Shown here: piece after piece, positions 1 to 64,000 of the stretch
Numbering within the stretch: position 1 is the first letter of the stretch
How the letters are laid out: every line of letters starts with the position of its first letter
NCBI RefSeq assembly: GCF_947487575.1
Contig: NZ_CANKXG010000005.1
Coordinates: 124,001 to 188,000, forward strand
Source: an uncultured Algibacter sp.
GTDB lineage: Bacteria > Bacteroidota > Bacteroidia > Flavobacteriales > Flavobacteriaceae
DNA: 64,000 nucleotides
Direction: 5' to 3'
Translations under genes and position numbers: made by a program
Notes under the pieces: model-generated
Told to the model about the DNA's origin: nothing
Database searches by the model: none
What the model saw: only the letters and a program-made list of their open reading frames with translations

Positions 1-271
1 ATGTAATTGAAGCCATTTTTTTTTGTATTTTAATTTGAGCATCTAAAATAGCAATATTTAGATGAGTTCAATAGCTTAATCTTACTATTTTTTGATTTTT
101 TTAAGCACATGAGTCATACTTAAAAGCTATTAAAAATAATTATGCGATAAATTTTATCAATTATAATATAATTTTAAAAAATATAGCACATGTTTTTTGA
201 AGCTATTAAATGAGTAATTTTAGTAATTCAATAAACCTTTATTAATAACTGAATAAAACACAAAAATATAA

Positions 272-2482
<2,211 letters not shown>

Positions 2483-2501
2483 ATATTGAATTTATAGATT
2501 G

Positions 2502-2532
2502 AAAGGGATGAGTTTTTATGCTCATCCTTTTT
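2502..2532 (+). terminator. Hairpin with T-run after katG
   Basis: AAAGGGATGAG pairs with CTCATCCTTTT (one G-U pair) and is followed by T-rich sequence. It probably ends or attenuates katG transcription before the ankyrin gene. Confidence 0.65.
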
Positions 2533-2549
2533 ATTTTTAAAATATAACT

Positions 2550-3020
2550 ATGAACGAAACAGAATTGTTTTTTAAATCCATTCAACAAGGAAAAGTGGAT
2601 AATATTGAAGCGCAACTTGGAAGAAACCCAGAATTAGTAAAATCAAAAGATGCTAGAGGTTTTACACCTTTAATTTTTGCTTCTTATTTTGATAAAGAAA
2701 CTATTGTTAAGGTTTTATTAGAGTATAAAGCTCCAGTTGATGAAGCAGACGCTTCTGGAAATACAGCGTTAATTGGTGTTTCTTTTAAAGGTAATGCGAG
2801 TTTAGCAACTTTATTGATAAAACATGGAGCAGATGTTAATGCCAAAAATAAAAATGGTGTTACACCTTTAATTTTTGCTTCTATGTATAATCAATCTAAA
2901 ATAGTTGAATTGTTATTGAAGTATGGTGCTGATGTTTCTTTGATAGATAAAGATGGAAAAACTGCTATAGATTATGCTGAGGAAAAAGGTTTTAAAGGTA
3001 TTGTTGAACTTTTGAATTAG
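2550..3020 (+). CDS. Ankyrin-repeat protein, KatG partner-like
   Basis: A 156-residue protein made almost entirely of about four ankyrin repeats; repeat cores such as GFTPLIFAS, GNTALIGVS, GVTPLIFAS and GKTAIDYAE are visible. There is no signal peptide or membrane segment, so it is probably cytoplasmic. Ankyrin genes directly downstream of catalase genes are known in other bacteria (for example ankB beside a catalase gene in Pseudomonas, needed for full catalase activity), so a role in supporting KatG is a reasonable inference. The hairpin between the two genes could lower its expression relative to katG. It is shorter than Pseudomonas AnkB and lacks its membrane anchor, so the exact function is open. 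Confidence 0.85.
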   Translation: MNETELFFKSIQQGKVDNIEAQLGRNPELVKSKDARGFTPLIFASYFDKETIVKVLLEYKAPVDEADASGNTALIGVSFKGNASLATLLIKHGADVNAKNKNGVTPLIFASMYNQSKIVELLLKYGADVSLIDKDGKTAIDYAEEKGFKGIVELLN

Positions 3021-3035
3021 TTTGATTTTGGGAGG

Positions 3036-3911
3036 TTCGTTTAACGGTTACGTATATGAAATGTTGCGTGTTTGTGTGCGAGGATTTTCCGAAGGAAAAT
3101 CAGAAGCTAGCAAACAAAGCAACTTCCATTGGTTAAGCACAAAGTAGCAATTTTTTATATACAATGTTGGCAGTAGTTTTTAATTTTTTAGTTGTTCAGC
3201 CGTTTTTGCTCCAAACCTTGGGGAAGCAAGTATTCTCCTAAGTTTTTTAACGTTTTCTATATCGTATAAATCTTCAACTCTTTCGGTTGAAATTAATTTG
3301 TCCAAGTAATCTAAAATAGTTTCATTTTCTCCATTAATTTTTTCAATTGCATTAAAGTCAATTTGGGGTTCTTTAAACCTCATTAGATAACTAAAAAATA
3401 ATTCTGGATAATATTCAAGATAAATTGCTCGTTTTAAAACATGTTCTGTATTTCTATCTTTCCTTTTTCCTTCATCACATATTAGATATTCAGATTTGGA
3501 ATTCCAGAAGTTAATTATTTCTTTTTTATTTTTTTTGGATTTATCTAGCCCTAGATAAGAAATGACAATATCATCAATTTTTGAAATTAAGTCTTTCGCT
3601 CCATATTTCTTTGCAAGTGTAAATTGAATACACATTCTATTTGCTACATTTTTAAGATTGTCTTTTTCAATGTCGCTTACTTTTTCTTGTTGATGAGAAT
3701 TGTCAATTCTTTTAATCTCTTTATTTGAAGTAACAGAATCTTTTTGCATTTGTCCAAATGTAGATTTAATACTAAAAACTAGAATTATTAAAAAAAATAG
3801 TCTCATAATTGGGTTTTAAAATGGTTTATACACTATGTTGCTTCAAATTACTGCCAATGTTTTTACGGATATGTGTCGTTTTAATGACTTATATCCGACG
3901 TTAAACGAAGG
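3036..3911. mobile_element. Cassette-like unit bounded by inverted repeats
   Basis: TTCGTTTAACG at 3036-3046 is perfectly repeated in inverse at 3899-3909 (CGTTAAACGAA), and an inner pair TTGGCAGTA (about 3167-3175) / TACTGCCAA (3849-3857) sits closer to the enclosed gene. The left flank (3047-3162) is a long imperfect dyad, with a central hairpin GATTTTCC/GGAAAATC and arms of the type GTATATGAAATGTTGC versus its near complement. The right flank has a CGGATAT/ATATCCG hairpin. GTTTAAC/GTTAAAC fits the integron core-site consensus (RYYYAAC/GTTRRRY), but the two ends are inverted rather than direct, so this is not a standard integron cassette. A MITE-like or cassette-like mobile unit carrying one orphan gene is the best description. 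Confidence 0.4.
3180..3806 (-). CDS. Putative secreted protein of unknown function
   Basis: A 208-residue protein with an N-terminal signal peptide (hydrophobic stretch FFLIILVFSIKSTFG, cleavage near GQ) followed by a lysine- and glutamate-rich, mostly helical body. The segment NGENETILDYLDKLI near residue 160 resembles the helix pair of a degenerate ankyrin-like repeat, but I do not recognise the family. It is an isolated gene on the opposite strand from katG, enclosed by inverted-repeat flanks that suggest it arrived as a small mobile unit. No function is proposed. Confidence 0.7.
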   Translation of the reverse strand: MRLFFLIILVFSIKSTFGQMQKDSVTSNKEIKRIDNSHQQEKVSDIEKDNLKNVANRMCIQFTLAKKYGAKDLISKIDDIVISYLGLDKSKKNKKEIINFWNSKSEYLICDEGKRKDRNTEHVLKRAIYLEYYPELFFSYLMRFKEPQIDFNAIEKINGENETILDYLDKLISTERVEDLYDIENVKKLRRILASPRFGAKTAEQLKN

Positions 3912-3951
3912 TAGTTGAATTTTTTTACAAAGTCAAGTTTCAATAAAAACA

Positions 3952-3979
3952 AAAAACCACTTCAATTGAAGTGGTTTTT
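3952..3979. terminator. Bidirectional hairpin terminator
   Basis: Perfect palindrome AAACCACTTCAATTGAAGTGGTTT with an A-run on the left and a T-run on the right. It lies just beyond the stop of the minus-strand thioredoxin operon (4002) and can terminate transcription in both directions. Confidence 0.75.
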
Positions 3980-4001
3980 AATACTCATTTTTCTCTTTCA
4001 A

Positions 4002-4259
4002 TTAGGTATCAATCGAACCCATAACACGTCCCATAAAACTATTTAAAGCTTCTTTTTTAGGTGTGCCATCTTTAGTCATTTTATTCACTTCAATGGCGCC
4101 GTACATGTTAGAAATCAATTCACCTATAACATCTAACTCTTCATCTTTTAATGAAGGCACTTCGGTTAAAGCTTCTAAAGTTTCAATAGTTTCAACAACA
4201 AAATCTTCGTCGTTAGCTTCTATGAAATTCGTTAAATGTTTAATTACTGGTAACTTCAT
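4002..4259 (-). CDS. DUF6952-like small protein
   Basis: An 85-residue acidic, mostly helical protein with no signal or membrane segment. Its start codon lies inside the end of the upstream thioredoxin gene (20-nt overlap), which implies translational coupling and a shared function. I recognise it as the small protein that commonly follows thioredoxin in the peroxiredoxin-thioredoxin operon of flavobacteria, which I recall as DUF6952. Its biochemical role is unknown; the context points to peroxide or thiol metabolism. Confidence 0.75.
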   Translation of the reverse strand: MKLPVIKHLTNFIEANDEDFVVETIETLEALTEVPSLKDEELDVIGELISNMYGAIEVNKMTKDGTPKKEALNSFMGRVMGSIDT

Positions 4260-4554
4260 TGACTAAATCTTTTAAAACATCAAACTTATTAGTCTGAACT
4301 TGATTTATAAATACCCCATTTTTAAAGGTTGCAAAGGTTGGTAAATTATCAACAGTTGCTAACTTTCTACTTTCTGGAAACTTTTCCGCGTCAGCAATAA
4401 TAAAAGTAACGTCTTCTAATTCTGAAGCTAGTTTCTTCACTTTTGGTTTCATGATACGGCAATTACCACACCAGGTTGCAGAATATTGTACAACAACAGT
4501 ATCGTTCTCAGATACTAAGCTTTGTAAATTATCTTCGTTTAATTCTGTAATCAT
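4240..4554 (-). CDS. Thioredoxin family protein
   Basis: A 104-residue single-domain thioredoxin, cytoplasmic (no signal). The redox motif is WCGNC (residues about 28-32), with the cis-proline loop at NLPTFATF. The atypical CGNC dipeptide in place of CGPC suggests a shifted redox potential. It sits between the peroxiredoxin gene (68 bp upstream, with an intervening perfect palindrome) and an overlapping small gene, so it is the likely electron donor that re-reduces the peroxiredoxin. The family is clear; the specific partner is inferred from gene order. Confidence 0.9.
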   Translation of the reverse strand: MITELNEDNLQSLVSENDTVVVQYSATWCGNCRIMKPKVKKLASELEDVTFIIADAEKFPESRKLATVDNLPTFATFKNGVFINQVQTNKFDVLKDLVNEVTSN

Positions 4555-4573
4555 AATTTTGAATATTTTTTTG

Positions 4574-4606
4574 AGACCTGTCAGGTTTTCAAAACCTGAC
4601 AGGTCT
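4574..4606. repeat. Near-perfect 16-bp-arm palindrome
   Basis: AGACCTGTCAGGTTTT and its exact reverse complement are separated by one base. It fills the gap between the peroxiredoxin and thioredoxin genes. Such palindromes are common intergenic repeats in flavobacteria; here it may also act as an mRNA stem-loop that makes peroxiredoxin more abundant than thioredoxin. Confidence 0.8.
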
Positions 4607-4622
4607 GAGAACTATTTTAGTT

Positions 4623-5267
4623 TTAGTTAGCATGAGCTGCTAAATACTCAGCAGTAGCTTTTGCATTGGCACTCATAGCATCTTTACCTTCTTCCCAGTT
4701 TGCAGGACAAACTTCTCCTTTTTTTTGAACGTGTGTTAAAGCATCAACCAAACGGATGTACTCACCAACGTTTCTACCTAAAGGCATGTTGTTAATGCTT
4801 TCGTGTTGCACCACACCATCTTCGTCAATAATGTAAGTGGCTCTATACGTTACGTTATCACCTTCAACTTGAACCGTTCCTGTTTCTTCATCGTAAGTTT
4901 CGTTAGTAATATCTAAAATACCTAAAACGCTAGATAGGTTTCTGTTGCTATCCGCTAAAATAGGGTAGGTTACACCTTCAATACCACCATTATCTTTTGC
5001 TGTGCTTAACCATGCAAAGTGTACTTCTGGAGTATCACAAGATGCACCAATTACAATGGTGTTTCTTTTTTCAAATTCTCCTATAGCTGCTTGAAAGGCA
5101 TGTAATTCCGTTGGACATACAAAAGTAAAATCTTTTGGGTACCAAAATAATACTACTTTTTTCTTATTGTTAACTGCTTCTTCAAGAACGTTTACTTTAA
5201 AAGTATCGCCCATATCATTCATGGCGTCAACGTTTAAATCTGGAAATTTTTTACCTACTAATGACAT
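4623..5267 (-). CDS. 2-Cys peroxiredoxin (AhpC/Prx1 type)
   Basis: Cytoplasmic thiol peroxidase that reduces hydrogen peroxide and organic peroxides. The 214 residues have the normal length for the class. The peroxidatic cysteine is in DFTFVCPTE and the resolving cysteine is in GEVCPANW near the C-terminus; the active-site arginine is in the YRATYIID region. It is first in an operon with thioredoxin and a DUF6952-like protein. A TAnnTTTG box (TATTTTTG on the minus strand, 5309-5316) lies 41 bp before the start. The assignment is firm at family level; the reductant is inferred to be the adjacent thioredoxin. Confidence 0.95.
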   Translation of the reverse strand: MSLVGKKFPDLNVDAMNDMGDTFKVNVLEEAVNNKKKVVLFWYPKDFTFVCPTELHAFQAAIGEFEKRNTIVIGASCDTPEVHFAWLSTAKDNGGIEGVTYPILADSNRNLSSVLGILDITNETYDEETGTVQVEGDNVTYRATYIIDEDGVVQHESINNMPLGRNVGEYIRLVDALTHVQKKGEVCPANWEEGKDAMSANAKATAEYLAAHAN

Positions 5268-5308
5268 TTGTATTTTGTTTTATAATTAATAATTCGCTTT
5301 TCTGCGTG

Positions 5309-5316
5309 CAAAAATA
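5309..5316 (-). promoter_or_regulatory. -7 promoter box for peroxiredoxin operon
   Basis: Minus-strand TATTTTTG fits the Bacteroidetes -7 consensus TAnnTTTG and precedes the peroxiredoxin start by about 41 bp. No good -33 TTG was found at the usual spacing. Confidence 0.5.
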
Positions 5317-5407
5317 ACTTACAAATGAAGAAAATAAAGCGTCATAAAATTTTAAATACTTATTGATTAATAGTATTTATTTATGAGTATTGAAAATGAG
5401 AGAGTTA

Positions 5408-6883
5408 CTAGGCGTTTTTTGAAGATTTTAGTTGTTTGATTTTAATTGAGAATGCAGCGAATAATAGCGTAGTAAAAGGACTTAGCCAATTAAAGATGGC
5501 ATAAAAGAAATATTCGGCAACACCAACGCCTAAAACACCAGATTGATAGGCACCGCAGGTATTCCAGGGTATTAAAACGGAAGTTACTGTACCCGAATCC
5601 TCTAAAGTTCTACTTAAATTTTCGGGTGCCAAACCCTTATCTTCAAATGCTTTTTTAAACATTTTTCCTGGGATAACAATGGCTAAGTATTGGTCGGATG
5701 CAATTGTGTTTAATCCTAAGCAACTAACAACTGTACTTGCGAATAATCCAAAAACAGAAGTGGCAACAGACAGTAAAGCACTTGTAATTCTAGAAAGCGC
5801 ACCAATACCATCCATAATACCGCCAAATACCATAGCGCAAATAATGAGATAAATAGTCCAAAGCATACCTTTCATGCCACCAGCAGAAAAGAGGTCGTTT
5901 AATTTTTCGTTTTCAGTTGTAATTTGTGTGTCTGTAAAAACAGACGTTATTACTGAAGATAATTTTGACTCTCCTAGGCTATTTAGGACATCTGGTTGGA
6001 AAATAAAAGCAAAAATTGCTGCCAATAAAACACCTGTAGTTAAGGCTGTAAGAGGTTTTGTTTTTAGTAAAATGAGACCAATAACAGCTAAAGGAACTAA
6101 AAATAGCCAAGGCGTAATATTAAAAGTGAAATCTATAGTGTTTAATAAGTTGCTCACATCAGCACTACCAGAGGTTGTAATAGTAAAACTTAAAACCCCA
6201 AAAACAATAAGCGTAACAATAATGGTTGGTACCGTTGTTAAACTCATATACTTAATATGCGTAAATAAATCTGTTCCAGCCATTGCAGGTGCAAGGTTAG
6301 TGGTATCACTTAATGGTGACATTTTATCTCCAAAATACGCTCCAGAAATTACTGCTCCAGCAATCATGCCTGGGTTTATTCCTAAAGCAGTTCCAATACC
6401 AACAAGAGCAATGCCAACGGTAGCGGAAGTGGTCCAAGAACTTCCGGTAGCAATTGATATCACTGCAGCAATGATTACAGAAGCTGGTAGGAATATTTCG
6501 GGACTTAATACTTGTAAACCATAATAAACCATTGCAGGTATTACGCCACTAATTAGCCAAGTGCCAGCTAAGGCGCCAACTAAAAATAAAATCATAATCG
6601 GGATGAATACACTCTTTAAATTTTCCCAAATTTCGGTTGCCATTCGGTTTATAGAAACCTTATTAAAAAAGCCTACAATAGCCGCTATAACACCACCAAT
6701 TAATAAAATAATTTGATTAGAATATTCTCCTAAAAGCTCGCCATCTGCAAAAATAATATTATAAAAAAGTAATGCCATTAGTAGTATAACAGGAATAAGA
6801 GCTTCTAAAAAATTAAGTTCTTTGTTCTCAATTATGGTTTGATCGTTGGCTTTAAACTCAGAAATATTCTTTTCGTCTTGCAT
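5408..6883 (-). CDS. nhaC: NhaC-type Na+/H+ antiporter
   Basis: An inner-membrane secondary transporter of 491 residues with about eleven to twelve hydrophobic segments. Conserved family blocks are visible in ATGSSWTTSATVGIALVGIGTALG, in GAVISGAYFGDKMSPLSDTTNLAPA and near the C-terminus in LEDSGTVTSVLIPWNTCGAY. It exchanges Na+ for H+ (some family members exchange malate/lactate), which fits a marine lifestyle. It is monocistronic, with convergent or divergent neighbours. The family is secure; the transported substrate is inferred. Confidence 0.92.
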   Translation of the reverse strand: MQDEKNISEFKANDQTIIENKELNFLEALIPVILLMALLFYNIIFADGELLGEYSNQIILLIGGVIAAIVGFFNKVSINRMATEIWENLKSVFIPIMILFLVGALAGTWLISGVIPAMVYYGLQVLSPEIFLPASVIIAAVISIATGSSWTTSATVGIALVGIGTALGINPGMIAGAVISGAYFGDKMSPLSDTTNLAPAMAGTDLFTHIKYMSLTTVPTIIVTLIVFGVLSFTITTSGSADVSNLLNTIDFTFNITPWLFLVPLAVIGLILLKTKPLTALTTGVLLAAIFAFIFQPDVLNSLGESKLSSVITSVFTDTQITTENEKLNDLFSAGGMKGMLWTIYLIICAMVFGGIMDGIGALSRITSALLSVATSVFGLFASTVVSCLGLNTIASDQYLAIVIPGKMFKKAFEDKGLAPENLSRTLEDSGTVTSVLIPWNTCGAYQSGVLGVGVAEYFFYAIFNWLSPFTTLLFAAFSIKIKQLKSSKNA

Positions 6884-6996
6884 AAGGAGTATTTTAGTCT
6901 CGTAATGTTACGATTTTCTAGTTCATTTTCAAAATAATGTGACTTAGTATGAAAATCAGTGTATTATAACCTCAATAACTATTAATAATTTATATT

Positions 6997-7200
6997 ATGT
7001 TTTTTGCTTTGTCCCTGTTATTGGTGTTTTTTATTTTAGGATTGCTTGTTTATAAAGGAGAACTTTTTAATGCATCTAATCATGATGACTATAGTTCTAA
7101 AGATGATTTAAATATTAATGAATACCAGACTGAAAAATCTTTTTTTCTTTCTGAAGAACTTAAAAAAAGTTCAAACCAATATTTACTTAAAAAAAACTAA
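6997..7200 (+). CDS. Small putative membrane-anchored protein
   Basis: A 67-residue predicted protein with one strong N-terminal hydrophobic segment (residues 3-20, FALSLLLVFFILGLLVY) followed by a hydrophilic Asp/Ser/Lys-rich tail. The membrane segment followed by a charged tail, and clean spacing from both neighbours, support a real gene. It has no recognised family and could be a short spurious frame in AT-rich DNA. Confidence 0.45.
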   Translation: MFFALSLLLVFFILGLLVYKGELFNASNHDDYSSKDDLNINEYQTEKSFFLSEELKKSSNQYLLKKN

Positions 7201-7256
7201 ATACTAAAGTTCTAAATTTTAAAAAATTTGTTAGTTAAGTTTGTATTCTAAGAAAT

Positions 7257-8279
7257 ATGGATTCACTAACTCAAATTGTATTAGGTGCCGCTTGCGGAGA
7301 AGCGGTACTAGGAAAAAAAATAGGAAATAAAGCTTTATTATTCGGTGCTATTGGTGGCACAATTCCAGATTTAGATGTATTTATAGGTAACTGGCTACAT
7401 GGTAATGAAATTGATGCTATGCTTTTTCATAGAGGGTATATGCACTCCATTTTGTTTTCAGTAATTGCCGCTTTTTTATTGGGGTGGTTAATATATAAAC
7501 TCTATAACTCAGGTAAGCGATTAGACACCACAACCCAAAAAGATTGGATTAGTTTGTTCTTCTGGTCCTTATTCACACATCCTATTTTAGATTGTTTTAC
7601 TCCGTATGGTACGCAATTATTTGCGCCTTTTAGCAATTATAGAGTAGCATTAAATAATATAGCGGTGGTCGACCCAGTTTATACCATACCGTTTTTAATA
7701 TGTATTATTGTTTTAATGTTTTTTAAAAGAACATCAAAAAATAGACGCTTATGGTTAAAATTAGGCATCGGAATTAGTTCAGCTTACATGCTATTTACAT
7801 TTGGTAATAAACTGTACATGGATTCCGTTTTCAAAAAATCGTTAATCGCAAAAGGTTTAAATGTTAATAGGTATTTTACTCAACCAACCATTTTCAATAA
7901 CATATTGTGGTATGGTATGGGAGAATCAGACTCCTCGTATTATGTGGCTTATTACTCGTTGTTAGATAAGAAAAGTCAATTTATAGATTTTAAAGCACTA
8001 CCTAAAGAAAGGGCTTTAACAGAAGAAAAATTTAGCAGAATCAAAGATTTAGCATGGTTCAGTAACCATTATTATAGTATTTATAAAATTGGCGATAATG
8101 AATATCAATATAACGATTTGCGTTACCCTTTAACAAGTAAAGAAAACTCTAACTCCTCGGTTTTTAAGTTTGTACTATATAAAGAAAACAATCAAATTAA
8201 TATGAAACCTTTTCAGCGAAATGAAGATAATATATCAGATGCTTTAAATGCGCTTTGGGAACGTTTAAAAGGAATTTAA
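7257..8279 (+). CDS. Membrane-bound metal-dependent hydrolase (YdjM/DUF457 family)
   Basis: A 340-residue protein of the LexA-regulated inner-membrane hydrolase family. The N-terminal half carries the family hallmark: MDSLTQIVLGAACGEAV, then GGTIPDLDVF, HRGYMHS and FTHPILDCFTPYG, with conserved Asp and His residues thought to bind metal. Four hydrophobic segments are visible within the first 190 residues, and the C-terminal 150 residues are soluble. The biological substrate of the family is not established. It stands alone between a small gene and a convergent PLP enzyme. Confidence 0.85.
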   Translation: MDSLTQIVLGAACGEAVLGKKIGNKALLFGAIGGTIPDLDVFIGNWLHGNEIDAMLFHRGYMHSILFSVIAAFLLGWLIYKLYNSGKRLDTTTQKDWISLFFWSLFTHPILDCFTPYGTQLFAPFSNYRVALNNIAVVDPVYTIPFLICIIVLMFFKRTSKNRRLWLKLGIGISSAYMLFTFGNKLYMDSVFKKSLIAKGLNVNRYFTQPTIFNNILWYGMGESDSSYYVAYYSLLDKKSQFIDFKALPKERALTEEKFSRIKDLAWFSNHYYSIYKIGDNEYQYNDLRYPLTSKENSNSSVFKFVLYKENNQINMKPFQRNEDNISDALNALWERLKGI

Positions 8280-8294
8280 TTTCATTTTTACAAA

Positions 8295-8386
8295 TTTGGG
8301 CGCAACCCAAAGGGTCGGGCTATTCGTTACAAGTCCTCGCACCTCCTGCGTCGGGCTGTGGGCTATCCACTTCTATCCCTTGCGCA
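8295..8386 (-). repeat. Structured dispersed repeat, copy 1
   Basis: One of three copies in the window (others at 16411 and 35872), here in reverse orientation. On the minus strand it runs from GCGCAAGGGAT through CCGACGCAGGAGG and AGCCCGACCC to GGTTGCGCCCAAA. The outer ends GCGCAA/TTGCGC can pair. It lies between two convergent genes. Confidence 0.75.
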
Positions 8387-8432
8387 CTTATCCGCTACTT
8401 CAGTAATTAGTTCGTGCATTATTACTATCCGA

Positions 8433-8467
8433 AACACTTTGTGACTTAGCGCCTTTGCGAGAAATAA
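8433..8467 (-). repeat. Short dispersed repeat (CGCAAAGGCGCTAAG type), copy 1
   Basis: The reverse complement reads CTCGCAAAGGCGCTAAGTCA and matches copies at 15284-15320 and 16255-16290. This short GC-richer repeat stands out in AT-rich intergenic DNA. Function unknown. Confidence 0.7.
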
Positions 8468-8474
8468 ATAAAAC

Positions 8475-9674
8475 CTATAGAATACTCAATTCCACCATAC
8501 ACTCACGCATCACTTTATAAGTACGTTCAATATCGGCATCTAAACCAATAGAAAAACGAATCAAACCATCACTCAAACCCATTTTTTTTTGTTCATCTTC
8601 AGGAATCTCAGAAGATGTTGAACTCCCAGGAGCACTAAATAATGTTTTGTAAAACCCAAGACTTACCGCTAAATAGCCTAAGTTTTTGTTTTGCATGAGT
8701 TCCATGAGTTCGTTAGCTTTTTCTAATGTGCCCACGTCTATGGTAAGCATCCCGCCAAAACCATATGCTTCATTCATCATACTCTTAAACAATTCATGAC
8801 AAGGGTGAGATTTCAAACCAGGATAAACAGTTTTTAAACCATCGGCTTCAAACTTTCTGGCTAGATACAAGGCATTTTTGCTATGCTGTTGCATTCTAAT
8901 ATGTAGTGTTCTTAAGTTTTTTAAAACCGAAGCAGCTCTCAAGCTATCCATTGTCGAACCAAATAACATCGAAGCACCATCGTTTACGTTTCGCAATTCA
9001 TCTATAAAATCTTGGGTGCCACAAACCACACCACCAACAGTGTCGCTAGAGCCATTAATAAACTTGGTTAAACTATGAATCACAATATCTGCACCTAGAG
9101 TAGCTGGCGAAATTGATAAAGGTGAAAACGTATTATCAACAACCAATTTTAAGTTGTGTCTTTTAGCAATTTTAGCTAAACCTTTAATGTCAGCAACTTC
9201 TAAAAGCGGATTACTCACAGATTCGCAGTAAATAATTTTTGTATTTTCGGTTATTGAAGCTTCAACAATATCAAGTTTTGTAATATCAACAAAGGACGTT
9301 TCAATATTAAACTTAGGGGCGAAATTTTTCAGAAAAGCATACGTGCCACCATAAATAGTTCGACTAGAAATAATATGGTCTCCAGCTCCACAAAGTTGTA
9401 AAACAACGGGTGTTATAGCGCCCATTCCTGATGCTGATACGTTGGCTGTTTCTGTACCTTCCATAGCAGCTAATGCTTCGCCCAAATATAAATTTGAAGG
9501 TGTGGAATGACGCGAATATAAGTAGCAACCATCAGCATTGCCTTCAAAGGTGTCGAACATAGTTTTTGCAGACAGAAAGGTGTAAGTTGAGGAGTCTGAA
9601 ATAGAAGGGTTTACGCCTCCAAATTCTCCAAAATATTGTAAATCTTGTATGCTGTTTGCGGGTTTAAATGCCAT
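8475..9674 (-). CDS. Cys/Met-metabolism PLP enzyme (methionine gamma-lyase-like)
   Basis: A 399-residue cytoplasmic fold-type I PLP enzyme of the trans-sulfuration family. Visible blocks are YSRHSTPSN and ALAAMEGTE near the N-terminus, YCESVSNPLLEVADI, and the cofactor lysine in HSLTKFINGSSD. The usual GHSD/GHGT after the lysine is GSSD here. It could be a methionine gamma-lyase, cystathionine gamma-synthase or gamma-lyase; sequence alone does not decide. An Lrp/AsnC regulator is transcribed divergently 187 bp away, suggesting amino-acid-responsive control of this catabolic enzyme. Confidence 0.88.
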   Translation of the reverse strand: MAFKPANSIQDLQYFGEFGGVNPSISDSSTYTFLSAKTMFDTFEGNADGCYLYSRHSTPSNLYLGEALAAMEGTETANVSASGMGAITPVVLQLCGAGDHIISSRTIYGGTYAFLKNFAPKFNIETSFVDITKLDIVEASITENTKIIYCESVSNPLLEVADIKGLAKIAKRHNLKLVVDNTFSPLSISPATLGADIVIHSLTKFINGSSDTVGGVVCGTQDFIDELRNVNDGASMLFGSTMDSLRAASVLKNLRTLHIRMQQHSKNALYLARKFEADGLKTVYPGLKSHPCHELFKSMMNEAYGFGGMLTIDVGTLEKANELMELMQNKNLGYLAVSLGFYKTLFSAPGSSTSSEIPEDEQKKMGLSDGLIRFSIGLDADIERTYKVMRECMVELSIL

Positions 9675-9693
9675 AGGGGTTTATTTTGTGAGG

Positions 9694-9709
9694 TTGAGCG
9701 TAGTCGAAA
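9694..9709 (+). repeat. TTGAGCGnAGTCGAAA dispersed repeat, half copy
   Basis: TTGAGCGTAGTCGAAA, flanked by short inverted ends AGG/CCT, matches both arms of the larger inverted repeat at 30457-30515. It lies between the PLP enzyme start and the Lrp gene. Confidence 0.7.
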
Positions 9710-9861
9710 CCTATATTATTTGAATCAAAAGTCATTAATTTTAGACTAAAAAACAATCATTTGTTTATATTTTAGAAAATAAAACTATTATTTATTATAT
9801 TTATAGATTATAATAATTATTTCGCTCATGCGTTTAACATTTTACAGATATATTTTCGATT

Positions 9862-10320
9862 ATGATATTTGATACTACTGATAAAAAATTACTAGAATAC
9901 TTGCAAAAGGACAGTAAACAAACCAATAAGGAACTTTCCAATAAATTGGGCTTATCAGTTACCGCAGTTTACGAACGTATTAAAAAGCTTGAAAAAGAGG
10001 GTTATATTGATAGTTACATCGCTGTTGTTAATAAAGAAAAGGTAAATAAGAATTTTGTGGTGTTTTGTCATATTAAACTCATTCAACATAGTCAAGAGTT
10101 TGTTACAAGTTTTGAAAGGGAGGTTAAACGCTTAGATGAGGTATTAGAGTGTTATCATTTAAGTGGTGATTACGACTACCTTCTAAAAGTAATAGTAAAG
10201 GATATGGCTGCTTTTAGAGAGTTTATGGTTAAAAAGTTAACAGGTATAAATCATATAGGAAGCACACATAGTATGTTTGTAATTAATGAAGTTAAACATA
10301 GTACCACTTTAAATCTTTAA
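9862..10320 (+). CDS. Lrp/AsnC family transcriptional regulator
   Basis: A 152-residue DNA-binding regulator. The N-terminal helix-turn-helix covers residues about 5-55 (LLEYLQKDSKQTNKELSNKLGLS, then VYERIKKLEKEGYI), followed by the RAM effector-binding domain with LSGDYDYLLKVIVKDM. The length is typical. It is divergent from the PLP-dependent Cys/Met enzyme, its most likely target, and its stop is directly followed by the CPBP gene (1 nt between stop and ATG), so the two form an operon. The effector is probably an amino acid. Confidence 0.93.
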   Translation: MIFDTTDKKLLEYLQKDSKQTNKELSNKLGLSVTAVYERIKKLEKEGYIDSYIAVVNKEKVNKNFVVFCHIKLIQHSQEFVTSFEREVKRLDEVLECYHLSGDYDYLLKVIVKDMAAFREFMVKKLTGINHIGSTHSMFVINEVKHSTTLNL

Positions 10321-10321
10321 A

Positions 10322-10948
10322 ATGAATTCCATTAAATATAAAAGTTTAGAACTTTTTATCATTTTTATATTGGTGCCAATAAGTTATGCCATTAGCTATT
10401 CGCCTTGGGTAAAATTAAGTGTTGGTTTAGTTGGATTTCTTTATGTCATTTATATTTTATTAAAAGTAGAAAACCTGAAATTTAAAGTTTCTAAACACTT
10501 GGGTTGGAAGGCATTTTGGAAGGCAACAATTATAAAGCTTATTTTTATCGCAATTATAACTACGTTGTTTGTTTGGATAACTGATAGCGAATCACTTTTT
10601 AGTGTTTTGCTTAATGAGCCCATAAAATGGTTTATATTATTATTTATTTATAGTTTCTTTTCTGTGTATCCTCAAGAATTGATTTATAGAACTTTTTTCT
10701 TTAAAAGATATCATAGCTTATTTAAAAATGAAGTATTATTTATTTTTGTTAATGCAATTCTATTTTCTCTTGCGCATCTTTTTTTTGGAAGCGTTTTGGT
10801 AATCGTTTTAACCTTTTTAGGTGGCTTATTATTTGCTTATACTTTCAAAAAAACACAATCTACACTTCTGGTGTCCATTGAGCATGGCATTTATGGGTGC
10901 TGGTTATTAACAGTTGGGATGGGCAGTATGTTAGGATTTCCTGTATAG
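10322..10948 (+). CDS. CPBP-family intramembrane protein (degenerate motif)
   Basis: A 208-residue integral membrane protein with about six hydrophobic segments, of the CAAX protease/bacteriocin-processing (CPBP, Abi) family. The motif-1 region reads PQELIYR, so the usual paired glutamates (EExxxR) are reduced to one. Motif 2 (FxxxH) is present as FSLAH. Motif 3 reads EHGIYG instead of HxxxN. The catalytic set is thus partly altered and the protein may be a weak or non-proteolytic member. It is translated directly after the Lrp regulator. Confidence 0.75.
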   Translation: MNSIKYKSLELFIIFILVPISYAISYSPWVKLSVGLVGFLYVIYILLKVENLKFKVSKHLGWKAFWKATIIKLIFIAIITTLFVWITDSESLFSVLLNEPIKWFILLFIYSFFSVYPQELIYRTFFFKRYHSLFKNEVLFIFVNAILFSLAHLFFGSVLVIVLTFLGGLLFAYTFKKTQSTLLVSIEHGIYGCWLLTVGMGSMLGFPV

Positions 10949-11045
10949 ATTTATCGATGAATTTTATTTTGAGAAATATAATCTTACGATAATTTTTTTT
11001 TCACTATTTTTAAGGAGCTATTATTAACCAAAAAACAATTTAAAT

Positions 11046-11555
11046 ATGAAAAAATTAGGACCAATTATTTTCGGAATTATTATTGGAGCAGTATTAACGT
11101 ATTATTTTTGCCCTCGTCAATGTGCTGATATGCCAACTATAGGTGAAGAAGTGGTAATACCAAAAGGTGTTATTTCTGTTGCAGAAGCTACAGTATTAAA
11201 TGATAATTGGACTAAATACAGAAAACCTGAGATAGACTCCATTACTCAACGACAAGTCGGAAAAAATGATAACCGATGGGCTGGTTGGTCTTTAGAGGAT
11301 ATAGAAAACTATATAGATTTTGCAAAAAGAGAAGCAAAAAAACAGCAACAAGAAATAGCCGGATTTCGCATCTATTTTGGAGTTTATGGCGAAAAAGCAC
11401 CTAACGATAAGGGGTATTTAAGTACTTTGTTTTGGGCGCCGCAGTTAAAAGCGGGCACATCAAAAGCAAGTTTTTCAAACTTTTCTTCTTCAGCGGTTTT
11501 GGAAATCCCACCTTTGAATGCAGGTACTGGAGGGCAAGGTGGGTATCCACAATAG
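11046..11555 (+). CDS. Conserved hypothetical membrane-anchored protein
   Basis: A 169-residue protein with an N-terminal membrane anchor or signal (residues 5-22, GPIIFGIIIGAVLTYYF) and a soluble remainder. The body contains WAGWSLEDIENYIDFAKREA and FRIYFGVYG, and ends in a Gly-rich tail. I do not recognise the family. It is the first gene of a three-gene run with a membrane protein and a histidine kinase, so it may be part of a sensory unit. Confidence 0.75.
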   Translation: MKKLGPIIFGIIIGAVLTYYFCPRQCADMPTIGEEVVIPKGVISVAEATVLNDNWTKYRKPEIDSITQRQVGKNDNRWAGWSLEDIENYIDFAKREAKKQQQEIAGFRIYFGVYGEKAPNDKGYLSTLFWAPQLKAGTSKASFSNFSSSAVLEIPPLNAGTGGQGGYPQ

Positions 11556-11559
11556 TTTA

Positions 11560-12264
11560 ATGAATGATTTTTTATTAGAATATTATAATAATATCACGTA
11601 TAGCGTGGAAATTTTAGCAGCTGTAACTGGTTTAGTACTTTATAAAAAGTATAAACTAACAGCTGCTAAATATTTTATATGGTTTTTGGTTTATCTATCT
11701 GTTTGTGATTTTTTAAATTCTTACGTTCACTATATTTACAATGATGGTTTTTTAAGTTTTCTAAAGGATACTGTATTTATATGGAATTATTGGTGGACAA
11801 CACTCTATTGGAATATTTTGGCCATTATTTTTTTTGCATTTTATTATTACAAAATTCTAAGTAAAAAGACTTTTAAAACTATAGTGAAATTTAGTGGATA
11901 CGGTTTTTTATTATTTTCTATTGTTTACGTAATTATTAATTGGGACGCTTATTTTGTTAGCTTTTTTCCAATAATTAGTATTTTCGGAGCTTTAATAATA
12001 TTTCTTTGCACCGTTTTTTATTTTATTGAAATATTGGAAAGCGATATGATACTAACCTTTTACAAATCCATTAATTTTTATATTAGCGCTGCTATTTTTA
12101 TATGGTGGCTTATTATCACACCATTAGTATTTTATGATGTTTATAATTCAAATAAAGACTGGAATTTTATATTCCTAAAATGGCAAATTTATTTATTAGC
12201 TAATATAGTTATGTATTCAACTTTTACCTTTGCTTTAATATGGTGCAGACCACAGAAAGATTAA
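11560..12264 (+). CDS. Polytopic membrane protein of unknown function
   Basis: A 234-residue protein with about seven hydrophobic segments, rich in Phe, Tyr and Trp. I chose the ATG at 11560 (MNDFLLEYYNN), which follows the upstream stop by 4 nt; an earlier in-frame ATG at 11518 would overlap the upstream gene. Its end overlaps the start of the histidine kinase by 25 nt, which implies coupled translation. The seven-segment topology with a downstream kinase suggests a membrane sensor, but no family is recognised. Confidence 0.78.
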   Translation: MNDFLLEYYNNITYSVEILAAVTGLVLYKKYKLTAAKYFIWFLVYLSVCDFLNSYVHYIYNDGFLSFLKDTVFIWNYWWTTLYWNILAIIFFAFYYYKILSKKTFKTIVKFSGYGFLLFSIVYVIINWDAYFVSFFPIISIFGALIIFLCTVFYFIEILESDMILTFYKSINFYISAAIFIWWLIITPLVFYDVYNSNKDWNFIFLKWQIYLLANIVMYSTFTFALIWCRPQKD

Positions 12265-13040
12265 CAAGTACAGCTTCAGAGCGTTATTTATTGGTGTATA
12301 TGATATTAGTTTTAATTATCATTACATCACTAGTTATTGTGTTTTTTGTTGTATTTCAAAAACGAAAAAACAAATTACTTCAAGATAGGATAAAACAGCA
12401 ACAGGCTTTTGAAGCGGAAATTATTCAAGCACAAACCGAAGCTCAAGAACAAACTTTAAAGAATATTGGCTGGGAATTGCATGATAATGTTGGGCAGTTA
12501 TTGTCCTTTGCCAGTATGCAATTAAGTATTTTAAAAATGCAAGTAACGGATGATGTAAAAGACAAATTTAAAGATACAACTGAAGCTCTCAGCAATGGTT
12601 TAAAGGAAGTCCGAGCGCTTTCAAAAACACTTAATAACGACGTTATTTTGAATATAGGTTTTGAAAAATCTATTACCAATGAGCTAGATAGAATGAAAAA
12701 GATGAAGTTCACATCAGCTGAACTTAAAATTATTGGTGATAAAGTTGATTTTAAGGACAGAAAACATGAAATTATTATTTTTAGAATACTTCAAGAATTT
12801 TTATCAAATTCGGTAAAATATTCTGAAGCAAAAAATATTGGTATTACTCTAGATTATAAACCTGAAAAATTAACTATAACAGCTACCGATGATGGTAAAG
12901 GATTTGATATTAATGAAATTGAACAAGGTTCTGGTTTAATAAATATGAAGAGTAGAGCTGCATTAATTAATTCGAGTTTGGAGTTGAATTCTAAACCTAA
13001 TAAAGGTGTTCAGCTAGTATTAAATTATCCTTTAAATTAG
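12240..13040 (+). CDS. Sensor histidine kinase (HisKA_3/NarL type)
   Basis: A 266-residue membrane kinase. One transmembrane segment spans residues about 18-40, then a coiled linker. The phosphoacceptor histidine is His81 in ELHDNVGQLLSF (HisKA_3 type), and the ATPase domain shows the N box NSVKYSEA, the G1 box DDGKGFD and the G2 box GSGLINMKSRA. There is no periplasmic sensor domain, so sensing may be done by the overlapping upstream membrane protein. Kinases of this class normally pair with a LuxR-type response regulator, but none is encoded next to it here. Confidence 0.9.
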   Translation: MVQTTERLTSTASERYLLVYMILVLIIITSLVIVFFVVFQKRKNKLLQDRIKQQQAFEAEIIQAQTEAQEQTLKNIGWELHDNVGQLLSFASMQLSILKMQVTDDVKDKFKDTTEALSNGLKEVRALSKTLNNDVILNIGFEKSITNELDRMKKMKFTSAELKIIGDKVDFKDRKHEIIIFRILQEFLSNSVKYSEAKNIGITLDYKPEKLTITATDDGKGFDINEIEQGSGLINMKSRAALINSSLELNSKPNKGVQLVLNYPLN

Positions 13041-13119
13041 CTTAAAGAGTAGACTTGCCATTTCGACATTAAATAGAAACTGCATAATCATAAAAGTGAA
13101 GTAAATTTTACTATGTGAT

Positions 13120-13151
13120 GTCTCAATCGTGTCTCATTTCGATATGACAAA
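13120..13151 (+). repeat. Degenerate REP-like sequence
   Basis: GTCTCAATCGTGTCTCATTTCGATATGACAAA resembles the TCTCATTTCGA..ATGACA intergenic repeats often seen in flavobacteria. It lies between two convergent genes. Weak evidence, as only one copy was seen here. Confidence 0.35.
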
Positions 13152-13163
13152 AAACGAAGGTGA

Positions 13164-14543
13164 TTATCCAAAATACTTAAATACGGTTTTCAAAAAGCTC
13201 ATTTTACCCTTGTAAGGTGGATACCTAAACGAAGGGTCAAACCAATTACTTCTTTTTATAATAGGCTTTGTATTGGAAAACGTATCAAATCCATGTTTTC
13301 CATGGTATTGGCCTATACCACTTGCGCCAACACCTCCAAGGGGTAATCTGTGGTTTCCAAAATGAATTAATAAATCGTTAATTACCCCACCTCCAAAACT
13401 GTATTTTTTTATGGTTTCATCAACAAAATATTTATCATTTGAAAACACATATAGCGATAGAGGTTTGTCTAAACCCCATATTGTGTTTTCAATATCATCT
13501 TCGGTTTCAAAGGTTAAAATTGGTAGAACAGGACCAAATATTTCTTCTTGCATTATTTTGCTTTCCAAACTTGGTTCATCAATTATGGTAGGAGAGATGT
13601 AGCAATTCTCTGTACTTATTTCTCCTCCAAATACAATATTTTCAGTATTTATTAAAGCTTCAATACGTTTGGTGTTGGCTTCATTTATAATTCTTGGAAA
13701 ATCTGGTGATGTTTTTGGGTTTTCCCTATATCGTCGAATTATTTCTGACTTTAAAGCTTCAATGAGTTCTTTTTTTATGTTGCTTTTTGCTATAACATAA
13801 TCAGGAGCAATACAAGTTTGGCCTCCATTTAATAATTTACCCCAAACCAGCCTTCTAGCTACAAGTTTTAAATTAACAGAATCATCAATAATACAAGGTG
13901 ATTTCCCTCCTAGTTCTAAAGTAACAGGTGTTAAATGTTTAGCTGCAGCTTTGGCAACAATTTTGCCAACTTTAGTGCTACCCGTAAAGAATATATAATC
14001 CCATTTTTGGGCTAATAATTTAGTTGAGGTTTCCACGCCGCCTTCAATAGAAACAGCTGTAGTTTCAGGGAATACATTGCGAATAATTTTTGTTATTATT
14101 TGTGATGTATTTTGGGTGAGCTCACTTGGTTTTAAAACAATCGTATTTCCCGCTGCTATAGCCATTATTAACGGTTCCATAGCCAAGAGGAAAGGATAAT
14201 TCCAAGGGGCAATAACTAGCACAGTTCCGTAAGGTTCTTTGTATACGTAATCTCTAGAAGGAAAGGTTAATAATGATGCTTTAATTCGTTTTGGTTTCGA
14301 CCAACGTTTAAGGTTTTTTATGGCTAAATTTAATTCAGAAATAACCAGTCCAAATTCACTTAAATAGGCTTCAAATTCTGATTTTTTAAAATCTTTGTAA
14401 AGCGCATCTAAAATATCATTTTCATGAGCTAAAATTTTAGATTTTAATGCTTTTAAAAGTGAAAGTCTATAATCAACATCTTTAGTTTTTTGGGATTTAA
14501 AAAACTGCTGTTGTTTATTAAGTATGTTTGAGATGTTATTCAA
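13164..14543 (-). CDS. Aldehyde dehydrogenase (ALDH3-like)
   Basis: A 459-residue NAD(P)-dependent aldehyde dehydrogenase. Its short length and lack of an N-terminal extension fit the ALDH3/fatty-aldehyde or coniferyl-aldehyde type. Visible are PYGTVLVIAPWNYPF, the cofactor motif FFTGSTKVGK, the general-base glutamate in LELGGKSP, the nucleophile in GGQTCIAPDY, and the C-terminal hydrophobic helix region around LKTVFKYF. It is oriented with the rluA-like gene 29 bp upstream and could be co-transcribed with it. The substrate is not predictable. Confidence 0.92.
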   Translation of the reverse strand: MNNISNILNKQQQFFKSQKTKDVDYRLSLLKALKSKILAHENDILDALYKDFKKSEFEAYLSEFGLVISELNLAIKNLKRWSKPKRIKASLLTFPSRDYVYKEPYGTVLVIAPWNYPFLLAMEPLIMAIAAGNTIVLKPSELTQNTSQIITKIIRNVFPETTAVSIEGGVETSTKLLAQKWDYIFFTGSTKVGKIVAKAAAKHLTPVTLELGGKSPCIIDDSVNLKLVARRLVWGKLLNGGQTCIAPDYVIAKSNIKKELIEALKSEIIRRYRENPKTSPDFPRIINEANTKRIEALINTENIVFGGEISTENCYISPTIIDEPSLESKIMQEEIFGPVLPILTFETEDDIENTIWGLDKPLSLYVFSNDKYFVDETIKKYSFGGGVINDLLIHFGNHRLPLGGVGASGIGQYHGKHGFDTFSNTKPIIKRSNWFDPSFRYPPYKGKMSFLKTVFKYFG

Positions 14544-14572
14544 TGTAAAGTGTTTTTTTAAAGATATTCAAA

Positions 14573-15274
14573 TTATACTAAACAAGCATTCCAAATAGCA
14601 TCATTGGGTAAAGGCGCATCAATTGAAACGGGTTCTTTTTTTACAGGATGAATAAATTCAATATGTCTGGCGTGTAAACTGATGCTTGCATCTTTGTTAC
14701 TCCTATCAAAACCATATTTTAAATCGCCTTTAATTGGACAACCAATAGTTGATAGTTGTACTCGAATTTGATGATGTCTACCGGTTTCTAAATTAACTTC
14801 TAGTAAAAAATAATTATCTAATTTTTTTATGATTTTATAATGAAGAATGGCTTTTTTACTTTCTGGAATTTCTTTTGAATGTGCTCTTGATTTATTGTTT
14901 TTTGGATTCTTTTTTAACCAATGAATAAGCGTGTCTTCCTGTTTTTGTGGCTCGTTTTTTACAATAGCCCAATAGGTTTTTTTAATGTCTTTAGAAAGAA
15001 ATAATTTATTTAATCTAGGAAGCGCTTTACTCGTTTTTGCAAAAATAACAAGACCTGTTGTTGGTCTGTCTAAACGGTGTACAGTGCCTAAATAAACGTT
15101 TCCTGGTTTGTTGTATTTGTCCTTTATATATTCTTTTACAACATCACTTAGGGGTTTATCTCCAGTTTTATCGCCTTGTACAATATCGCCTGCGCGTTTA
15201 TTTACGATGATGATATGATTGTCTTCAAATAAAATTTGAAGGTTGTTTTTATTGGAAATAATTTTTTGTGCCAC
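14573..15274 (-). CDS. RluA-family RNA pseudouridine synthase
   Basis: A 233-residue pseudouridine synthase that isomerises uridine in rRNA or tRNA. The catalytic aspartate is in the family motif HRLDRPTTGLVIFAK, with ETGRHHQIRVQL and HARHIEFIHP downstream. The N-terminus begins directly in the catalytic domain and has no S4 domain, so it is of the short RluA/TruC type. It lies between panB and the aldehyde dehydrogenase on the same strand. The target nucleotide is unknown. Confidence 0.93.
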   Translation of the reverse strand: MAQKIISNKNNLQILFEDNHIIIVNKRAGDIVQGDKTGDKPLSDVVKEYIKDKYNKPGNVYLGTVHRLDRPTTGLVIFAKTSKALPRLNKLFLSKDIKKTYWAIVKNEPQKQEDTLIHWLKKNPKNNKSRAHSKEIPESKKAILHYKIIKKLDNYFLLEVNLETGRHHQIRVQLSTIGCPIKGDLKYGFDRSNKDASISLHARHIEFIHPVKKEPVSIDAPLPNDAIWNACLV

Positions 15275-15283
15275 GATTTGTGA

Positions 15284-15320
15284 TTTTTATCGCGCAAAGG
15301 CGTTAAGACGCAAAGTTTTT
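15284..15320 (+). repeat. Short dispersed repeat, copy 2
   Basis: TATCGCGCAAAGGCGTTAAG followed by ACGCAAAGTTTT. A near-identical copy in the same orientation lies at 16255-16290, so the pair brackets panB as direct repeats. Confidence 0.75.
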
Positions 15321-15363
15321 GAGGTGTTGAGTTGGACTACCTGCTGAGACTACGACTGAGAAT

Positions 15364-16182
15364 TTAATACTGTTCACTTTCATTAGGGAAATCTTGCGAT
15401 TTTACATCATCAACATAATTAGAAATAGCTTTCGTCATTTCATCATACATGTGAAGGTATCTTCGTAAAAATCTAGGATTAAATTCGTGAGTCATTCCAA
15501 GCATATCATGTAAAACTAAAACTTGACCGTCTACGTGCGGGCCAGCTCCAATACCAATAATAGGAATACTTACACTTTCTGCAACTTGTTTAGCTAAATC
15601 GGCTGGAATTTTTTCTAAAACTATAGCAAAACAACCTATACGCTCTAACATTTTGGCGTCTTCGAGTAATTGTTCTGCTTCTTGTTCTTCTTTAGCACGA
15701 ACAGTATACGTTCCAAATTTATAAATAGATTGCGGTGTTAAACCTAAATGCCCCATTACAGGAATTCCTGCATTTAAAATACGTTTTATAGATTCTTTTA
15801 CTTCTTTACCACCTTCAAGTTTTACAGAGTGTCCACCACTTTCTTTCATAATTCTAATAGCAGAACGTAAAGCTTCTTTAGGGTCACTTTGGTAGCTTCC
15901 AAAAGGTAAATCTACAACTACTAAGCTACGATGTGCTGCACGAATTACTGAAGATGCATGATAAATCATTTGGTCTAGGGTAATAGGCAACGTCGTTTCA
16001 TGTCCTGCCATAACATTACTTGCAGAATCTCCAACAAGAATAACGTCTATTCCCGCGCCATCAACAATTTTTGCCATGGTATAGTCGTAGGCCGTAAGCA
16101 TAGATATTTTTTCGCCATTGGCTTTCATATCTACTAATGTTTTTACGGTAATGCGTTTGTATTCTTTTTTGGCTACAGACAT
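15364..16182 (-). CDS. panB: 3-methyl-2-oxobutanoate hydroxymethyltransferase
   Basis: First committed enzyme of pantothenate (and so coenzyme A) synthesis; it adds a hydroxymethyl group from methylene-THF to alpha-ketoisovalerate. The 272 residues fit the family. Visible blocks are [57 protein letters not shown] and [15 protein letters not shown], with the Mg-binding Asp and catalytic Glu in the expected places. It is flanked by two direct copies of a short dispersed repeat. Other pan genes are not in the window. Confidence 0.96.
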
Positions 16183-16254
16183 GTATGTTTTATTTAGTTT
16201 GCTTGTAAAAATACTAAATTAAGAAGATACTTTTGGAGTTTTCTTTGATGTGGG

Positions 16255-16290
16255 GTTTTTTATCGCGCAAAGGTGCTAAGACGCAAAGTT
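16255..16290 (+). repeat. Short dispersed repeat, copy 3
   Basis: TATCGCGCAAAGGTGCTAAG followed by ACGCAAAGTT, nearly identical to 15284-15320 and, in inverse, to 8433-8467. Confidence 0.75.
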
Positions 16291-16410
16291 GAATACGTTT
16301 GATGAAATCTGAAAATTGTAACTGGAACTGATTTTTTTTATTGTTTTATAAAGAAATTTTACGGATTTGTAATAGCTACTTATTTGTGTGTTATTGCTTT
16401 TAGGTATGCC

Positions 16411-16497
16411 CGCGCAAGGGATTGAACGGCATGTTTGAAATCCCCGACGTAGGAGGGATTGAGTAGTGAAAGCCCGACCCTTGTGGTTGCGCCCAAA
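16411..16497 (+). repeat. Structured dispersed repeat, copy 2
   Basis: Runs from CGCGCAAGGGATTGAACGG through AATCCCCGACGTAGGAGGGA and AGCCCGACCC to GGTTGCGCCCAAA. The inner stem here is AATCCC/GGGATT, replacing the CTCGC/GCGAG stem of copy 3 around the same CCGACG(C/T)AGGAGG core, which is compensatory change. Confidence 0.75.
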
Positions 16498-16642
16498 AAA
16501 ATGACACGATAATACTTTGAAAACTCCTGCTGTGACTGATAAATGATAAGAATCTGCCACTGTGTCATATATTTTGAGTTGGCATAATGATTGACTTATA
16601 CAACTTGAAATTAAAAATGAACATTCAAAATTAAAATATATT

Positions 16643-18550
16643 ATGAGTAAAATTATTGGAATCGATTTAGGAACAACAAACTCTTGCGTTTCTGTGATGG
16701 AAGGTAACGAGCCTGTTGTTATCCCAAACGCGGAAGGTAAACGTACTACACCATCGGTAATCGCTTTTGTAGAAGGCGGCGAAATTAAAGTTGGTGATCC
16801 AGCAAAAAGACAAGCGGTAACAAACCCAACAAAAACGGTGTATTCTATTAAACGTTTTATGGGGAATAAATATTCTGAGTCTAAAAAAGAGGCAGAACGT
16901 GTACCTTATAAAGTTGTAAAAGGTGATAACGATACACCTAGAGTTGATATTGATGGCCGTTTATACACGCCACAAGAATTAAGTGCTATGATTCTTCAAA
17001 AAATGAAGAAAACGGCTGAGGATTATTTAGGAACTGATGTTTCTAGAGCGGTTATTACGGTGCCTGCTTATTTTAATGATTCACAACGTCAAGCGACTAA
17101 AGAAGCTGGTGAAATTGCTGGTTTAAAAGTAGAGCGTATTATTAATGAGCCTACTGCTGCTGCTTTAGCATACGGTATGGACAAAAAAGGTACGGACCAG
17201 AAAATAGTGGTTTTTGACTTTGGTGGAGGAACACATGACGTATCTATCCTTGAATTAGGTGATGGTGTATTTGAAGTTTTGTCTACAGATGGAGACACAC
17301 ACTTAGGTGGTGATGATGTTGATGAAAAAATCATCAACTGGTTAGCTGACGAGTTTAATGCTGAAGAGAATATGGATTTACGTAAAGACCCAATGTCTTT
17401 ACAACGTTTAAAAGAAGCTGCTGAAAAAGCAAAGATTGAATTATCTTCTTCTGCTCAAACAGAAATTAACTTACCTTATATTACGGCTACTGCTAGTGGA
17501 CCTAAGCACTTGGTACGCACGCTAACACGTTCTGCTTTCGAAAAATTAATTGACGATTTAGTAAAACGTACAATCGAGCCTTGTCAAACAGCATTAAAAG
17601 CAGCTGGTTTATCAATTAATGATATTGATGAAGTGATTTTAGTAGGTGGTTCTACACGTATTCCTGCTGTACAAGCGGCAGTTGAGAAATTCTTTGGAAA
17701 AGCACCAAGTAAAGGTGTTAATCCTGATGAAGTTGTATCGCTAGGTGCTGGTATCCAAGGTGGTGTATTAACTGGAGATGTTAAAGATGTATTACTTTTA
17801 GATGTAACACCTTTATCTCTTGGTATCGAAACTATGGGTAATGTATTTACGAAGTTGATTGAAGCAAATACTACGATTCCTACTAAGAAATCTCAAGTAT
17901 TCTCGACAGCGGCAGATAATCAGCCTTCTGTTGAAATTCACGTATTACAAGGTGAACGTGCTATGGCGGCAGATAATAAAACTATTGGACGTTTTCATTT
18001 AAGTGATATTCCACCAGCAAGACGTGGAACGCCACAAATTGAAGTAACGTTTGATATTGATGCCAATGGTATCATTAAAGTATCGGCTGAAGATAAAGCA
18101 ACTGGAAAGAAACAAGATATTCGTATTGAAGCCTCTTCTGGATTAAGTGAAGAAGAAATTGAGAAAATGAAAGCGGATGCTGAAGCAAATGCTGAAGCGG
18201 ATAAAGCAGCAAAGGAAACTGCTGATAAATTAAATGAAGCTGACGGCATGATTTTCCAAACGGAAAAACAATTAGAAGAGTTTGGTGATAAATTATCAGA
18301 AGATAAAAAGCAACCAATCGTTGATGCTTTAGCAGAATTAAAAACGGCTTATGAGTCTAAAGATTTAGAAGTAATTACACCTGCTTTAGATAAAATTAAC
18401 GAAGCTTGGAAAGTTGCTTCTGAAGAGATGTATAAAGCACAAGCCGAAGCTCAAGGTGGCGCACAACCAGGACCAGATGCTGGTGCGGGAGAGCAAGCTC
18501 AAGCTGAAGGTAATGATGTTGAGGATGTAGACTTCGAAGAAGTGAAGTAA
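16643..18550 (+). CDS. dnaK: Hsp70 chaperone DnaK
   Basis: Cytoplasmic ATP-dependent chaperone of 635 residues, full length. Motifs include [52 protein letters not shown] and [12 protein letters not shown] in the ATPase domain, the linker [18 protein letters not shown], the peptide-binding domain and a Gly/Ala/Gln-rich tail ending EDVDFEEVK. The usual GGGTFD is GGGTHD here, a variant seen in some DnaKs. No grpE or dnaJ is adjacent. A strong terminator follows. Confidence 0.98.
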
Positions 18551-18569
18551 AAATATTTAGATTGAATAT

Positions 18570-18603
18570 AAAAGCGTTTACATTTTAATGTTAACGCTTT
18601 TTT
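18570..18603 (+). terminator. Rho-independent terminator of dnaK
   Basis: AAAGCGTTTACATT pairs with AATGTTAACGCTTT (one T-T mismatch) and is followed by six or more T residues. Confidence 0.85.
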
Positions 18604-18649
18604 CATATAAAATTTCTACTATTTATGAACCATAAACAAACCTCATATC

Positions 18650-19234
18650 ATGAAAAAAATTAATTTATTATTTATTGCATTAGTATTAGTATTAACCTCG
18701 TGTTCTAGTGATGATTCAAAATCAGAAGTAATCCTTCAAAACAAGTTAGTATTAAATGGCGAAGAATACGAGATAAGTAAAGTTATATCTTATTTTGAAA
18801 CAAATGGCGAACCTGCTGATTTCTATTATTTTGATTTAGCTTTTTTAAGTAAAGGGATGGATTTTAGTTTTAGTTCAGGTGAAACTTATGTAGATGGAAC
18901 AGGCTCTATTTTGGCTTTTTCTCTAATAAGTGAAACAGCTCCAATAGAAAATGGAGATTACTTACATACTAAAAATTCTATTGAATTTGCGCCTTTTTAT
19001 GTACATGAGCCTTATGCTTTGATTAATCAAACTTTTAATAATCAAGATTGGTACGATGATTTTGATAATTCGGTTGAATATACATATGAAGATACTTTCA
19101 GTAATGCTACAATTAATGTTGTGAAAAATGGTGATGAATACACAATATCGGGCTCTGGAACATTTAACAGCGTATCATTTTCTTTAGAGTATAAAGGAGA
19201 AATAGCTTTTGACCCAGAATCGGATGATATATAA
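18650..19234 (+). CDS. Putative lipoprotein, unknown function
   Basis: A 194-residue predicted lipoprotein with a signal peptide and lipobox LTSC (Cys at about residue 18), followed by an acidic Ser/Asp linker SSDDSKSE typical of surface-exposed flavobacterial lipoproteins. The body is Tyr/Phe/Asp/Glu-rich and probably beta-structured. I do not recognise the family. It is monocistronic between dnaK and a pair of secreted hydrolase-like genes. Confidence 0.8.
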   Translation: MKKINLLFIALVLVLTSCSSDDSKSEVILQNKLVLNGEEYEISKVISYFETNGEPADFYYFDLAFLSKGMDFSFSSGETYVDGTGSILAFSLISETAPIENGDYLHTKNSIEFAPFYVHEPYALINQTFNNQDWYDDFDNSVEYTYEDTFSNATINVVKNGDEYTISGSGTFNSVSFSLEYKGEIAFDPESDDI

Positions 19235-19256
19235 TTAGCAATTAAAATTAAATTCT

Positions 19257-19287
19257 AAAACGCAATCAGAAATGGTTGCTTTTTTTA
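19257..19287 (+). terminator. Terminator after the lipoprotein gene
   Basis: GCAATC pairs with GGTTGC (one G-U) and is followed by a run of T. The sequence from here onward is the first copy of a segment repeated after 20727. Confidence 0.65.
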
Positions 19288-19480
19288 TGGAGTTACCCCA
19301 ATGGAAAACATTTTATTTATGGTTTTCTATTTTAAAGTTATTGAATTATTCACGATATTTTTTTATTTGTGTTTGATTATTAGATGATTATAAAAAACAT
19401 AAATTTTTATAGCAAACAAGGTAGGATTTTTTGCATCGAAGTTGTTATATAATAAATACCAAATCGAAAATTATTACACA

Positions 19481-20713
19481 ATGAAAAACCTACTACAATT
19501 AACCTTAGTATTATTATGCCTTGTTGTTACTAATAAAACTATAGCCCAACAGGACAAAACCATGTATATTTTTGGGCATAGTTTAATTGTTCATGATCCT
19601 CCAACAATTCCAACACCATCCGATGAAACTAGCGTACCGCATTGGCTACATTTTTTAGCAGAAAATGCGGGGAGTTCAATAGGAGTTAGTGGACAATACG
19701 GGTTTTTACCAAATCATGAAGATCGAACGGCAAACGAAACTGTTAGAGCCCAATGGAATTTTGACCATGTTGCTCAAGCATGGAATTCTGATAATGAGGA
19801 TTTTTCTGAAGTCGATTTTGATGTTATTCTTATTACAGCAGCAAATTTTATACAATATAAACCATCAAATCAGAATTATGATGGTCCAAATAGTCATACA
19901 AGCCCATTAGCTTCTATTCTAAACATATTAGATTGGGCAAAGGCGGAAGAGCCAAACGCGGTTCAATATATATATGAAAACTGGCCAAATATGAATGGCT
20001 TAGTATTAACAGAGGATGGCGAGTTTCCGCCTAGTGAAGCAGAATTTGAAAACTATCATGAAATAGCTTTAGGGAGTTTTCATGATTGGTGGATAGATTA
20101 TCATGACTTTATACAATCGGCAAGGCCTAACGATAATATAAAAATGATACCTGTTGGGCCAATTATTAGTAAACTATTAACCGAAACGCCATTAAATGCT
20201 ATTACCGCTGAAACTTTATATGAAGATGATTCTCCTCATGGTAGGCCTACCATATATTTTTTAGCGGCTTTAATAACTTATATGGCTATATACGAGGAAA
20301 AGTTGCCTGCAACTTATATAATACCTACTAGTGATACCGTTAATCCTGTTAGCCCTGTGGTTCAAGCAAATTATCAAGGCACTATTGATTTTATATGGAA
20401 CGAACTACTTGCCTTTAATTATAGTAATGGGCAAAGTCGTGTTTTTGCTAATAATCCACTTAATGTAGACTATAGTAATGAAAATGTTTTAGTAGATATT
20501 TTTCCAAACCCAAGTGAAGGTGTTGTAAATTTTTCTGTATTGACAAGTTTAATTAATATAGAAGTTTATAATACTAATGGTGAAAAAGTGATAAAAAAGA
20601 ATAAGTTTAGTAATTCTAGTTTAGATATTTCTGAATTGTCTAACGGACTTTATTTTATTAAATTAGAAGATGAGAATTATAACACCACTATAAAGAAATT
20701 AATAAAAAAATAA
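19481..20713 (+). CDS. Secreted SGNH-like hydrolase with T9SS tail, copy 1
   Basis: A 410-residue secreted protein. I chose the ATG at 19481 (MKNLLQLTL), which gives a clean signal peptide ending TIAQQ and matches the start of the downstream paralogue. The mature part has SGNH/GDSL-like blocks: IFGHSLIVH for the nucleophile serine, SGQYGF, ILITAANF and YEDDSPHGRPT for the Asp-His pair. The C-terminal 75 residues (IFPNPSEGVVNF to the Lys-rich end KKLIKK) are a T9SS type A sorting domain, so the protein is exported and cell-surface attached. An esterase or carbohydrate-related role is inferred, not shown. Confidence 0.8.
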   Translation: MKNLLQLTLVLLCLVVTNKTIAQQDKTMYIFGHSLIVHDPPTIPTPSDETSVPHWLHFLAENAGSSIGVSGQYGFLPNHEDRTANETVRAQWNFDHVAQAWNSDNEDFSEVDFDVILITAANFIQYKPSNQNYDGPNSHTSPLASILNILDWAKAEEPNAVQYIYENWPNMNGLVLTEDGEFPPSEAEFENYHEIALGSFHDWWIDYHDFIQSARPNDNIKMIPVGPIISKLLTETPLNAITAETLYEDDSPHGRPTIYFLAALITYMAIYEEKLPATYIIPTSDTVNPVSPVVQANYQGTIDFIWNELLAFNYSNGQSRVFANNPLNVDYSNENVLVDIFPNPSEGVVNFSVLTSLINIEVYNTNGEKVIKKNKFSNSSLDISELSNGLYFIKLEDENYNTTIKKLIKK

Positions 20714-20726
20714 ATTAGTATTAAGT

Positions 20727-20757
20727 AAAAGCAATCTTGAATGGTTGCTTTTTTTTA
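20727..20757 (+). terminator. Terminator of the first SGNH-like gene
   Basis: AAAAGCAATC pairs with GGTTGCTTTT, followed by a T-run. It is duplicated from the hairpin at 19257. Confidence 0.75.
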
Positions 20758-20943
20758 TGTTGTTACTCATGAAAGAGCTTTTTATTCATGGTTTTATATT
20801 TTAAATTTATTGAACTACTTACGATGTATGTGTTTAATTATTAATTAGTTATAAAAAAGTGTAATTTTTTAGCACAAACAGGGTAGGATTTTTTACTATT
20901 TAATTGTTTTATAATAAATACCAAATCATAAAATTATTACACA

Positions 20944-22116
20944 ATGAAAAACCTACTACAATTTACCTTAGTATTATTATGTCTTGTTGTTTCTAGTAAA
21001 ACAATAGCTCAACAGGATAAAACTATGTATATTTTTGGACATAGTCTTATTGTTCATGCTACAGATTCTGATGAAACCACAGTGCCTCATTGGTTACACT
21101 TATTATCTCAAGAAGCAGGACATAGTGTTTCAGTTTCAGGACAATATGGATTCTTACCACAACACGCAAATCTACCACCTACAGCTCAATGGGGGTTTAG
21201 TGAAGTGGCTTCAGCCTGGGAATCTGACACTGAGGATTTTACTGATGCAAATTTTAATACCATTCTATTAACAGCTGCAAATTTTGCACAAGATCAACCA
21301 TCAAATGTTAACTATCATGGAAATCCAACTACATCTCCTTTATCTGCTACTTTAGAAATTGTAGATTGGATTGATAGTCAAGAAGAAGAAGCAATAACTT
21401 ATATTTATGAGAATTGGCCTGATATGGCTGGTTTTATTGCTGGGGAAAGTTTTCCACCATCAGAACCTGAATTCGAAAACTATAATAATTATACTTTAGG
21501 AGGTTTTCACGATTGGTGGATTGATTATCAAGACTTTGTTCAAGCAGCACGTCCAAACGAAAATGTTAGGATGATACCTGTTGGGCCTATATTGAGTAAA
21601 TTGTTAATGGATACACCCCTAAATCAAATCCCAATTTTAGAATTATATGAAGATAATGCACCACACGGAGAGCCAACACTTTATTTCCTAGCTAGTCTCA
21701 TAACTTATATGGCAATTTATGAAGAAAAAGCGCCATCAACCTACACCATTCCAAACACTGTAAACGGATTGGTACAAGCTAATTTTCAAAGTACAATAGA
21801 TTTTATTTGGGATGAATTACTAGCATTTAACTACGGCAATGGAAGTAGTAGGGTTTTTGCAAACAGTGTATTGCATATTGACTCTAAAAGTTATAATAAA
21901 ATATCTGTATTTCCTAACCCAACAAAAGATATCATTAATATAGCGAATCATAATTCTCCTTATACGTTCGAGTTATTTGACACAAAGGGATTAAGGATAA
22001 ACCAATTAGAGGTTGTTAATCATGGTGTCGACATTTCAAATTTAACAGACGGTTTATACCTTTTGAAAATATATACGGAAGGAAATCAAGTTATAAAGAA
22101 AATTGTAAAACACTAG
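20944..22116 (+). CDS. Secreted SGNH-like hydrolase with T9SS tail, copy 2
   Basis: A 390-residue paralogue of the upstream gene, nearly identical in the signal peptide and highly similar throughout (IFGHSLIVH, SGQYGFLP, LLTAANF, YEDNAPHGEPT). The mature N-terminal loop after IVH is shorter by several residues. The C-terminal T9SS sorting domain (VFPNPTKDIINI to KKIVKH) is present but more diverged than the catalytic part, suggesting relaxed constraint. A signal peptide plus T9SS tail means surface or extracellular location. Substrate unknown. Confidence 0.8.
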   Translation: MKNLLQFTLVLLCLVVSSKTIAQQDKTMYIFGHSLIVHATDSDETTVPHWLHLLSQEAGHSVSVSGQYGFLPQHANLPPTAQWGFSEVASAWESDTEDFTDANFNTILLTAANFAQDQPSNVNYHGNPTTSPLSATLEIVDWIDSQEEEAITYIYENWPDMAGFIAGESFPPSEPEFENYNNYTLGGFHDWWIDYQDFVQAARPNENVRMIPVGPILSKLLMDTPLNQIPILELYEDNAPHGEPTLYFLASLITYMAIYEEKAPSTYTIPNTVNGLVQANFQSTIDFIWDELLAFNYGNGSSRVFANSVLHIDSKSYNKISVFPNPTKDIINIANHNSPYTFELFDTKGLRINQLEVVNHGVDISNLTDGLYLLKIYTEGNQVIKKIVKH

Positions 22117-22140
22117 AAACTTTTGTTTATTTCTTATTGA

Positions 22141-22174
22141 TGCACCTTGTTTTAAAAAATATAAGGTGCATTTT
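22141..22174 (+). terminator. Hairpin after the second SGNH-like gene
   Basis: TGCACCTT pairs with AAGGTGCA across a 14-nt loop, followed by TTTT. Weaker T-run than the other terminators here. Confidence 0.6.
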
Positions 22175-22216
22175 AATAAGATAGCGTTGATAATTTTTTA
22201 ATCTCTACAAAACCAA

Positions 22217-22224
22217 TACTTTTG
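22217..22224 (+). promoter_or_regulatory. -7 promoter box for the RlmI-like gene
   Basis: TACTTTTG fits TAnnTTTG and lies 16 bp before the ATG at 22241. Confidence 0.5.
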
Positions 22225-22240
22225 ATGCATACAATAAAGT

Positions 22241-23470
22241 ATGTCATTATCATCACAAATAATATCAAGTTATAATCCTAAACGTTTAGCCGTAAAACTA
22301 AACTCAAAAGGAGAACAGTTTGTTTTACAAGGGCATCCATGGGTGTTTTCAAATAACATTACCAAAATAAGTAAGGATGCGAAATCAGGCGATTTAGCCA
22401 TTATTTTTAGTAAAAATAAAAACCGAGTTATCGGCTTGGGCTTGTATGATGCTAATTCTCCAATTCGGATTAAAATGCTTCATAGTAGTCATGAAAAAGC
22501 TGAGATTAATGACACATTTTTCCATAATAAAATCAGCAATGCTTATCATAAAAGGCAACCTTTACTAAAAACAAATACCAATAGCTATAGATTATTATTT
22601 GGTGAAAATGATGGTTTTCCAGGTTTAATCGCCGATGTTTATGCATCTGTTCTAGTTGTAAAGATTTATTCTGAAACCTGGTTACCATATTTAGAGTCTA
22701 TAATTCTAAGTTTGCAACAAATTTCAAAAGCTAAAACCGTAGTAATTAGGTTAAGCAGAAGTTTAGAGAAATCAAAATTGCATCAGCTTAAAAATGGAGA
22801 AGTCGTTTATGGTACACTAAAAAACGAAGTTGTGGAATTTGTAGAACATGGTGTTAACTTTTCAGCTAATGTCATTAAAGGCCATAAAACAGGTTATTTT
22901 TTAGATCATCGAGCCAATAGAAAACAAGTAGGAGAGTGGAGTAAGGGCCAAACTGTATTAGATGTGTTCTCTTATGCTGGTGGTTTTTCTGTGCATGCAT
23001 TAGCAAACGGTGCAAAAGAAGTAACAAGTTTGGATATTAGTAAACAAGCTTTAGAAATAGCCATTGAAAATGGCAAACTAAATAAATATTCTGGAACGCA
23101 CAAAACCATTGCAGGAGATGCTTTTCAAGAACTTAAAAAACTCATTAAAAATAAAATCACTTTTGATGTTGTTGTTATTGATCCTCCAAGCTTTGCAAAA
23201 CAAGCTTCAGAAATTGAATTGGCTAAAAAGAAATATGCACAATTAGCAGAGTTAGGCGAAAAGTTAACCGCTAAAAATGGATTGCTAGTTTTAGCATCTT
23301 GTTCTTCACGAGTTTTAGCCCAAGCATTTTTTGATATTAATAGCCAAATATTAGCATCAAAAAAGAGACAATTTAAAGTAATATTAAAAACCCAACATGA
23401 TATAGATCATCCTATTGGGTTTTTAGAAGGTGTATACTTAAAATGTGGGTATTATAGATTTGTAAATTAG
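22241..23470 (+). CDS. Class I rRNA methyltransferase (RlmI-like)
   Basis: A 409-residue SAM-dependent methyltransferase of the RlmI/YccW type, which makes m5C in 23S rRNA in E. coli. An N-terminal PUA-like domain (HPWVFSNNI) is followed by an EEHEE-type linker and a Rossmann catalytic domain. Visible motifs: TGYFLDHRANRK, the SAM motif VLDVFSYAGGFSVHALANGA, VVVIDPPSFAKQ (motif IV) and LVLASCSSRV with the catalytic cysteine in the expected motif VI region. The length is right for the family. The exact target base is inferred from homology. Confidence 0.9.
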   Translation: MSLSSQIISSYNPKRLAVKLNSKGEQFVLQGHPWVFSNNITKISKDAKSGDLAIIFSKNKNRVIGLGLYDANSPIRIKMLHSSHEKAEINDTFFHNKISNAYHKRQPLLKTNTNSYRLLFGENDGFPGLIADVYASVLVVKIYSETWLPYLESIILSLQQISKAKTVVIRLSRSLEKSKLHQLKNGEVVYGTLKNEVVEFVEHGVNFSANVIKGHKTGYFLDHRANRKQVGEWSKGQTVLDVFSYAGGFSVHALANGAKEVTSLDISKQALEIAIENGKLNKYSGTHKTIAGDAFQELKKLIKNKITFDVVVIDPPSFAKQASEIELAKKKYAQLAELGEKLTAKNGLLVLASCSSRVLAQAFFDINSQILASKKRQFKVILKTQHDIDHPIGFLEGVYLKCGYYRFVN

Positions 23471-23492
23471 TGTTCTATTTTTTTCTAAGTTT

Positions 23493-23993
23493 TTAAATGA
23501 ATTCCCCTTTTTCATTGGTTCTAACAGTAAGAATTTCATCTTCATTTTTAATTTTAATTTTGTATTCCTGTTTTAAGGAATCTTTTTCAATGTGGTAATT
23601 AATATAGTAAACATCTTCAATGATTCCCCAATTAGGAAAACGTTTTGAAACGGATTGCATGACTATTAAAGGTAGTCTTACATTTTTGTACTTTTCAATG
23701 GTTCTTAATATTTTTCCATTGGTATCATACGCGGCTATTATTTTTCCTTCTGGAACATAAAAGGATACGCTATAAGTATCGTGTACATCATCGTAAAGTT
23801 TGGATTGTTCTATATTATTATAATTAAGAACTTCTTTTTCCAATTTTTTAACGCGTTCAGGAACATCATCTAAATCTGTAGCATCTAAATATTTGTAATT
23901 TACTGATATTAAAGTTTCTGGTAATTCGACTGTTTGCGCGCTGACTTGGATGGTTAATCCAAATACTAATAAACCTAGGACTATTTTTTTCAT
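23493..23993 (-). CDS. Secreted PepSY-like protein, unknown function
   Basis: A 166-residue exported protein with a signal peptide ending VSAQT. The body has two segments of the form LPLIVMQSVSKRFPNWGIIEDVYY, with aromatic and basic residues alternating as in PepSY/BLIP-like periplasmic proteins. Related flavobacterial proteins are often labelled nicotinate-nucleotide adenylyltransferase, which is not supported here because no HxGH motif is present. It is divergent from the flavin oxidoreductase gene and shares a paired-palindrome control region with it. Confidence 0.75.
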   Translation of the reverse strand: MKKIVLGLLVFGLTIQVSAQTVELPETLISVNYKYLDATDLDDVPERVKKLEKEVLNYNNIEQSKLYDDVHDTYSVSFYVPEGKIIAAYDTNGKILRTIEKYKNVRLPLIVMQSVSKRFPNWGIIEDVYYINYHIEKDSLKQEYKIKIKNEDEILTVRTNEKGEFI

Positions 23994-24019
23994 GATAAAT
24001 TATTAATGATTTCAAAGTT

Positions 24020-24043
24020 CAAAAATAATTATGCATGCATAAT
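24020..24043 (-). promoter_or_regulatory. Minus-strand -7 box with abutting palindromic operator
   Basis: Minus-strand TATTTTTG (24020-24027) is a -7 box for the gene starting at 23993. The perfect 16-bp palindrome ATTATGCATGCATAAT (24028-24043) abuts it in the spacer toward -33, where a repressor would block transcription. A second copy lies at 24124-24139. Confidence 0.6.
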
Positions 24044-24123
24044 AAATAAATGATAATTGTCATAAAACCAGATATTTAACAGTAATATTACTTCCTAAAA
24101 GTGTAACTATTTGAATCTCAGTT

Positions 24124-24154
24124 ACTATGCGTGCATAATATTTTACTATATTTG
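24124..24154 (+). promoter_or_regulatory. Second palindrome and plus-strand -7 box
   Basis: ACTATGCGTGCATAAT (24124-24139) matches the palindrome at 24028-24043 in 14 of 16 positions. It lies 7 bp upstream of TATATTTG (24147-24154), the -7 box for the gene starting at 24167, so it falls inside that promoter's spacer. Confidence 0.6.
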
Positions 24155-24166
24155 AAAAAAATAATT

Positions 24167-25114
24167 ATGGCAACTAAACTTACAGCACTTCTAAATATAA
24201 AATACCCCATTATTCAAGCGCCAATGTTTTTGGTTTCTAATGTGGCCATGGTTAAGGAGGCTATGAACGGTGGCATTGCAGGTTGTATTCCTGCCTTAAA
24301 TTACAGAACACTTGATGAATTGCGTATAGCCTTAAGGGAACTAAAAGCCGCTAAACCTAAAGGTGGTTCTTTTGGGTTTAATTTAATTGTCAATAAATCA
24401 AACGTTAAGTATAAAGGACAATTGGCTGTAATTTGTGAAGAAGGTTGCGATTTTATAATTACCTCTTTAGGAAGTCCTGAAGAAACTATAAACCAAGCTC
24501 ATAAAGCAGGTATTAAAGTGTTTTGTGATGTCACCGATTTAAAATTTGCCAAAAAAGTAGAGGGTCTAGGAGGCGATGCTATTATTGCGGTTAACAACCA
24601 GGCTGGAGGCCACCGAGGAAACTTATCACCTGAGGCTTTAATTAAGGAATTGAGTACAAATTGTAACATTCCAGTTATTTCTGCTGGTGGCGTGGGGTGT
24701 AAAGCCGATATAGATGAGATGTTAAGCTATGGAGCAGAAGGTGTTTCTGTAGGAAGCCCTTTTATAGCTTCAGAAGAAGCAAATGTAACACACGATTATA
24801 AACAAGCCTGTGTGGATTATGGAGCAGATGATATTGTAATGACAGAGCGTATTTCAGGCACACCATGTACCGTAATCAACACACCTTATGTGCAAAAAAT
24901 TGGGACTAAACAAACCTGGTTAGAATCTGTTTTAAATAAGAACAAAAAACTCAAAAAATGGGTAAAAATGATTCGATTTTCAATAGGTATGAATGCGACT
25001 AAAAATGCCGCTACAAAAGCCACTTATAAAACGGTTTGGGTTGCAGGGCCAAGCATTGAACACACCAATAAAATACTACCTACTAAGGATATTGTAAAAA
25101 AACTAGTTAATTAA
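24167..25114 (+). CDS. Nitronate monooxygenase-like flavin oxidoreductase
   Basis: A 315-residue FMN-dependent TIM-barrel enzyme of the 2-nitropropane dioxygenase/nitronate monooxygenase family. I chose the ATG at 24167 (MATKLTALL) over an upstream GTG because it follows a -7 box and starts at the conserved first strand. Visible are YPIIQAPMFLVSN at the N-terminus, VNNQAGGHRG with the FMN/substrate His-Arg region, and PVISAGGVG and GAEGVSVGSPF at the phosphate-binding strands. It may detoxify nitronates or act as an enoyl reductase. It is divergent from a secreted-protein gene, and two matching palindromes suggest shared control. Confidence 0.88.
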   Translation: MATKLTALLNIKYPIIQAPMFLVSNVAMVKEAMNGGIAGCIPALNYRTLDELRIALRELKAAKPKGGSFGFNLIVNKSNVKYKGQLAVICEEGCDFIITSLGSPEETINQAHKAGIKVFCDVTDLKFAKKVEGLGGDAIIAVNNQAGGHRGNLSPEALIKELSTNCNIPVISAGGVGCKADIDEMLSYGAEGVSVGSPFIASEEANVTHDYKQACVDYGADDIVMTERISGTPCTVINTPYVQKIGTKQTWLESVLNKNKKLKKWVKMIRFSIGMNATKNAATKATYKTVWVAGPSIEHTNKILPTKDIVKKLVN

Positions 25115-25463
25115 CTAAAGCTATATTTTCTAGCTTTTGGTTATTTTTTTTACCAACAAATAAATGAAGAGTCGTACTTGCTGTTAAACCTCCAAGTGAG
25201 GTTGCTATCATTTCTCCTGTGTCAAATCGTCCATCTATAATAAACCCATCGTAAATTTCTTTAGATAATCCAGCTAAAGTGGACATTCCTAAACTATACC
25301 AAAAGGCTTTTTTCTTATTTTTTGTTTTGGAATAAACTAATGAATATGTTGTGCTAGAAATTACAGCACCCACTCCAAAATGTAAAGCGTCATCTTCAGA
25401 TATAAATTGCGCACTACAAAAACTTGTAAATGATAAAGCTAATAATACGATAAGCATTTTCAT
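25107..25463 (-). CDS. YfiM/DUF2279-like exported protein
   Basis: A 118-residue protein with a signal peptide (MLIVLLALSFTSFCSAQF). I chose the ATG at 25463 because the longer reading only adds six hydrophilic residues before the signal. The body shows DDALHFGVGAVISSTTYSLVY, a turn rich in Lys, and LGMSTLAGLSKEIYDGF, a pattern seen in YfiM-like envelope proteins with two or three hydrophobic hairpins. It converges on and overlaps the end of the flavin oxidoreductase gene by 8 bp. Function unknown. Confidence 0.75.
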   Translation of the reverse strand: MKMLIVLLALSFTSFCSAQFISEDDALHFGVGAVISSTTYSLVYSKTKNKKKAFWYSLGMSTLAGLSKEIYDGFIIDGRFDTGEMIATSLGGLTASTTLHLFVGKKNNQKLENIALVN

Positions 25464-25586
25464 ATATAAACATTTATGCAAAACGTAATTTTAGATAATA
25501 TTTATCAGTTGTTTTATAAATACTGGTTGAATACCCAATTTAATTGGTTCAAAGTGTTTTAATGCCTATTTACACATTAAAATTAT

Positions 25587-25594
25587 TAAATTTG
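25587..25594 (+). promoter_or_regulatory. -7 promoter box for the PPOX gene
   Basis: TAAATTTG fits TAnnTTTG and lies 25 bp before the ATG at 25620. Confidence 0.4.
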
Positions 25595-25619
25595 ATTTGC
25601 ACTTCAAGACTTTTAAATT

Positions 25620-26225
25620 ATGAAAATCGAAAATGAATCACAGCTTCGCGAATTATATGGCTACCCTAAAGGGAGGGCTAAAGATAAAGTGCTGAACCAT
25701 TTAGAAAAGCATGCTATTAATTTTATAAAGACTTCACCTTTTTTAGTGATGTCGACGTCAAGTGCAAAAGGAAAACAAGATGCGTCACCAAGGGGTGGAG
25801 CCTCGGGGTTTGTAAAAGTAATTGATGCAAATACATTGATTATTCCGGACTCTAAAGGCAATAATAGGGTAGATAGTATTAGTAATATTGTAGTGACTTC
25901 AAATATCGGATTATTGTTTTTAATTCCAGGGATAAATGAAACACTTCGCATTAATGGAAGTGCCTATCTTTCCACTGATAAAAATTATTTAGATTTATTT
26001 GCTTCTGAAAATAACTCACCAAAAGCATGTATTGTAGTTTCAGTTGAAGAATCCTTTTTGCATTGCGCTAAAGCCTTTATGCGTTCAAAGCTATGGGATG
26101 CATCTGCGCAAATTGAAAGAGATTCATTTCCAACAATAGGGCAAATGCTAAAAGATCAATTAGGTTCTACTGAGGCACCAGAAACTCGTGAAGCTATGGA
26201 GAAGCGTTATGAAAACGATTTATAA
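25620..26225 (+). CDS. PPOX-type FMN flavoprotein (MSMEG_1061-like)
   Basis: A 201-residue protein of the pyridoxamine 5'-phosphate oxidase-like split-barrel superfamily. The typical opening LRELYGYPKGRAKDKVLNHL is followed by the FMN-binding strands SPFLVMSTSSAKGKQDASPRGG and LIIPDSKGNNRVDSISN, with NIGLLFLIPG and ETLRINGSAYLS downstream. The C-terminal CAKAFMRSKLWD segment is common in this subgroup. It probably reduces or oxidises a small molecule with FMN; the substrate is unknown. The 3' neighbour is controlled by a cobalamin riboswitch with its own promoter. Confidence 0.88.
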   Translation: MKIENESQLRELYGYPKGRAKDKVLNHLEKHAINFIKTSPFLVMSTSSAKGKQDASPRGGASGFVKVIDANTLIIPDSKGNNRVDSISNIVVTSNIGLLFLIPGINETLRINGSAYLSTDKNYLDLFASENNSPKACIVVSVEESFLHCAKAFMRSKLWDASAQIERDSFPTIGQMLKDQLGSTEAPETREAMEKRYENDL

Positions 26226-26228
26226 ATC

Positions 26229-26259
26229 TTGCTCATTAATTCATAAAATAATATCTTTG
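26229..26259 (+). promoter_or_regulatory. Promoter driving the cobalamin riboswitch
   Basis: TTG at 26229-26231 and TATCTTTG at 26252-26259 are separated by 20 bp, an excellent match to the Bacteroidetes -33/-7 pattern. Transcription would start just upstream of the riboswitch P1 stem. Confidence 0.75.
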
Positions 26260-26266
26260 AATTTAT

Positions 26267-26370
26267 TATAAAGGTTTAGCTTTTGCTAGCTAAAAAGGAA
26301 TTGTGTTAAAATCACAAGCTGTCGCGCAACTGTAAGTAATGTAAATTACAAGCCAGATACTTCCTTTATA
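26267..26370 (+). ncRNA. Cobalamin (B12) riboswitch
   Basis: An aptamer closed by an 8-bp P1 stem (TATAAAGG at 26267-26274 with CCTTTATA at 26363-26370). Inside are the conserved cobalamin-riboswitch parts in order: AAAGGAATTGTG, then AAAATCACAAGCTGT, CGCGCAACTGTAAG and the hallmark AGCCAGATAC. The downstream AGTGCTTTCGCGATT could be the kissing-loop or expression platform. It lies between a well-formed promoter and a PAS-domain gene on the same strand, not the usual TonB receptor or cobalamin gene. B12 binding would be expected to lower expression of that gene. Confidence 0.93.
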
Positions 26371-26487
26371 TACAGACAAATAGTGCTTTCGCGATTTAGA
26401 GCCAAGTTAAGATACATTTAAACGATTATCATTTTTCTTGATGGTTGGTTCTTGCTTCTTTATATCACTGCACAAAATAAAGAAGCT

Positions 26488-26976
26488 ATGAGCAAATCAA
26501 AACCATTACGAGGGCCATTATTATGCTGGGATATTTATGCTATGCATTTAGCAGAACAAGCTATTAATTTTAATAAACAAATCGAAGTTGAGTTTTTAAA
26601 AGGTTTTAAAGAAAAATTTGGTTGGACATTGGATATTGAAAAACTATTAGCTGAAAATGATTATGAAGCATTAGTTCTTACTAATTTCAATCAAGAGATT
26701 AAATGGGTAAACAAAGGGTTTACTAAAATGACAGGATATCCTGCCAATTCTACAAAAGGAAAAAAGCCTAATTTTTTGCAAGGAAAAGATTCCTCCGAAA
26801 ACACTAAAAAAGCCATTAGAACACATTTAAAATCTGGTAAACACTTTAAAGTACAAATTATTAATTACAAGAAAAATGGCACTCCATATAATTGCGAAAT
26901 AAAAATCTATCAGCTAAAAGATGAAAGAAATAAAACAACCCATCTTTTAGCTTTAGAAAATCAGATAACTATGTAG
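26488..26976 (+). CDS. LOV-like PAS protein lacking the photoactive cysteine
   Basis: A 162-residue soluble protein. I chose the ATG at 26488, about 117 nt after the riboswitch, over an upstream non-ATG start. Residues 1-55 are helical and unrecognised; residues 57-160 form a PAS domain with the order of a LOV domain: ALVLTN, MTGYPANSTKG, GKKPNFLQG (91-99), NYKKNGTP (126-133) and HLLALENQIT. In true LOV domains the third motif is GRNCRFLQG; here the flavin-adduct cysteine is Pro94 and the conserved glutamine near the end is Glu157. No output domain is present. Control by a B12 riboswitch is the main clue to its role, which is unknown. Confidence 0.85.
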   Translation: MSKSKPLRGPLLCWDIYAMHLAEQAINFNKQIEVEFLKGFKEKFGWTLDIEKLLAENDYEALVLTNFNQEIKWVNKGFTKMTGYPANSTKGKKPNFLQGKDSSENTKKAIRTHLKSGKHFKVQIINYKKNGTPYNCEIKIYQLKDERNKTTHLLALENQITM

Positions 26977-26984
26977 CTTAAATG

Positions 26985-27845
26985 TTACTTCACAGGAATA
27001 TAAAACTCTGTTTTAAGTTTTTCCTCAACAACTCTATCAGGATGACTAATATAACGCTCTCTTACAGGAGCGTCGCGTAGCTCATAATTATTATTTAATA
27101 ACCAATCGTTAAAAATATAGTCGTAAACTTCGGCGATGTATTTATAAGAACCTTGGTATAAAAACACAGCAAATTGACCACCTTTTATCGTTTTTATACC
27201 AATATCTCCCGTAGGTTTGGCATCCTTATGAATAATTAAACAAGCGTCATACCTAATTTTATTGTCATCTGTAACTTTTGGGTCATCGTGTGGCAAGCCA
27301 ATCATTTGAATCCCTTTTGTAAATAGTTTTTGTGCTTTTACTTGCCCCCATAATTTTTCCCATGCACTGGCATAATCAAGAGTTTGATATGCACCTTGCA
27401 TACGGTAATACAGGCATTGTTTATCATCTATATCCTCAATTTTTGGTTTCTTAATATTTAATGTTGTTTTCATAATATTCGTTTTTTTGAATGTGAATAA
27501 TTTGTTTTTTCGATACTCAGTTGGTGACACCCCAAAATAATTTTTAAAAGCTTTTGATAAAGATGAAGGCGTTTCAAAACCTACACGATAAGCTATCGAT
27601 TCAATATCCTCTGATGAATATCGAATTATTTTCGCCGCTGTTTCTAGTCGCGTTCTAGAAATGTAAGCGCCAATAGGTTCTCCCAAAAGAGCTCTAGTAA
27701 TACGATGAAAATGAAACGGTGAAAAATGTGACATCTCAGCAAGCGTTTTTACGTCAATTTTACTATCCAAATTATTGTTTATAAATTCAATAATTACATT
27801 TAGTTTTTGTTCGTAAAAGGCTTTATTGGATTGTTTCCGTTTCAT
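26985..27845 (-). CDS. AraC-family regulator with GyrI-like domain
   Basis: A 286-residue regulator. Residues about 10-110 form the AraC/XylS double helix-turn-helix (LAEMSHFSPFHFHRITRALLG, then IAYRVGFETPSSLSKAFKNYFG, and SPTEYRKN). Residues about 130-286 form a GyrI/SOUL-like effector domain (GAYQTLDYASAWEKLWGQV, then GGQFAVFLYQGSY and FYIPVK), as in the Rob/BmrR-type multidrug sensors. It probably senses a hydrophobic small molecule. A minus-strand TATATTTG lies 18 bp before the start. It converges on the LOV-like gene and is divergent from cydA. Confidence 0.92.
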   Translation of the reverse strand: MKRKQSNKAFYEQKLNVIIEFINNNLDSKIDVKTLAEMSHFSPFHFHRITRALLGEPIGAYISRTRLETAAKIIRYSSEDIESIAYRVGFETPSSLSKAFKNYFGVSPTEYRKNKLFTFKKTNIMKTTLNIKKPKIEDIDDKQCLYYRMQGAYQTLDYASAWEKLWGQVKAQKLFTKGIQMIGLPHDDPKVTDDNKIRYDACLIIHKDAKPTGDIGIKTIKGGQFAVFLYQGSYKYIAEVYDYIFNDWLLNNNYELRDAPVRERYISHPDRVVEEKLKTEFYIPVK

Positions 27846-27863
27846 TTTTTTGTATTAATACCA

Positions 27864-27871
27864 CAAATATA
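27864..27871 (-). promoter_or_regulatory. -7 promoter box for the AraC regulator
   Basis: Minus-strand TATATTTG fits TAnnTTTG, with an 18-bp leader to the start codon at 27845. Confidence 0.45.
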
Positions 27872-27989
27872 TTCAGAAACTAAAATAGAAACTTTTCCAA
27901 TCTTGCTAACTTTGATTTCTTGTTTGTAAGTGATGAAAAAATACGTTAAATCAATAAGCTCTTTAGTCAAAATTCATTAAATCTTTTCA

Positions 27990-27997
27990 TAAATTTG
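27990..27997 (+). promoter_or_regulatory. -7 promoter box four bases before cydA ATG
   Basis: TAAATTTG fits TAnnTTTG; only four bases separate it from the ATG at 28002, so the transcript may start at or within a few bases of the start codon. Confidence 0.5.
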
Positions 27998-28001
27998 AAC
28001 T

Positions 28002-29333
28002 ATGGAAGACATGCTATTTTATGATAGACTGCAGTTTGCATTTACTATCACGTTCCACTACATTTTCCCTCAGTTAACTATGGGGTTATCCTTGATTATA
28101 GTTTTTTATAAAGGCTTGTATTTAAGAAAGAAATTAGAGAAGTATAATGATGCAGCAAAGTTTTTTATGAAAATTTTTGCGGTTAATTTTACTATGGGTG
28201 TTATAACAGGAATTCCCATGGAATTTCAATTTGGTACTAATTGGGCAAAATTCTCAGAACTTACAGGTGGTATAATTGGACAAACCTTGGCTATGGAAGG
28301 CATGTTTTCATTCTTTTTAGAATCCTCTTTTTTGGCACTCTTTATTTTTGGTGAAAAGTTAATGGGGCAAAAATTACATTTTCTTACTGGATTTTTAGTC
28401 TTTTTAGGGTCTTGGGCTAGTGGTTATTTTATATTGGCTACAAACGCTTGGATGCAACACCCCGTAGGTTATGAAATTCTGGATAATGGTAAATTTGTTT
28501 TGGAAAATTTTTCAGCATTATTTACTAACCCTTGGTTGCTACCTGCTTTTTTGCATAATCAAATGGCATCCGTGGTTACATCATCTTTTGTTGTGGCGAG
28601 TATTGGAGCTTTTTACATTTTAAGAAATAAAAATATAGAACATGGAAAACTGTTTTTAAAAACGGGAGTCATTTTTGGATTAGTTTCAAGTTTGCTTGTC
28701 GCTTTTCCAACAGGCGATTGGAACGCTAAAAATGTAGCAAAATACCAACCAGCATCTTTTGCTGCAATGGAAGGTATTTTTGAAACCGAAGAAGCAGGTG
28801 CCGAAATAGTCTTAGTTGGCCAACCTAATATGGTTGAGAAAAAGTTGGACAATAAATTAGCAGTTCCTAATATTCTTAGCTTTTTAACCTATCAAGATTG
28901 GGATAAGCAAATTGTTGGTATGGACCATTTTGAGGCAGAAGAGTTGCCCGATAATATTCCAGCACTGTATTATTCATATCACATAATGGTTGGTTTAGGT
29001 ACTATTTTTATTGGATTGATGAGTCTTTCTGCATTCTTCTTGTGGCGAAAAAAAATATATACTATCAAGCCATTACTTTGGGCTATTATGTTTTTAGTAC
29101 CATTTCCATACATTGCAAATATTACGGGTTGGTATGTTGCAGAATTAGGGCGTCAACCTTTTTTGGTTTATGGTTTATTGCGAACTGCAGATGGCGTTTC
29201 GCCTACCGTATCATCAGGAAATACGTTATTTACTTTATTAGGTTTTGTAGCCTTATATATGCTTCTAGGACTATTATTTTTAATACTGGTTGGAAAAACT
29301 ATTCATCAAGGTCCAAAACATCAAACACATTAA
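28002..29333 (+). CDS. cydA: Cytochrome bd oxidase subunit I
   Basis: Catalytic subunit of a quinol oxidase in the inner membrane that reduces oxygen to water without pumping protons; used at low oxygen. The 443 residues and about nine membrane helices fit the short-Q-loop (cyanide-insensitive) type. Visible are the haem-ligand region RLQFAFTITFHYIFPQLTMG, the conserved MEGMFSFFLESSFLALFIFGE with the proton-channel glutamates, and GRQPFLVYGLLRTADGVSP. cydB follows 3 bp after the stop. Menaquinol made by the men genes nearby is the likely electron donor. Confidence 0.96.
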   Translation: MEDMLFYDRLQFAFTITFHYIFPQLTMGLSLIIVFYKGLYLRKKLEKYNDAAKFFMKIFAVNFTMGVITGIPMEFQFGTNWAKFSELTGGIIGQTLAMEGMFSFFLESSFLALFIFGEKLMGQKLHFLTGFLVFLGSWASGYFILATNAWMQHPVGYEILDNGKFVLENFSALFTNPWLLPAFLHNQMASVVTSSFVVASIGAFYILRNKNIEHGKLFLKTGVIFGLVSSLLVAFPTGDWNAKNVAKYQPASFAAMEGIFETEEAGAEIVLVGQPNMVEKKLDNKLAVPNILSFLTYQDWDKQIVGMDHFEAEELPDNIPALYYSYHIMVGLGTIFIGLMSLSAFFLWRKKIYTIKPLLWAIMFLVPFPYIANITGWYVAELGRQPFLVYGLLRTADGVSPTVSSGNTLFTLLGFVALYMLLGLLFLILVGKTIHQGPKHQTH

Positions 29334-29336
29334 CTT

Positions 29337-30410
29337 ATGGAAATATTTTGGTTTTTAATTATAGCAGTTGTTTTGGCTATGTTTTTTGTGTTAGACGGTT
29401 ATGATTTTGGTGCTGGAATCATTCATTTGTTTTATGCAAAGTCAGAAAAAGATAAAGAGGTTGTTGCAAAATCTGCTGGTTTGTTCTGGGACTCAAACGA
29501 AGTTTGGCTAGTCGCCGCTGGTGGTATGTTATTTATGGCATTTCCAACTTTTTATGCATCGGTATTTAGTGGGTTTTATTTGCCATTAATTTTGGTGCTA
29601 TGGCTTATTATTTTTAGGGCAATTGGCTTAGAATTTAGAAGTCAATTTAATTATCAAATGTGGAAAGATATTTGGGATAAATCCTTTGGTGTATCAAGCC
29701 TGTTACTAGCTTTGTTTTTTGGTATTGCCTTGGGTAATATTGTAAGAGGTGTAAATTTAGGAGTGGTTGAGCAAGGCGTTTCAACACACGAAGCACATTT
29801 CTTTTTCTTACCGTTGTGGAATTCAAGTTTTAGTCCTTTAACTGAAAACCCTGGAGTTATTGATTGGTTTACACTAATTATTGGTTTTATAAGTGTTGTT
29901 ACGCTCACCATTCATGGAGCCAATTGGATTATTATTAAAACCAATGCAAGTATAAACTCTAAACTAAAAAATGTCATTTTTAAATTAAACGTTACTTTAT
30001 TGGTATTGACGATAGTATCTTTAGTGTGTTGGCAAATAGTAAACCCAAAAGCATTAAGTAATTTTACTGAAAAGCCATATTTATTAATATTTCCAATGCT
30101 ATATCTAACAGGTTTAATTGGCCTATTTTTTATTAAAAAATTCAAGAAAGATAACTATGGTTTTATATGTTCAACCTTATTGATAATTGGCGGTATTTCA
30201 TCATCATTAGCCTCATTATTTCCGGTATTGTTGCCATCTATAAATGATGTAAATGAATCACTATCCATTTATAACACAGCAGCTTCAGAGTATGGATTAT
30301 CTGTAGCCATAGGTTGGGGAATTATTGGCATTATTCTAATTTTTGTATATATGATTGTGCAAAAAAGATTAATGGGCGGCAAGATTGACCATATGGATTA
30401 TGGTCATTAA
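29337..30410 (+). CDS. cydB: Cytochrome bd oxidase subunit II
   Basis: A 357-residue partner of CydA with eight or nine membrane helices. The family signature FFVLDGYDFGAGIIHLF near the N-terminus and SNEVWLVAAGGMLFMAFPTFYA are clear. It starts 3 bp after cydA and is co-transcribed. No small CydX-like gene was recognised after it. The C-terminus ends in a His/Asp-rich tail (KIDHMDYGH). Confidence 0.96.
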   Translation: MEIFWFLIIAVVLAMFFVLDGYDFGAGIIHLFYAKSEKDKEVVAKSAGLFWDSNEVWLVAAGGMLFMAFPTFYASVFSGFYLPLILVLWLIIFRAIGLEFRSQFNYQMWKDIWDKSFGVSSLLLALFFGIALGNIVRGVNLGVVEQGVSTHEAHFFFLPLWNSSFSPLTENPGVIDWFTLIIGFISVVTLTIHGANWIIIKTNASINSKLKNVIFKLNVTLLVLTIVSLVCWQIVNPKALSNFTEKPYLLIFPMLYLTGLIGLFFIKKFKKDNYGFICSTLLIIGGISSSLASLFPVLLPSINDVNESLSIYNTAASEYGLSVAIGWGIIGIILIFVYMIVQKRLMGGKIDHMDYGH

Positions 30411-30456
30411 AGTTTTGAACTTGATTTTGATTTATAAATTAGTTTTAGTTGTCACC

Positions 30457-30515
30457 TTGAGCGCAGTCGAAAGGTCTTAAAGTTATAAAAATTAAAAGGT
30501 TTCGACTGCGTTCAA
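30457..30515. repeat. Inverted repeat of TTGAGCGCAGTCGAAA
   Basis: TTGAGCGCAGTCGAAA (30457-30472) and TTTCGACTGCGTTCAA (30500-30515) pair with one G-U, enclosing a 27-nt AT-rich loop. It is a dispersed flavobacterial intergenic repeat; a half copy lies at 9694. Here it follows cydB and may act as a terminator-like hairpin. Confidence 0.8.
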
Positions 30516-30559
30516 CCAGACATTCTAATGAATGTATTATCAAATATAGTTTTAAGTTT

Positions 30560-30856
30560 ATGACAGATACTTTAATTTCTTTAATAAGTATTTTTATTGG
30601 GATTATAGGTGGGAATAGTTTTGGCTTTCTTTTTAAAAAGTATTCATTAGGTTTTATTGGTAATACGATTGCTGGTGTTTTTGGCGGCATTCTTTTTATT
30701 AAAGTTTTTGGGCGCTTAGGTTTTAACCCACAAGTAATTATGGCATCTGGAAGTGTTGATGTGTTCTTATTTGTTATAAACACGTTAATGTCTTTTCTAG
30801 GAGGCGCCAATGCGGTATTTTTAAGTCATAAATTAATAACTAGATTTTTTAAATAA
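30560..30856 (+). CDS. Small glycine-rich membrane protein (GlsB/YeaQ-like)
   Basis: A 98-residue protein with about three hydrophobic segments and glycine-zipper patterns (FIGIIGGNSFGFLF, then LGFIGNTIAGVFGGILFI), resembling the GlsB/YeaQ/YmgE stress-response membrane family, though longer. No catalytic residues are visible. It is separated from cydB by an inverted repeat and is followed by a terminator. The family assignment is tentative. Confidence 0.7.
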   Translation: MTDTLISLISIFIGIIGGNSFGFLFKKYSLGFIGNTIAGVFGGILFIKVFGRLGFNPQVIMASGSVDVFLFVINTLMSFLGGANAVFLSHKLITRFFK

Positions 30857-30925
30857 CCTTCATCATATTTATAAACTGTTTTGTTATTTGATATAGAAAA
30901 TTCGAATGAGATTTGAATATAAGCA

Positions 30926-30954
30926 CCTTCCAAGATTTTGGAAGGAGTTTTTTT
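30926..30954 (+). terminator. Rho-independent terminator
   Basis: CCTTCCAA pairs with TTGGAAGG around a GATT loop, followed by AGTTTTTTT. It ends transcription of the small membrane-protein gene. Confidence 0.85.
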
Positions 30955-31178
30955 GTTTACAACTGCTTATAACTTCACTTTTAGTTAAGTAAGAAAAGTT
31001 CTAACTTTGTTTTTCGCCTGAGTTGAGTTATTAAAACGACGTATATCTTATCATTGACCACAAGCTGAAAAATTGACAATAGAATAAGGAATAAAAGAAA
31101 AACTTGTTAGTAATTATGTAAACATAATAGGTGTGATGTCCGTCAATAAATTCAATCATAAATTTTCAAAATATGTTA

Positions 31179-31207
31179 TGCGATTCCTCCTTCGTCGGAA
31201 TGACAAA
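31179..31207 (-). repeat. REP-like TGTCATTCC repeat
   Basis: The reverse complement contains TGTCATTCCGACGAAGGAGG, the same family as the copy inside menF (31949-31974). ATTCC/GGAAT ends can pair. Confidence 0.65.
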
Positions 31208-31283
31208 TTGAAATTAAAATTTAGTCCCGATTATTCAAGCATTTTGTACTTTTACAAGCACGATTTAAAAATACAGTATTTCT

Positions 31284-31709
31284 ATGCAATTATCTAAAAA
31301 AACTCTCATAGGACGCTTTCAATCTATGACTAAAAATACTCTGATAGAGACTTTAGAGATTGAAATGATTGACTTTGGTGATGATTTTTTAACATTAAAA
31401 ATGCCAGTAACATCAAAAGTACATCAACCAGATGGCGTACTTCATGGTGGAGCAACAGTGGCATTAGCCGAAACTACAGGAAGTTTTGCAGCCGAAATGT
31501 TTTTAGATACCAAAGAGTTTTTTGTACGTGGTATAGAAATTTCTGCCAATCATTTAAAGAGTGTACGTACTGGTAATGTGTATGCTAAAGCGGTATTTAT
31601 CCATAAAGGACGCACCACACAATTATTTGAAATTCGTGTAACGGATGATAATGATAACTTAATATCATTATGTAAGTTAACCACCATTTCGTTACCTAAA
31701 AAGAAATAA
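31284..31709 (+). CDS. Hotdog-fold thioesterase (probable DHNA-CoA thioesterase)
   Basis: A 141-residue PaaI/YbdB-type hotdog thioesterase. Visible are VHQPDGVLHGGATVALAETTGS, which contains the active-site Gly-Gly and Glu, and ANHLKSVRTGNVYAKA. Its stop overlaps the menF start by one base (TAATG), so it is part of the menaquinone gene run and probably hydrolyses 1,4-dihydroxy-2-naphthoyl-CoA. The thioesterase family is certain; the substrate is inferred from gene order. Confidence 0.88.
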   Translation: MQLSKKTLIGRFQSMTKNTLIETLEIEMIDFGDDFLTLKMPVTSKVHQPDGVLHGGATVALAETTGSFAAEMFLDTKEFFVRGIEISANHLKSVRTGNVYAKAVFIHKGRTTQLFEIRVTDDNDNLISLCKLTTISLPKKK

Positions 31710-32830
31710 TGACTTCAAACGATTTTTTTGAGCGTATTGAAGCGCATTTCATTAATCAATTACCATTTGTAGCGTATAGAAAACCTAACAGGGAAGTGGT
31801 TACGGCAATGCTTCAGCGCCATAATGATTTAATTTTTACTAAAAATTTTACCGAAAAAGGATTTGTGTTTTCTCCGTTTGATGCTATTGAAAAAACGGTT
31901 TTGCTTCCTGATAATACTTCAGAAATTATTAGTTGTTCTCAGTTTTCTGTCATTCCCGCGCAGGCAGGAACCCACTTAGAAAACGACTCAGCTTTAACTG
32001 CATCTAAAGATTTTCATATCAACCTTGTAAAACAAGGTGTTGAAGCCATTAATACCTCAGACTTAAAGAAAGTAGTGTTGTCTAGACAGGAAACCATAAG
32101 TCTTTCTGAGGAAAACCCAATTGAAATTTTTAAAGGCCTTTTAGCAGCGTATAAATCGGCATTTGTATATTGCTGGTATCATCCAAAAGTAGGACTGTGG
32201 TTAGGTGCTACACCAGAAACCTTAATAAAAATTGAAGGTAATCGATTTTCAATTATGGCATTGGCGGGCACACAAGATTACAAAGGTAACTTAGATGTGG
32301 TTTGGCAAAATAAAGAACAACAAGAACAGCAATTTGTAACCGATTTTATAGTTGATAATTTAAAACCCTCGGTGGAGAGTTTTAAAGTTTCGGATGTTGA
32401 AACCGTAAAAGCGGGTAATTTGGTACATTTAAAAACCATGATTTCTGCACAGCTAAAAAAAGAAACGCCTTTAAAAAATATTATAGAAGCTTTACACCCA
32501 ACACCTGCTGTTTGCGGATTACCAAAGCAGTTAGCTAAACAATTTATTTTAAAACATGAAAATTATAATCGCGAATTCTACACAGGTTTTTTAGGCGAAT
32601 TAAATGGCGAAACAACTATTGCACCACGTTCTAGTAAACGTAATATTGAAAATAGGGCATATTCTGTAAAACGAAATAGCACTCAGCTTTATGTGAATTT
32701 GCGTTGTATGCAACTAAAAAATAAGCAAGCACTTATTTATGTTGGTGGTGGTATTACCGAAAGCTCTGATGCTGAAAAGGAATGGGAGGAAACGGTAAGT
32801 AAAACAAAAATTATAAAAAAAGTGTTGTAA
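31709..32830 (+). CDS. menF: Isochorismate synthase with in-frame repeat insertion
   Basis: A 373-residue chorismate-utilising enzyme that converts chorismate to isochorismate, the first step of menaquinone synthesis. Visible: VVLSRQE, KSAFVYCWYHPKVGLWLGATPE, LAGTQ, HLKTMISA, LHPTPAVCGLPK with catalytic residues, GFLGELNG and LRCMQL with YVGGGITESSDAEKEWEE at the end. Residues 81-89 read VIPAQAGTH, the translation of a dispersed TGTCATTCCCGCGCAGGCAGG repeat inserted in frame in a variable region. The gene follows the thioesterase directly; menD is separated from it by a minus-strand lipoprotein gene. Confidence 0.93.
   Translation: MTSNDFFERIEAHFINQLPFVAYRKPNREVVTAMLQRHNDLIFTKNFTEKGFVFSPFDAIEKTVLLPDNTSEIISCSQFSVIPAQAGTHLENDSALTASKDFHINLVKQGVEAINTSDLKKVVLSRQETISLSEENPIEIFKGLLAAYKSAFVYCWYHPKVGLWLGATPETLIKIEGNRFSIMALAGTQDYKGNLDVVWQNKEQQEQQFVTDFIVDNLKPSVESFKVSDVETVKAGNLVHLKTMISAQLKKETPLKNIIEALHPTPAVCGLPKQLAKQFILKHENYNREFYTGFLGELNGETTIAPRSSKRNIENRAYSVKRNSTQLYVNLRCMQLKNKQALIYVGGGITESSDAEKEWEETVSKTKIIKKVL
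31949..31974 (+). repeat. REP-like repeat inside menF
   Basis: GTCATTCCCGCGCAGGCAGG, continuing to 31974, starts exactly on a codon boundary of menF and encodes VIPAQAGTH. It is GC-richer than its surroundings and belongs to the repeat family also seen at 31179-31207. Confidence 0.8.
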
Positions 32831-32849
32831 AAAATATTTACAACACTTT
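32819..32849. terminator. 13-bp hairpin overlapping the menF stop
   Basis: AAAGTGTTGTAAA pairs perfectly with TTTACAACACTTT around a 5-nt loop and includes the menF stop codon. The A-run on the left gives a T-run for minus-strand transcripts, so it can terminate the convergent lipoprotein gene and perhaps menF. Confidence 0.75.
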
Positions 32850-32870
32850 AATCTATATTTATTATTAGAT

Positions 32871-33470
32871 TTAATTAGTAGAATACTCTGCCAACTCTAA
32901 ACTAAAGAAACCAGCGTCTTCTTTAATTTGTCCTATTTCATCATTCCAAAAAACAAACGATTCGTTAATAATATCTGTTGCCGTATATTTATATACTACA
33001 CAAGAAAATGTACCTGCCGGAACTGTAACTAAAGAATCGATACTAATAACTTCATGAGTAGCAACACCTCCGTCTGCTTGTGTATGCATCCATACATCTC
33101 CTAATTGGGAGTTCTTTTTGTATATTTTTGCATCAACATTTATTCCAGCGTCGGCTAAAATAAATTCATCAGTCTCTGTCCATAAATCTGTTCCAGTTAG
33201 TACTTCACTAAAGGTTGAGTTTTTTGCTTCTTTATCTATAGAAAAGCCTTCTCCATTACAACCTTTTATGGTTAGAGAGACTTCCCCATTATCTGTACCC
33301 AAAGTTTCAATGTTATAAGTCCAAGAGTTACCTTTTTTTAAAAAGGAAATCTCAGATTCATCACAACTTGAAGAGTTGTTTTCATTATCATCGTCTTTAG
33401 AGCAATTAAAAAACACTAATACGCATACAAAAAAAGCGGCATGTTTAATTTGAGTAGGTTTTAAGTTCAT
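32871..33470 (-). CDS. Putative lipoprotein, unknown function
   Basis: A 199-residue predicted lipoprotein: basic N-terminus, hydrophobic stretch AAFFVCVLVFF and lipobox FNC (Cys at about 23), then an acidic linker SKDDDNENNSSS. The body is beta-rich with two repeated Trp/Thr-rich segments (GNSWTYNI and LGDVWMHTQADGG). I do not recognise the family. It lies on the opposite strand between menF and menD and so interrupts the menaquinone gene run. Confidence 0.8.
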   Translation of the reverse strand: MNLKPTQIKHAAFFVCVLVFFNCSKDDDNENNSSSCDESEISFLKKGNSWTYNIETLGTDNGEVSLTIKGCNGEGFSIDKEAKNSTFSEVLTGTDLWTETDEFILADAGINVDAKIYKKNSQLGDVWMHTQADGGVATHEVISIDSLVTVPAGTFSCVVYKYTATDIINESFVFWNDEIGQIKEDAGFFSLELAEYSTN

Positions 33471-33537
33471 TGAAAATTATTTAGTTAATATTTTGAAAAT
33501 ATAGTTTTTTAAGAATACTAAGTTATTTGCTATTCCG

Positions 33538-33545
33538 TATTTTTG
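33538..33545 (+). promoter_or_regulatory. -7 promoter box for menD
   Basis: TATTTTTG fits TAnnTTTG, 19 bp before the menD ATG. It supports separate transcription of menD from menF. Confidence 0.5.
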
Positions 33546-33564
33546 TAGCTACACAGAAAATTAC

Positions 33565-35325
33565 ATGATAAATCCTAAAATTCCGCTTGCACAAACTGTA
33601 ATTGAACTTTGTAAAGCCAAAGGGGTTAAGCACATTGTAATTTCCCCTGGTAGTAGAAATGCACCTTTAACAATTGGTTTTACGCACGATTCATTTTTTA
33701 AATGTTACAGCATTGTTGATGAGCGTTGTGCTGCTTTTTTTGCTTTAGGGATTGCGCAACAAATTCAAGAGTCAACAGCAGTAGTTTGTACTTCTGGAAG
33801 TGCTTTGTTGAATTATTATCCTGCTGTAGCTGAAGCTTTTTATAGTGATATTCCTTTAATAGTTTTATCGGCAGATAGACCAAAACATTTAGTTGGCATA
33901 AGGGACGGGCAAACCATAAATCAGAAAAATGTTTTTGAAAACCATATTTTATATTCGGCTAATTTGAAGTTGGATTTAAAAGAAGAAAAACAAGTATCTG
34001 AAAACGAAGAACTTCCAATTTTTAAAAATTTAGAAGACAAATTTGAACGTTTATTGGGTTTACAAAAAGATATACAAACGTATAATGAAGAGGAAATAAA
34101 TACTGCTATAAATTTAACACGTATTAAAAAAGGACCTGTGCATATTAATGTGCCTTTTGATGAACCGCTTTATGAAATGGTAGATGCATTAAGTGTTTCT
34201 CCTAAGGTAGTTGATGTTAAGGTAAAGCCTGAAGAAATTGAAGACTATGTTTTAAAATCTTGTATAGAAGGTTGGAATGTGGCTTCAAAAAAAATGATTT
34301 TGGTTGGTGTGAATACGCCTAACGCTATTAAACAGAAATGGTTAAATGAATTTGCAGAAGATGAAAGCGTTATAGTACTTACTGAAACAACATCTAATTT
34401 ACATCATCCCGATTTTTTTCCAAGTATTGATAAGTTGATTGCACCACTTACCGAAGATGAAAAGCAACAATTGCAACCTGATATTTTAATGACGTTTGGT
34501 GGCTTAATTGTTTCTAAAAAGATCAAACAATTTTTGCGTAAATACCAACCTAAACACCATTGGCATATTGATAGTAAAATGGCAAACGATACGTTTTTCT
34601 GTTTAGATAATCATATAAAAAATACACCTAGTGAATTTTTTGAGGCGTTTTTACCAAGAGTTACGCATTACGTAAAAAGTACTTATAAACAAACTTGGAC
34701 AGCTGTTAAGCAACACAGAACAAAAAGACACAAGGCTTATATGGAAACTATCCCGTTTTCAGACTTTAAAGTGTTTAATACCGTTTTAAAATCGATTCCT
34801 GAGACCTATATTTTGCAATCTGGTAACAGTTCAACCATTCGGTATATGCAGTTATTTAAAATAAATAAAACCATAGACGTGTTTTGTAACAGAGGTACTA
34901 GTGGTATTGATGGAAGTACATCTACAGCCATTGGTTGTGCTGTGGTAAATGATAAGCCTACGGTTCTTATAACTGGCGATTTAAGCTTTTTTTACGATAG
35001 TAACGCACTTTGGAATAATTACATTCCTAAAAACTTCAGAATTATTATTGTAAACAACAAAGGTGGCGGTATTTTTAGAATATTGCCAGGGCATAAAAAT
35101 ACTGATAATTTTGATGCTTATTTTGAAACAAATCATGATTTAACTGCTGAGCATTTATGTAAAATGTATGGCTTTAAGTATGAATTGGCTAAAGATGAAA
35201 AGACTTTGAAGTTGGCTTTAAAATCGTTTTATTCTGAAGATAATCAACCAAAATTATTAGAAATTTTTACACCTAAACGGATTAATGACGAGGTGCTTTT
35301 AAATTACTTTGACTTTGTAAAGTAA
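33565..35325 (+). CDS. menD: SEPHCHC synthase MenD
   Basis: ThDP-dependent enzyme of menaquinone synthesis that joins 2-oxoglutarate and isochorismate. The 586 residues are full length. Motifs include ISPGSRNAPLTIGF and DERCAAFFALGIAQQ at the N-terminus, VCTSGSALLNYYPAVAEA, LSADRP, GPVHINVPFDEPL, then NRGTSGIDGSTSTA and the ThDP/Mg motif GDLSFFYDSNAL ... NNKGGGIF. It works directly downstream of MenF. It has its own -7 box. Confidence 0.97.
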   Translation: MINPKIPLAQTVIELCKAKGVKHIVISPGSRNAPLTIGFTHDSFFKCYSIVDERCAAFFALGIAQQIQESTAVVCTSGSALLNYYPAVAEAFYSDIPLIVLSADRPKHLVGIRDGQTINQKNVFENHILYSANLKLDLKEEKQVSENEELPIFKNLEDKFERLLGLQKDIQTYNEEEINTAINLTRIKKGPVHINVPFDEPLYEMVDALSVSPKVVDVKVKPEEIEDYVLKSCIEGWNVASKKMILVGVNTPNAIKQKWLNEFAEDESVIVLTETTSNLHHPDFFPSIDKLIAPLTEDEKQQLQPDILMTFGGLIVSKKIKQFLRKYQPKHHWHIDSKMANDTFFCLDNHIKNTPSEFFEAFLPRVTHYVKSTYKQTWTAVKQHRTKRHKAYMETIPFSDFKVFNTVLKSIPETYILQSGNSSTIRYMQLFKINKTIDVFCNRGTSGIDGSTSTAIGCAVVNDKPTVLITGDLSFFYDSNALWNNYIPKNFRIIIVNNKGGGIFRILPGHKNTDNFDAYFETNHDLTAEHLCKMYGFKYELAKDEKTLKLALKSFYSEDNQPKLLEIFTPKRINDEVLLNYFDFVK

Positions 35326-35422
35326 TATTGTGACTTGAAGGTAATTATTGTGTCTAAAAAATAGTTATCTTTAGAACGGTTATCAATTTAAATTATTTTC
35401 TAACACATTAAAAGAAATCATT

Positions 35423-35761
35423 ATGAGTAAAAGAGATGAGCTTATTGTAAAATATGCTGCAGATTTAAAAGACAAATGCGGAGTTAACGCAGACATGGAT
35501 TTATTAACAAAAGTTACTATTGGTTGTGGACCATCAATTTACAATGCTGATGCTTCAACGGTTTCAGGTTCGGATGAGTCAGAGCTTGCTACAGTAAAAA
35601 ACAATTTCTTAATTAAAAAATTAGGATTGAGTGACGGCCCTAAATTGGATGCAGGTATTGCATCTGTAATGGAAACTTATGGTAAATCTAACCGTAATAA
35701 GTATAGAGCTGTAGTTTACTATATGCTAACTAAGCATTTTGGTAAAGAGTCTGTTTACTAG
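35423..35761 (+). CDS. DUF2853 family protein
   Basis: A 112-residue soluble protein recognised as DUF2853 by the opening KRDELIVKYAADLKDKCGV and the end KYRAVVYYMLTKHFGKESVY. It is helical and acidic/basic mixed, without signal or membrane segment. The function of the family is unknown to me. It is monocistronic with a strong terminator. Confidence 0.85.
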   Translation: MSKRDELIVKYAADLKDKCGVNADMDLLTKVTIGCGPSIYNADASTVSGSDESELATVKNNFLIKKLGLSDGPKLDAGIASVMETYGKSNRNKYRAVVYYMLTKHFGKESVY

Positions 35762-35784
35762 AAATCTGTTTATATATAATATTT

Positions 35785-35813
35785 AAGCGCTGCATAATTG
35801 TAGCGCTTTTTTT
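35785..35813 (+). terminator. Rho-independent terminator
   Basis: AAGCGCTGCA pairs with TGTAGCGCTT (one G-U), followed by a T-run of nine or more. Confidence 0.85.
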
Positions 35814-35871
35814 TTGTTTAAAATGTTGAGATTATTTAAAGTGTTGACTCTTTTACTAATGTTGTAATTAA

Positions 35872-35960
35872 GCGCGCAAGGGATTGAACGGTATGTTTGA
35901 GCTCGCCGACGCAGGAGGAAGCGAGTAGTAAAAGCCCGACCTTAAAGGGTTGCGCCCAAA
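35872..35960 (+). repeat. Structured dispersed repeat, copy 3
   Basis: Runs from GCGCGCAAGGGATTGAACGG through GCTCGCCGACGCAGGAGG and AGCCCGACC to GGGTTGCGCCCAAA. The inner stem is CTCGC/GCGAG and the outer GCGCAA/TTGCGC. It ends 76 bp before the CvfB-like gene. Confidence 0.75.
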
Positions 35961-36024
35961 TAAATATATAGAAAAACAGTGTAAGTTGAGTGGTTATAAA
36001 CTTAGCTTAAGATTGAAAAATTGT

Positions 36025-36032
36025 TACCTTTG
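36025..36032 (+). promoter_or_regulatory. -7 promoter box four bases before the S1 gene ATG
   Basis: TACCTTTG fits TAnnTTTG, with four bases (CGGC) before the ATG at 36037. It decides the start and suggests a leaderless or near-leaderless mRNA. Confidence 0.55.
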
Positions 36033-36036
36033 CGGC

Positions 36037-36867
36037 ATGATAAAATTAGGGGAAATAAATACGTTAGAAATACTTCGCGAAACCGAACACGGTGCTTATT
36101 TGATTGATGATGAGGATAACCAGGTGTTATTGCCAAATCGCTACGTGCCAGAAGCATTTAAAATTTGGGAAAAGCTTGATGTTTTTGTGTATTTAGATAA
36201 TGAACAACGCCCCGTTGCTACCACAGATATGCCTTATGTTAAGCGTGGCGAATTTGCATTATTGCGTTGTAACCAAGTGACTGATTATGGTGCTTTTTTA
36301 GATTGGGGTTTGGTAAAGGAATTGTTTTGCCCTTTTAGTGAGCAAGCTTTTAAAATGAAGCAAGGTGGTTGGTATTTGGTACATTGTTACTTGGATGAGA
36401 AGACGGATAGGTTAGTGGCATCGAGTAAAACAAACCGTTTTTTAGATAATAGTGAGTTAACGGTTAGTGAATTTGATGAAGTAGATTTGATAGTGTCGCA
36501 TCCATCTGATATTGGCATGAATGTTATTGTGAATAAAATCCATATGGGTTTGATTTACAAAGACAGTATTTTTAAAGATTTAAGTATTGGTGATAAACTT
36601 AAAGGGATAGTTAAAAAAGTAAGGCTTGGTAATAAGCTTGATATTGCTTTAGGTCAAGTAGGTTATAGAAATATAGAACCTAATGCAGACCTTATAATGA
36701 AAGAACTACAAGATAATAGTGGCTACTTAAATTTAACTGATAAATCTAGCCCAGAAGCTATAAAAGACCTTTTACAGATGAGTAAAAAGAACTTTAAAAA
36801 GGCCGTGGGGACTTTGTATAAAAAGCGTTTAATTGAAATTAAACCAGATGGTATTTATCTAGTTTAA
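36037..36867 (+). CDS. CvfB-like S1 RNA-binding protein
   Basis: A 276-residue cytoplasmic protein with tandem S1-type OB folds and a C-terminal winged helix, as in CvfB/YitL. Visible: GAYLIDDEDNQVLLPNRYVPE, RGEFALLRCNQVTDYGAFLDWG, VNKIHMGLIYKDSIF and the wHTH end SKKNFKKAVGTLYKKRLIEI. I chose the ATG at 36037 because the longer frame runs through a dispersed repeat and the promoter box lies directly before this ATG. It probably binds RNA and tunes gene expression. Its end overlaps a convergent gene by 9 bp. Confidence 0.9.
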   Translation: MIKLGEINTLEILRETEHGAYLIDDEDNQVLLPNRYVPEAFKIWEKLDVFVYLDNEQRPVATTDMPYVKRGEFALLRCNQVTDYGAFLDWGLVKELFCPFSEQAFKMKQGGWYLVHCYLDEKTDRLVASSKTNRFLDNSELTVSEFDEVDLIVSHPSDIGMNVIVNKIHMGLIYKDSIFKDLSIGDKLKGIVKKVRLGNKLDIALGQVGYRNIEPNADLIMKELQDNSGYLNLTDKSSPEAIKDLLQMSKKNFKKAVGTLYKKRLIEIKPDGIYLV

Positions 36868-37287
36868 AGAAAATAAACTACTACTTTTTATTTTGTTGTA
36901 AACGTTATTTATAGCTTCGTAAATATTGTCGTAATCTACTTTTTCTGAAACGCAAAAGTCATTTTCTATTTCGGCATTCATTTTTCCTGCTAAATCGTGT
37001 CCAACAACACCATAGGCATATAAATTTTTTGCTTTTTCTTTATATTGAGGCGTATCTATAAGATTTACTGAATATGAATTAACACGATTAGCAATAACGC
37101 CGTAAGGTTGCGAGTTTCCGAAATAAGAGTTTAATTCATCAATTATTATTGAAGCATTATTCATATCAAAATGAACTCCTTCATTAAGCTCAACAACCGC
37201 TACATGGTTGAAAAAAAAGATGTTCCCTAATTGACTCTCTACGAATTTAATAATTTGATTTGAAAAATCAGATTCTATTATTTTCAT
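36859..37287 (-). CDS. Conserved hypothetical protein
   Basis: A 142-residue soluble protein with no signal or membrane segment. It starts KIIESDFSNQIIKFVESQLGN and has alternating strands and helices (IFFFNHVAVVELNEGVHF, IIIDELNSYFG, YGVIANRVNSYSVNL, LYAYGVVGH), which looks like a STAS- or SpoIIAA-like alpha/beta fold, but this is a shape impression only. A minus-strand TAGATTTG at 37295-37302 lies 7 bp before its start. Function unknown. Confidence 0.72.
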   Translation of the reverse strand: MKIIESDFSNQIIKFVESQLGNIFFFNHVAVVELNEGVHFDMNNASIIIDELNSYFGNSQPYGVIANRVNSYSVNLIDTPQYKEKAKNLYAYGVVGHDLAGKMNAEIENDFCVSEKVDYDNIYEAINNVYNKIKSSSLFSLN

Positions 37288-37719
37288 TTTGTTGCAAATC
37301 TATTCCTCGTTGCTCTAGGTGAGTTAAAATTTAAATGGCAAATTTGAGTTACCTAAATTATGACACAAAAAATAATAATAAGTCACAGAAATTTCAAAAA
37401 AAATGATGTTTTGAAATAGCGCTTGCAAATATGTAATGCCTGTATAGCATAATAGGTTAAATGTTTGATAGTTAAATTATTATGTAATATTCTTTTTGAT
37501 TGATAAAAAAAATCAAAAAAAATTGGGGTTTTAGTGTGTTTAATTAATGAATTGTTAGGTTTTAAATCTATTCATTGCTTAATGTTTATCAGGTAACAGT
37601 GTTTTAACTTTAACATTTACTAATTTCGTAATTTAAAGAAGTCTTTTTAAGAAATTAATTTAATGGTTTTGTGTTTGAAGTTTTAGTGAATAGCATTCCA
37701 AATTTAGTATTTTTGCCAC
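37288..37719. other. AT-rich divergent intergenic region
   Basis: A 432-bp region, strongly AT-rich with A- and T-runs (for example 37508-37526). Apart from -7 boxes at 37295-37302 (minus) and 37708-37715 (plus), I see no gene, repeat or RNA structure. Confidence 0.55.
37708..37715 (+). promoter_or_regulatory. -7 promoter box four bases before mnmE ATG
   Basis: TATTTTTG fits TAnnTTTG, with four bases (CCAC) before the ATG at 37720; a leaderless transcript is likely. Confidence 0.55.
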
Positions 37720-39111
37720 ATGATAAATCAAGACACTATTGTAGCTTTAGCAACACCCTCTGGTGCAGGTGCTATTGCTGTGGTTAGACTCTCTGGGACG
37801 GATGCTATAACGATAGTAGATTCGTGTTTTCAATCTATAAAAAGCCAAAAGACGCTTAGCGTTCAAAAAACACATACCATTCATTTGGGTCATATTATCG
37901 ACGAAGGTAGAACTATTGATGAAGTTTTGGTTTCCGTTTTTAAAAATCCTAATTCTTATACAGGAGAGGATGTTGTAGAGGTGTCTTGTCATGGTTCAAA
38001 TTATATCCAACAGGAAATAATACAATTATTTGTCAGGAAGGGGGGCAGAATGGCAACTGCGGGTGAATTTACGCTTCGTGCTTTTTTAAACGCTAAATTA
38101 GATTTATCGCAAGCTGAAGCTGTTGCCGATTTAATTTCTAGTGATAATGAAGCGTCTCATCAAATTGCTATGCAACAAATGCGTGGTGGTTTTTCATCAG
38201 AAATTGCTAAACTGCGCGAAGAACTTTTAAATTTTGCATCTTTAATTGAATTAGAACTCGATTTTGCTGAAGAGGATGTTGAATTTGCAGATAGAACTCA
38301 GTTTAAAGATTTAATAGAGCGCATTCGGTTTGTATTGAAACGTTTAATAGATAGTTTTGCTGTTGGTAATGTGATTAAAAACGGAATTCCAGTGGCCATT
38401 GTTGGAGAGCCTAATGTTGGAAAATCTACACTTTTAAATGCGTTATTGAACGAGGAACGTGCCATAGTTTCTGATATTGCAGGTACGACTAGAGATACTA
38501 TTGAAGATGAAATTTCAATAGGAGGGATTGGTTTCCGGTTTATTGATACTGCAGGTATAAGAGAAACCAAAGATGTTGTAGAAAGTATTGGTATTAAGAA
38601 AACCTTTGAGAAAATAGACCAAGCCCAAGTAGTTATTTATTTGTTTGATGCTTCGGATTTTAAAACGACAAGTACAACCTTTAAAGTTGAAATTGAGAAA
38701 ATAAAAAATAAATATCCGCAAAAGCCACTTGTTATAATTGCTAATAAAGTTGATAAGGTTTCTGAGGAGGAAAAAACTGCGCTTAAGTCTGATATACTAA
38801 ATCTTACTTTGTTGTCTGCAAAAAGTGGGAGCGGAGTTTACGGGCTTAAAAACCTGTTACTCAGTTTTGTAAATACTGGTGCGCTAAGAAATAATGATAC
38901 TATAGTTACAAATTCTCGACATTATGACTCTTTATTGAAAGCTTTTGAAGAGATTGATAAAGTCCAACAGGGTTTAGATTCTGGATTATCAGGCGACTTA
39001 TTAGCTATTGATATTCGCCAGGCTTTGTATCACTTTGGTGAAATTACTGGTGAAATTACTAATGATGATTTGTTGGGTAATATCTTTGCTAATTTCTGTA
39101 TTGGGAAGTAG
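37720..39111 (+). CDS. mnmE: tRNA modification GTPase MnmE
   Basis: A 463-residue GTPase that with MnmG installs carboxymethylaminomethyl or related groups on U34 of tRNA. The N-terminal folate-binding domain begins DTIVALATPSGAGAIAVVRLSG, the helical domain holds the G domain with GEPNVGKSTLLNALL (P-loop), DIAGTTRDTIEDE (switch), DTAG and NKVD, and the protein ends with the diagnostic C-terminal FCIGK containing the conserved cysteine. Full length. No mnmG nearby. Confidence 0.97.
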   Translation: MINQDTIVALATPSGAGAIAVVRLSGTDAITIVDSCFQSIKSQKTLSVQKTHTIHLGHIIDEGRTIDEVLVSVFKNPNSYTGEDVVEVSCHGSNYIQQEIIQLFVRKGGRMATAGEFTLRAFLNAKLDLSQAEAVADLISSDNEASHQIAMQQMRGGFSSEIAKLREELLNFASLIELELDFAEEDVEFADRTQFKDLIERIRFVLKRLIDSFAVGNVIKNGIPVAIVGEPNVGKSTLLNALLNEERAIVSDIAGTTRDTIEDEISIGGIGFRFIDTAGIRETKDVVESIGIKKTFEKIDQAQVVIYLFDASDFKTTSTTFKVEIEKIKNKYPQKPLVIIANKVDKVSEEEKTALKSDILNLTLLSAKSGSGVYGLKNLLLSFVNTGALRNNDTIVTNSRHYDSLLKAFEEIDKVQQGLDSGLSGDLLAIDIRQALYHFGEITGEITNDDLLGNIFANFCIGK

Positions 39112-39281
39112 ATATATTAATACTTCTACCTCTTTTTTGCTTAAATATTTAACAACATTATTTTTATTTTAAGTAAGTAAAAGCTTATAATTATTTGATT
39201 GTATTAAAAATAAATCGATAAAAAGATTGTTTTTAACGATAAATTACATAAATTCGCACTTTAAACCCTTAAATCTACGAC

Positions 39282-39728
39282 ATGAAAGTGAAGATTATTT
39301 TATTTAGTTTAGGCCTTTTCCTGTTTACAAGCATTGGTTTTGCTCAAAAAAAGAAAGGACCAAAAAGTTTTATTAGTGAAAAAGTAACAATTAGCAAGTA
39401 TCATAATAAAGGTGAATTGGAACGTTTACAAAAAGGACAATTAATTGCTTTATATTCTGAAAGGATACAAGTACTTGTAAGAACTTTGCCTTATGTTGCT
39501 TTTGCAACAAAACCTGGAATAACTATGGCCTCTTTAGGGATTCAAAATAGTAACGATAATAAAAAAGCTTTAGATAGTCAGTTTGAGGCTACCGATAACT
39601 ATATTGAGGAATCTAAAGAGTTTCATTTAGAATATTTACCATATTCTGATACAGGTAATTTAATTGCAGGAATATTATTTTATGAAGAGATAATGAAATC
39701 ACTTCATCAATATAATGATTTTCGCTAA
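39282..39728 (+). CDS. Secreted hypothetical protein
   Basis: A 148-residue exported protein with a signal peptide ending GFAQKK. The mature part is basic, then mixed helix and strand (KVTISKYHNKGELERLQKGQLIALY, RTLPYVAFATKPGITMASLGI). I do not recognise the family. It precedes the surface-adhesin region and has its own strong terminator, so it is probably transcribed alone. Confidence 0.75.
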   Translation: MKVKIILFSLGLFLFTSIGFAQKKKGPKSFISEKVTISKYHNKGELERLQKGQLIALYSERIQVLVRTLPYVAFATKPGITMASLGIQNSNDNKKALDSQFEATDNYIEESKEFHLEYLPYSDTGNLIAGILFYEEIMKSLHQYNDFR

Positions 39729-40049
39729 GTACAGATAAATTTTATAAATGACTTTGCTCTTTTCTTGAGCATGTATTTTTATGATGTTTAGTTTTTAAAT
39801 ATGTTCTGTTTAAAATGGAAGATATTTAAAAACTAAACATTTTTTTTTAGACAGTCTCTGCAATTTGAAAGATTAAGATAAAATTTTTGCTTTTTTTTGA
39901 CTCTTGTTGCATTTCATCGATTATTAATCTTTCATAAAAGGTACATTTAGTGTATTTCAACGAAATAATTGGTATTTCATAGATATTTTTGTATTTTTGA
40001 GGACTAGATTTTAAGAAATACTTTTAGTTTTTATCTAAAATAATTGACT
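39729..40049. other. Intergenic region with a large hairpin
   Basis: A 321-bp region. The first part holds the terminator at 39785-39848; the rest is AT-rich and contains TATTTTTGA near 39990-39998, a possible -7 box for the next gene. Confidence 0.5.
39785..39848 (+). terminator. 18-bp-arm hairpin with T-run
   Basis: TGTTTAGTTTTTAAATAT and its exact reverse complement (39785-39802, 39822-39839) flank a 19-nt loop and are followed by nine T. It is unusually long for a terminator. Confidence 0.75.
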
Positions 40050-41375
40050 ATGAAAAACTTTACCCAAATCATTTTCATACTTCTTTTTTTATCGGCAAAT
40101 AGTTATGCCCAACAAGAAAAAGGGATAGTAGGTGAAAGCAACTGGCTTAATAATTGGACAGAATTTAAGCCTAACCAAGAGGAATATGGAGAGCCTACAA
40201 AAATATTAACAGGTAAGATTACTGAAAATACAACACTTTATAAAAGAGAAGTGTACCTTTTACTAGGAAGTGTTTTTGTAACTAATGATGCAACATTAAC
40301 AATAGAGCCTGGTACAGTAATTATTGGCGACTATAAATCAAAAGGGTCTCTTACTATTTCAAAGAATTCAACTATAATTGCTGATGGATTAAAAACCGAT
40401 CCAATAGTTTTTACATCAAACAGAAGTGTTAAAAGAGCTGGAGATTGGGGAGGAATTACTATTCTTGGTGATGCACCCTCTAATAAATTTGGTAATGGTT
40501 CTGTGGCATCTTTTCATAATCAGTTTAATGAAATAGCTAGCGGAATAGCAAATTATGGAGGCGAAAATGTTGATGATAATTCTGGAATTTTAAGATATGT
40601 TAGAATTGAGTTTGCAGGTAAACGTGTTGATAATGGAAGTTATTTTAATGGTTTATTGTTAGCTGGTGTTGGTAATACTACAGTTATAGAAAATATTATG
40701 ATAAGCTATTCTGCTGGAAATGCTTTTGAAGTGTTAGGAGGAACAGTTAGGATGAATAACATGATTTCCTATAGAACTAATAGAAATGACTATAAATTTA
40801 ATTATGGTGCTCAATGTAGTTTATTTAACTCTTTAGCAGTAAGGTCTCCATACGTTTCAAGTAGTGATGGTTCAAGAAGTTTGCAAATTTTATCATATAA
40901 TAAAAAAGAAGAGGTTGATTTTACTAAAAAAGGAACTTCTTTAGTAGCTGAAAATTTAACTTTTTTAAATGATAGTAAAGATTTAGAAACAGATATTAAA
41001 ATGAACTTGGTTCAAGAAGCTGTTTATATTGGAGAAAATGCTACTCTAACAATGAGTAAAAGTGTTATTTCTGGGTTTAATCCAGCAGTGATTTTGTACG
41101 AGAATATAATTGTAAATCAAGAAAGCTTAGAGAAGATTAACTTTAATGCTATGTTGTTTAATAATTGTAACGGCAATATTTTTGTAGATGGCAATTATAA
41201 TAATGAAGACTTAGAAAACTGGTATGGTAACAGCGCTTTTTTTAATGTTTACTCTAAAGGCGATAATTTTGAAACTTTTATAGATACTAGAAGTCTTAAA
41301 AAACCAGATTACAGATTACGAATTAATAAAATTATTGCATCAAACGAAGTAGATTCAGACTTAAAAACGGATTAA
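40050..41375 (+). CDS. Secreted beta-helix-like surface protein
   Basis: A 441-residue exported protein, signal peptide ending SYAQQ. I chose the ATG at 40050 over a TTG at 40044. The segment TKILTGKITENTTLYKREVYLLLGSVFVTNDATLTIEPGTVI, followed by DPIVFTSN and GDWGGITILGDAPSN, identifies a widespread Bacteroidetes family of putative right-handed beta-helix proteins. No T9SS C-terminal domain is evident. It precedes two secreted-adhesin/PorP pairs and may belong to the same surface system. Confidence 0.8.
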   Translation: MKNFTQIIFILLFLSANSYAQQEKGIVGESNWLNNWTEFKPNQEEYGEPTKILTGKITENTTLYKREVYLLLGSVFVTNDATLTIEPGTVIIGDYKSKGSLTISKNSTIIADGLKTDPIVFTSNRSVKRAGDWGGITILGDAPSNKFGNGSVASFHNQFNEIASGIANYGGENVDDNSGILRYVRIEFAGKRVDNGSYFNGLLLAGVGNTTVIENIMISYSAGNAFEVLGGTVRMNNMISYRTNRNDYKFNYGAQCSLFNSLAVRSPYVSSSDGSRSLQILSYNKKEEVDFTKKGTSLVAENLTFLNDSKDLETDIKMNLVQEAVYIGENATLTMSKSVISGFNPAVILYENIIVNQESLEKINFNAMLFNNCNGNIFVDGNYNNEDLENWYGNSAFFNVYSKGDNFETFIDTRSLKKPDYRLRINKIIASNEVDSDLKTD

Positions 41376-41513
41376 AATTTAAAAGATAAGACGCTAGACT
41401 TTTGTACTTTCCTATTTACCCTCTATTATATCTTGGAAATTATTTAATAATTCTAACCAAAGACGTTAGAAGGTTTTAGTTTCTAGACGTTTTATTTAAG
41501 TAAATAAAATTGT

Positions 41514-42938
41514 ATGAGAAACTTTACGAGATTTTATGTTATTGTTTTTTTTATTTTCTTTTTAAATGAAACTACCAATGCTCAATTTATTGGTAAACCT
41601 AGTTTTGTTTTTACGCAGGCATGCGCAAGCCCTTCATTTAATACATATAATATAACTTTTACTTTTTCACCAGAATCGGCGTTTGAATCAACTAATCAAT
41701 TTATAGCAGAACTATCAGATGGTACAGGAAGTTTTTCTAGTCCTACAGTAATTTATACTTCTGGTACAGCAATGGCATCACCAGTTAATTTTAGTTTTTC
41801 ATTACCAGAAACAACAGCAGGTGAAGCTTTCAGAATAAGAATAAAAAGTACTGCTCCTTCTATAATTAGTTCCAGCTCAAAGTCTTTTCCAGCGTATTAT
41901 AAAGCCCATGATATAGATTTTTCAATCAATAATTTAATAGAAACAGCAGTGTATTGTTCAGGAGGTAGTTATTTATTAACTATTGACGACATTAATAAAT
42001 TCCCAGGCGATTCTCCATTAAAACATCCTTTTTTAACTTATAAATGGTATAAGGGAGAAAACCCGCCATCAGGTGATTTTGTATCAGACGGACAAACATT
42101 ATCTGTAAACGAACCAGGGACTTATTTTGTAAGAACAAATTATGGTTCATGTACTACCCAATCAATTTCAAATGGAGTTACAATAAGCGAAGTTTCATCA
42201 AGTACAACTAGTAATATAAATTCTAGTTTGGGTAATCCGTATTGTATAACAGATGGTCCAACTACTTTAAGTGCTATAAATGCTAATGGATATCAATGGT
42301 TTAAGGATGGTAAAGCAATTTCAGGAGCAACAAATCAAATGTATGAAACTAACGAGCCTGGAGAATACTCGGTTAGCATCGATTTGGGTAATTGTATGAC
42401 TAGTGCTCTCATAGATCTTGACAATACAGGATTTTCAAGTAGTATTGACGTTGATGATGTTAATGATATCGATGAAGATGGAGGAGAAACGTTACTCGCT
42501 ACTGTTACTACTACGGCAAATAACCCAGAATTTAAATGGTATTTAAATGACTCGATAATTAATGGAGTAACTGCCAATAGCTATGACGTTACTCAATCGG
42601 GTTCGTATAAAGTGGTAATTACACAAAATACAGGATGTAATGCTTCAACTGAATTTTTATTTATAGTAAGATCTGCATTTCCAAATGTTGAAAAAATACC
42701 AAATATTATTACACCTATAAATAATAAGTGGGTCATTCCTAAAAAATATGTTAACGGTACAAATACTCAGGTACTTATAATAAGCTCTCAAGGCAAAACA
42801 GTATTTCGAACAAATAATTATCAAAACAATTGGCCAGAAAATCAATTAGATTTTAAAGATATAAACCCTTTGTATTATTACATTATAACTACATCGGACG
42901 GTAAAACAAAAAAAGGCTCAATTATGATCATCAAATAA
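41514..42938 (+). CDS. Secreted Ig-like protein with gliding-type C-terminal domain
   Basis: A 474-residue exported protein with a signal peptide ending NAQF. The middle has PKD/Ig-like repeats with the typical Cys and Trp pattern (FLTYKWYKGENPPSG, GYQWFKDGKAISGATNQMYE, FKWYLNDSIINGVTANSYDV). The C-terminal 90 residues resemble the type B T9SS/gliding sorting domain (IPNIITPINNKWVIPKKY, VLIISSQGKTVFRTNNYQNNWP), but the usual TPNGDG motif is degenerate. The PorP/SprF gene begins 1 nt after its stop, so this pair is a small adhesin plus its membrane partner. Confidence 0.85.
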   Translation: MRNFTRFYVIVFFIFFLNETTNAQFIGKPSFVFTQACASPSFNTYNITFTFSPESAFESTNQFIAELSDGTGSFSSPTVIYTSGTAMASPVNFSFSLPETTAGEAFRIRIKSTAPSIISSSSKSFPAYYKAHDIDFSINNLIETAVYCSGGSYLLTIDDINKFPGDSPLKHPFLTYKWYKGENPPSGDFVSDGQTLSVNEPGTYFVRTNYGSCTTQSISNGVTISEVSSSTTSNINSSLGNPYCITDGPTTLSAINANGYQWFKDGKAISGATNQMYETNEPGEYSVSIDLGNCMTSALIDLDNTGFSSSIDVDDVNDIDEDGGETLLATVTTTANNPEFKWYLNDSIINGVTANSYDVTQSGSYKVVITQNTGCNASTEFLFIVRSAFPNVEKIPNIITPINNKWVIPKKYVNGTNTQVLIISSQGKTVFRTNNYQNNWPENQLDFKDINPLYYYIITTSDGKTKKGSIMIIK

Positions 42939-42939
42939 A

Positions 42940-45552
42940 GTGAAAAACTATCTATTACATATAGTTATATTTTTTTGCATTGCGCAAAATTTCCATTCTC
43001 AAGAGGGTGGAGCTGTTGCACTTAATATACCAGCTAGAAATTCTTTAAAATTTAATAGACAGTTTATCAATCCAACTTTTAGTTTTGTTAGGGAGTCAAA
43101 TAAATATATAAGTTTTAATAATAAACGAGAATGGGTGCAATTTGATAATGCGCCGCAAACTTATTTATTTGGATATTCTGGCAGATTTCGAGAAAACATA
43201 GGTGCTGGTGTTACCTTATTTCAACAAGATTATGGTGTGCTAACAACTTTTGGAGGGGTGGTAAATTTCGCTTATAATGCGGTTTTGAATAGAGATAATA
43301 ATCTAACTTTTGGTATTAACCTTGGGTTTTATAACAGTGGACTAAATGATGGTAATGTAGTTACCAATTTTCCAGATTCAACACTTGACAACTTCCCATC
43401 AAATTCAATAATTTCAATAAACCCAGGAATAAATTACGGTACTGATTTTTTTGATTTTGGTATTTCTGTAAAAAACCTAGTATCCTATAATTTCACTAAT
43501 TCTAAAATGATAGAGGATAACCCTGAACAAGGTATACAAGGACACATAATGTACACAGGTTATATAAATAGCCGTGGCTTTTTTGACGAAAGTAAATTTT
43601 CAGGTTTAATAAGTTCTGAGTTTAAAAAAGATCAAACCATAATCTCGGGGATGATAATGTTAATGGTGCCAAAAGGTATTTGGATGCAAGCAGGATACAA
43701 TAGTTTGTACGCCGCTTCTGCTGGTATTGGTTTAAACATTTCATCAAATATTGCTATTGAATACAATTTTGAAAAAGGAGTTGGTGGATTTTCAACTTTT
43801 GGAAATTCTCATGATATTACCTTAGCCTATAAATTTATAAATAATAACAGATATAATTATAGTGGTGATGATGAGGAGGAAGCATTGCTAATAGCTTCAA
43901 AGAAGAAAAATAAAAGGATTGCTAAACGCAGAAATTCATCAAAACCTGTAATACGTAAGGAAGTAAAACCTGTAGTTGCAGATACTAAGTCTGTTAATTC
44001 TGATGAAGTAAATACAAATAAAACAGAAGCTGCAAGAATTAAAGCAGAAGAAGCTACAAAAGCAAAAGCGATAGAAGTAGCACGTGTTCAAGCCGAACAG
44101 GAAGCGCAAGCTAAAATAGCAGAAGCTGCAAGAATTAAAGCAGAAGAAGCTACAAAAGCAAAAGCTATAGAAGCAGCACGTGTTCAAGCTGAACAAGAAG
44201 CACAAGCTAAAATAGTGGAAGCTGCAAGAATTAAAGCAGAAGAAGCTACAAAAGCAAAAGCTATAGAAGCAGCACGTGTTCAAGCCGAACAGGAAGCACA
44301 AGCTAAAATAGCAGAAGCTGCAAGAATTAAAGCAGAAAAAGCTACAAAAGCAAAAGCGATAGAAGTAGCACGTGTTCAAGCCGAACAGGAAGTACAAGCT
44401 AAAATAGTGGAAGCGGCAAGAATTAAAGCAGAAGAAGCTACAAAAGCAAAAGCTATAGAAGTAGCACGTGTTCAAGCTGAACAAGAAGCACAAGCTAAAA
44501 TAGTGGAAGCTGCAAGAATTAAAGCAGAAGAAGCTACAAAAGCAAAAGTGATAGAAGTAGCACGTGTTCAAGCCGAACAGGAAGCACAAGCTAAAATAGC
44601 AGAAGCTGCAAGAATAAAAGCTGAAGCTAAATTGGTTGAAGAAGAAAGAACTAAGGCAACGAAGGAAACCCAAATTGAAGAGATTGCTCTTGATGAAGTT
44701 TTGATTGAATTTAAAAAATCTGCTGAAGCGTCTAATAACGCTCAACAAGAGTTACTGAGTCAATTGAACGAAAAAGTGGCAATTAAACAACAAGATTTAG
44801 ATGATTTAAAAGAGGAGAATGACTTGAGTGAACAAGGTATTGTCAGTGCTCCAAAGGCTTTTAAAAGTGTTTCAGCAGAAAATGCCGAAATAGAAAGCTT
44901 GAAACTTAAAATTGATAATGCTTTTGTAACAGGAAATGCAAAAATTACCGAAATAGAGACACTCTACAAAAAAAGACTTAAGAAGGTAAAAGATAAAAAT
45001 GACGCTGTAAATATTGCATATGCTAATACTATTGCTGAATTAAAATCTGAACAATTAAAAATTCAAAATAGAAGACAAAAATTAATCTTATCATTAAGTG
45101 ATATAAAAGTGGCTACGGATTTTGAAAGAAGAAGAAGAATTAAGCGTGCGGAATATGATAATGAAGATGATAGGTATATTAAAGATAGAGCAGCTTTAGA
45201 ACGTATTAAGAAGTTTACTAAGTCAGCTACAACTCCATTAACCAAAGATGATTTTGATTATGGAGAAGAACTTAGCAATATTCAAATTGTAAAAGGTGTA
45301 AATAATGTTGATGATGGGTATTATTTAGTAGTTGCAGTTCATAACGATGTAAGTAAGAGGGATGAGTTTTTAGAGAAAGCTGTTGCTGCTGGAGAAAAAG
45401 ACATCAATTTCTTCTTTGACTTAAATACTAGTAAATACTACATCTATTATGAGAGGTTTAATAATATAGGTCAAGCTAAAAACTCTTTAGATGCTAATAA
45501 AGGCAATAAGGCATACAACAGTAAAATGTCTCTGGTTAAAATTGAAAACTAG
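42940..45552 (+). CDS. PorP/SprF-like protein with coiled-coil repeats and SPOR-like end
   Basis: An 870-residue protein starting at GTG 42940 with a signal peptide ending HSQE. Residues about 22-300 form the PorP/SprF outer-membrane barrel (LKFNRQFINPTFSFVRES, SGLNDGNVVTNFPDS, LAYKFINNN). Then come a basic linker and six 32-residue repeats of the type EAARIKAEEATKAKAIE + VARVQAEQEAQAKI (residues 363-554), a long Ala/Glu/Lys coiled coil to about 720, and a C-terminal SPOR-like domain (DGYYLVVAVHNDVSKRDEFL, YYIYYERFNNIGQAKNSL) that would bind peptidoglycan. The usual PorP/SprF is about 320 residues, so this is a barrel tethered to the cell wall by a repeat spacer. Confidence 0.85.
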   Translation: MKNYLLHIVIFFCIAQNFHSQEGGAVALNIPARNSLKFNRQFINPTFSFVRESNKYISFNNKREWVQFDNAPQTYLFGYSGRFRENIGAGVTLFQQDYGVLTTFGGVVNFAYNAVLNRDNNLTFGINLGFYNSGLNDGNVVTNFPDSTLDNFPSNSIISINPGINYGTDFFDFGISVKNLVSYNFTNSKMIEDNPEQGIQGHIMYTGYINSRGFFDESKFSGLISSEFKKDQTIISGMIMLMVPKGIWMQAGYNSLYAASAGIGLNISSNIAIEYNFEKGVGGFSTFGNSHDITLAYKFINNNRYNYSGDDEEEALLIASKKKNKRIAKRRNSSKPVIRKEVKPVVADTKSVNSDEVNTNKTEAARIKAEEATKAKAIEVARVQAEQEAQAKIAEAARIKAEEATKAKAIEAARVQAEQEAQAKIVEAARIKAEEATKAKAIEAARVQAEQEAQAKIAEAARIKAEKATKAKAIEVARVQAEQEVQAKIVEAARIKAEEATKAKAIEVARVQAEQEAQAKIVEAARIKAEEATKAKVIEVARVQAEQEAQAKIAEAARIKAEAKLVEEERTKATKETQIEEIALDEVLIEFKKSAEASNNAQQELLSQLNEKVAIKQQDLDDLKEENDLSEQGIVSAPKAFKSVSAENAEIESLKLKIDNAFVTGNAKITEIETLYKKRLKKVKDKNDAVNIAYANTIAELKSEQLKIQNRRQKLILSLSDIKVATDFERRRRIKRAEYDNEDDRYIKDRAALERIKKFTKSATTPLTKDDFDYGEELSNIQIVKGVNNVDDGYYLVVAVHNDVSKRDEFLEKAVAAGEKDINFFFDLNTSKYYIYYERFNNIGQAKNSLDANKGNKAYNSKMSLVKIEN
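44026..44601 (+). repeat. Six in-frame tandem 96-bp repeats
   Basis: Six direct repeats of exactly 96 bp (32 codons), each opening GAAGC(T/G)GCAAGAATTAAAGC and containing GCACGTGTTCAAGC, followed by a partial seventh. Copies differ at few positions, so copy number can probably change by recombination or slippage. Confidence 0.92.
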
Positions 45553-45970
45553 AATTTACATTAATTTCTTCTTTAAGGTTTATTTATAAGTAGTACATGT
45601 ATGTTGGCATAAAAATCTATTTTCAGTCTTATATTTTTGTTATTTATTTCAGATAAGCTATTCCTGTTTAAATGTGTTACTCTAAATTATTGAAGTAATT
45701 TTATCATATAAATCTTTAAAAGTAATCCAAACACTACATTTTTTTGGTTATTCATCGATAAAAGTTGTTATATTTCGATAAAGTGTGCAAAAATATTCAC
45801 ACTCCTTATTATTAATACAAATTTATTCACGATATTTATGCGGTTTAATAACGTTAAATATAGACTAACGGTAATTATTGTAAGAATAGTCTGTTTTTAT
45901 ATATTGGATAATGATTGATACTTCATGTTAGTGCCCCCTAAGTAATATGAAGTAATAAATGTAATCGACC
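45553..45970. other. Intergenic region before the giant adhesin
   Basis: A 418-bp AT-rich region. A short hairpin AGTGTG/CACACT (45782-45803) lacks a T-run. No clear promoter, RNA or gene was recognised. Confidence 0.5.
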
Positions 45971-48900
45971 ATGACTAAAACTACTTATGTAAGCAAAGGA
46001 CTTGTTTTGTTACTCCTTTTATTGAGTTTGCCATTATTTGCACAAAATTATGTTCCTTTTACGCCTAGATTTAATCAAGATTTAAAAGGAGATATTCAAT
46101 TAATAGGAAATAATATATTAGGTCCTGATAACAATGCATTTAATGATGGTACGGTGTACAATCATAATGTGGAAATGGTATATATTGATATTGATGGTGA
46201 TGCTACTACATTTAATTCTTCAAGTGCAGATTTAACAATTCCAAATCCAGGATGTTATAGAATAATACATGCGGGATTATATTGGGGAGCGGTAACAGAA
46301 GGAGCAGAACCTTTTACTAATGTTAAATTTAGAGGTCCTACGGGTGGATATAATGATATTGTGGGAACCGTTATTTTTGACGCTGCAGGAACATCGGTTG
46401 ATGGTGGCGATAGTTTTCCTTATGCCTGTTATGCAGATGTAACTTCAATTGTTACAAGCTTAGCTTCAGATTTAGGAACGTATACTGTAGCAAATGTTTC
46501 GTCTTTACAAGGGGAAACAGCTAATTTTACACCTTATAATGGTACTGGTAATTCTGCAGGTTGGTCACTTTATATTGTATATGAAGACCCTACATTACCC
46601 GGTAAATCAATAACTAGTTTTGATGGTTTTAGTGCCATTAGTGTTCCAGGAGGAAACACGGCCTTAGATATCCCTGTTTCAGGATTTAGAACCATTCCTG
46701 CTCCTGCACCTGTAAGAGCAAATTTTGCATTTGCTACTTTAGAAGGTGATAGTCCAATTCTAGGTGATCAATTATTGCTTAATGGTTTAAATTTATCAAC
46801 TGCAGATAGACCAGCAACTAACTTTTTTAATAGTTCGGTAACACAATTGAGCGCTTTACCTGTAACTAATAGAAACCCAAATAGTACTAATACTTTAGGT
46901 TTTGATACTGGAGTGATTGTCGTGCCAAATCCAGCAAATTCTGTTATAGCAAATGATGCGACTTCAGCTACTGTTCGTTTAGAAACAAGTGGAGATACTT
47001 ATTTTCCATATTTTTTCTCTTTAGCTGTAGATATTATTGAGCCTAATATTGTATTAACTAAAATTGTAGAGGATGCTGCTGGAAATGATATTGGAGGTAT
47101 GCTTGTAAACCTTGGAGACGAACTAAATTATGTATTAGGGTTTCAAAATACAGGAAATGATGATGCAACAAATCTTATAATTAGGGATATTCTTCCAACT
47201 AATATTGTATTTAATTACCCAGCGGATGTTGGATTGTTACCAGCAGGAGTAACAGTACAAAGCTACAATCCAACAACAAGAGAACTTGTTTTTAGTGTTG
47301 ATAATTCTGTGGTTGAAGAAAATGACCCTGTTCAAGAAATTCGTTTTAAGGTTACCGTAGTTTCAACATGTAGTTTGTTGACTGATGCTTGTTCTAATAT
47401 AATCAGTAATCAGGCATTTTCAACATATAACGGGACATTGAATCCTACATTTACAATTTCAGATGACCCAAGTTTTAATACTAATACAGGTTGTTTATTA
47501 ACTCCTGGAGCGACTAATTTTTTAGCGGATATAGACTGTGTTTTTGAAGAAGAAGTTATTCTTTGTGGAGCAAGTACGGTGTTGACATCAGGCAGTGGAT
47601 ATGACTCTTATTCATGGTCTACAAGCCCTACAGGAACACCAGTAATAGGAACAACGCAATCAATAACAGTTACGTCAACAGGGACATATTATGTGGAAAA
47701 TACGGCCATTGCACCTTGTCAATCAACAAGTCAAGTTTTTGAAGTAATTACTTTTGGAGCAGGTGTAACTAATCCAGTAATTCCGTTTGCCGATCAGGTT
47801 GTTATTTGCCCTAATGATGGTAAAGAACTACCAAATATATTTTTATGTGGAGGTAATGGTCCAAGACTTATTGAAACTAATATTACGGATACGACATCTA
47901 TTATTTGGGAACAGTTAGATGAAACGAGTTGTACAGCTGTTACTAACTTAGACTGTGCAAATGAAGATGCTGCTTGTACTTGGAATGAAGTAACAACAGG
48001 TCCTAATTTTATGGCAGATACTGCTGGGCAATTCAGACTAACTTTAAACTACGATGGAGGATGTTTCAACCAGTTTTATTTTAATGTTTATACAAACTTA
48101 TTAGTACCTACAGTAACATCAAGAGATATTTATTGTACCACGCCAGGTGAAATTGTTATTGGCAGTGTTCCTAGTGGATACGAGTTTAGTATTGATGGTG
48201 TAAACTATCAAAACAGCAATGTGTTTTCGGTAAATACAGCTGGTATTTATTCTGTATATATTAAACAAATAGGAGTAGACCCTAATCCATGTATATTCAC
48301 AGTACCAGATGTACAAATACGACAAACAGATTTTACAGTTTCAACTATAGTTACTCAACCACTTTGTTATGGAGATTTAGGAAGTGTTTCGATAGCTGCT
48401 AATGATGTACGTCCACAATATTACTTTTCAATCTCACAAGGAGGAACTTTAGTAAATAATGTAGGGCCAATAAATCCAAATAGTTATACATTCTCAAACT
48501 TAAATCCTGGAACATATACCATTGATGTTTCTACCGAAGATGGTTGTGTACACTCTGAAGATATTGATATTGTAGAACCTGATTTATTAGAAGCAACTTC
48601 AGCATTAACAACACCATTAACATGTACTGATGGTGAAATTACTATTTATCCAACAGGAGGAACACCTCCATATTTTTATTTTGTAAACGGTGCAACAGCT
48701 TTTCAAACCATACCAACTATACCAGTTTCAAGCCCAGGTATATTTAATATTGTAGTTGTTGATTCCAATAATTGTTCTGCGGAAACATCTATTACTGTTG
48801 ATGCTATTCCTGCTCCAGAATTCACTGTTAATGCAACTGATATTGCATGTTCTGATACTGGAGATGTAGGTGTTATAACTTTTAATGTTACAAACCCAAA

Positions 48901-51900
48901 TGGAAATACTTTAGAATACAGTATTGATAACGGTTCTACATTCTCAAATTCAAATGTTTTTACTGGTTTAGCAAATGGGACTTATGATGTTGTGGTTCAG
49001 TATAGTTCTGGGCCAAGTGTGTGTATCACAGCCCCACAATCCGTTAGTATAATAACTTTAGCAAGCGTTACGGGTACAGCTACATTAACAACACCGTATA
49101 GTTGTATTTCGGATGGGATTATTACAGTTTCAGGAGTTACAGGAGGAACAGCTCCTTATACATATAGTCTTGATGGTGTAAATTTCCAATCTGGAACAAC
49201 ATTTACAGGATTGACAGAAGGAGCGTATACCGTAACTATAAGAGATTCTAGTGGATGTGCATTTATAGCAGCTCCAATTATAATAGATGCGCTTAATCCA
49301 CCAACAGATATGGATTTTAGCAGTACAACATTAAGTTGTCCTGCAATTACTTCAGATGTTACTATTACTGGAACAACTGGAGGAGCTGCACCTTTAGAAT
49401 ATCAAATTATAGCACCAAGCGGGGCAGCAACAGTATATCAAGCATCAAATATTTTTATTGGATTAAGTCCAGACACTTATACATTCCAAGTTAGAGATGC
49501 TAATGGTTGTGTTTATAGTGAAACATATACAATTGCACCATTACCTCCAATAACTGTAAATACAGTAATTACGAAAGATTTAGATTGTACAGCATCATCA
49601 GATGGTATTATAACTGGAACAATTTTAGGAGGAATAGCACCATTTACATATGCTGTTTCATTTAATGGAAGCGCCTATAGTGGTTCTAATGCTGTTGCAG
49701 GAACATCATTTACACATACCGCAACTACAGATGGAACTTATCAATTTCAAATAACTGATGCTAATGGTTGTATTGCAGAATCTGCATTACAAACTATTAA
49801 TGCTCCAGTTTTAGTAACGGCTTCCGAAGTATTAACTAATCCTACTTGTAATGGTTATAGCGATGGTTCTATTACATTAACAGCCTTAACAGGTCAAGCA
49901 CCATTTACTTATAGTCTTGATGGAGGAACAACTTTTGTATCGTCAAATGTATTTGGTGGTTTAATTGCTGGAAATTACAACTATGTTATAAGAGATAGCA
50001 GAAGTTGTGAGGTAGCAGGAACAGTTAGTTTAGCTAATCCTTTACCAATAGATGTTACAATTAATAGAAACCCTGTACAATGTATTGCAAATGCCAACGC
50101 ACCAGGAAGCTTAGATATAACTGTTGATTCTGGCGGTGTTGCTCCTTTTGTTTATTCTTTATATGATAATACATATACCCAAGTAGGAGCAAGTGTTACA
50201 ACAGTATCAACAACGCATACTTTTTCAGGTTTATCTTTTGGCGATTATTATGTTACCATTGTTGATTCTAATGGATGTGAATATAGAAGTGATGCACAAA
50301 GAATAGAGACTCCACCAAGTATTAGCCTAGTTAGTAACGTAACTACGGGCTCATGTGCCACAGGTGCTACAGTAGATATTTCAGTTGTTTCTGGTGCAGG
50401 GCCATTTACATATTCTATATTTGGACAACCAGCAACAATTTTTGGACCTACAGTATCAACAACTCACACCTTTACTGGATTAAACCATGGTGTTACATAT
50501 CAATTTCAAGTTATCGATTCTGGAGGTTGTTTTTCAATTATAGAAGTTACTACACCTATTTTATCTGCAATAGATATTGATGCCGTTACAACAACAGATG
50601 TTAGTTGCAATGGTGATAATGATGGCACGGTTAACTTTACCGTATTAAATTATGATGCTTCGGTAACTTCAATATATTATGAAGTTCAAGATGAATTAAC
50701 AAACACACCTATTATTCCGGCGCAAAATGGCACATTTACTGGGTTAACTGGAGCTTCTGTTAGTGGAAGTATTTCAGGATTACCAGCAGGTAATTATACA
50801 CTATTTGTTAGAGAAGCAGACGGTACGTTGTGTACAACATCAGAATTATTTGAAATTATTCAACCTATTCAACCGCTTGTATCAGCCGTTACTTCAGAAA
50901 TTAATGCAAATTGTAACGTCGGAGCACAGGTAACTATAACCGCAACAGGAGGTACAGGACCTTATCAATATGCATCAGGTGCACCTGGTTTTGTTCCAGT
51001 ATTAGCAGATTTTGGAACTAATAATGTTCTAAATTTAGATTATGCTATAAGAATGAATTGGGATATTGTTGTAAGAGATGTTAATGGTTGTGAAATTAGA
51101 ATTAATGAAACTATTGACTTAGACCCAGAACCTATAATTGATGCATTATTAAATAATCAATGTACAATTGCAGAAGGTGATTTTGAAATAGATGTTACAT
51201 TAACAACTGCTGGTATAGCACCATATACTTACAGTATTGATGGTGGCGCTTTTCAAACTAGAACAGCACCTTTTACGGTTTCAAATTTATCATCAGGAAC
51301 CCACACCATTGAGGTACAAGATGCTAATGGTTGTGGCAACTTAGTTTCGGTAGATATTGAAGCTCCATTAGAAATTGTACCAACACTAACAGCGTTATCA
51401 ACTTGTAATAATGACGATGGAGAAATAACTATTACTGGTTCAGGAGGTACAGGTACATACGCCTATACTATAACTCCAAATCCAGCATCAATTTCTTTAA
51501 CAGGAAATGTATTTTCTGGAGTGCCACCTGGAACTTACAGTGTTACAATAACAGATACTGTAACAACTTGTTTTGAAAATGTTACTGTTGTAATTCCAGA
51601 AGCAGTTCCGCCAACATTTACTACAACACCAACGGCTGTAACATGTTTTGGAGACAATAATGGTAGTTTTGAACTTAATGTAAATGACTATTCAGGAGCT
51701 TATACTTATGAAGTTTTTGATAGTTTATCAGTTTCAGTATTTGGAGTAGTAAATGCAAATACGTCTACAAATCCAGAATTAGTTACAGGGCTTTTAGCAG
51801 GAACGTATTCAGTAGTCATTACAGAAATAGCTAGTCCGTTTTGTTCATCAACATCTAGTGTAATTATTCCATCACCATCCGAAGCTCTTGATTTGACTGC

Positions 51901-54145
51901 TTTAGAAACATCTAACGTAACGTGTGATGATGATAAAGGAACAATAACAGCTACAGCAACAGGAGGTTGGGGAACTTATGAATATGAACTAACTGGAACA
52001 GCTACGGTAACTTATTCTTCAAACGGAACATTTACTAATTTATCAGCTGGTACATATACTGTTAATGTTAGAGATGCTGGTGGCTGTATAGATTCAGAAA
52101 CCATAACTCTTAATTTACCAACACCTATAGATGCCTCAATTTCGGCCATTCCTACTTTGCTATCATGCTTTGGAGATACCAATGCAAGTATTACAGTAAG
52201 TGCAGTAACTGGCGGTGAAGGCACTAATTATAGTTACACGCTTAATATGCTTACTCCAACTGTGAGTGCTTCTGGTCCGCAAACATCTCCAACTTTTGAT
52301 GATTTAGGAGCAGGAACCTATAATGTAGTTGTATCTGATGGATATAATTGTGAATTCACTACTGCTAATGTTGTTATTAATCAACCTACAGAAGTTGAAG
52401 CAAGTTTAGTAAAAGCAACATCTCAAACGTGTACAACGCAAACTACATTAACATTAAGTGCAACTGGAGGAACAGGAGCTTACGAATATAGTGATACAGC
52501 TTCTTTTACAACTATATTAGGAACGTTTGCTACATCAGCAACTTTTTCAGTAACTATTGGAAATTATGCATATTATGTTAGAGATGCTAATGGTTGTTCT
52601 TCAATAGTTTCAAACGAAATTACTAACGCCCCATTACCTACATTAACCGTTAGTTTAGATACTACTAATGCAGTAATAAATTGTGCTGGAGATGACAATG
52701 GTGTTATTATCGCTTCCGCGGAAGGGGGGCTTGGTAGTTATGTGTATACTTTACAGGATACATCAGGAAATCCTATAACACCAGTAACTCAAGACAGTCC
52801 TGGAGTATTTACAAATCTTCCAGTAGGAAATTATCAAGTACAAGTAGATAGTGGAGATTGCTTAGAAGTTTCTGCTGTTGCACCAATTATAAATGCCGCT
52901 TCTCCTTTAGATGTATCGTTCAATCCTATTGATGTAACCTGTAATGGAGAAAATGATGGGATGTTAGAAATTACCACCTCTGGAGGTTCTGGAACTATAA
53001 AATATGCGATTTCTCCACAATTAGATCAATTTTTTGATGTAGAAACTGTTGAAAATCTAGCACCTGGAATTTATGATATTGTAGTTCAAGATGAATTAGG
53101 TTGTTATGTAACGTATAATTTCGAAATAGAACAACCAGACCCATTAGGCTTTACTTATACTGTTATTAGTGAAGCACCTTGTGATGGTGATTCAATAGGA
53201 GAGTTTACTATAGAAATATTTGGAGGAGAGGCTCCATATAGTGTGAGTTTAGATGATGTAACATATACACCGCTTCCACTTGGTACAACAATCTATACAT
53301 TTTCTGGATTAGAAGGTGGCGAAAAAATGGTTTACGTTCTAGATAGTGGTAACTGTGGAGGTGATAGTCCGTTTTCTGTTCCATTACAAGACCCAGTAAT
53401 TCTTGAGCCATTAGCTAATGTTGATTATGAGTGTATTAATGATTTAACAAATAATACAAATACAGTTACTAATAGAGTTACAGTAACTATTGATTCAAGT
53501 ATAGTAGATACATCCGTTTTAGAATACTCACTTGACGGAGGCACTTTTGCAACTGGCACTGGCATATATGAAAATTTAACACCAGGACCGCATAGTATTG
53601 CAGTACGTCATCCAAATGGTTGTGTTCAAATTACGGATAATGGGATTCCTTTCGAAATAGATACATTTCAAATTTTAGCTTTAGCAATCGATGATGGCGG
53701 GTTAAACGAAATTGTTGCTGTTGCAACTGGTGGAGCGGAACCATACGAATTTAGATTAAATGGACAGTCTTATGGTGATGAAAATACCTTCTTGATTTTT
53801 GAATCAGGAGATTATACAGTTACAGTTATTGATGCTAATGGTTGCGAAGTTTCTGCAACACGATTTTTTGAATATGTAGATGTTTGTATACCAAACTATT
53901 TCACACCTAATGGTGATGGTAATTTGGATGGGTGGGGCCCAGGTTGTGCCAATCAATATAAAAACTTAACCTTCGATATTTTTGATAGATATGGACGAAA
54001 AATAGCAACCTTAAGAATAGGGGATAAATGGGATGGAAAGTATAAAGGTATAGAATTGCCTTCTGGAGATTATTGGTATGTTGTAAAATTGAATGAATCG
54101 CGAGACGATCGCGAATTTGTAGGACACTTTACATTATATAGGTAG
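45971..54145 (+). CDS. Giant SprB-like adhesin with type B T9SS sorting domain
   Basis: A 2724-residue exported surface protein. A signal peptide ends PLFAQN. The N-terminal 350 residues are a beta-rich domain (CYRIIHAGLYWGAV, YNGTGNSAGWSLYIVYED), followed by a DUF11-like repeat (VLTKIVEDAAGNDIGGMLVNL). About residues 560-2630 consist of some twenty or more SprB-type repeats, each with a pattern like GGTAPYTYSLDG and ending in R/TDANGC. The last 85 residues are the gliding-motility-associated C-terminal (type B) domain: CIPNYFTPNGDGNLDGWG, FDIFDRYGRKIA, WDGKYKGIELPSGDYWYVV. It is secreted by T9SS and attached via the PorP/SprF protein encoded next. SprB-like proteins are moved along the surface in gliding. 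Confidence 0.95.
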   Translation: MTKTTYVSKGLVLLLLLLSLPLFAQNYVPFTPRFNQDLKGDIQLIGNNILGPDNNAFNDGTVYNHNVEMVYIDIDGDATTFNSSSADLTIPNPGCYRIIHAGLYWGAVTEGAEPFTNVKFRGPTGGYNDIVGTVIFDAAGTSVDGGDSFPYACYADVTSIVTSLASDLGTYTVANVSSLQGETANFTPYNGTGNSAGWSLYIVYEDPTLPGKSITSFDGFSAISVPGGNTALDIPVSGFRTIPAPAPVRANFAFATLEGDSPILGDQLLLNGLNLSTADRPATNFFNSSVTQLSALPVTNRNPNSTNTLGFDTGVIVVPNPANSVIANDATSATVRLETSGDTYFPYFFSLAVDIIEPNIVLTKIVEDAAGNDIGGMLVNLGDELNYVLGFQNTGNDDATNLIIRDILPTNIVFNYPADVGLLPAGVTVQSYNPTTRELVFSVDNSVVEENDPVQEIRFKVTVVSTCSLLTDACSNIISNQAFSTYNGTLNPTFTISDDPSFNTNTGCLLTPGATNFLADIDCVFEEEVILCGASTVLTSGSGYDSYSWSTSPTGTPVIGTTQSITVTSTGTYYVENTAIAPCQSTSQVFEVITFGAGVTNPVIPFADQVVICPNDGKELPNIFLCGGNGPRLIETNITDTTSIIWEQLDETSCTAVTNLDCANEDAACTWNEVTTGPNFMADTAGQFRLTLNYDGGCFNQFYFNVYTNLLVPTVTSRDIYCTTPGEIVIGSVPSGYEFSIDGVNYQNSNVFSVNTAGIYSVYIKQIGVDPNPCIFTVPDVQIRQTDFTVSTIVTQPLCYGDLGSVSIAANDVRPQYYFSISQGGTLVNNVGPINPNSYTFSNLNPGTYTIDVSTEDGCVHSEDIDIVEPDLLEATSALTTPLTCTDGEITIYPTGGTPPYFYFVNGATAFQTIPTIPVSSPGIFNIVVVDSNNCSAETSITVDAIPAPEFTVNATDIACSDTGDVGVITFNVTNPNGNTLEYSIDNGSTFSNSNVFTGLANGTYDVVVQYSSGPSVCITAPQSVSIITLASVTGTATLTTPYSCISDGIITVSGVTGGTAPYTYSLDGVNFQSGTTFTGLTEGAYTVTIRDSSGCAFIAAPIIIDALNPPTDMDFSSTTLSCPAITSDVTITGTTGGAAPLEYQIIAPSGAATVYQASNIFIGLSPDTYTFQVRDANGCVYSETYTIAPLPPITVNTVITKDLDCTASSDGIITGTILGGIAPFTYAVSFNGSAYSGSNAVAGTSFTHTATTDGTYQFQITDANGCIAESALQTINAPVLVTASEVLTNPTCNGYSDGSITLTALTGQAPFTYSLDGGTTFVSSNVFGGLIAGNYNYVIRDSRSCEVAGTVSLANPLPIDVTINRNPVQCIANANAPGSLDITVDSGGVAPFVYSLYDNTYTQVGASVTTVSTTHTFSGLSFGDYYVTIVDSNGCEYRSDAQRIETPPSISLVSNVTTGSCATGATVDISVVSGAGPFTYSIFGQPATIFGPTVSTTHTFTGLNHGVTYQFQVIDSGGCFSIIEVTTPILSAIDIDAVTTTDVSCNGDNDGTVNFTVLNYDASVTSIYYEVQDELTNTPIIPAQNGTFTGLTGASVSGSISGLPAGNYTLFVREADGTLCTTSELFEIIQPIQPLVSAVTSEINANCNVGAQVTITATGGTGPYQYASGAPGFVPVLADFGTNNVLNLDYAIRMNWDIVVRDVNGCEIRINETIDLDPEPIIDALLNNQCTIAEGDFEIDVTLTTAGIAPYTYSIDGGAFQTRTAPFTVSNLSSGTHTIEVQDANGCGNLVSVDIEAPLEIVPTLTALSTCNNDDGEITITGSGGTGTYAYTITPNPASISLTGNVFSGVPPGTYSVTITDTVTTCFENVTVVIPEAVPPTFTTTPTAVTCFGDNNGSFELNVNDYSGAYTYEVFDSLSVSVFGVVNANTSTNPELVTGLLAGTYSVVITEIASPFCSSTSSVIIPSPSEALDLTALETSNVTCDDDKGTITATATGGWGTYEYELTGTATVTYSSNGTFTNLSAGTYTVNVRDAGGCIDSETITLNLPTPIDASISAIPTLLSCFGDTNASITVSAVTGGEGTNYSYTLNMLTPTVSASGPQTSPTFDDLGAGTYNVVVSDGYNCEFTTANVVINQPTEVEASLVKATSQTCTTQTTLTLSATGGTGAYEYSDTASFTTILGTFATSATFSVTIGNYAYYVRDANGCSSIVSNEITNAPLPTLTVSLDTTNAVINCAGDDNGVIIASAEGGLGSYVYTLQDTSGNPITPVTQDSPGVFTNLPVGNYQVQVDSGDCLEVSAVAPIINAASPLDVSFNPIDVTCNGENDGMLEITTSGGSGTIKYAISPQLDQFFDVETVENLAPGIYDIVVQDELGCYVTYNFEIEQPDPLGFTYTVISEAPCDGDSIGEFTIEIFGGEAPYSVSLDDVTYTPLPLGTTIYTFSGLEGGEKMVYVLDSGNCGGDSPFSVPLQDPVILEPLANVDYECINDLTNNTNTVTNRVTVTIDSSIVDTSVLEYSLDGGTFATGTGIYENLTPGPHSIAVRHPNGCVQITDNGIPFEIDTFQILALAIDDGGLNEIVAVATGGAEPYEFRLNGQSYGDENTFLIFESGDYTVTVIDANGCEVSATRFFEYVDVCIPNYFTPNGDGNLDGWGPGCANQYKNLTFDIFDRYGRKIATLRIGDKWDGKYKGIELPSGDYWYVVKLNESRDDREFVGHFTLYR

Positions 54146-54167
54146 TTAGCCCCAAAACTAAAAAATT

Positions 54168-55151
54168 ATGCAATTAAAAAAATTATATATTGGTTTACTT
54201 CTCATGGTTATCTCAAATGGTTATAGCCAAGAGTTGAATTTGCCAGTATTTACACAATATTTAGCAGATAACGATTTTGTTGTTTCTCCTACTTACGCAG
54301 GTATTGGTGATAATTTAAAAATTAGAGCAAACGGATTAACACAATGGGTTGGTATAAAAAATGCGCCAGATAACGTATCTATATATGGTGATGTTAGAAT
54401 TGCAGACCGCTCTGGAGTTGGTTTGTCTTTTTATAAAGATAAAAATGGAAATACATTACAATCGGGTGGTAAAGTATCTTTTGCACACCACCTTGTTTTA
54501 GATTATTATTCAAAATTGTATTTGTCTTTTGGCGTTTCTTTTAATTGGAATAATTTCAGAATTGATATAGAGAATTTTAATACCACTCAAGAAAATCCAA
54601 TTATAGACCCCTTTGTTACTGACGACAGAAGTACTACTAATTATAATTTTGATGTTGGTGCTTTGTTGAGGTATAAAGGTGCTTTTTTTAGTTTTAATGT
54701 AAACAATATTTTAGATAAAAAGCTGGATGAAACCATACGTGTATCAGAGCCTAATTTGCTTTTAAACTATCAAATTTATGCTGGTTATACTTTTAAAGGG
54801 CCTAAAAAGAGTGGCTTGGAGTTTGAGCCTTCTATATATTATCAAATGTTTACCAGTGACAAACGCTCTAGTACCGATATTAATTTTAAGTTTAGAAAAT
54901 ACAATAGAGATTACGACTATTTTTGGGCAGGTATTTCATACCGATTCTTAAATGATCAGTTACTCAAACCTTTAAATGTAGGGCCAATGGTAGGATTCCA
55001 AAAGTCTATATTTTACTTTGGTTATGCCTACCAAATAACAACTAATGAGTTATCTGCATTTAATTCTGGTACTCATGTAATTACTATTGGATTAAACTTT
55101 TTACAAGGGATTAGCAATTGTCCTTGTACCCAAAGTGCGGTTCGTAAATAG
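54168..55151 (+). CDS. PorP/SprF family T9SS outer-membrane protein
   Basis: A 327-residue outer-membrane barrel protein, signal peptide ending GYSQE. Family features are LPVFTQYLADNDFVVSPTYAGIGD, RSGVGLSFYKDKNGNTLQSGGKVSFAHHL and LLRYKGAFFSFNVNNILDKKL. SprF-type proteins are needed for secretion and anchoring of their cognate SprB-type adhesin, and this gene starts 22 bp after the giant adhesin, its evident partner. It ends in NCPCTQSAVRK, a cysteine-containing tail. Confidence 0.93.
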   Translation: MQLKKLYIGLLLMVISNGYSQELNLPVFTQYLADNDFVVSPTYAGIGDNLKIRANGLTQWVGIKNAPDNVSIYGDVRIADRSGVGLSFYKDKNGNTLQSGGKVSFAHHLVLDYYSKLYLSFGVSFNWNNFRIDIENFNTTQENPIIDPFVTDDRSTTNYNFDVGALLRYKGAFFSFNVNNILDKKLDETIRVSEPNLLLNYQIYAGYTFKGPKKSGLEFEPSIYYQMFTSDKRSSTDINFKFRKYNRDYDYFWAGISYRFLNDQLLKPLNVGPMVGFQKSIFYFGYAYQITTNELSAFNSGTHVITIGLNFLQGISNCPCTQSAVRK

Positions 55152-55161
55152 TTGAGGTAAT

Positions 55162-55890
55162 TTATAGCTTGTTAAAGTTAAAATACTTTATAGATTGGAT
55201 ATTACCCTTAATGGAAACAGCTCCTACATAATTTTCTATTTGGGAAAAGGAAAATAACTTCCAAAGGTCTTTTTCATTATCATCCCATTTTGTTTCTAAT
55301 AATTCTGCCTTGTCATCTGATTCTATACTTACTGAAAATGAATCTAATGGAAATGAAAGACCTTTCGCTTTAGCTTTAATAAACGATTCTTTTCGGGTCC
55401 AACATCTATAAAAACCTTTTGCGTGTAAATTTTTAGGTAGTTTTTTTAAGGCTTTAATTTCTATATTTGAAAAGTAGTTTTTAGCAATATCTAAAATTTC
55501 AAAATTGGTTTTTATATCTTCTATATCGACGCCAATGTCGTTATTTAATACAAACCCTATCACTGCCTTATTACCCGAATGAGAAACATTAAATTTTAGA
55601 TTAGTTTTCATCCTGTAATCTGGCTTTCCAAATTGTCCATATTTAAATATGATGTCTTTGGGATTTGTTTTTAGATATTTACCTGATAACAGGCGCAATG
55701 CTCCTCTAGTAATTATAGAACAGTTTTTGTCTTTTTCAAATCTAAATTTTGAAGCTTTAATAATTTCATCATCAGTTAAGAAACTCTTTAAGTAATTAAT
55801 CTCATTTTCAGAAATATCAAAACTAATACACCAAACATGAACTTGATTTACGGCTAATAAGAAATTGTTGTTTTTTGAAAAGTGCGGCAC
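55162..55890 (-). CDS. Sfp-type 4'-phosphopantetheinyl transferase
   Basis: A 242-residue enzyme that activates carrier domains by attaching 4'-phosphopantetheine from CoA. The Mg-binding motif GVDIEDI and the WTRKESFIKAKAKGL motif are typical of the Sfp/HetI group, as is FNVSHSGNKAVIGF. It starts at a GTG three bases after the TAG stop of the C-PCP-TE synthetase, so it is translationally linked to the NRPS operon and serves its two visible PCP domains. Confidence 0.95.
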   Translation of the reverse strand: MPHFSKNNNFLLAVNQVHVWCISFDISENEINYLKSFLTDDEIIKASKFRFEKDKNCSIITRGALRLLSGKYLKTNPKDIIFKYGQFGKPDYRMKTNLKFNVSHSGNKAVIGFVLNNDIGVDIEDIKTNFEILDIAKNYFSNIEIKALKKLPKNLHAKGFYRCWTRKESFIKAKAKGLSFPLDSFSVSIESDDKAELLETKWDDNEKDLWKLFSFSQIENYVGAVSIKGNIQSIKYFNFNKL

Positions 55891-55893
55891 TTT

Positions 55894-58296
55894 CTATGTG
55901 TTATATATGTTTTTTTCAACATGTTTAGCTATATTTTCTATATAAGGAGAATCAAAAAGTTCATGGTGTTTTCCAGTGGTATAAATTACTTTAACATCAC
56001 CATTTGTTATACTTTTCCAAGATTTAATATATATGGGATTTAATTTCTTGTCGGCTTTTTCGGTTAAAATTAATAACACATCATCTGTATGCTTTTTATT
56101 CCAGCTATATTTTATATAAATTTTAATTAAGTTTTGCTTAATTTTATCAAGGTTCTTTTTACCTTCATTTGCAAATAATTTAATTACCGTAGGTTCAATA
56201 TAGCGCTCGTAATTATTTGAAACCATTAATTTAACAGCATTTATAGGGTTTTTTATAAAACGATTCAAAAAGCCACTTAGTCTCATTTTTATTCTATCAG
56301 GACTTGTGAAATCTTCTTGTTTTATAATGCTATCAATTACAATCAAATTTGTTTCTTCTCCTTCGGCTTTAAAAATGTTTGCTATTTCAATTCCCACGGC
56401 AGGACTAAAACAGTAGGTTAATAAATTATATGGCCCTTCTGGCTGTACGGCTTTTATTTCACTTGCATAATCTATTGCCATATTTTCAATACTAGAATGC
56501 ATTTTTTCTTTACTATTCAAACCAGCAGGTTGTAATGCATAAACAGGAATGTTCTTGTTTAATGTATTTACTAATGGATTGAAAAATAGAACATAACCAC
56601 CACCGCCATGTATGCAAAACAAAGGCGTACTACTACCTGTTGATTTAATGGGGACTATATATTTCCATGTTTTTGTGCCATCATCAGCTAATAAATAATT
56701 TGAAAGTTTGGCAATAGTTGGATATTCTAAAAGAATGGTAGCAGGTAACTTAGTTTTAAATTTACTGTTAATTATAGAAAACATTTTTATTGCTAAAAGT
56801 GATTTACCACCAATTTCAAAAAAATTATCATTAACGCCTATTTGGGAAATGTCTAGTATACTTTCCCAAATTTGTGTTATAGCAAGTTCCGTTTTGTTTT
56901 TTGGAGCTTTATAAGTTGTTACATCAATTGTATTTGCATCATTAATATTATTACTAGTCTGCGCTTTGGGTGGTAATATTTTTTTATTTAACTCAGAGTA
57001 ATTTATAACCTGATCTGTTGTAATTAATTTAATGATGGATTTTAAAGTTTCAATAATCCAATTTACCGATTTTTGATTAATATGTTTACTTAGAGTAGAG
57101 AGTATGAATTTAGTTTCACTACTAGGAAGAATAGCTAGAGTAATAGGGTATGTCGAGGTTAAACCGCTTTTAACGTTTGATACTTGTAGTACAGATTCTT
57201 CAGTGTTTGGGGTTGGATAATTTTCAAAAACCAATAAACTATCAAAAAGTATAGAATTATCTGACCAGTTTATATATGAATAGAGTTTGTCTAAACTTAA
57301 ATACTCATATTTCCTAGCTTCAAAATGAAATTTTTGCATGGTTTGGAACCAATCCGAAAAGTTTAAATCTTCATCAATTTCTCCCCGAATAGGTTGTACA
57401 TTCATAAACATACCTGTTAACAAATCTATATTTGGAAAATCTCCAGATCTTCCTGAAACTGTAGTTCCATGTATAACATCATTTGTATTAAAATATTTTG
57501 CAATAACTAGTGACCAAATACTTTGTATTAATGTGTTAAAAGTAATTTTGTTTTTTTTGCAATATGATTTTATTCGAATTGTTGCGTCCTCATTTAAAGT
57601 AAACGAATTCACAAGAGTAACGTCTTCTTGGAGATTGACTTTTTTTTGATTACTAAAAAGTGTTGCGTTCTTATAATTTTTTAGATAACTATTCCAAAAA
57701 ATTTTTGCATTTTCTTGCGGTAGGTTGTTCTTCCAATTTAAATACGCTTTGTAATTAGGTAACGTTTCAAGTTGAGGAGGTTCATTATGGTATATGGCAC
57801 TATAGGTTTTAAATAAGTCTTTTAATATAATACCTCCAGACCATCCATCAAGTAAAATATGATGCATAGGCCATAAAAGTTTATGTTGATTATCTGAAAA
57901 TTTAATAACTATAATTCTTAATAAAGCTCCATGTTCTAGTTTGGCACCAATTTTTAAAGTTGATTGTTTTAAACCTTCCCAATCTGAGTTTTTTTTAGTT
58001 TCAGATAACTTTGACCAATCTAAATATTCTACTTCTATGTGTTTAGTTTTATGAATTACATGAAGTGATTTTTCTAAGTTTTTCCAGTGTACAGTAGAGC
58101 GTATAACACTATGCCGTTTTATAATATAAGCACAAGCTTCCTTAAATGTTGCCAATCTAAAGTCACCTTTTAAATTACATTCTGTGTTTAAAAAACCTTG
58201 GTCAAGTTTACTTGAAAGATGATGAAGTAGTAACCCTTGTTGCATATAACTTAAAGGGTATATAGCTTCAACTGTCGATTTTGATTTATTTTCCAT
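55894..58296 (-). CDS. Terminal NRPS: C-PCP-TE with cysteine thioesterase
   Basis: An 800-residue synthetase. Residues about 8-430 are a condensation domain with an intact active site HHILLDGW (145-152). Residues 465-540 are a carrier domain with the attachment serine in EIGGKSL (Ser499). Residues 548-795 are a type I thioesterase: the nucleophile elbow reads TYCFSP (Cys629) instead of the usual GYSFGG, with Asp655 and a His pair (777-778) completing a triad. There is no adenylation domain, so the carrier must be loaded in trans or by an upstream synthetase. Cysteine thioesterases are known in beta-lactone and beta-lactam forming NRPSs. It is followed by the PPTase. Confidence 0.92.
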   Translation of the reverse strand: MENKSKSTVEAIYPLSYMQQGLLLHHLSSKLDQGFLNTECNLKGDFRLATFKEACAYIIKRHSVIRSTVHWKNLEKSLHVIHKTKHIEVEYLDWSKLSETKKNSDWEGLKQSTLKIGAKLEHGALLRIIVIKFSDNQHKLLWPMHHILLDGWSGGIILKDLFKTYSAIYHNEPPQLETLPNYKAYLNWKNNLPQENAKIFWNSYLKNYKNATLFSNQKKVNLQEDVTLVNSFTLNEDATIRIKSYCKKNKITFNTLIQSIWSLVIAKYFNTNDVIHGTTVSGRSGDFPNIDLLTGMFMNVQPIRGEIDEDLNFSDWFQTMQKFHFEARKYEYLSLDKLYSYINWSDNSILFDSLLVFENYPTPNTEESVLQVSNVKSGLTSTYPITLAILPSSETKFILSTLSKHINQKSVNWIIETLKSIIKLITTDQVINYSELNKKILPPKAQTSNNINDANTIDVTTYKAPKNKTELAITQIWESILDISQIGVNDNFFEIGGKSLLAIKMFSIINSKFKTKLPATILLEYPTIAKLSNYLLADDGTKTWKYIVPIKSTGSSTPLFCIHGGGGYVLFFNPLVNTLNKNIPVYALQPAGLNSKEKMHSSIENMAIDYASEIKAVQPEGPYNLLTYCFSPAVGIEIANIFKAEGEETNLIVIDSIIKQEDFTSPDRIKMRLSGFLNRFIKNPINAVKLMVSNNYERYIEPTVIKLFANEGKKNLDKIKQNLIKIYIKYSWNKKHTDDVLLILTEKADKKLNPIYIKSWKSITNGDVKVIYTTGKHHELFDSPYIENIAKHVEKNIYNT

Positions 58297-58316
58297 AGAT
58301 TGTTAAAACGGCAAAA

Positions 58317-60317
58317 TTAAAATTGACCCAAAAGGTTATCTAAATCGTCTTGATTAAGATTGGCTTCAGGAAAATCTGATGGCGTATATGAAACGTCATT
58401 TTGAGTTATACAATAATCAATAGTAGCTTTTAAATTTTGAATAAATTTGTCTGCTACTATTTTCGCTGTTTCTTCCTTGTAAAGGTCTTTGGTAAAACTC
58501 CAATTCACCAATAAATTATCATTTATAATTTGAGCGTTAATTTCTATAGCATAATTACGTTCGCTAAGAGGAGCTCTTGTTGGCGATTCTAAAAAATTAA
58601 AACTAAATGCTTTATTTTTACTTTCAGTATTTGATTTACCAAGATAGTTAAATACCACTTTGGGTTGCAATTGATTAAGTATTGAAGTATTTTCATCTGA
58701 AAGATACTTTAAAATTCCAAATCCTAATCCGTTATTAGGTATTGCTCTGAGTTTTTCTTTAATAAACTTAATATGATTCCCAATATCTGTAGAATTATTA
58801 TATCCAAGTAAAATAGGAAAAAAGGATGTAAACCAACCTACAGTACTTGAAACATCTAAACTTAGATTGTCAACATTTCTACCCTGCCTTTCCAAGCCCA
58901 GCAATACCTTTTCTAAACTACCCCATTCGCACAATGTTGAAATTATTGTAGCAATTAATAAGTCTTCAACTTTTGTGTTATATGGCTCGTTAGCTTTAAA
59001 TACTAGGTTATTGGTATACTCACTATCTAACTTTGAAGTGTGCGAAATAATTGAGTTTTCATAGAATGTTTTTGCATTTGAAACCAAATCTGTTGGAAAT
59101 TCTATATTATCACTAATTTGAGATGTCCAATAGTTGAGTTCATCTGATATAAGATTCTTATCAATACGTTTTTCTAAATAATCGGACCAATCTTTTATCG
59201 TTCCTGTTTTGTTATTTCCTGTATCTATAATGAAATTCTCAGATTTGTTTTTAATAATCTGTGCAATTTCGTTTGTTATAATATTCCAAGAAACTAAATC
59301 AACAATTAAGTGGTGCCCAATTAATATTATTTTGTTTGATTGTATATGATTACAATCAAAAAATATCATTTTAAATAAATTACCTTCTGATAGTTTTGCC
59401 CTTTCCTGTAGTTTTAATAAAATATCCTTTATTTTTTTGTCTTGTGCATCAATTGTATCCACATTATCTAAATTATAATGATAGAAGCTTTCAATGGCGT
59501 CTGAAGATTTAATTAATGCTTGCCAATTATTATTTTCTTGCTTAAAACTAAGTCTTAATGCTTCATGATTAGTAATTATTTGTTTTGAGATTGTTTCAAA
59601 TGTTTTACTATCAACATCACTTATGTTTTGCAATTCAACAACTTGATTCCAAAAATGAGGTGCATTTTTATGAGTTTCAAAGAACCAATGTTGAACGGGT
59701 GTTAAAGGTGTTTCTCCTTCAAGTACTTTATTGTTAGTATTATTTAAATTTGCATCAGCCAAAGTGCTTGCAAACAAAGCAAGTTCTCCAATGGTTTGAT
59801 TTTCGAATAGCTGATTTGCTTTTAAATGAACACCTTCTTTTCTTGCTTTTGCAACAATTTGAATACTTAAAATGGAGTCTCCTCCAATTTCGAAAAAATT
59901 ATCATTTGTACTAATTGGAGAGAAGCCTAAAACCTCTTCCCAAATTTGAACTAGTTTAGTTTCTATATCGTTTTTAGGATTAACAATACCATTTTTGTTT
60001 GCTTCAGAAAAAGACGCTTGGTCTTTAGTTTTTAGCAATCCTTTTTTATCAACCTTTCCATTAGGCAACAATGGTATGTCTTTCAAAACATTTATAGTTG
60101 AAGGAATCATATAATCTGGAAGTTTAGCCCTTAAATAGGTTTTTAAATCGTCCTTATCTAAATAAGAATCTCCCTTAACATAAGCTACAATCTTTTTTTG
60201 CGTAGTAGAGTTAGATATTTGAATATTAGTATGCAACTCTTTAACCTTAATAGCTAGTAGTTGCCTTTCATTATCAGAAAGTTGCTCAAGTTTATGTCTT
60301 AAATTGTCTTTTGTCAT
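58317..60317 (-). CDS. NRPS with adenylation C-terminal end, PCP and epimerization domain
   Basis: A 666-residue synthetase. Residues 1-30 are a helical leader. Residues about 40-95 are only the last subdomain of an adenylation domain, including KKIVAYVKGD and the A10 motif PNGKVDKKGL with the catalytic lysine (Lys88). The carrier domain has EIGGDSI (Ser148), the GGDS form typical before epimerization. Residues about 200-640 are an epimerization domain: HHLIVDLVSW (335-344), ERQGR (476-480, usually EGHGR), VGWFTSFFP (493-501) and VVFNYLG. The missing A core 1-8 is encoded two genes upstream. Its ATG overlaps the methyltransferase stop by 4 nt (ATGA). Confidence 0.93.
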   Translation of the reverse strand: MTKDNLRHKLEQLSDNERQLLAIKVKELHTNIQISNSTTQKKIVAYVKGDSYLDKDDLKTYLRAKLPDYMIPSTINVLKDIPLLPNGKVDKKGLLKTKDQASFSEANKNGIVNPKNDIETKLVQIWEEVLGFSPISTNDNFFEIGGDSILSIQIVAKARKEGVHLKANQLFENQTIGELALFASTLADANLNNTNNKVLEGETPLTPVQHWFFETHKNAPHFWNQVVELQNISDVDSKTFETISKQIITNHEALRLSFKQENNNWQALIKSSDAIESFYHYNLDNVDTIDAQDKKIKDILLKLQERAKLSEGNLFKMIFFDCNHIQSNKIILIGHHLIVDLVSWNIITNEIAQIIKNKSENFIIDTGNNKTGTIKDWSDYLEKRIDKNLISDELNYWTSQISDNIEFPTDLVSNAKTFYENSIISHTSKLDSEYTNNLVFKANEPYNTKVEDLLIATIISTLCEWGSLEKVLLGLERQGRNVDNLSLDVSSTVGWFTSFFPILLGYNNSTDIGNHIKFIKEKLRAIPNNGLGFGILKYLSDENTSILNQLQPKVVFNYLGKSNTESKNKAFSFNFLESPTRAPLSERNYAIEINAQIINDNLLVNWSFTKDLYKEETAKIVADKFIQNLKATIDYCITQNDVSYTPSDFPEANLNQDDLDNLLGQF

Positions 60318-61105
60318 TTTATTGCTTTAATTACAACAATAGAGTTTGCCCACCAAGTATCTAAAACGTCCTCAGGCATTTCTAGGTCAATTACTTTTAT
60401 ACTAAACGATGAGAAGTGTTTTAAAATTAAATGCTGGTGTTCTCTACTTAAAGAGTCAATTTCATTTGAAAAATAAGTAAATGATCCTCCTGGTTTTAAA
60501 TGTTTTGATGCGTGTTCAAAAAAGTGTTCAGCAAACGTAATACTGCCGTTAACATATTGCATATACTCATCATCGTTTAATGGGTAAGTATGAAATAATA
60601 TACCATCAAATAAATCAACAGATTCAATTGTGTTTTGCCATAAGCCATGAACCAGTTTTAAGTTTTTGTCTGAGTGCTTATTCTTAAAATCTTCGTAATA
60701 TGTTTTTATAACGTCATCATTACATTCAATTGCAGTATAAGATGCTATTGGGTATTGCATTATCATTTCAGCAGAAATACCGCGTCCAAAACCTATTTCT
60801 AAAATATCACCTCCATCTTCAGCAATAGTTTTTGCCATTTCTTTCATTAATGGAATTTGCCAATCTTCCATAATTTCTTGGTCGCCCATTACTTTTTGCT
60901 CTCTATCTACTTTTGATGCATGAACAGTAGCGCCAGGCACAAATTCTTTTGCTTGTTTATTTAAAATATTTAAATCACCAGCAAATTCTTTGAGTGCACG
61001 GTTTACAATGGCATTTCTCTGAGCATCTTTTGGTGGATTTATAAAATTTTCGTCATTTATTGTCACAACTACTTCAAATGCACTGGATCGTTTTATTTTC
61101 CTCAT
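60314..61105 (-). CDS. GAMT-like methyltransferase placed inside a split adenylation domain
   Basis: A 263-residue SAM-dependent methyltransferase, closest by pattern to guanidinoacetate N-methyltransferase: MEDWQIPLM, LEIGFGRG (SAM motif, 102-109), IECND (126-130), HGLW and GILFHTYPL. The first 70 residues are unlike GAMT. At the two positions where GAMT has guanidine-binding acids (MERWE and ILYDTYPL) this protein has Gln83 and His172, so its acceptor is probably different. It lies exactly between the gene for A1-A8 and the gene for A10, with an ATG 3 nt after the upstream stop and an ATGA overlap downstream. It probably methylates the amino acid on the carrier, or the free amino acid. Confidence 0.9.
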   Translation of the reverse strand: MRKIKRSSAFEVVVTINDENFINPPKDAQRNAIVNRALKEFAGDLNILNKQAKEFVPGATVHASKVDREQKVMGDQEIMEDWQIPLMKEMAKTIAEDGGDILEIGFGRGISAEMIMQYPIASYTAIECNDDVIKTYYEDFKNKHSDKNLKLVHGLWQNTIESVDLFDGILFHTYPLNDDEYMQYVNGSITFAEHFFEHASKHLKPGGSFTYFSNEIDSLSREHQHLILKHFSSFSIKVIDLEMPEDVLDTWWANSIVVIKAIK

Positions 61106-61108
61106 GGT

Positions 61109-64000
61109 TTATGCTTCTAGTTGGTTAAGAAGGTATTTCTTTTGATTGTTGTTTAACGTTTGAATAGAAGAGATAATAGAATCTACGTCTTGCCCTTCCA
61201 TTTTTCCTAAAATTTCTATTAAAGTTTCTAAATTATATATTTCCTTATCTGTATAAGAAATAAAGTTAGATGTATCAGTTTCAACAAGAACATAAGCATC
61301 AAGGATCTTTTCATTATAATTTTTAATAACTTTTTCTATTTCATTTAATTCTACTCTGTAACCTCTAATTTTTATTTGTTGATCCGCTCTTCCTAAAAAT
61401 TCAATAGTGTTATCGTGTCTTAGTTTTCCTAAATCACCAGTTTTATATATTTTTTTTGAGTTATTGAAAGGGTTGTTTATAAATGCATTTTTATTTAAGT
61501 CTGGCCTATTAATATACCCTTTGGTAAGCCCAACGCCACCTATGTAAATTTCTCCTACACTTCCAATAGGTACTAAGTTAAGTTTTTCATCTAATAAATA
61601 AATTTCTGCATTTGCAACAGGTTTACCTATAGGAACGTTAATGTTGTTACTATTTTCTTTAACAATTTTGTGTGCAATACACCATACACTTGCTTCCGTA
61701 GGACCGTATTCATTATATAAACTTGCATTTGGTAGTTTTTCAAAATGATTTTCACAAAGTGAATTGTTACATGCTTCACCAGCTACGATTACCGTTTTTA
61801 AACTATTCAGTTTTTTACAATCAATATATTGAAGCATTAACTTGTATAATGAAGGTAGCATTAGTGTATGACTAATAGACTGCTTTTTTACGAGATTGCC
61901 TATTTTTTCAATATCTTGTTCAATGCGTTTCTCTGCAATTACTAGATTTCCGCCAGTACAAAGTGTCCAGAAAATTCCAGCTTTCGAACTGTCAAATGAA
62001 ATAGAAGACATTAACAGAAAGGCTGTTGGTTTTTCATTATAGAAATCTAACCGCCCTCCAGTAGAGTTTATGATGTTTTTATGAGTAATTGGGACTCCTT
62101 TTGGTTGCCCTGTACTTCCAGAAGTGTAAATAATATAAGCTAGATTTGAGGGTTTTGATACTGAAACATTTGTAATATTAGAACCTGGTGTATAATCTAA
62201 ACTATCAATCTGTATTTGATTTAGAGCATTATCTAAAAATAAACTAGCCACATTTTGTTTGTTAACAATGGTTTTAACCTGTGCATCTTTAAGCATAAAA
62301 TCAATGCGCTCTTTAGGATAATCAGGGTCTATTGGTAAATAGGCACAACCCGTTTTTAAAATGGCTAACATGCCAATAATCATATCAACAGATCTATCAA
62401 TACACAAGCCAATAACTTCGTTGTCACTTTTAATATATTCTGCTAAATTATGTGCTACTACATTTGCTTTTTTATTTAGCTGTTTGTACGTTATTGTAGT
62501 ATCCTTATATGTTACAGCTATAGTTTCAGGATTAGATTTAGAAATATTTTCAATTATTTCATGTATGCCAGAGTATTCAGAAAAATGATTTTTAGTCTTT
62601 TCTTTTTGTCCTAATAGAAATTTTTTCTCATGGGAAGGAAGCATGGGTAACTCAACAATATTTTCGTTTGGATTAGCAACTATACCTTCTAAAAGTGTTT
62701 TGAAATAGCCTTGAAAACGTTCAACTGTAGATTCATGAAATAAATCGCTGGCATACTCAAATGTTGATGAAAGTATTCCATTTTCTTCAGCTACATAAAT
62801 CGTTAAATCAAATTTTGAGACTTTTAAATCAAACCATGTATGTGATAAATTTAGGTTTTCCCCAAAAGAGGGGTTTTCTGGAACTGAATGGTATAAGAAC
62901 ATCACTTGAAAAAATGGGTTTATCGCTAAAGAACGATCTACCTTTAATTCTCGAACCAAATAATCAAAATGAATATCTTTATTTTTAAAAGCTTCTAAGT
63001 GGTTTTTCTTAACATGATTTAGTAACTCTGTAAAAGACATATCATCATTGAGGACAGTTCTTAAAACCATAGTGTCATTAAAAAAGCCAATTAGCTTTTC
63101 AAGTTCTTTTGAGTCTCTATTGGTTACTGGTGTACCTATTAAAATATCCTTCTGTCCACTATATCTGTACAAGAAAATGTAATATACAGAAAGCATTAAG
63201 TTGAAGGGCGTAGTTTCTAATTGTGTTGCTAAATCTAAAATTTTAGTTGAAAATTCTTTACCAAAATTTTGTGTGCTAGATGCAGCGCCTTTAAAAGATG
63301 GTTGTAAGGGCTTTGTATAATCTGTTGGTAAATTTAAGTTTGGTATTTCTCCTGATAATTTTTGTTTCCAATAATCAAAATGTTCAGAGTTAATGGCTTT
63401 TTTATTTAACCAATATGCATAATCTGCATACTGCATTTTAGCTTTATTATCGGATAACTCAGATATCACTGCGTTTGATTGATAATAATTTGATAATTGT
63501 TCTCTAAAAACGCGCATAGACCACTTATCTGTAACAATATGGTGTAATGTTATTTGAAGAATGTGTTTTACAGGGTTTATCTTTATCAAAGAAGCTCTAA
63601 CTAATGGACTCCTCTCTAAATTAAAATATTTAAAGGCATCTGCTTCCATGACCTTTAAAGATTTTTTTTCAGAATCCATTTTATTTAAAGAACTTAAATC
63701 ATGTACAGCAATGTCCATTTTGGCATTGGCATCAACTTTTTGATAAATTTCACCATCTTCAATATGAAAGGTTGTTCTTAAAATATCATGGTCGTTATAA
63801 ACACTTTGTAAAGATTCTATTAGAAGGGTTTCTTTTAATTCGCCATCAAATGTATACGTTTCAGAGTAGTTATAAAACGGATTACTGGGATACATTTGTT
63901 GTAAAAACCAAAGTCGCTTTTGCCCATACGAAAGCGGTATTTTTATACCAGTTGCTACTTTGGTAATTATATTTGTAGAGGCACCTTCTTCTTTTTTTCG
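61109..64000 (-). CDS. NRPS with C domain and adenylation core 1-8 (5' end outside window)
   Basis: A partial gene; 963 residues are visible and the frame stays open to the window edge, with the C1 motif PLSYGQKRLWFLQQMYP at the very start, so an internal ATG at 63895 is not the true start. The condensation domain has HHIVTDKWS where HHxxxDG is usual (Asp kept, Gly replaced by Lys). The adenylation part has YIIYTSGSTGQPKG (A3), NEYGPTEASVW (A5), YKTGDLGKL (A7) and A8 GRADQQIKIRGYRVELNEIE, then ends in a helical tail with no A10 lysine. That lysine is in the gene at 58317. Specificity residues read D, S, A, M, I, A, E, V, W by hand alignment; I cannot assign a substrate. Confidence 0.93.
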   Translation of the reverse strand, partial: RKKEEGASTNIITKVATGIKIPLSYGQKRLWFLQQMYPSNPFYNYSETYTFDGELKETLLIESLQSVYNDHDILRTTFHIEDGEIYQKVDANAKMDIAVHDLSSLNKMDSEKKSLKVMEADAFKYFNLERSPLVRASLIKINPVKHILQITLHHIVTDKWSMRVFREQLSNYYQSNAVISELSDNKAKMQYADYAYWLNKKAINSEHFDYWKQKLSGEIPNLNLPTDYTKPLQPSFKGAASSTQNFGKEFSTKILDLATQLETTPFNLMLSVYYIFLYRYSGQKDILIGTPVTNRDSKELEKLIGFFNDTMVLRTVLNDDMSFTELLNHVKKNHLEAFKNKDIHFDYLVRELKVDRSLAINPFFQVMFLYHSVPENPSFGENLNLSHTWFDLKVSKFDLTIYVAEENGILSSTFEYASDLFHESTVERFQGYFKTLLEGIVANPNENIVELPMLPSHEKKFLLGQKEKTKNHFSEYSGIHEIIENISKSNPETIAVTYKDTTITYKQLNKKANVVAHNLAEYIKSDNEVIGLCIDRSVDMIIGMLAILKTGCAYLPIDPDYPKERIDFMLKDAQVKTIVNKQNVASLFLDNALNQIQIDSLDYTPGSNITNVSVSKPSNLAYIIYTSGSTGQPKGVPITHKNIINSTGGRLDFYNEKPTAFLLMSSISFDSSKAGIFWTLCTGGNLVIAEKRIEQDIEKIGNLVKKQSISHTLMLPSLYKLMLQYIDCKKLNSLKTVIVAGEACNNSLCENHFEKLPNASLYNEYGPTEASVWCIAHKIVKENSNNINVPIGKPVANAEIYLLDEKLNLVPIGSVGEIYIGGVGLTKGYINRPDLNKNAFINNPFNNSKKIYKTGDLGKLRHDNTIEFLGRADQQIKIRGYRVELNEIEKVIKNYNEKILDAYVLVETDTSNFISYTDKEIYNLETLIEILGKMEGQDVDSIISSIQTLNNNQKKYLLNQLEA

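Follow-up and report, generated by a model that had tools for sequence, protein, structure and literature searches.

A split adenylation domain with a GAMT-family methyltransferase gene at the break in an Algibacter nonribosomal peptide synthetase operon

An adenylation (A) domain that works in two pieces is already known from corallorazine biosynthesis. According to that report, Crz1 ends in A-nMT and Crz2 starts with the A subdomain (Asub); in the assay of Crz1.2 and Crz2, the first half alone was inactive, and when mixed with Crz2 it activated Gly (PMC11342130). A second related system is module 3 of the corramycin assembly line. The part of the corramycin paper available to us describes a His A domain, an N-methyltransferase (N-MT) domain, and an epimerisation (E) domain, for which gamma-N-methyl-D-His was proposed as the product, and its authors were aware of no earlier description of a nonribosomal peptide synthetase (NRPS) N-MT that modifies the side chain of an aromatic amino acid (PMC10099666). 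In a literature search whose coverage of subscription papers was partial, we found no report of an MT of the guanidinoacetate-N-methyltransferase (GAMT) type in an NRPS, or of a three-piece A domain.

The operon and the break in the A domain

The window, that is, the whole stretch of 64,000 nucleotides analysed here (C5:124001-188000 in a 3.5-Mb genome), contains an NRPS operon on the minus strand, with P1, P2, P3, P4, and a phosphopantetheinyl transferase in the order of transcription. All features of the operon given below lie on this strand. P1 (61109..64000) consists of a condensation (C) domain and an A core (Condensation and AMP-binding domains); it extends 51 nt beyond the end of the window and is 980 aa long in full (L009:1110-4052). 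Its A core (61319..62569) carries motifs A3 to A8, the latter being GRADQQIKIRGYRVE, and the His-type code DSALIAEVW. The protein ends 94 aa past the start of A8 with a helical tail of about 49 aa (61112..61258), and no A9 or A10 was found in it by motif and domain search. P2 (60314..61105) is a free-standing SAM methyltransferase of 263 aa with E80 and H172, assigned by sequence and model to the GAMT family. P3 (58317..60317, 666 aa) starts with the helix LRHKLEQLSDNERQLLAIKV (60228..60317), followed by the second half of Asub (60030..60200), recognised by the motifs A9 LPDYMIP and A10 NGKVD, by a PCP with its phosphopantetheine attachment site (59778..59957), and by an E domain (58371..59720, TIGR01720). 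The lysine of A10 is K88 of P3. The next step of the assembly line is P4 (55894..58296), a C-PCP-TE protein without an A domain, and the 4'-phosphopantetheinyl transferase (55162..55890) is the last gene.

The junctions reported in the initial annotation, a 3-nt gap and a 4-nt ATGA overlap, were read directly in the DNA. At the P1-P2 junction (...gaagcaTAAaccATGagg...) the two genes are separated by TAA-ACC and P2 is in the frame of P1 behind a single stop, while at the P2-P3 junction (aaATGAca) P3 is in a different frame. The shared frame of P1 and P2 in the window raised the possibility of stop read-through or a frameshift between them, which was given up in view of the differing gaps and frames of the relatives.

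When aligned with intact A domains, P1 and P3 tile them, and the break falls between A8 and A9. On GrsA (1AMU) they cover 18-452 and then 465-555, and on the intact homologue L096 they cover 52-924 and then 918-1465. On the interrupted A domain of TioS (5WMM) they align to 65-472 and 886-922, the second match being weak (E 0.061), and the roughly 413 TioS residues left uncovered between the two matches are where the TioS MT lies. Like an interrupted A domain, the locus has its MT between A8 and A9/A10, as P1 ends past A8 and P3 begins before A9, but the single polypeptide of such domains is absent: there are three ORFs, with P3 in another frame. The corallorazine-type arrangement is present: the A core is encoded apart from A9/A10, which a second gene joins to the carrier; here an MT gene lies between these two genes. 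The initial annotation had placed A3 to A8 on the first gene, the A10 lysine on the third, and the MT gene at the insertion site after A8, and all of this held. The A10 or C-terminal subdomain sought on the first protein was absent, no single frame is being broken, gaps and frames differing between relatives, and the three genes were contiguous in 44/58 scanned loci rather than dispersed in unrelated clusters. Judged from the sequence, the split itself is nearly certain, and by the precedent of Crz it is likely to work in trans. The novelty claimed for it was narrowed. The three-piece form stands, but the splitting itself does not, since a two-piece split A domain appears in the accessible text on corallorazine (PMC11342130), and a form not known in nature is therefore limited to three pieces.

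Several other genes surround the operon. A HupE/UreJ-type membrane protein is encoded immediately upstream of P1 (L009:4096-5298, minus), and such a protein precedes P1 in 31/59 loci (the window counted, and with several contigs too short to reveal one). A PhyH-family dioxygenase gene (L009:5351-6139, minus), a candidate histidine hydroxylase, adjoins the module here and likewise in L023, L033, L036, and L045. An acyl-CoA dehydrogenase and a stand-alone A ligase are found at L009:6411-9145 (plus). The PDB matches of the ligase include the prolyl-carrier ligase 6o6e (7.6e-71), and a relative of the dehydrogenase occurs in 24/59 loci (the window's own copy being outside the stretch used); these two proteins may supply the A-less PCP of P4 by loading proline and oxidising it. 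A TonB-dependent receptor is encoded nearby (L009:13120-15396, plus), and the product of the cluster might be a metal-binding peptide. On the other side of the operon, window positions 45971-55151 (plus) encode a very long repeat protein of 2724 aa and then a protein of 327 aa, which we take to be PorP/SprF-like; by eye, genes like this pair also flank the NRPS operon in L085.

The methyltransferase and the specificity code

By sequence and predicted structure, P2 is a member of the GAMT family, a relative of guanidinoacetate-N-methyltransferase. Its sequence matched GAMT in the PDB at 2.7e-20 (phmmer), and its profile did so at 1.3e-30; the four distinct sequences matched by the profile at E<=0.001 were all GAMT, and 5WMM was not matched. 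The predicted model of P2 (pLDDT 92.8) had GAMT 3orh as its best fold match (E 7e-15), and homology to the family is thus present in both sequence and fold. About 65 residues, with a long helix at 27-52, precede the GAMT-like part. The MT is well conserved, with a mean column identity of 76% among 11 MTs. Pfam gave only weak generic MT matches below the cut-off, and a canonical NRPS N-MT was rejected for P2 on these matches and on the PDB profile, which finds GAMT only. P2 is accordingly taken not to be the usual N-MT of known interrupted A domains. A PADLOC match of P2 to mad2 (7.4e-9, residues 88-242) was set aside as generic resemblance of the SAM fold.

GAMT methylates a guanidino nitrogen. 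We take its Glu and Asp to be the acidic pair that binds the guanidino group, so that positions 80 and 172 of P2 would lie in the substrate site. This pair is incomplete in P2: Glu80 is kept, and the Asp in GILYDTYPL of GAMT is replaced by His172. Each of the two residues was found in 40/41 MTs of alignment A2, and the sole exception for both is L073 (Q and D).

The positions of the A code were mapped by motif, following GrsA numbering. The code in P1 together with K88 of P3 reads DSALIAEVWK, and so the trait of a His-activating A domain is present; DSALIAEVWK is named among the His codes in the passage of the source that we consulted (PMC12283262). Among the 60 loci, 52 of the 55 codes that were read fit DS[AVT]L[IMVLS]AEVW, one of them partial, and the three deviating codes are those of L061, L071, and L073. 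A further A domain, intact and with a code of the His type, is present in the cluster of each of the first two. The code of L073 is DVELVGGVT and that of L102, a locus from a later draw, is DVEAIGAIT, and the MTs of both have Q80 and D172. The pair E80/H172 versus Q80/D172 thus tracks the A code, with two non-His cases only, and the position occupied by Asp in GAMT carries His in 39/39 A2 rows with a His-type code at their locus or in their cluster (the code of L050 being partial). Because the two residues track the code, the side chain of the residue is suggested as what P2 binds, from a small sample with these two exceptions. The His-type code in 52/55 loci and the covariation of MT residues 80 and 172 with it are, as read from sequence, new here. 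The pocket of P1 likely selects His, and by analogy with GAMT and corramycin our best guess for the site of methylation is the imidazole ring. The DVE codes of L073 and L102 may, as a guess, stand for arginine. The L102/L103 locus, with its GAMT-type MT (Q80/D172) and non-His code, might represent a further branch of the family with a second substrate.

Recurrence, variants, and terminal helices

A search for P2 in 397 genomes of Flavobacteriaceae gave 13 genomes with a match, its own genome counted (12 full or near-full, one remnant). Each of the 13 has an A-core gene of its own that stops ahead of the MT, and a separate gene with the helix and Asub follows the MT. In addition, contigs of 84,980 species' genomes were scanned with the peptide patterns GDILE[IL]GF or [FL]FHTYPLN and then by tblastn with the MT alignment, which yielded 58 loci; members with FDTYP are under-sampled because the scan required one of these patterns. 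Together with the window and L022, 60 loci were classified. The three pieces were contiguous in 46 of them (44/58 scanned loci, the window, and L022), four of the 46 with a damaged MT. In L062 and L069 the A core is fused to the MT and Asub is on its own gene. L072 has a fused A-MT at a contig end, and L067 has P1-MT at a contig end. P1 of L065 lies 4.5 kb from P2-P3 with opposite-strand genes in between. L070 is degenerate: its A core is fused to the MT, A8 was not found, no Asub follows, and the contig has unread stretches. L051, L061, L071, and L073 have an MT without an adjacent split A domain, and L077-L080 are distant MTs that no split A domain adjoins. The rows of these eight loci and of L067, L070, and L072 were dropped. 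No MT-Asub fusion was seen among the 60 loci, and no single-chain A-MT-A with a GAMT-type MT was seen among the 58, of which L067 and L072 are cut off by the ends of their contigs.

Further draws of 345, 398, 195, 216, 201, and 199 genomes also contained no single-chain A-MT-A. Apart from repeats (the genomes on which the draws were centred, and L082 and L081, whose coordinates are those of L064 and L071, respectively), they gave one additional MT, L102, which came from the Acidobacteriota draw after the contig scan and has its A core fused to the MT and Asub on the next gene. The MT is rare beyond the family. At E<=1e-40 it was found in 3/345 genomes of the phylum and in 1/398, 1/195, 1/216, 1/201, and 2/199 genomes of other phyla, where each draw includes the centre genome; the A2 search at this threshold in the 195 genomes of the phylum of G726 had G726 itself as its sole match. 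The three-piece rows of the MT tree nevertheless come from seven phyla (Bacteroidota, Rhodothermota, Pseudomonadota, Chloroflexota, Acidobacteriota, Planctomycetota, and Verrucomicrobiota), and the fused A-MT rows come from Planctomycetota, Hydrogenedentota, and Nitrospirota. Since the same three-gene layout occurs in several phyla, it is a real design and not a sequencing error, and a split A domain can be a fixed trait of different phyla and not an accident.

The junctions differ among the loci. The MT is out of frame with P1 in 32/47 P1-MT gaps, a count that leaves out L073 because its A domain is complete (the regex had labelled it 'A8noA10'). The offset between MT and P3 is -4 in 20/49 loci and -1 in 13/49, with the start positions of P3 picked by script; that of L046 was mis-set in the classification, and P3 of L055 was picked up through a chance A10-like match, its A9/A10 being seen separately. 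P3 has an E domain in 36/49 loci and PCP-TE without E in 11/49, and some P3s are truncated at contig ends. The methylated residue would therefore be either handed on in the D form or directly released. Pairwise distances across 39 loci, uncorrected for species kinship, correlated at 0.84 for P1-MT, 0.83 for P1-P3, and 0.77 for MT-P3.

Several variants depart from this layout. An in-frame loss of about residues 53-228 has removed the SAM-binding core of the MT in G246, leaving an open frame of 87 aa between P1 and P3 (L085:8638-8901) that joins the N-terminal 52 or so residues to the C-terminal 35 or so. As P1, the remnant, P3, and P4 all remain open, the split A domain was seemingly kept without methylation there, and the remnant might have a structural role. 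Damaged MTs were found in four relatives, L022, L029, L048, and L068. The clusters of L071 and L061 contain a whole A domain (L096 and L097, respectively) with the MT elsewhere in the cluster, and this A domain is the intact His-type one, so neither the split nor the embedding is required for such a pathway. These variants (G246, L096, L097) weaken the claim that the MT is an obligate part of a fixed complex. Moreover, the MT of L071 falls within Flavobacteriaceae (99/93 with Winogradskyella) and its A domain (L096) does not group with those rows in the A tree; this disagreement indicates that parts have been exchanged. In the MT tree the clade of fused A-MT (L062, L069, L072) comes first, with support of only 80/81 for the remainder, but the A tree is without that order and has one of its four outgroup rows, the second A domain of L097, inside the group; no order of events is claimed from these trees. 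A predicted single-chain model of a natural A-MT fusion had pTM 0.65, and its linker (514-548) had pLDDT <50.

P1 ends, and P3 begins, with a helix of a common pattern, about LLxSVExLSxxExxxLLxQL. When 50 P1 tails were aligned with the P3 heads by hhalign, 22 columns matched with a probability of 81% and a score of 21.56. As controls, 100 column-shuffled heads scored 6.2 on average and 11.9 at most, and reversed heads scored 5.7. Three segments of the MT reached 8.2-9.2 when aligned with the tails and 6.8-14.6 when aligned with the heads, and thus helices generally score above shuffles. With single sequences the similarity was weak: the head model found just six P1 tails (E 0.06-0.9), and the tail model found the P3 head in L063 only (E 1.3), besides chance places. 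The likeness of the two helices proposed in the initial annotation is therefore seen at the profile level, and it favours a docking role. In L065 the head model weakly matched both sides of an ordinary subunit junction, P1 at its N-terminus (E 0.013) and the preceding protein at its C-terminus (E 1.4).

Proposed mechanism and comparison with known systems

We consider it probable that P1, P2, and P3 form a module assembled in trans, in which His is loaded and its imidazole is methylated in a corramycin-like manner. The three proteins would jointly make up a single C-A[MT]-PCP-E module, with the A domain divided between the two halves of Asub. P1 would give the binding pocket, which would select L-histidine, and the hinge, and P3 would give the A10 lysine and the carrier, so that adenylation and loading would need both proteins. 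The two halves are probably held to each other by the helical tail of P1 and the head helix of P3. P2, encoded at the break, would methylate the histidine on the carrier, an imidazole nitrogen being the most likely site, and the E domain would convert the methylated residue to the D form before it passes to P4 (C-PCP-TE). A stronger version, which we offer tentatively, is an obligate three-protein unit in which the helices and the embedded GAMT-family subunit hold the A domain together and side-chain methylation is tuned to the A code, His172 serving for imidazole and Asp172 for another, perhaps guanidino, side chain. If true, this would be an undescribed class of NRPS methyltransferase and a natural multi-subunit A domain.

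It is also quite conceivable, though we would not call it probable, that the A domain reassembles from P1 and P3 alone, and that P2 is an MT acting in trans whose gene landed in the break without forming a fixed complex. The free-standing MT beside an intact His-type A domain in the L061 and L071 clusters, the retention of P1 and P3 with the 87-aa remnant in G246, and the distant P1 of L065 all fit this explanation. It has to account, however, for the MT gene lying in the break in 44/58 loci from seven phyla and for the fusion of the MT to the A core in L062, L069, L072, and L102, which indicates physical closeness. Much less credit is given to a decayed or misassembled module, in which one gene was broken by a stop and a frameshift. 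The shared frame of P1 and P2 across TAA-ACC in the window and the four damaged MTs are what such decay would leave, but the same three pieces recur in 44/58 loci of different assemblies with differing gaps and frames, and 11 MTs keep a mean column identity of 76%. We regard this explanation as very improbable.

As for the chemistry, MTs of classical interrupted A domains often methylate the alpha nitrogen, and P2 could likewise carry out backbone N-methylation; its insertion site is that of TioS (by the weak second match). We find this unlikely, since by profile its only PDB relative is GAMT, which methylates a guanidino nitrogen, and since two residues of the GAMT substrate site track the A code, as expected if the side chain is bound. 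Furthermore, the module of corramycin, for which an equivalent set of domains is described, is proposed to give ring-N-methyl-His (PMC10099666). It is similarly doubtful that the substrate is something other than histidine, the code being common for another reason and the MT acting on a different substrate. The reading of the code leans on one printed passage in the part of the source consulted (PMC12283262), which leaves room for this, but the code is nearly invariant across phyla and the GAMT Asp position is His in all 39 A2 rows with a His-type code (L050 partial).

If a trans-assembled, imidazole-methylating module is what these genes encode, the family, in which the MT is mostly a small separate protein, offers dozens of candidates for aromatic side-chain N-methylation in NRPSs, some of them in named isolates. 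Natural break points of A domains with matching helices are, moreover, what NRPS engineers have sought.

Among known proteins, GAMT (3orh, 1xcj, 1khh) is the closest to P2 in PDB sequence and fold, but P2 differs from it in about 65 extra N-terminal residues with a long helix, in His172 in place of Asp, and in its association with an NRPS. TioS (5WMM) has its break at the same A8-A9 place of Asub (the second match being weak), whereas it is a single chain, and the MT profile of P2 does not match it. Module 3 of corramycin resembles the locus in its His-type A, MT, and E domains, as likened by the domain description in the available text, but there they belong, by that description, to an assembly line of 12 modules (PMC10099666). 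A close arrangement is that of Crz1/Crz2, in which the A domain is likewise split at A8-A9, Asub opens the next gene with a T domain, and an MT lies at the break. As far as the accessible description allows the comparison, corallorazine has two pieces, an nMT fused to the A core that is a type I conventionally embedded N-MT, and Gly as substrate, whereas the locus described here has three proteins, a GAMT-family MT, and a His-type code (PMC11342130).
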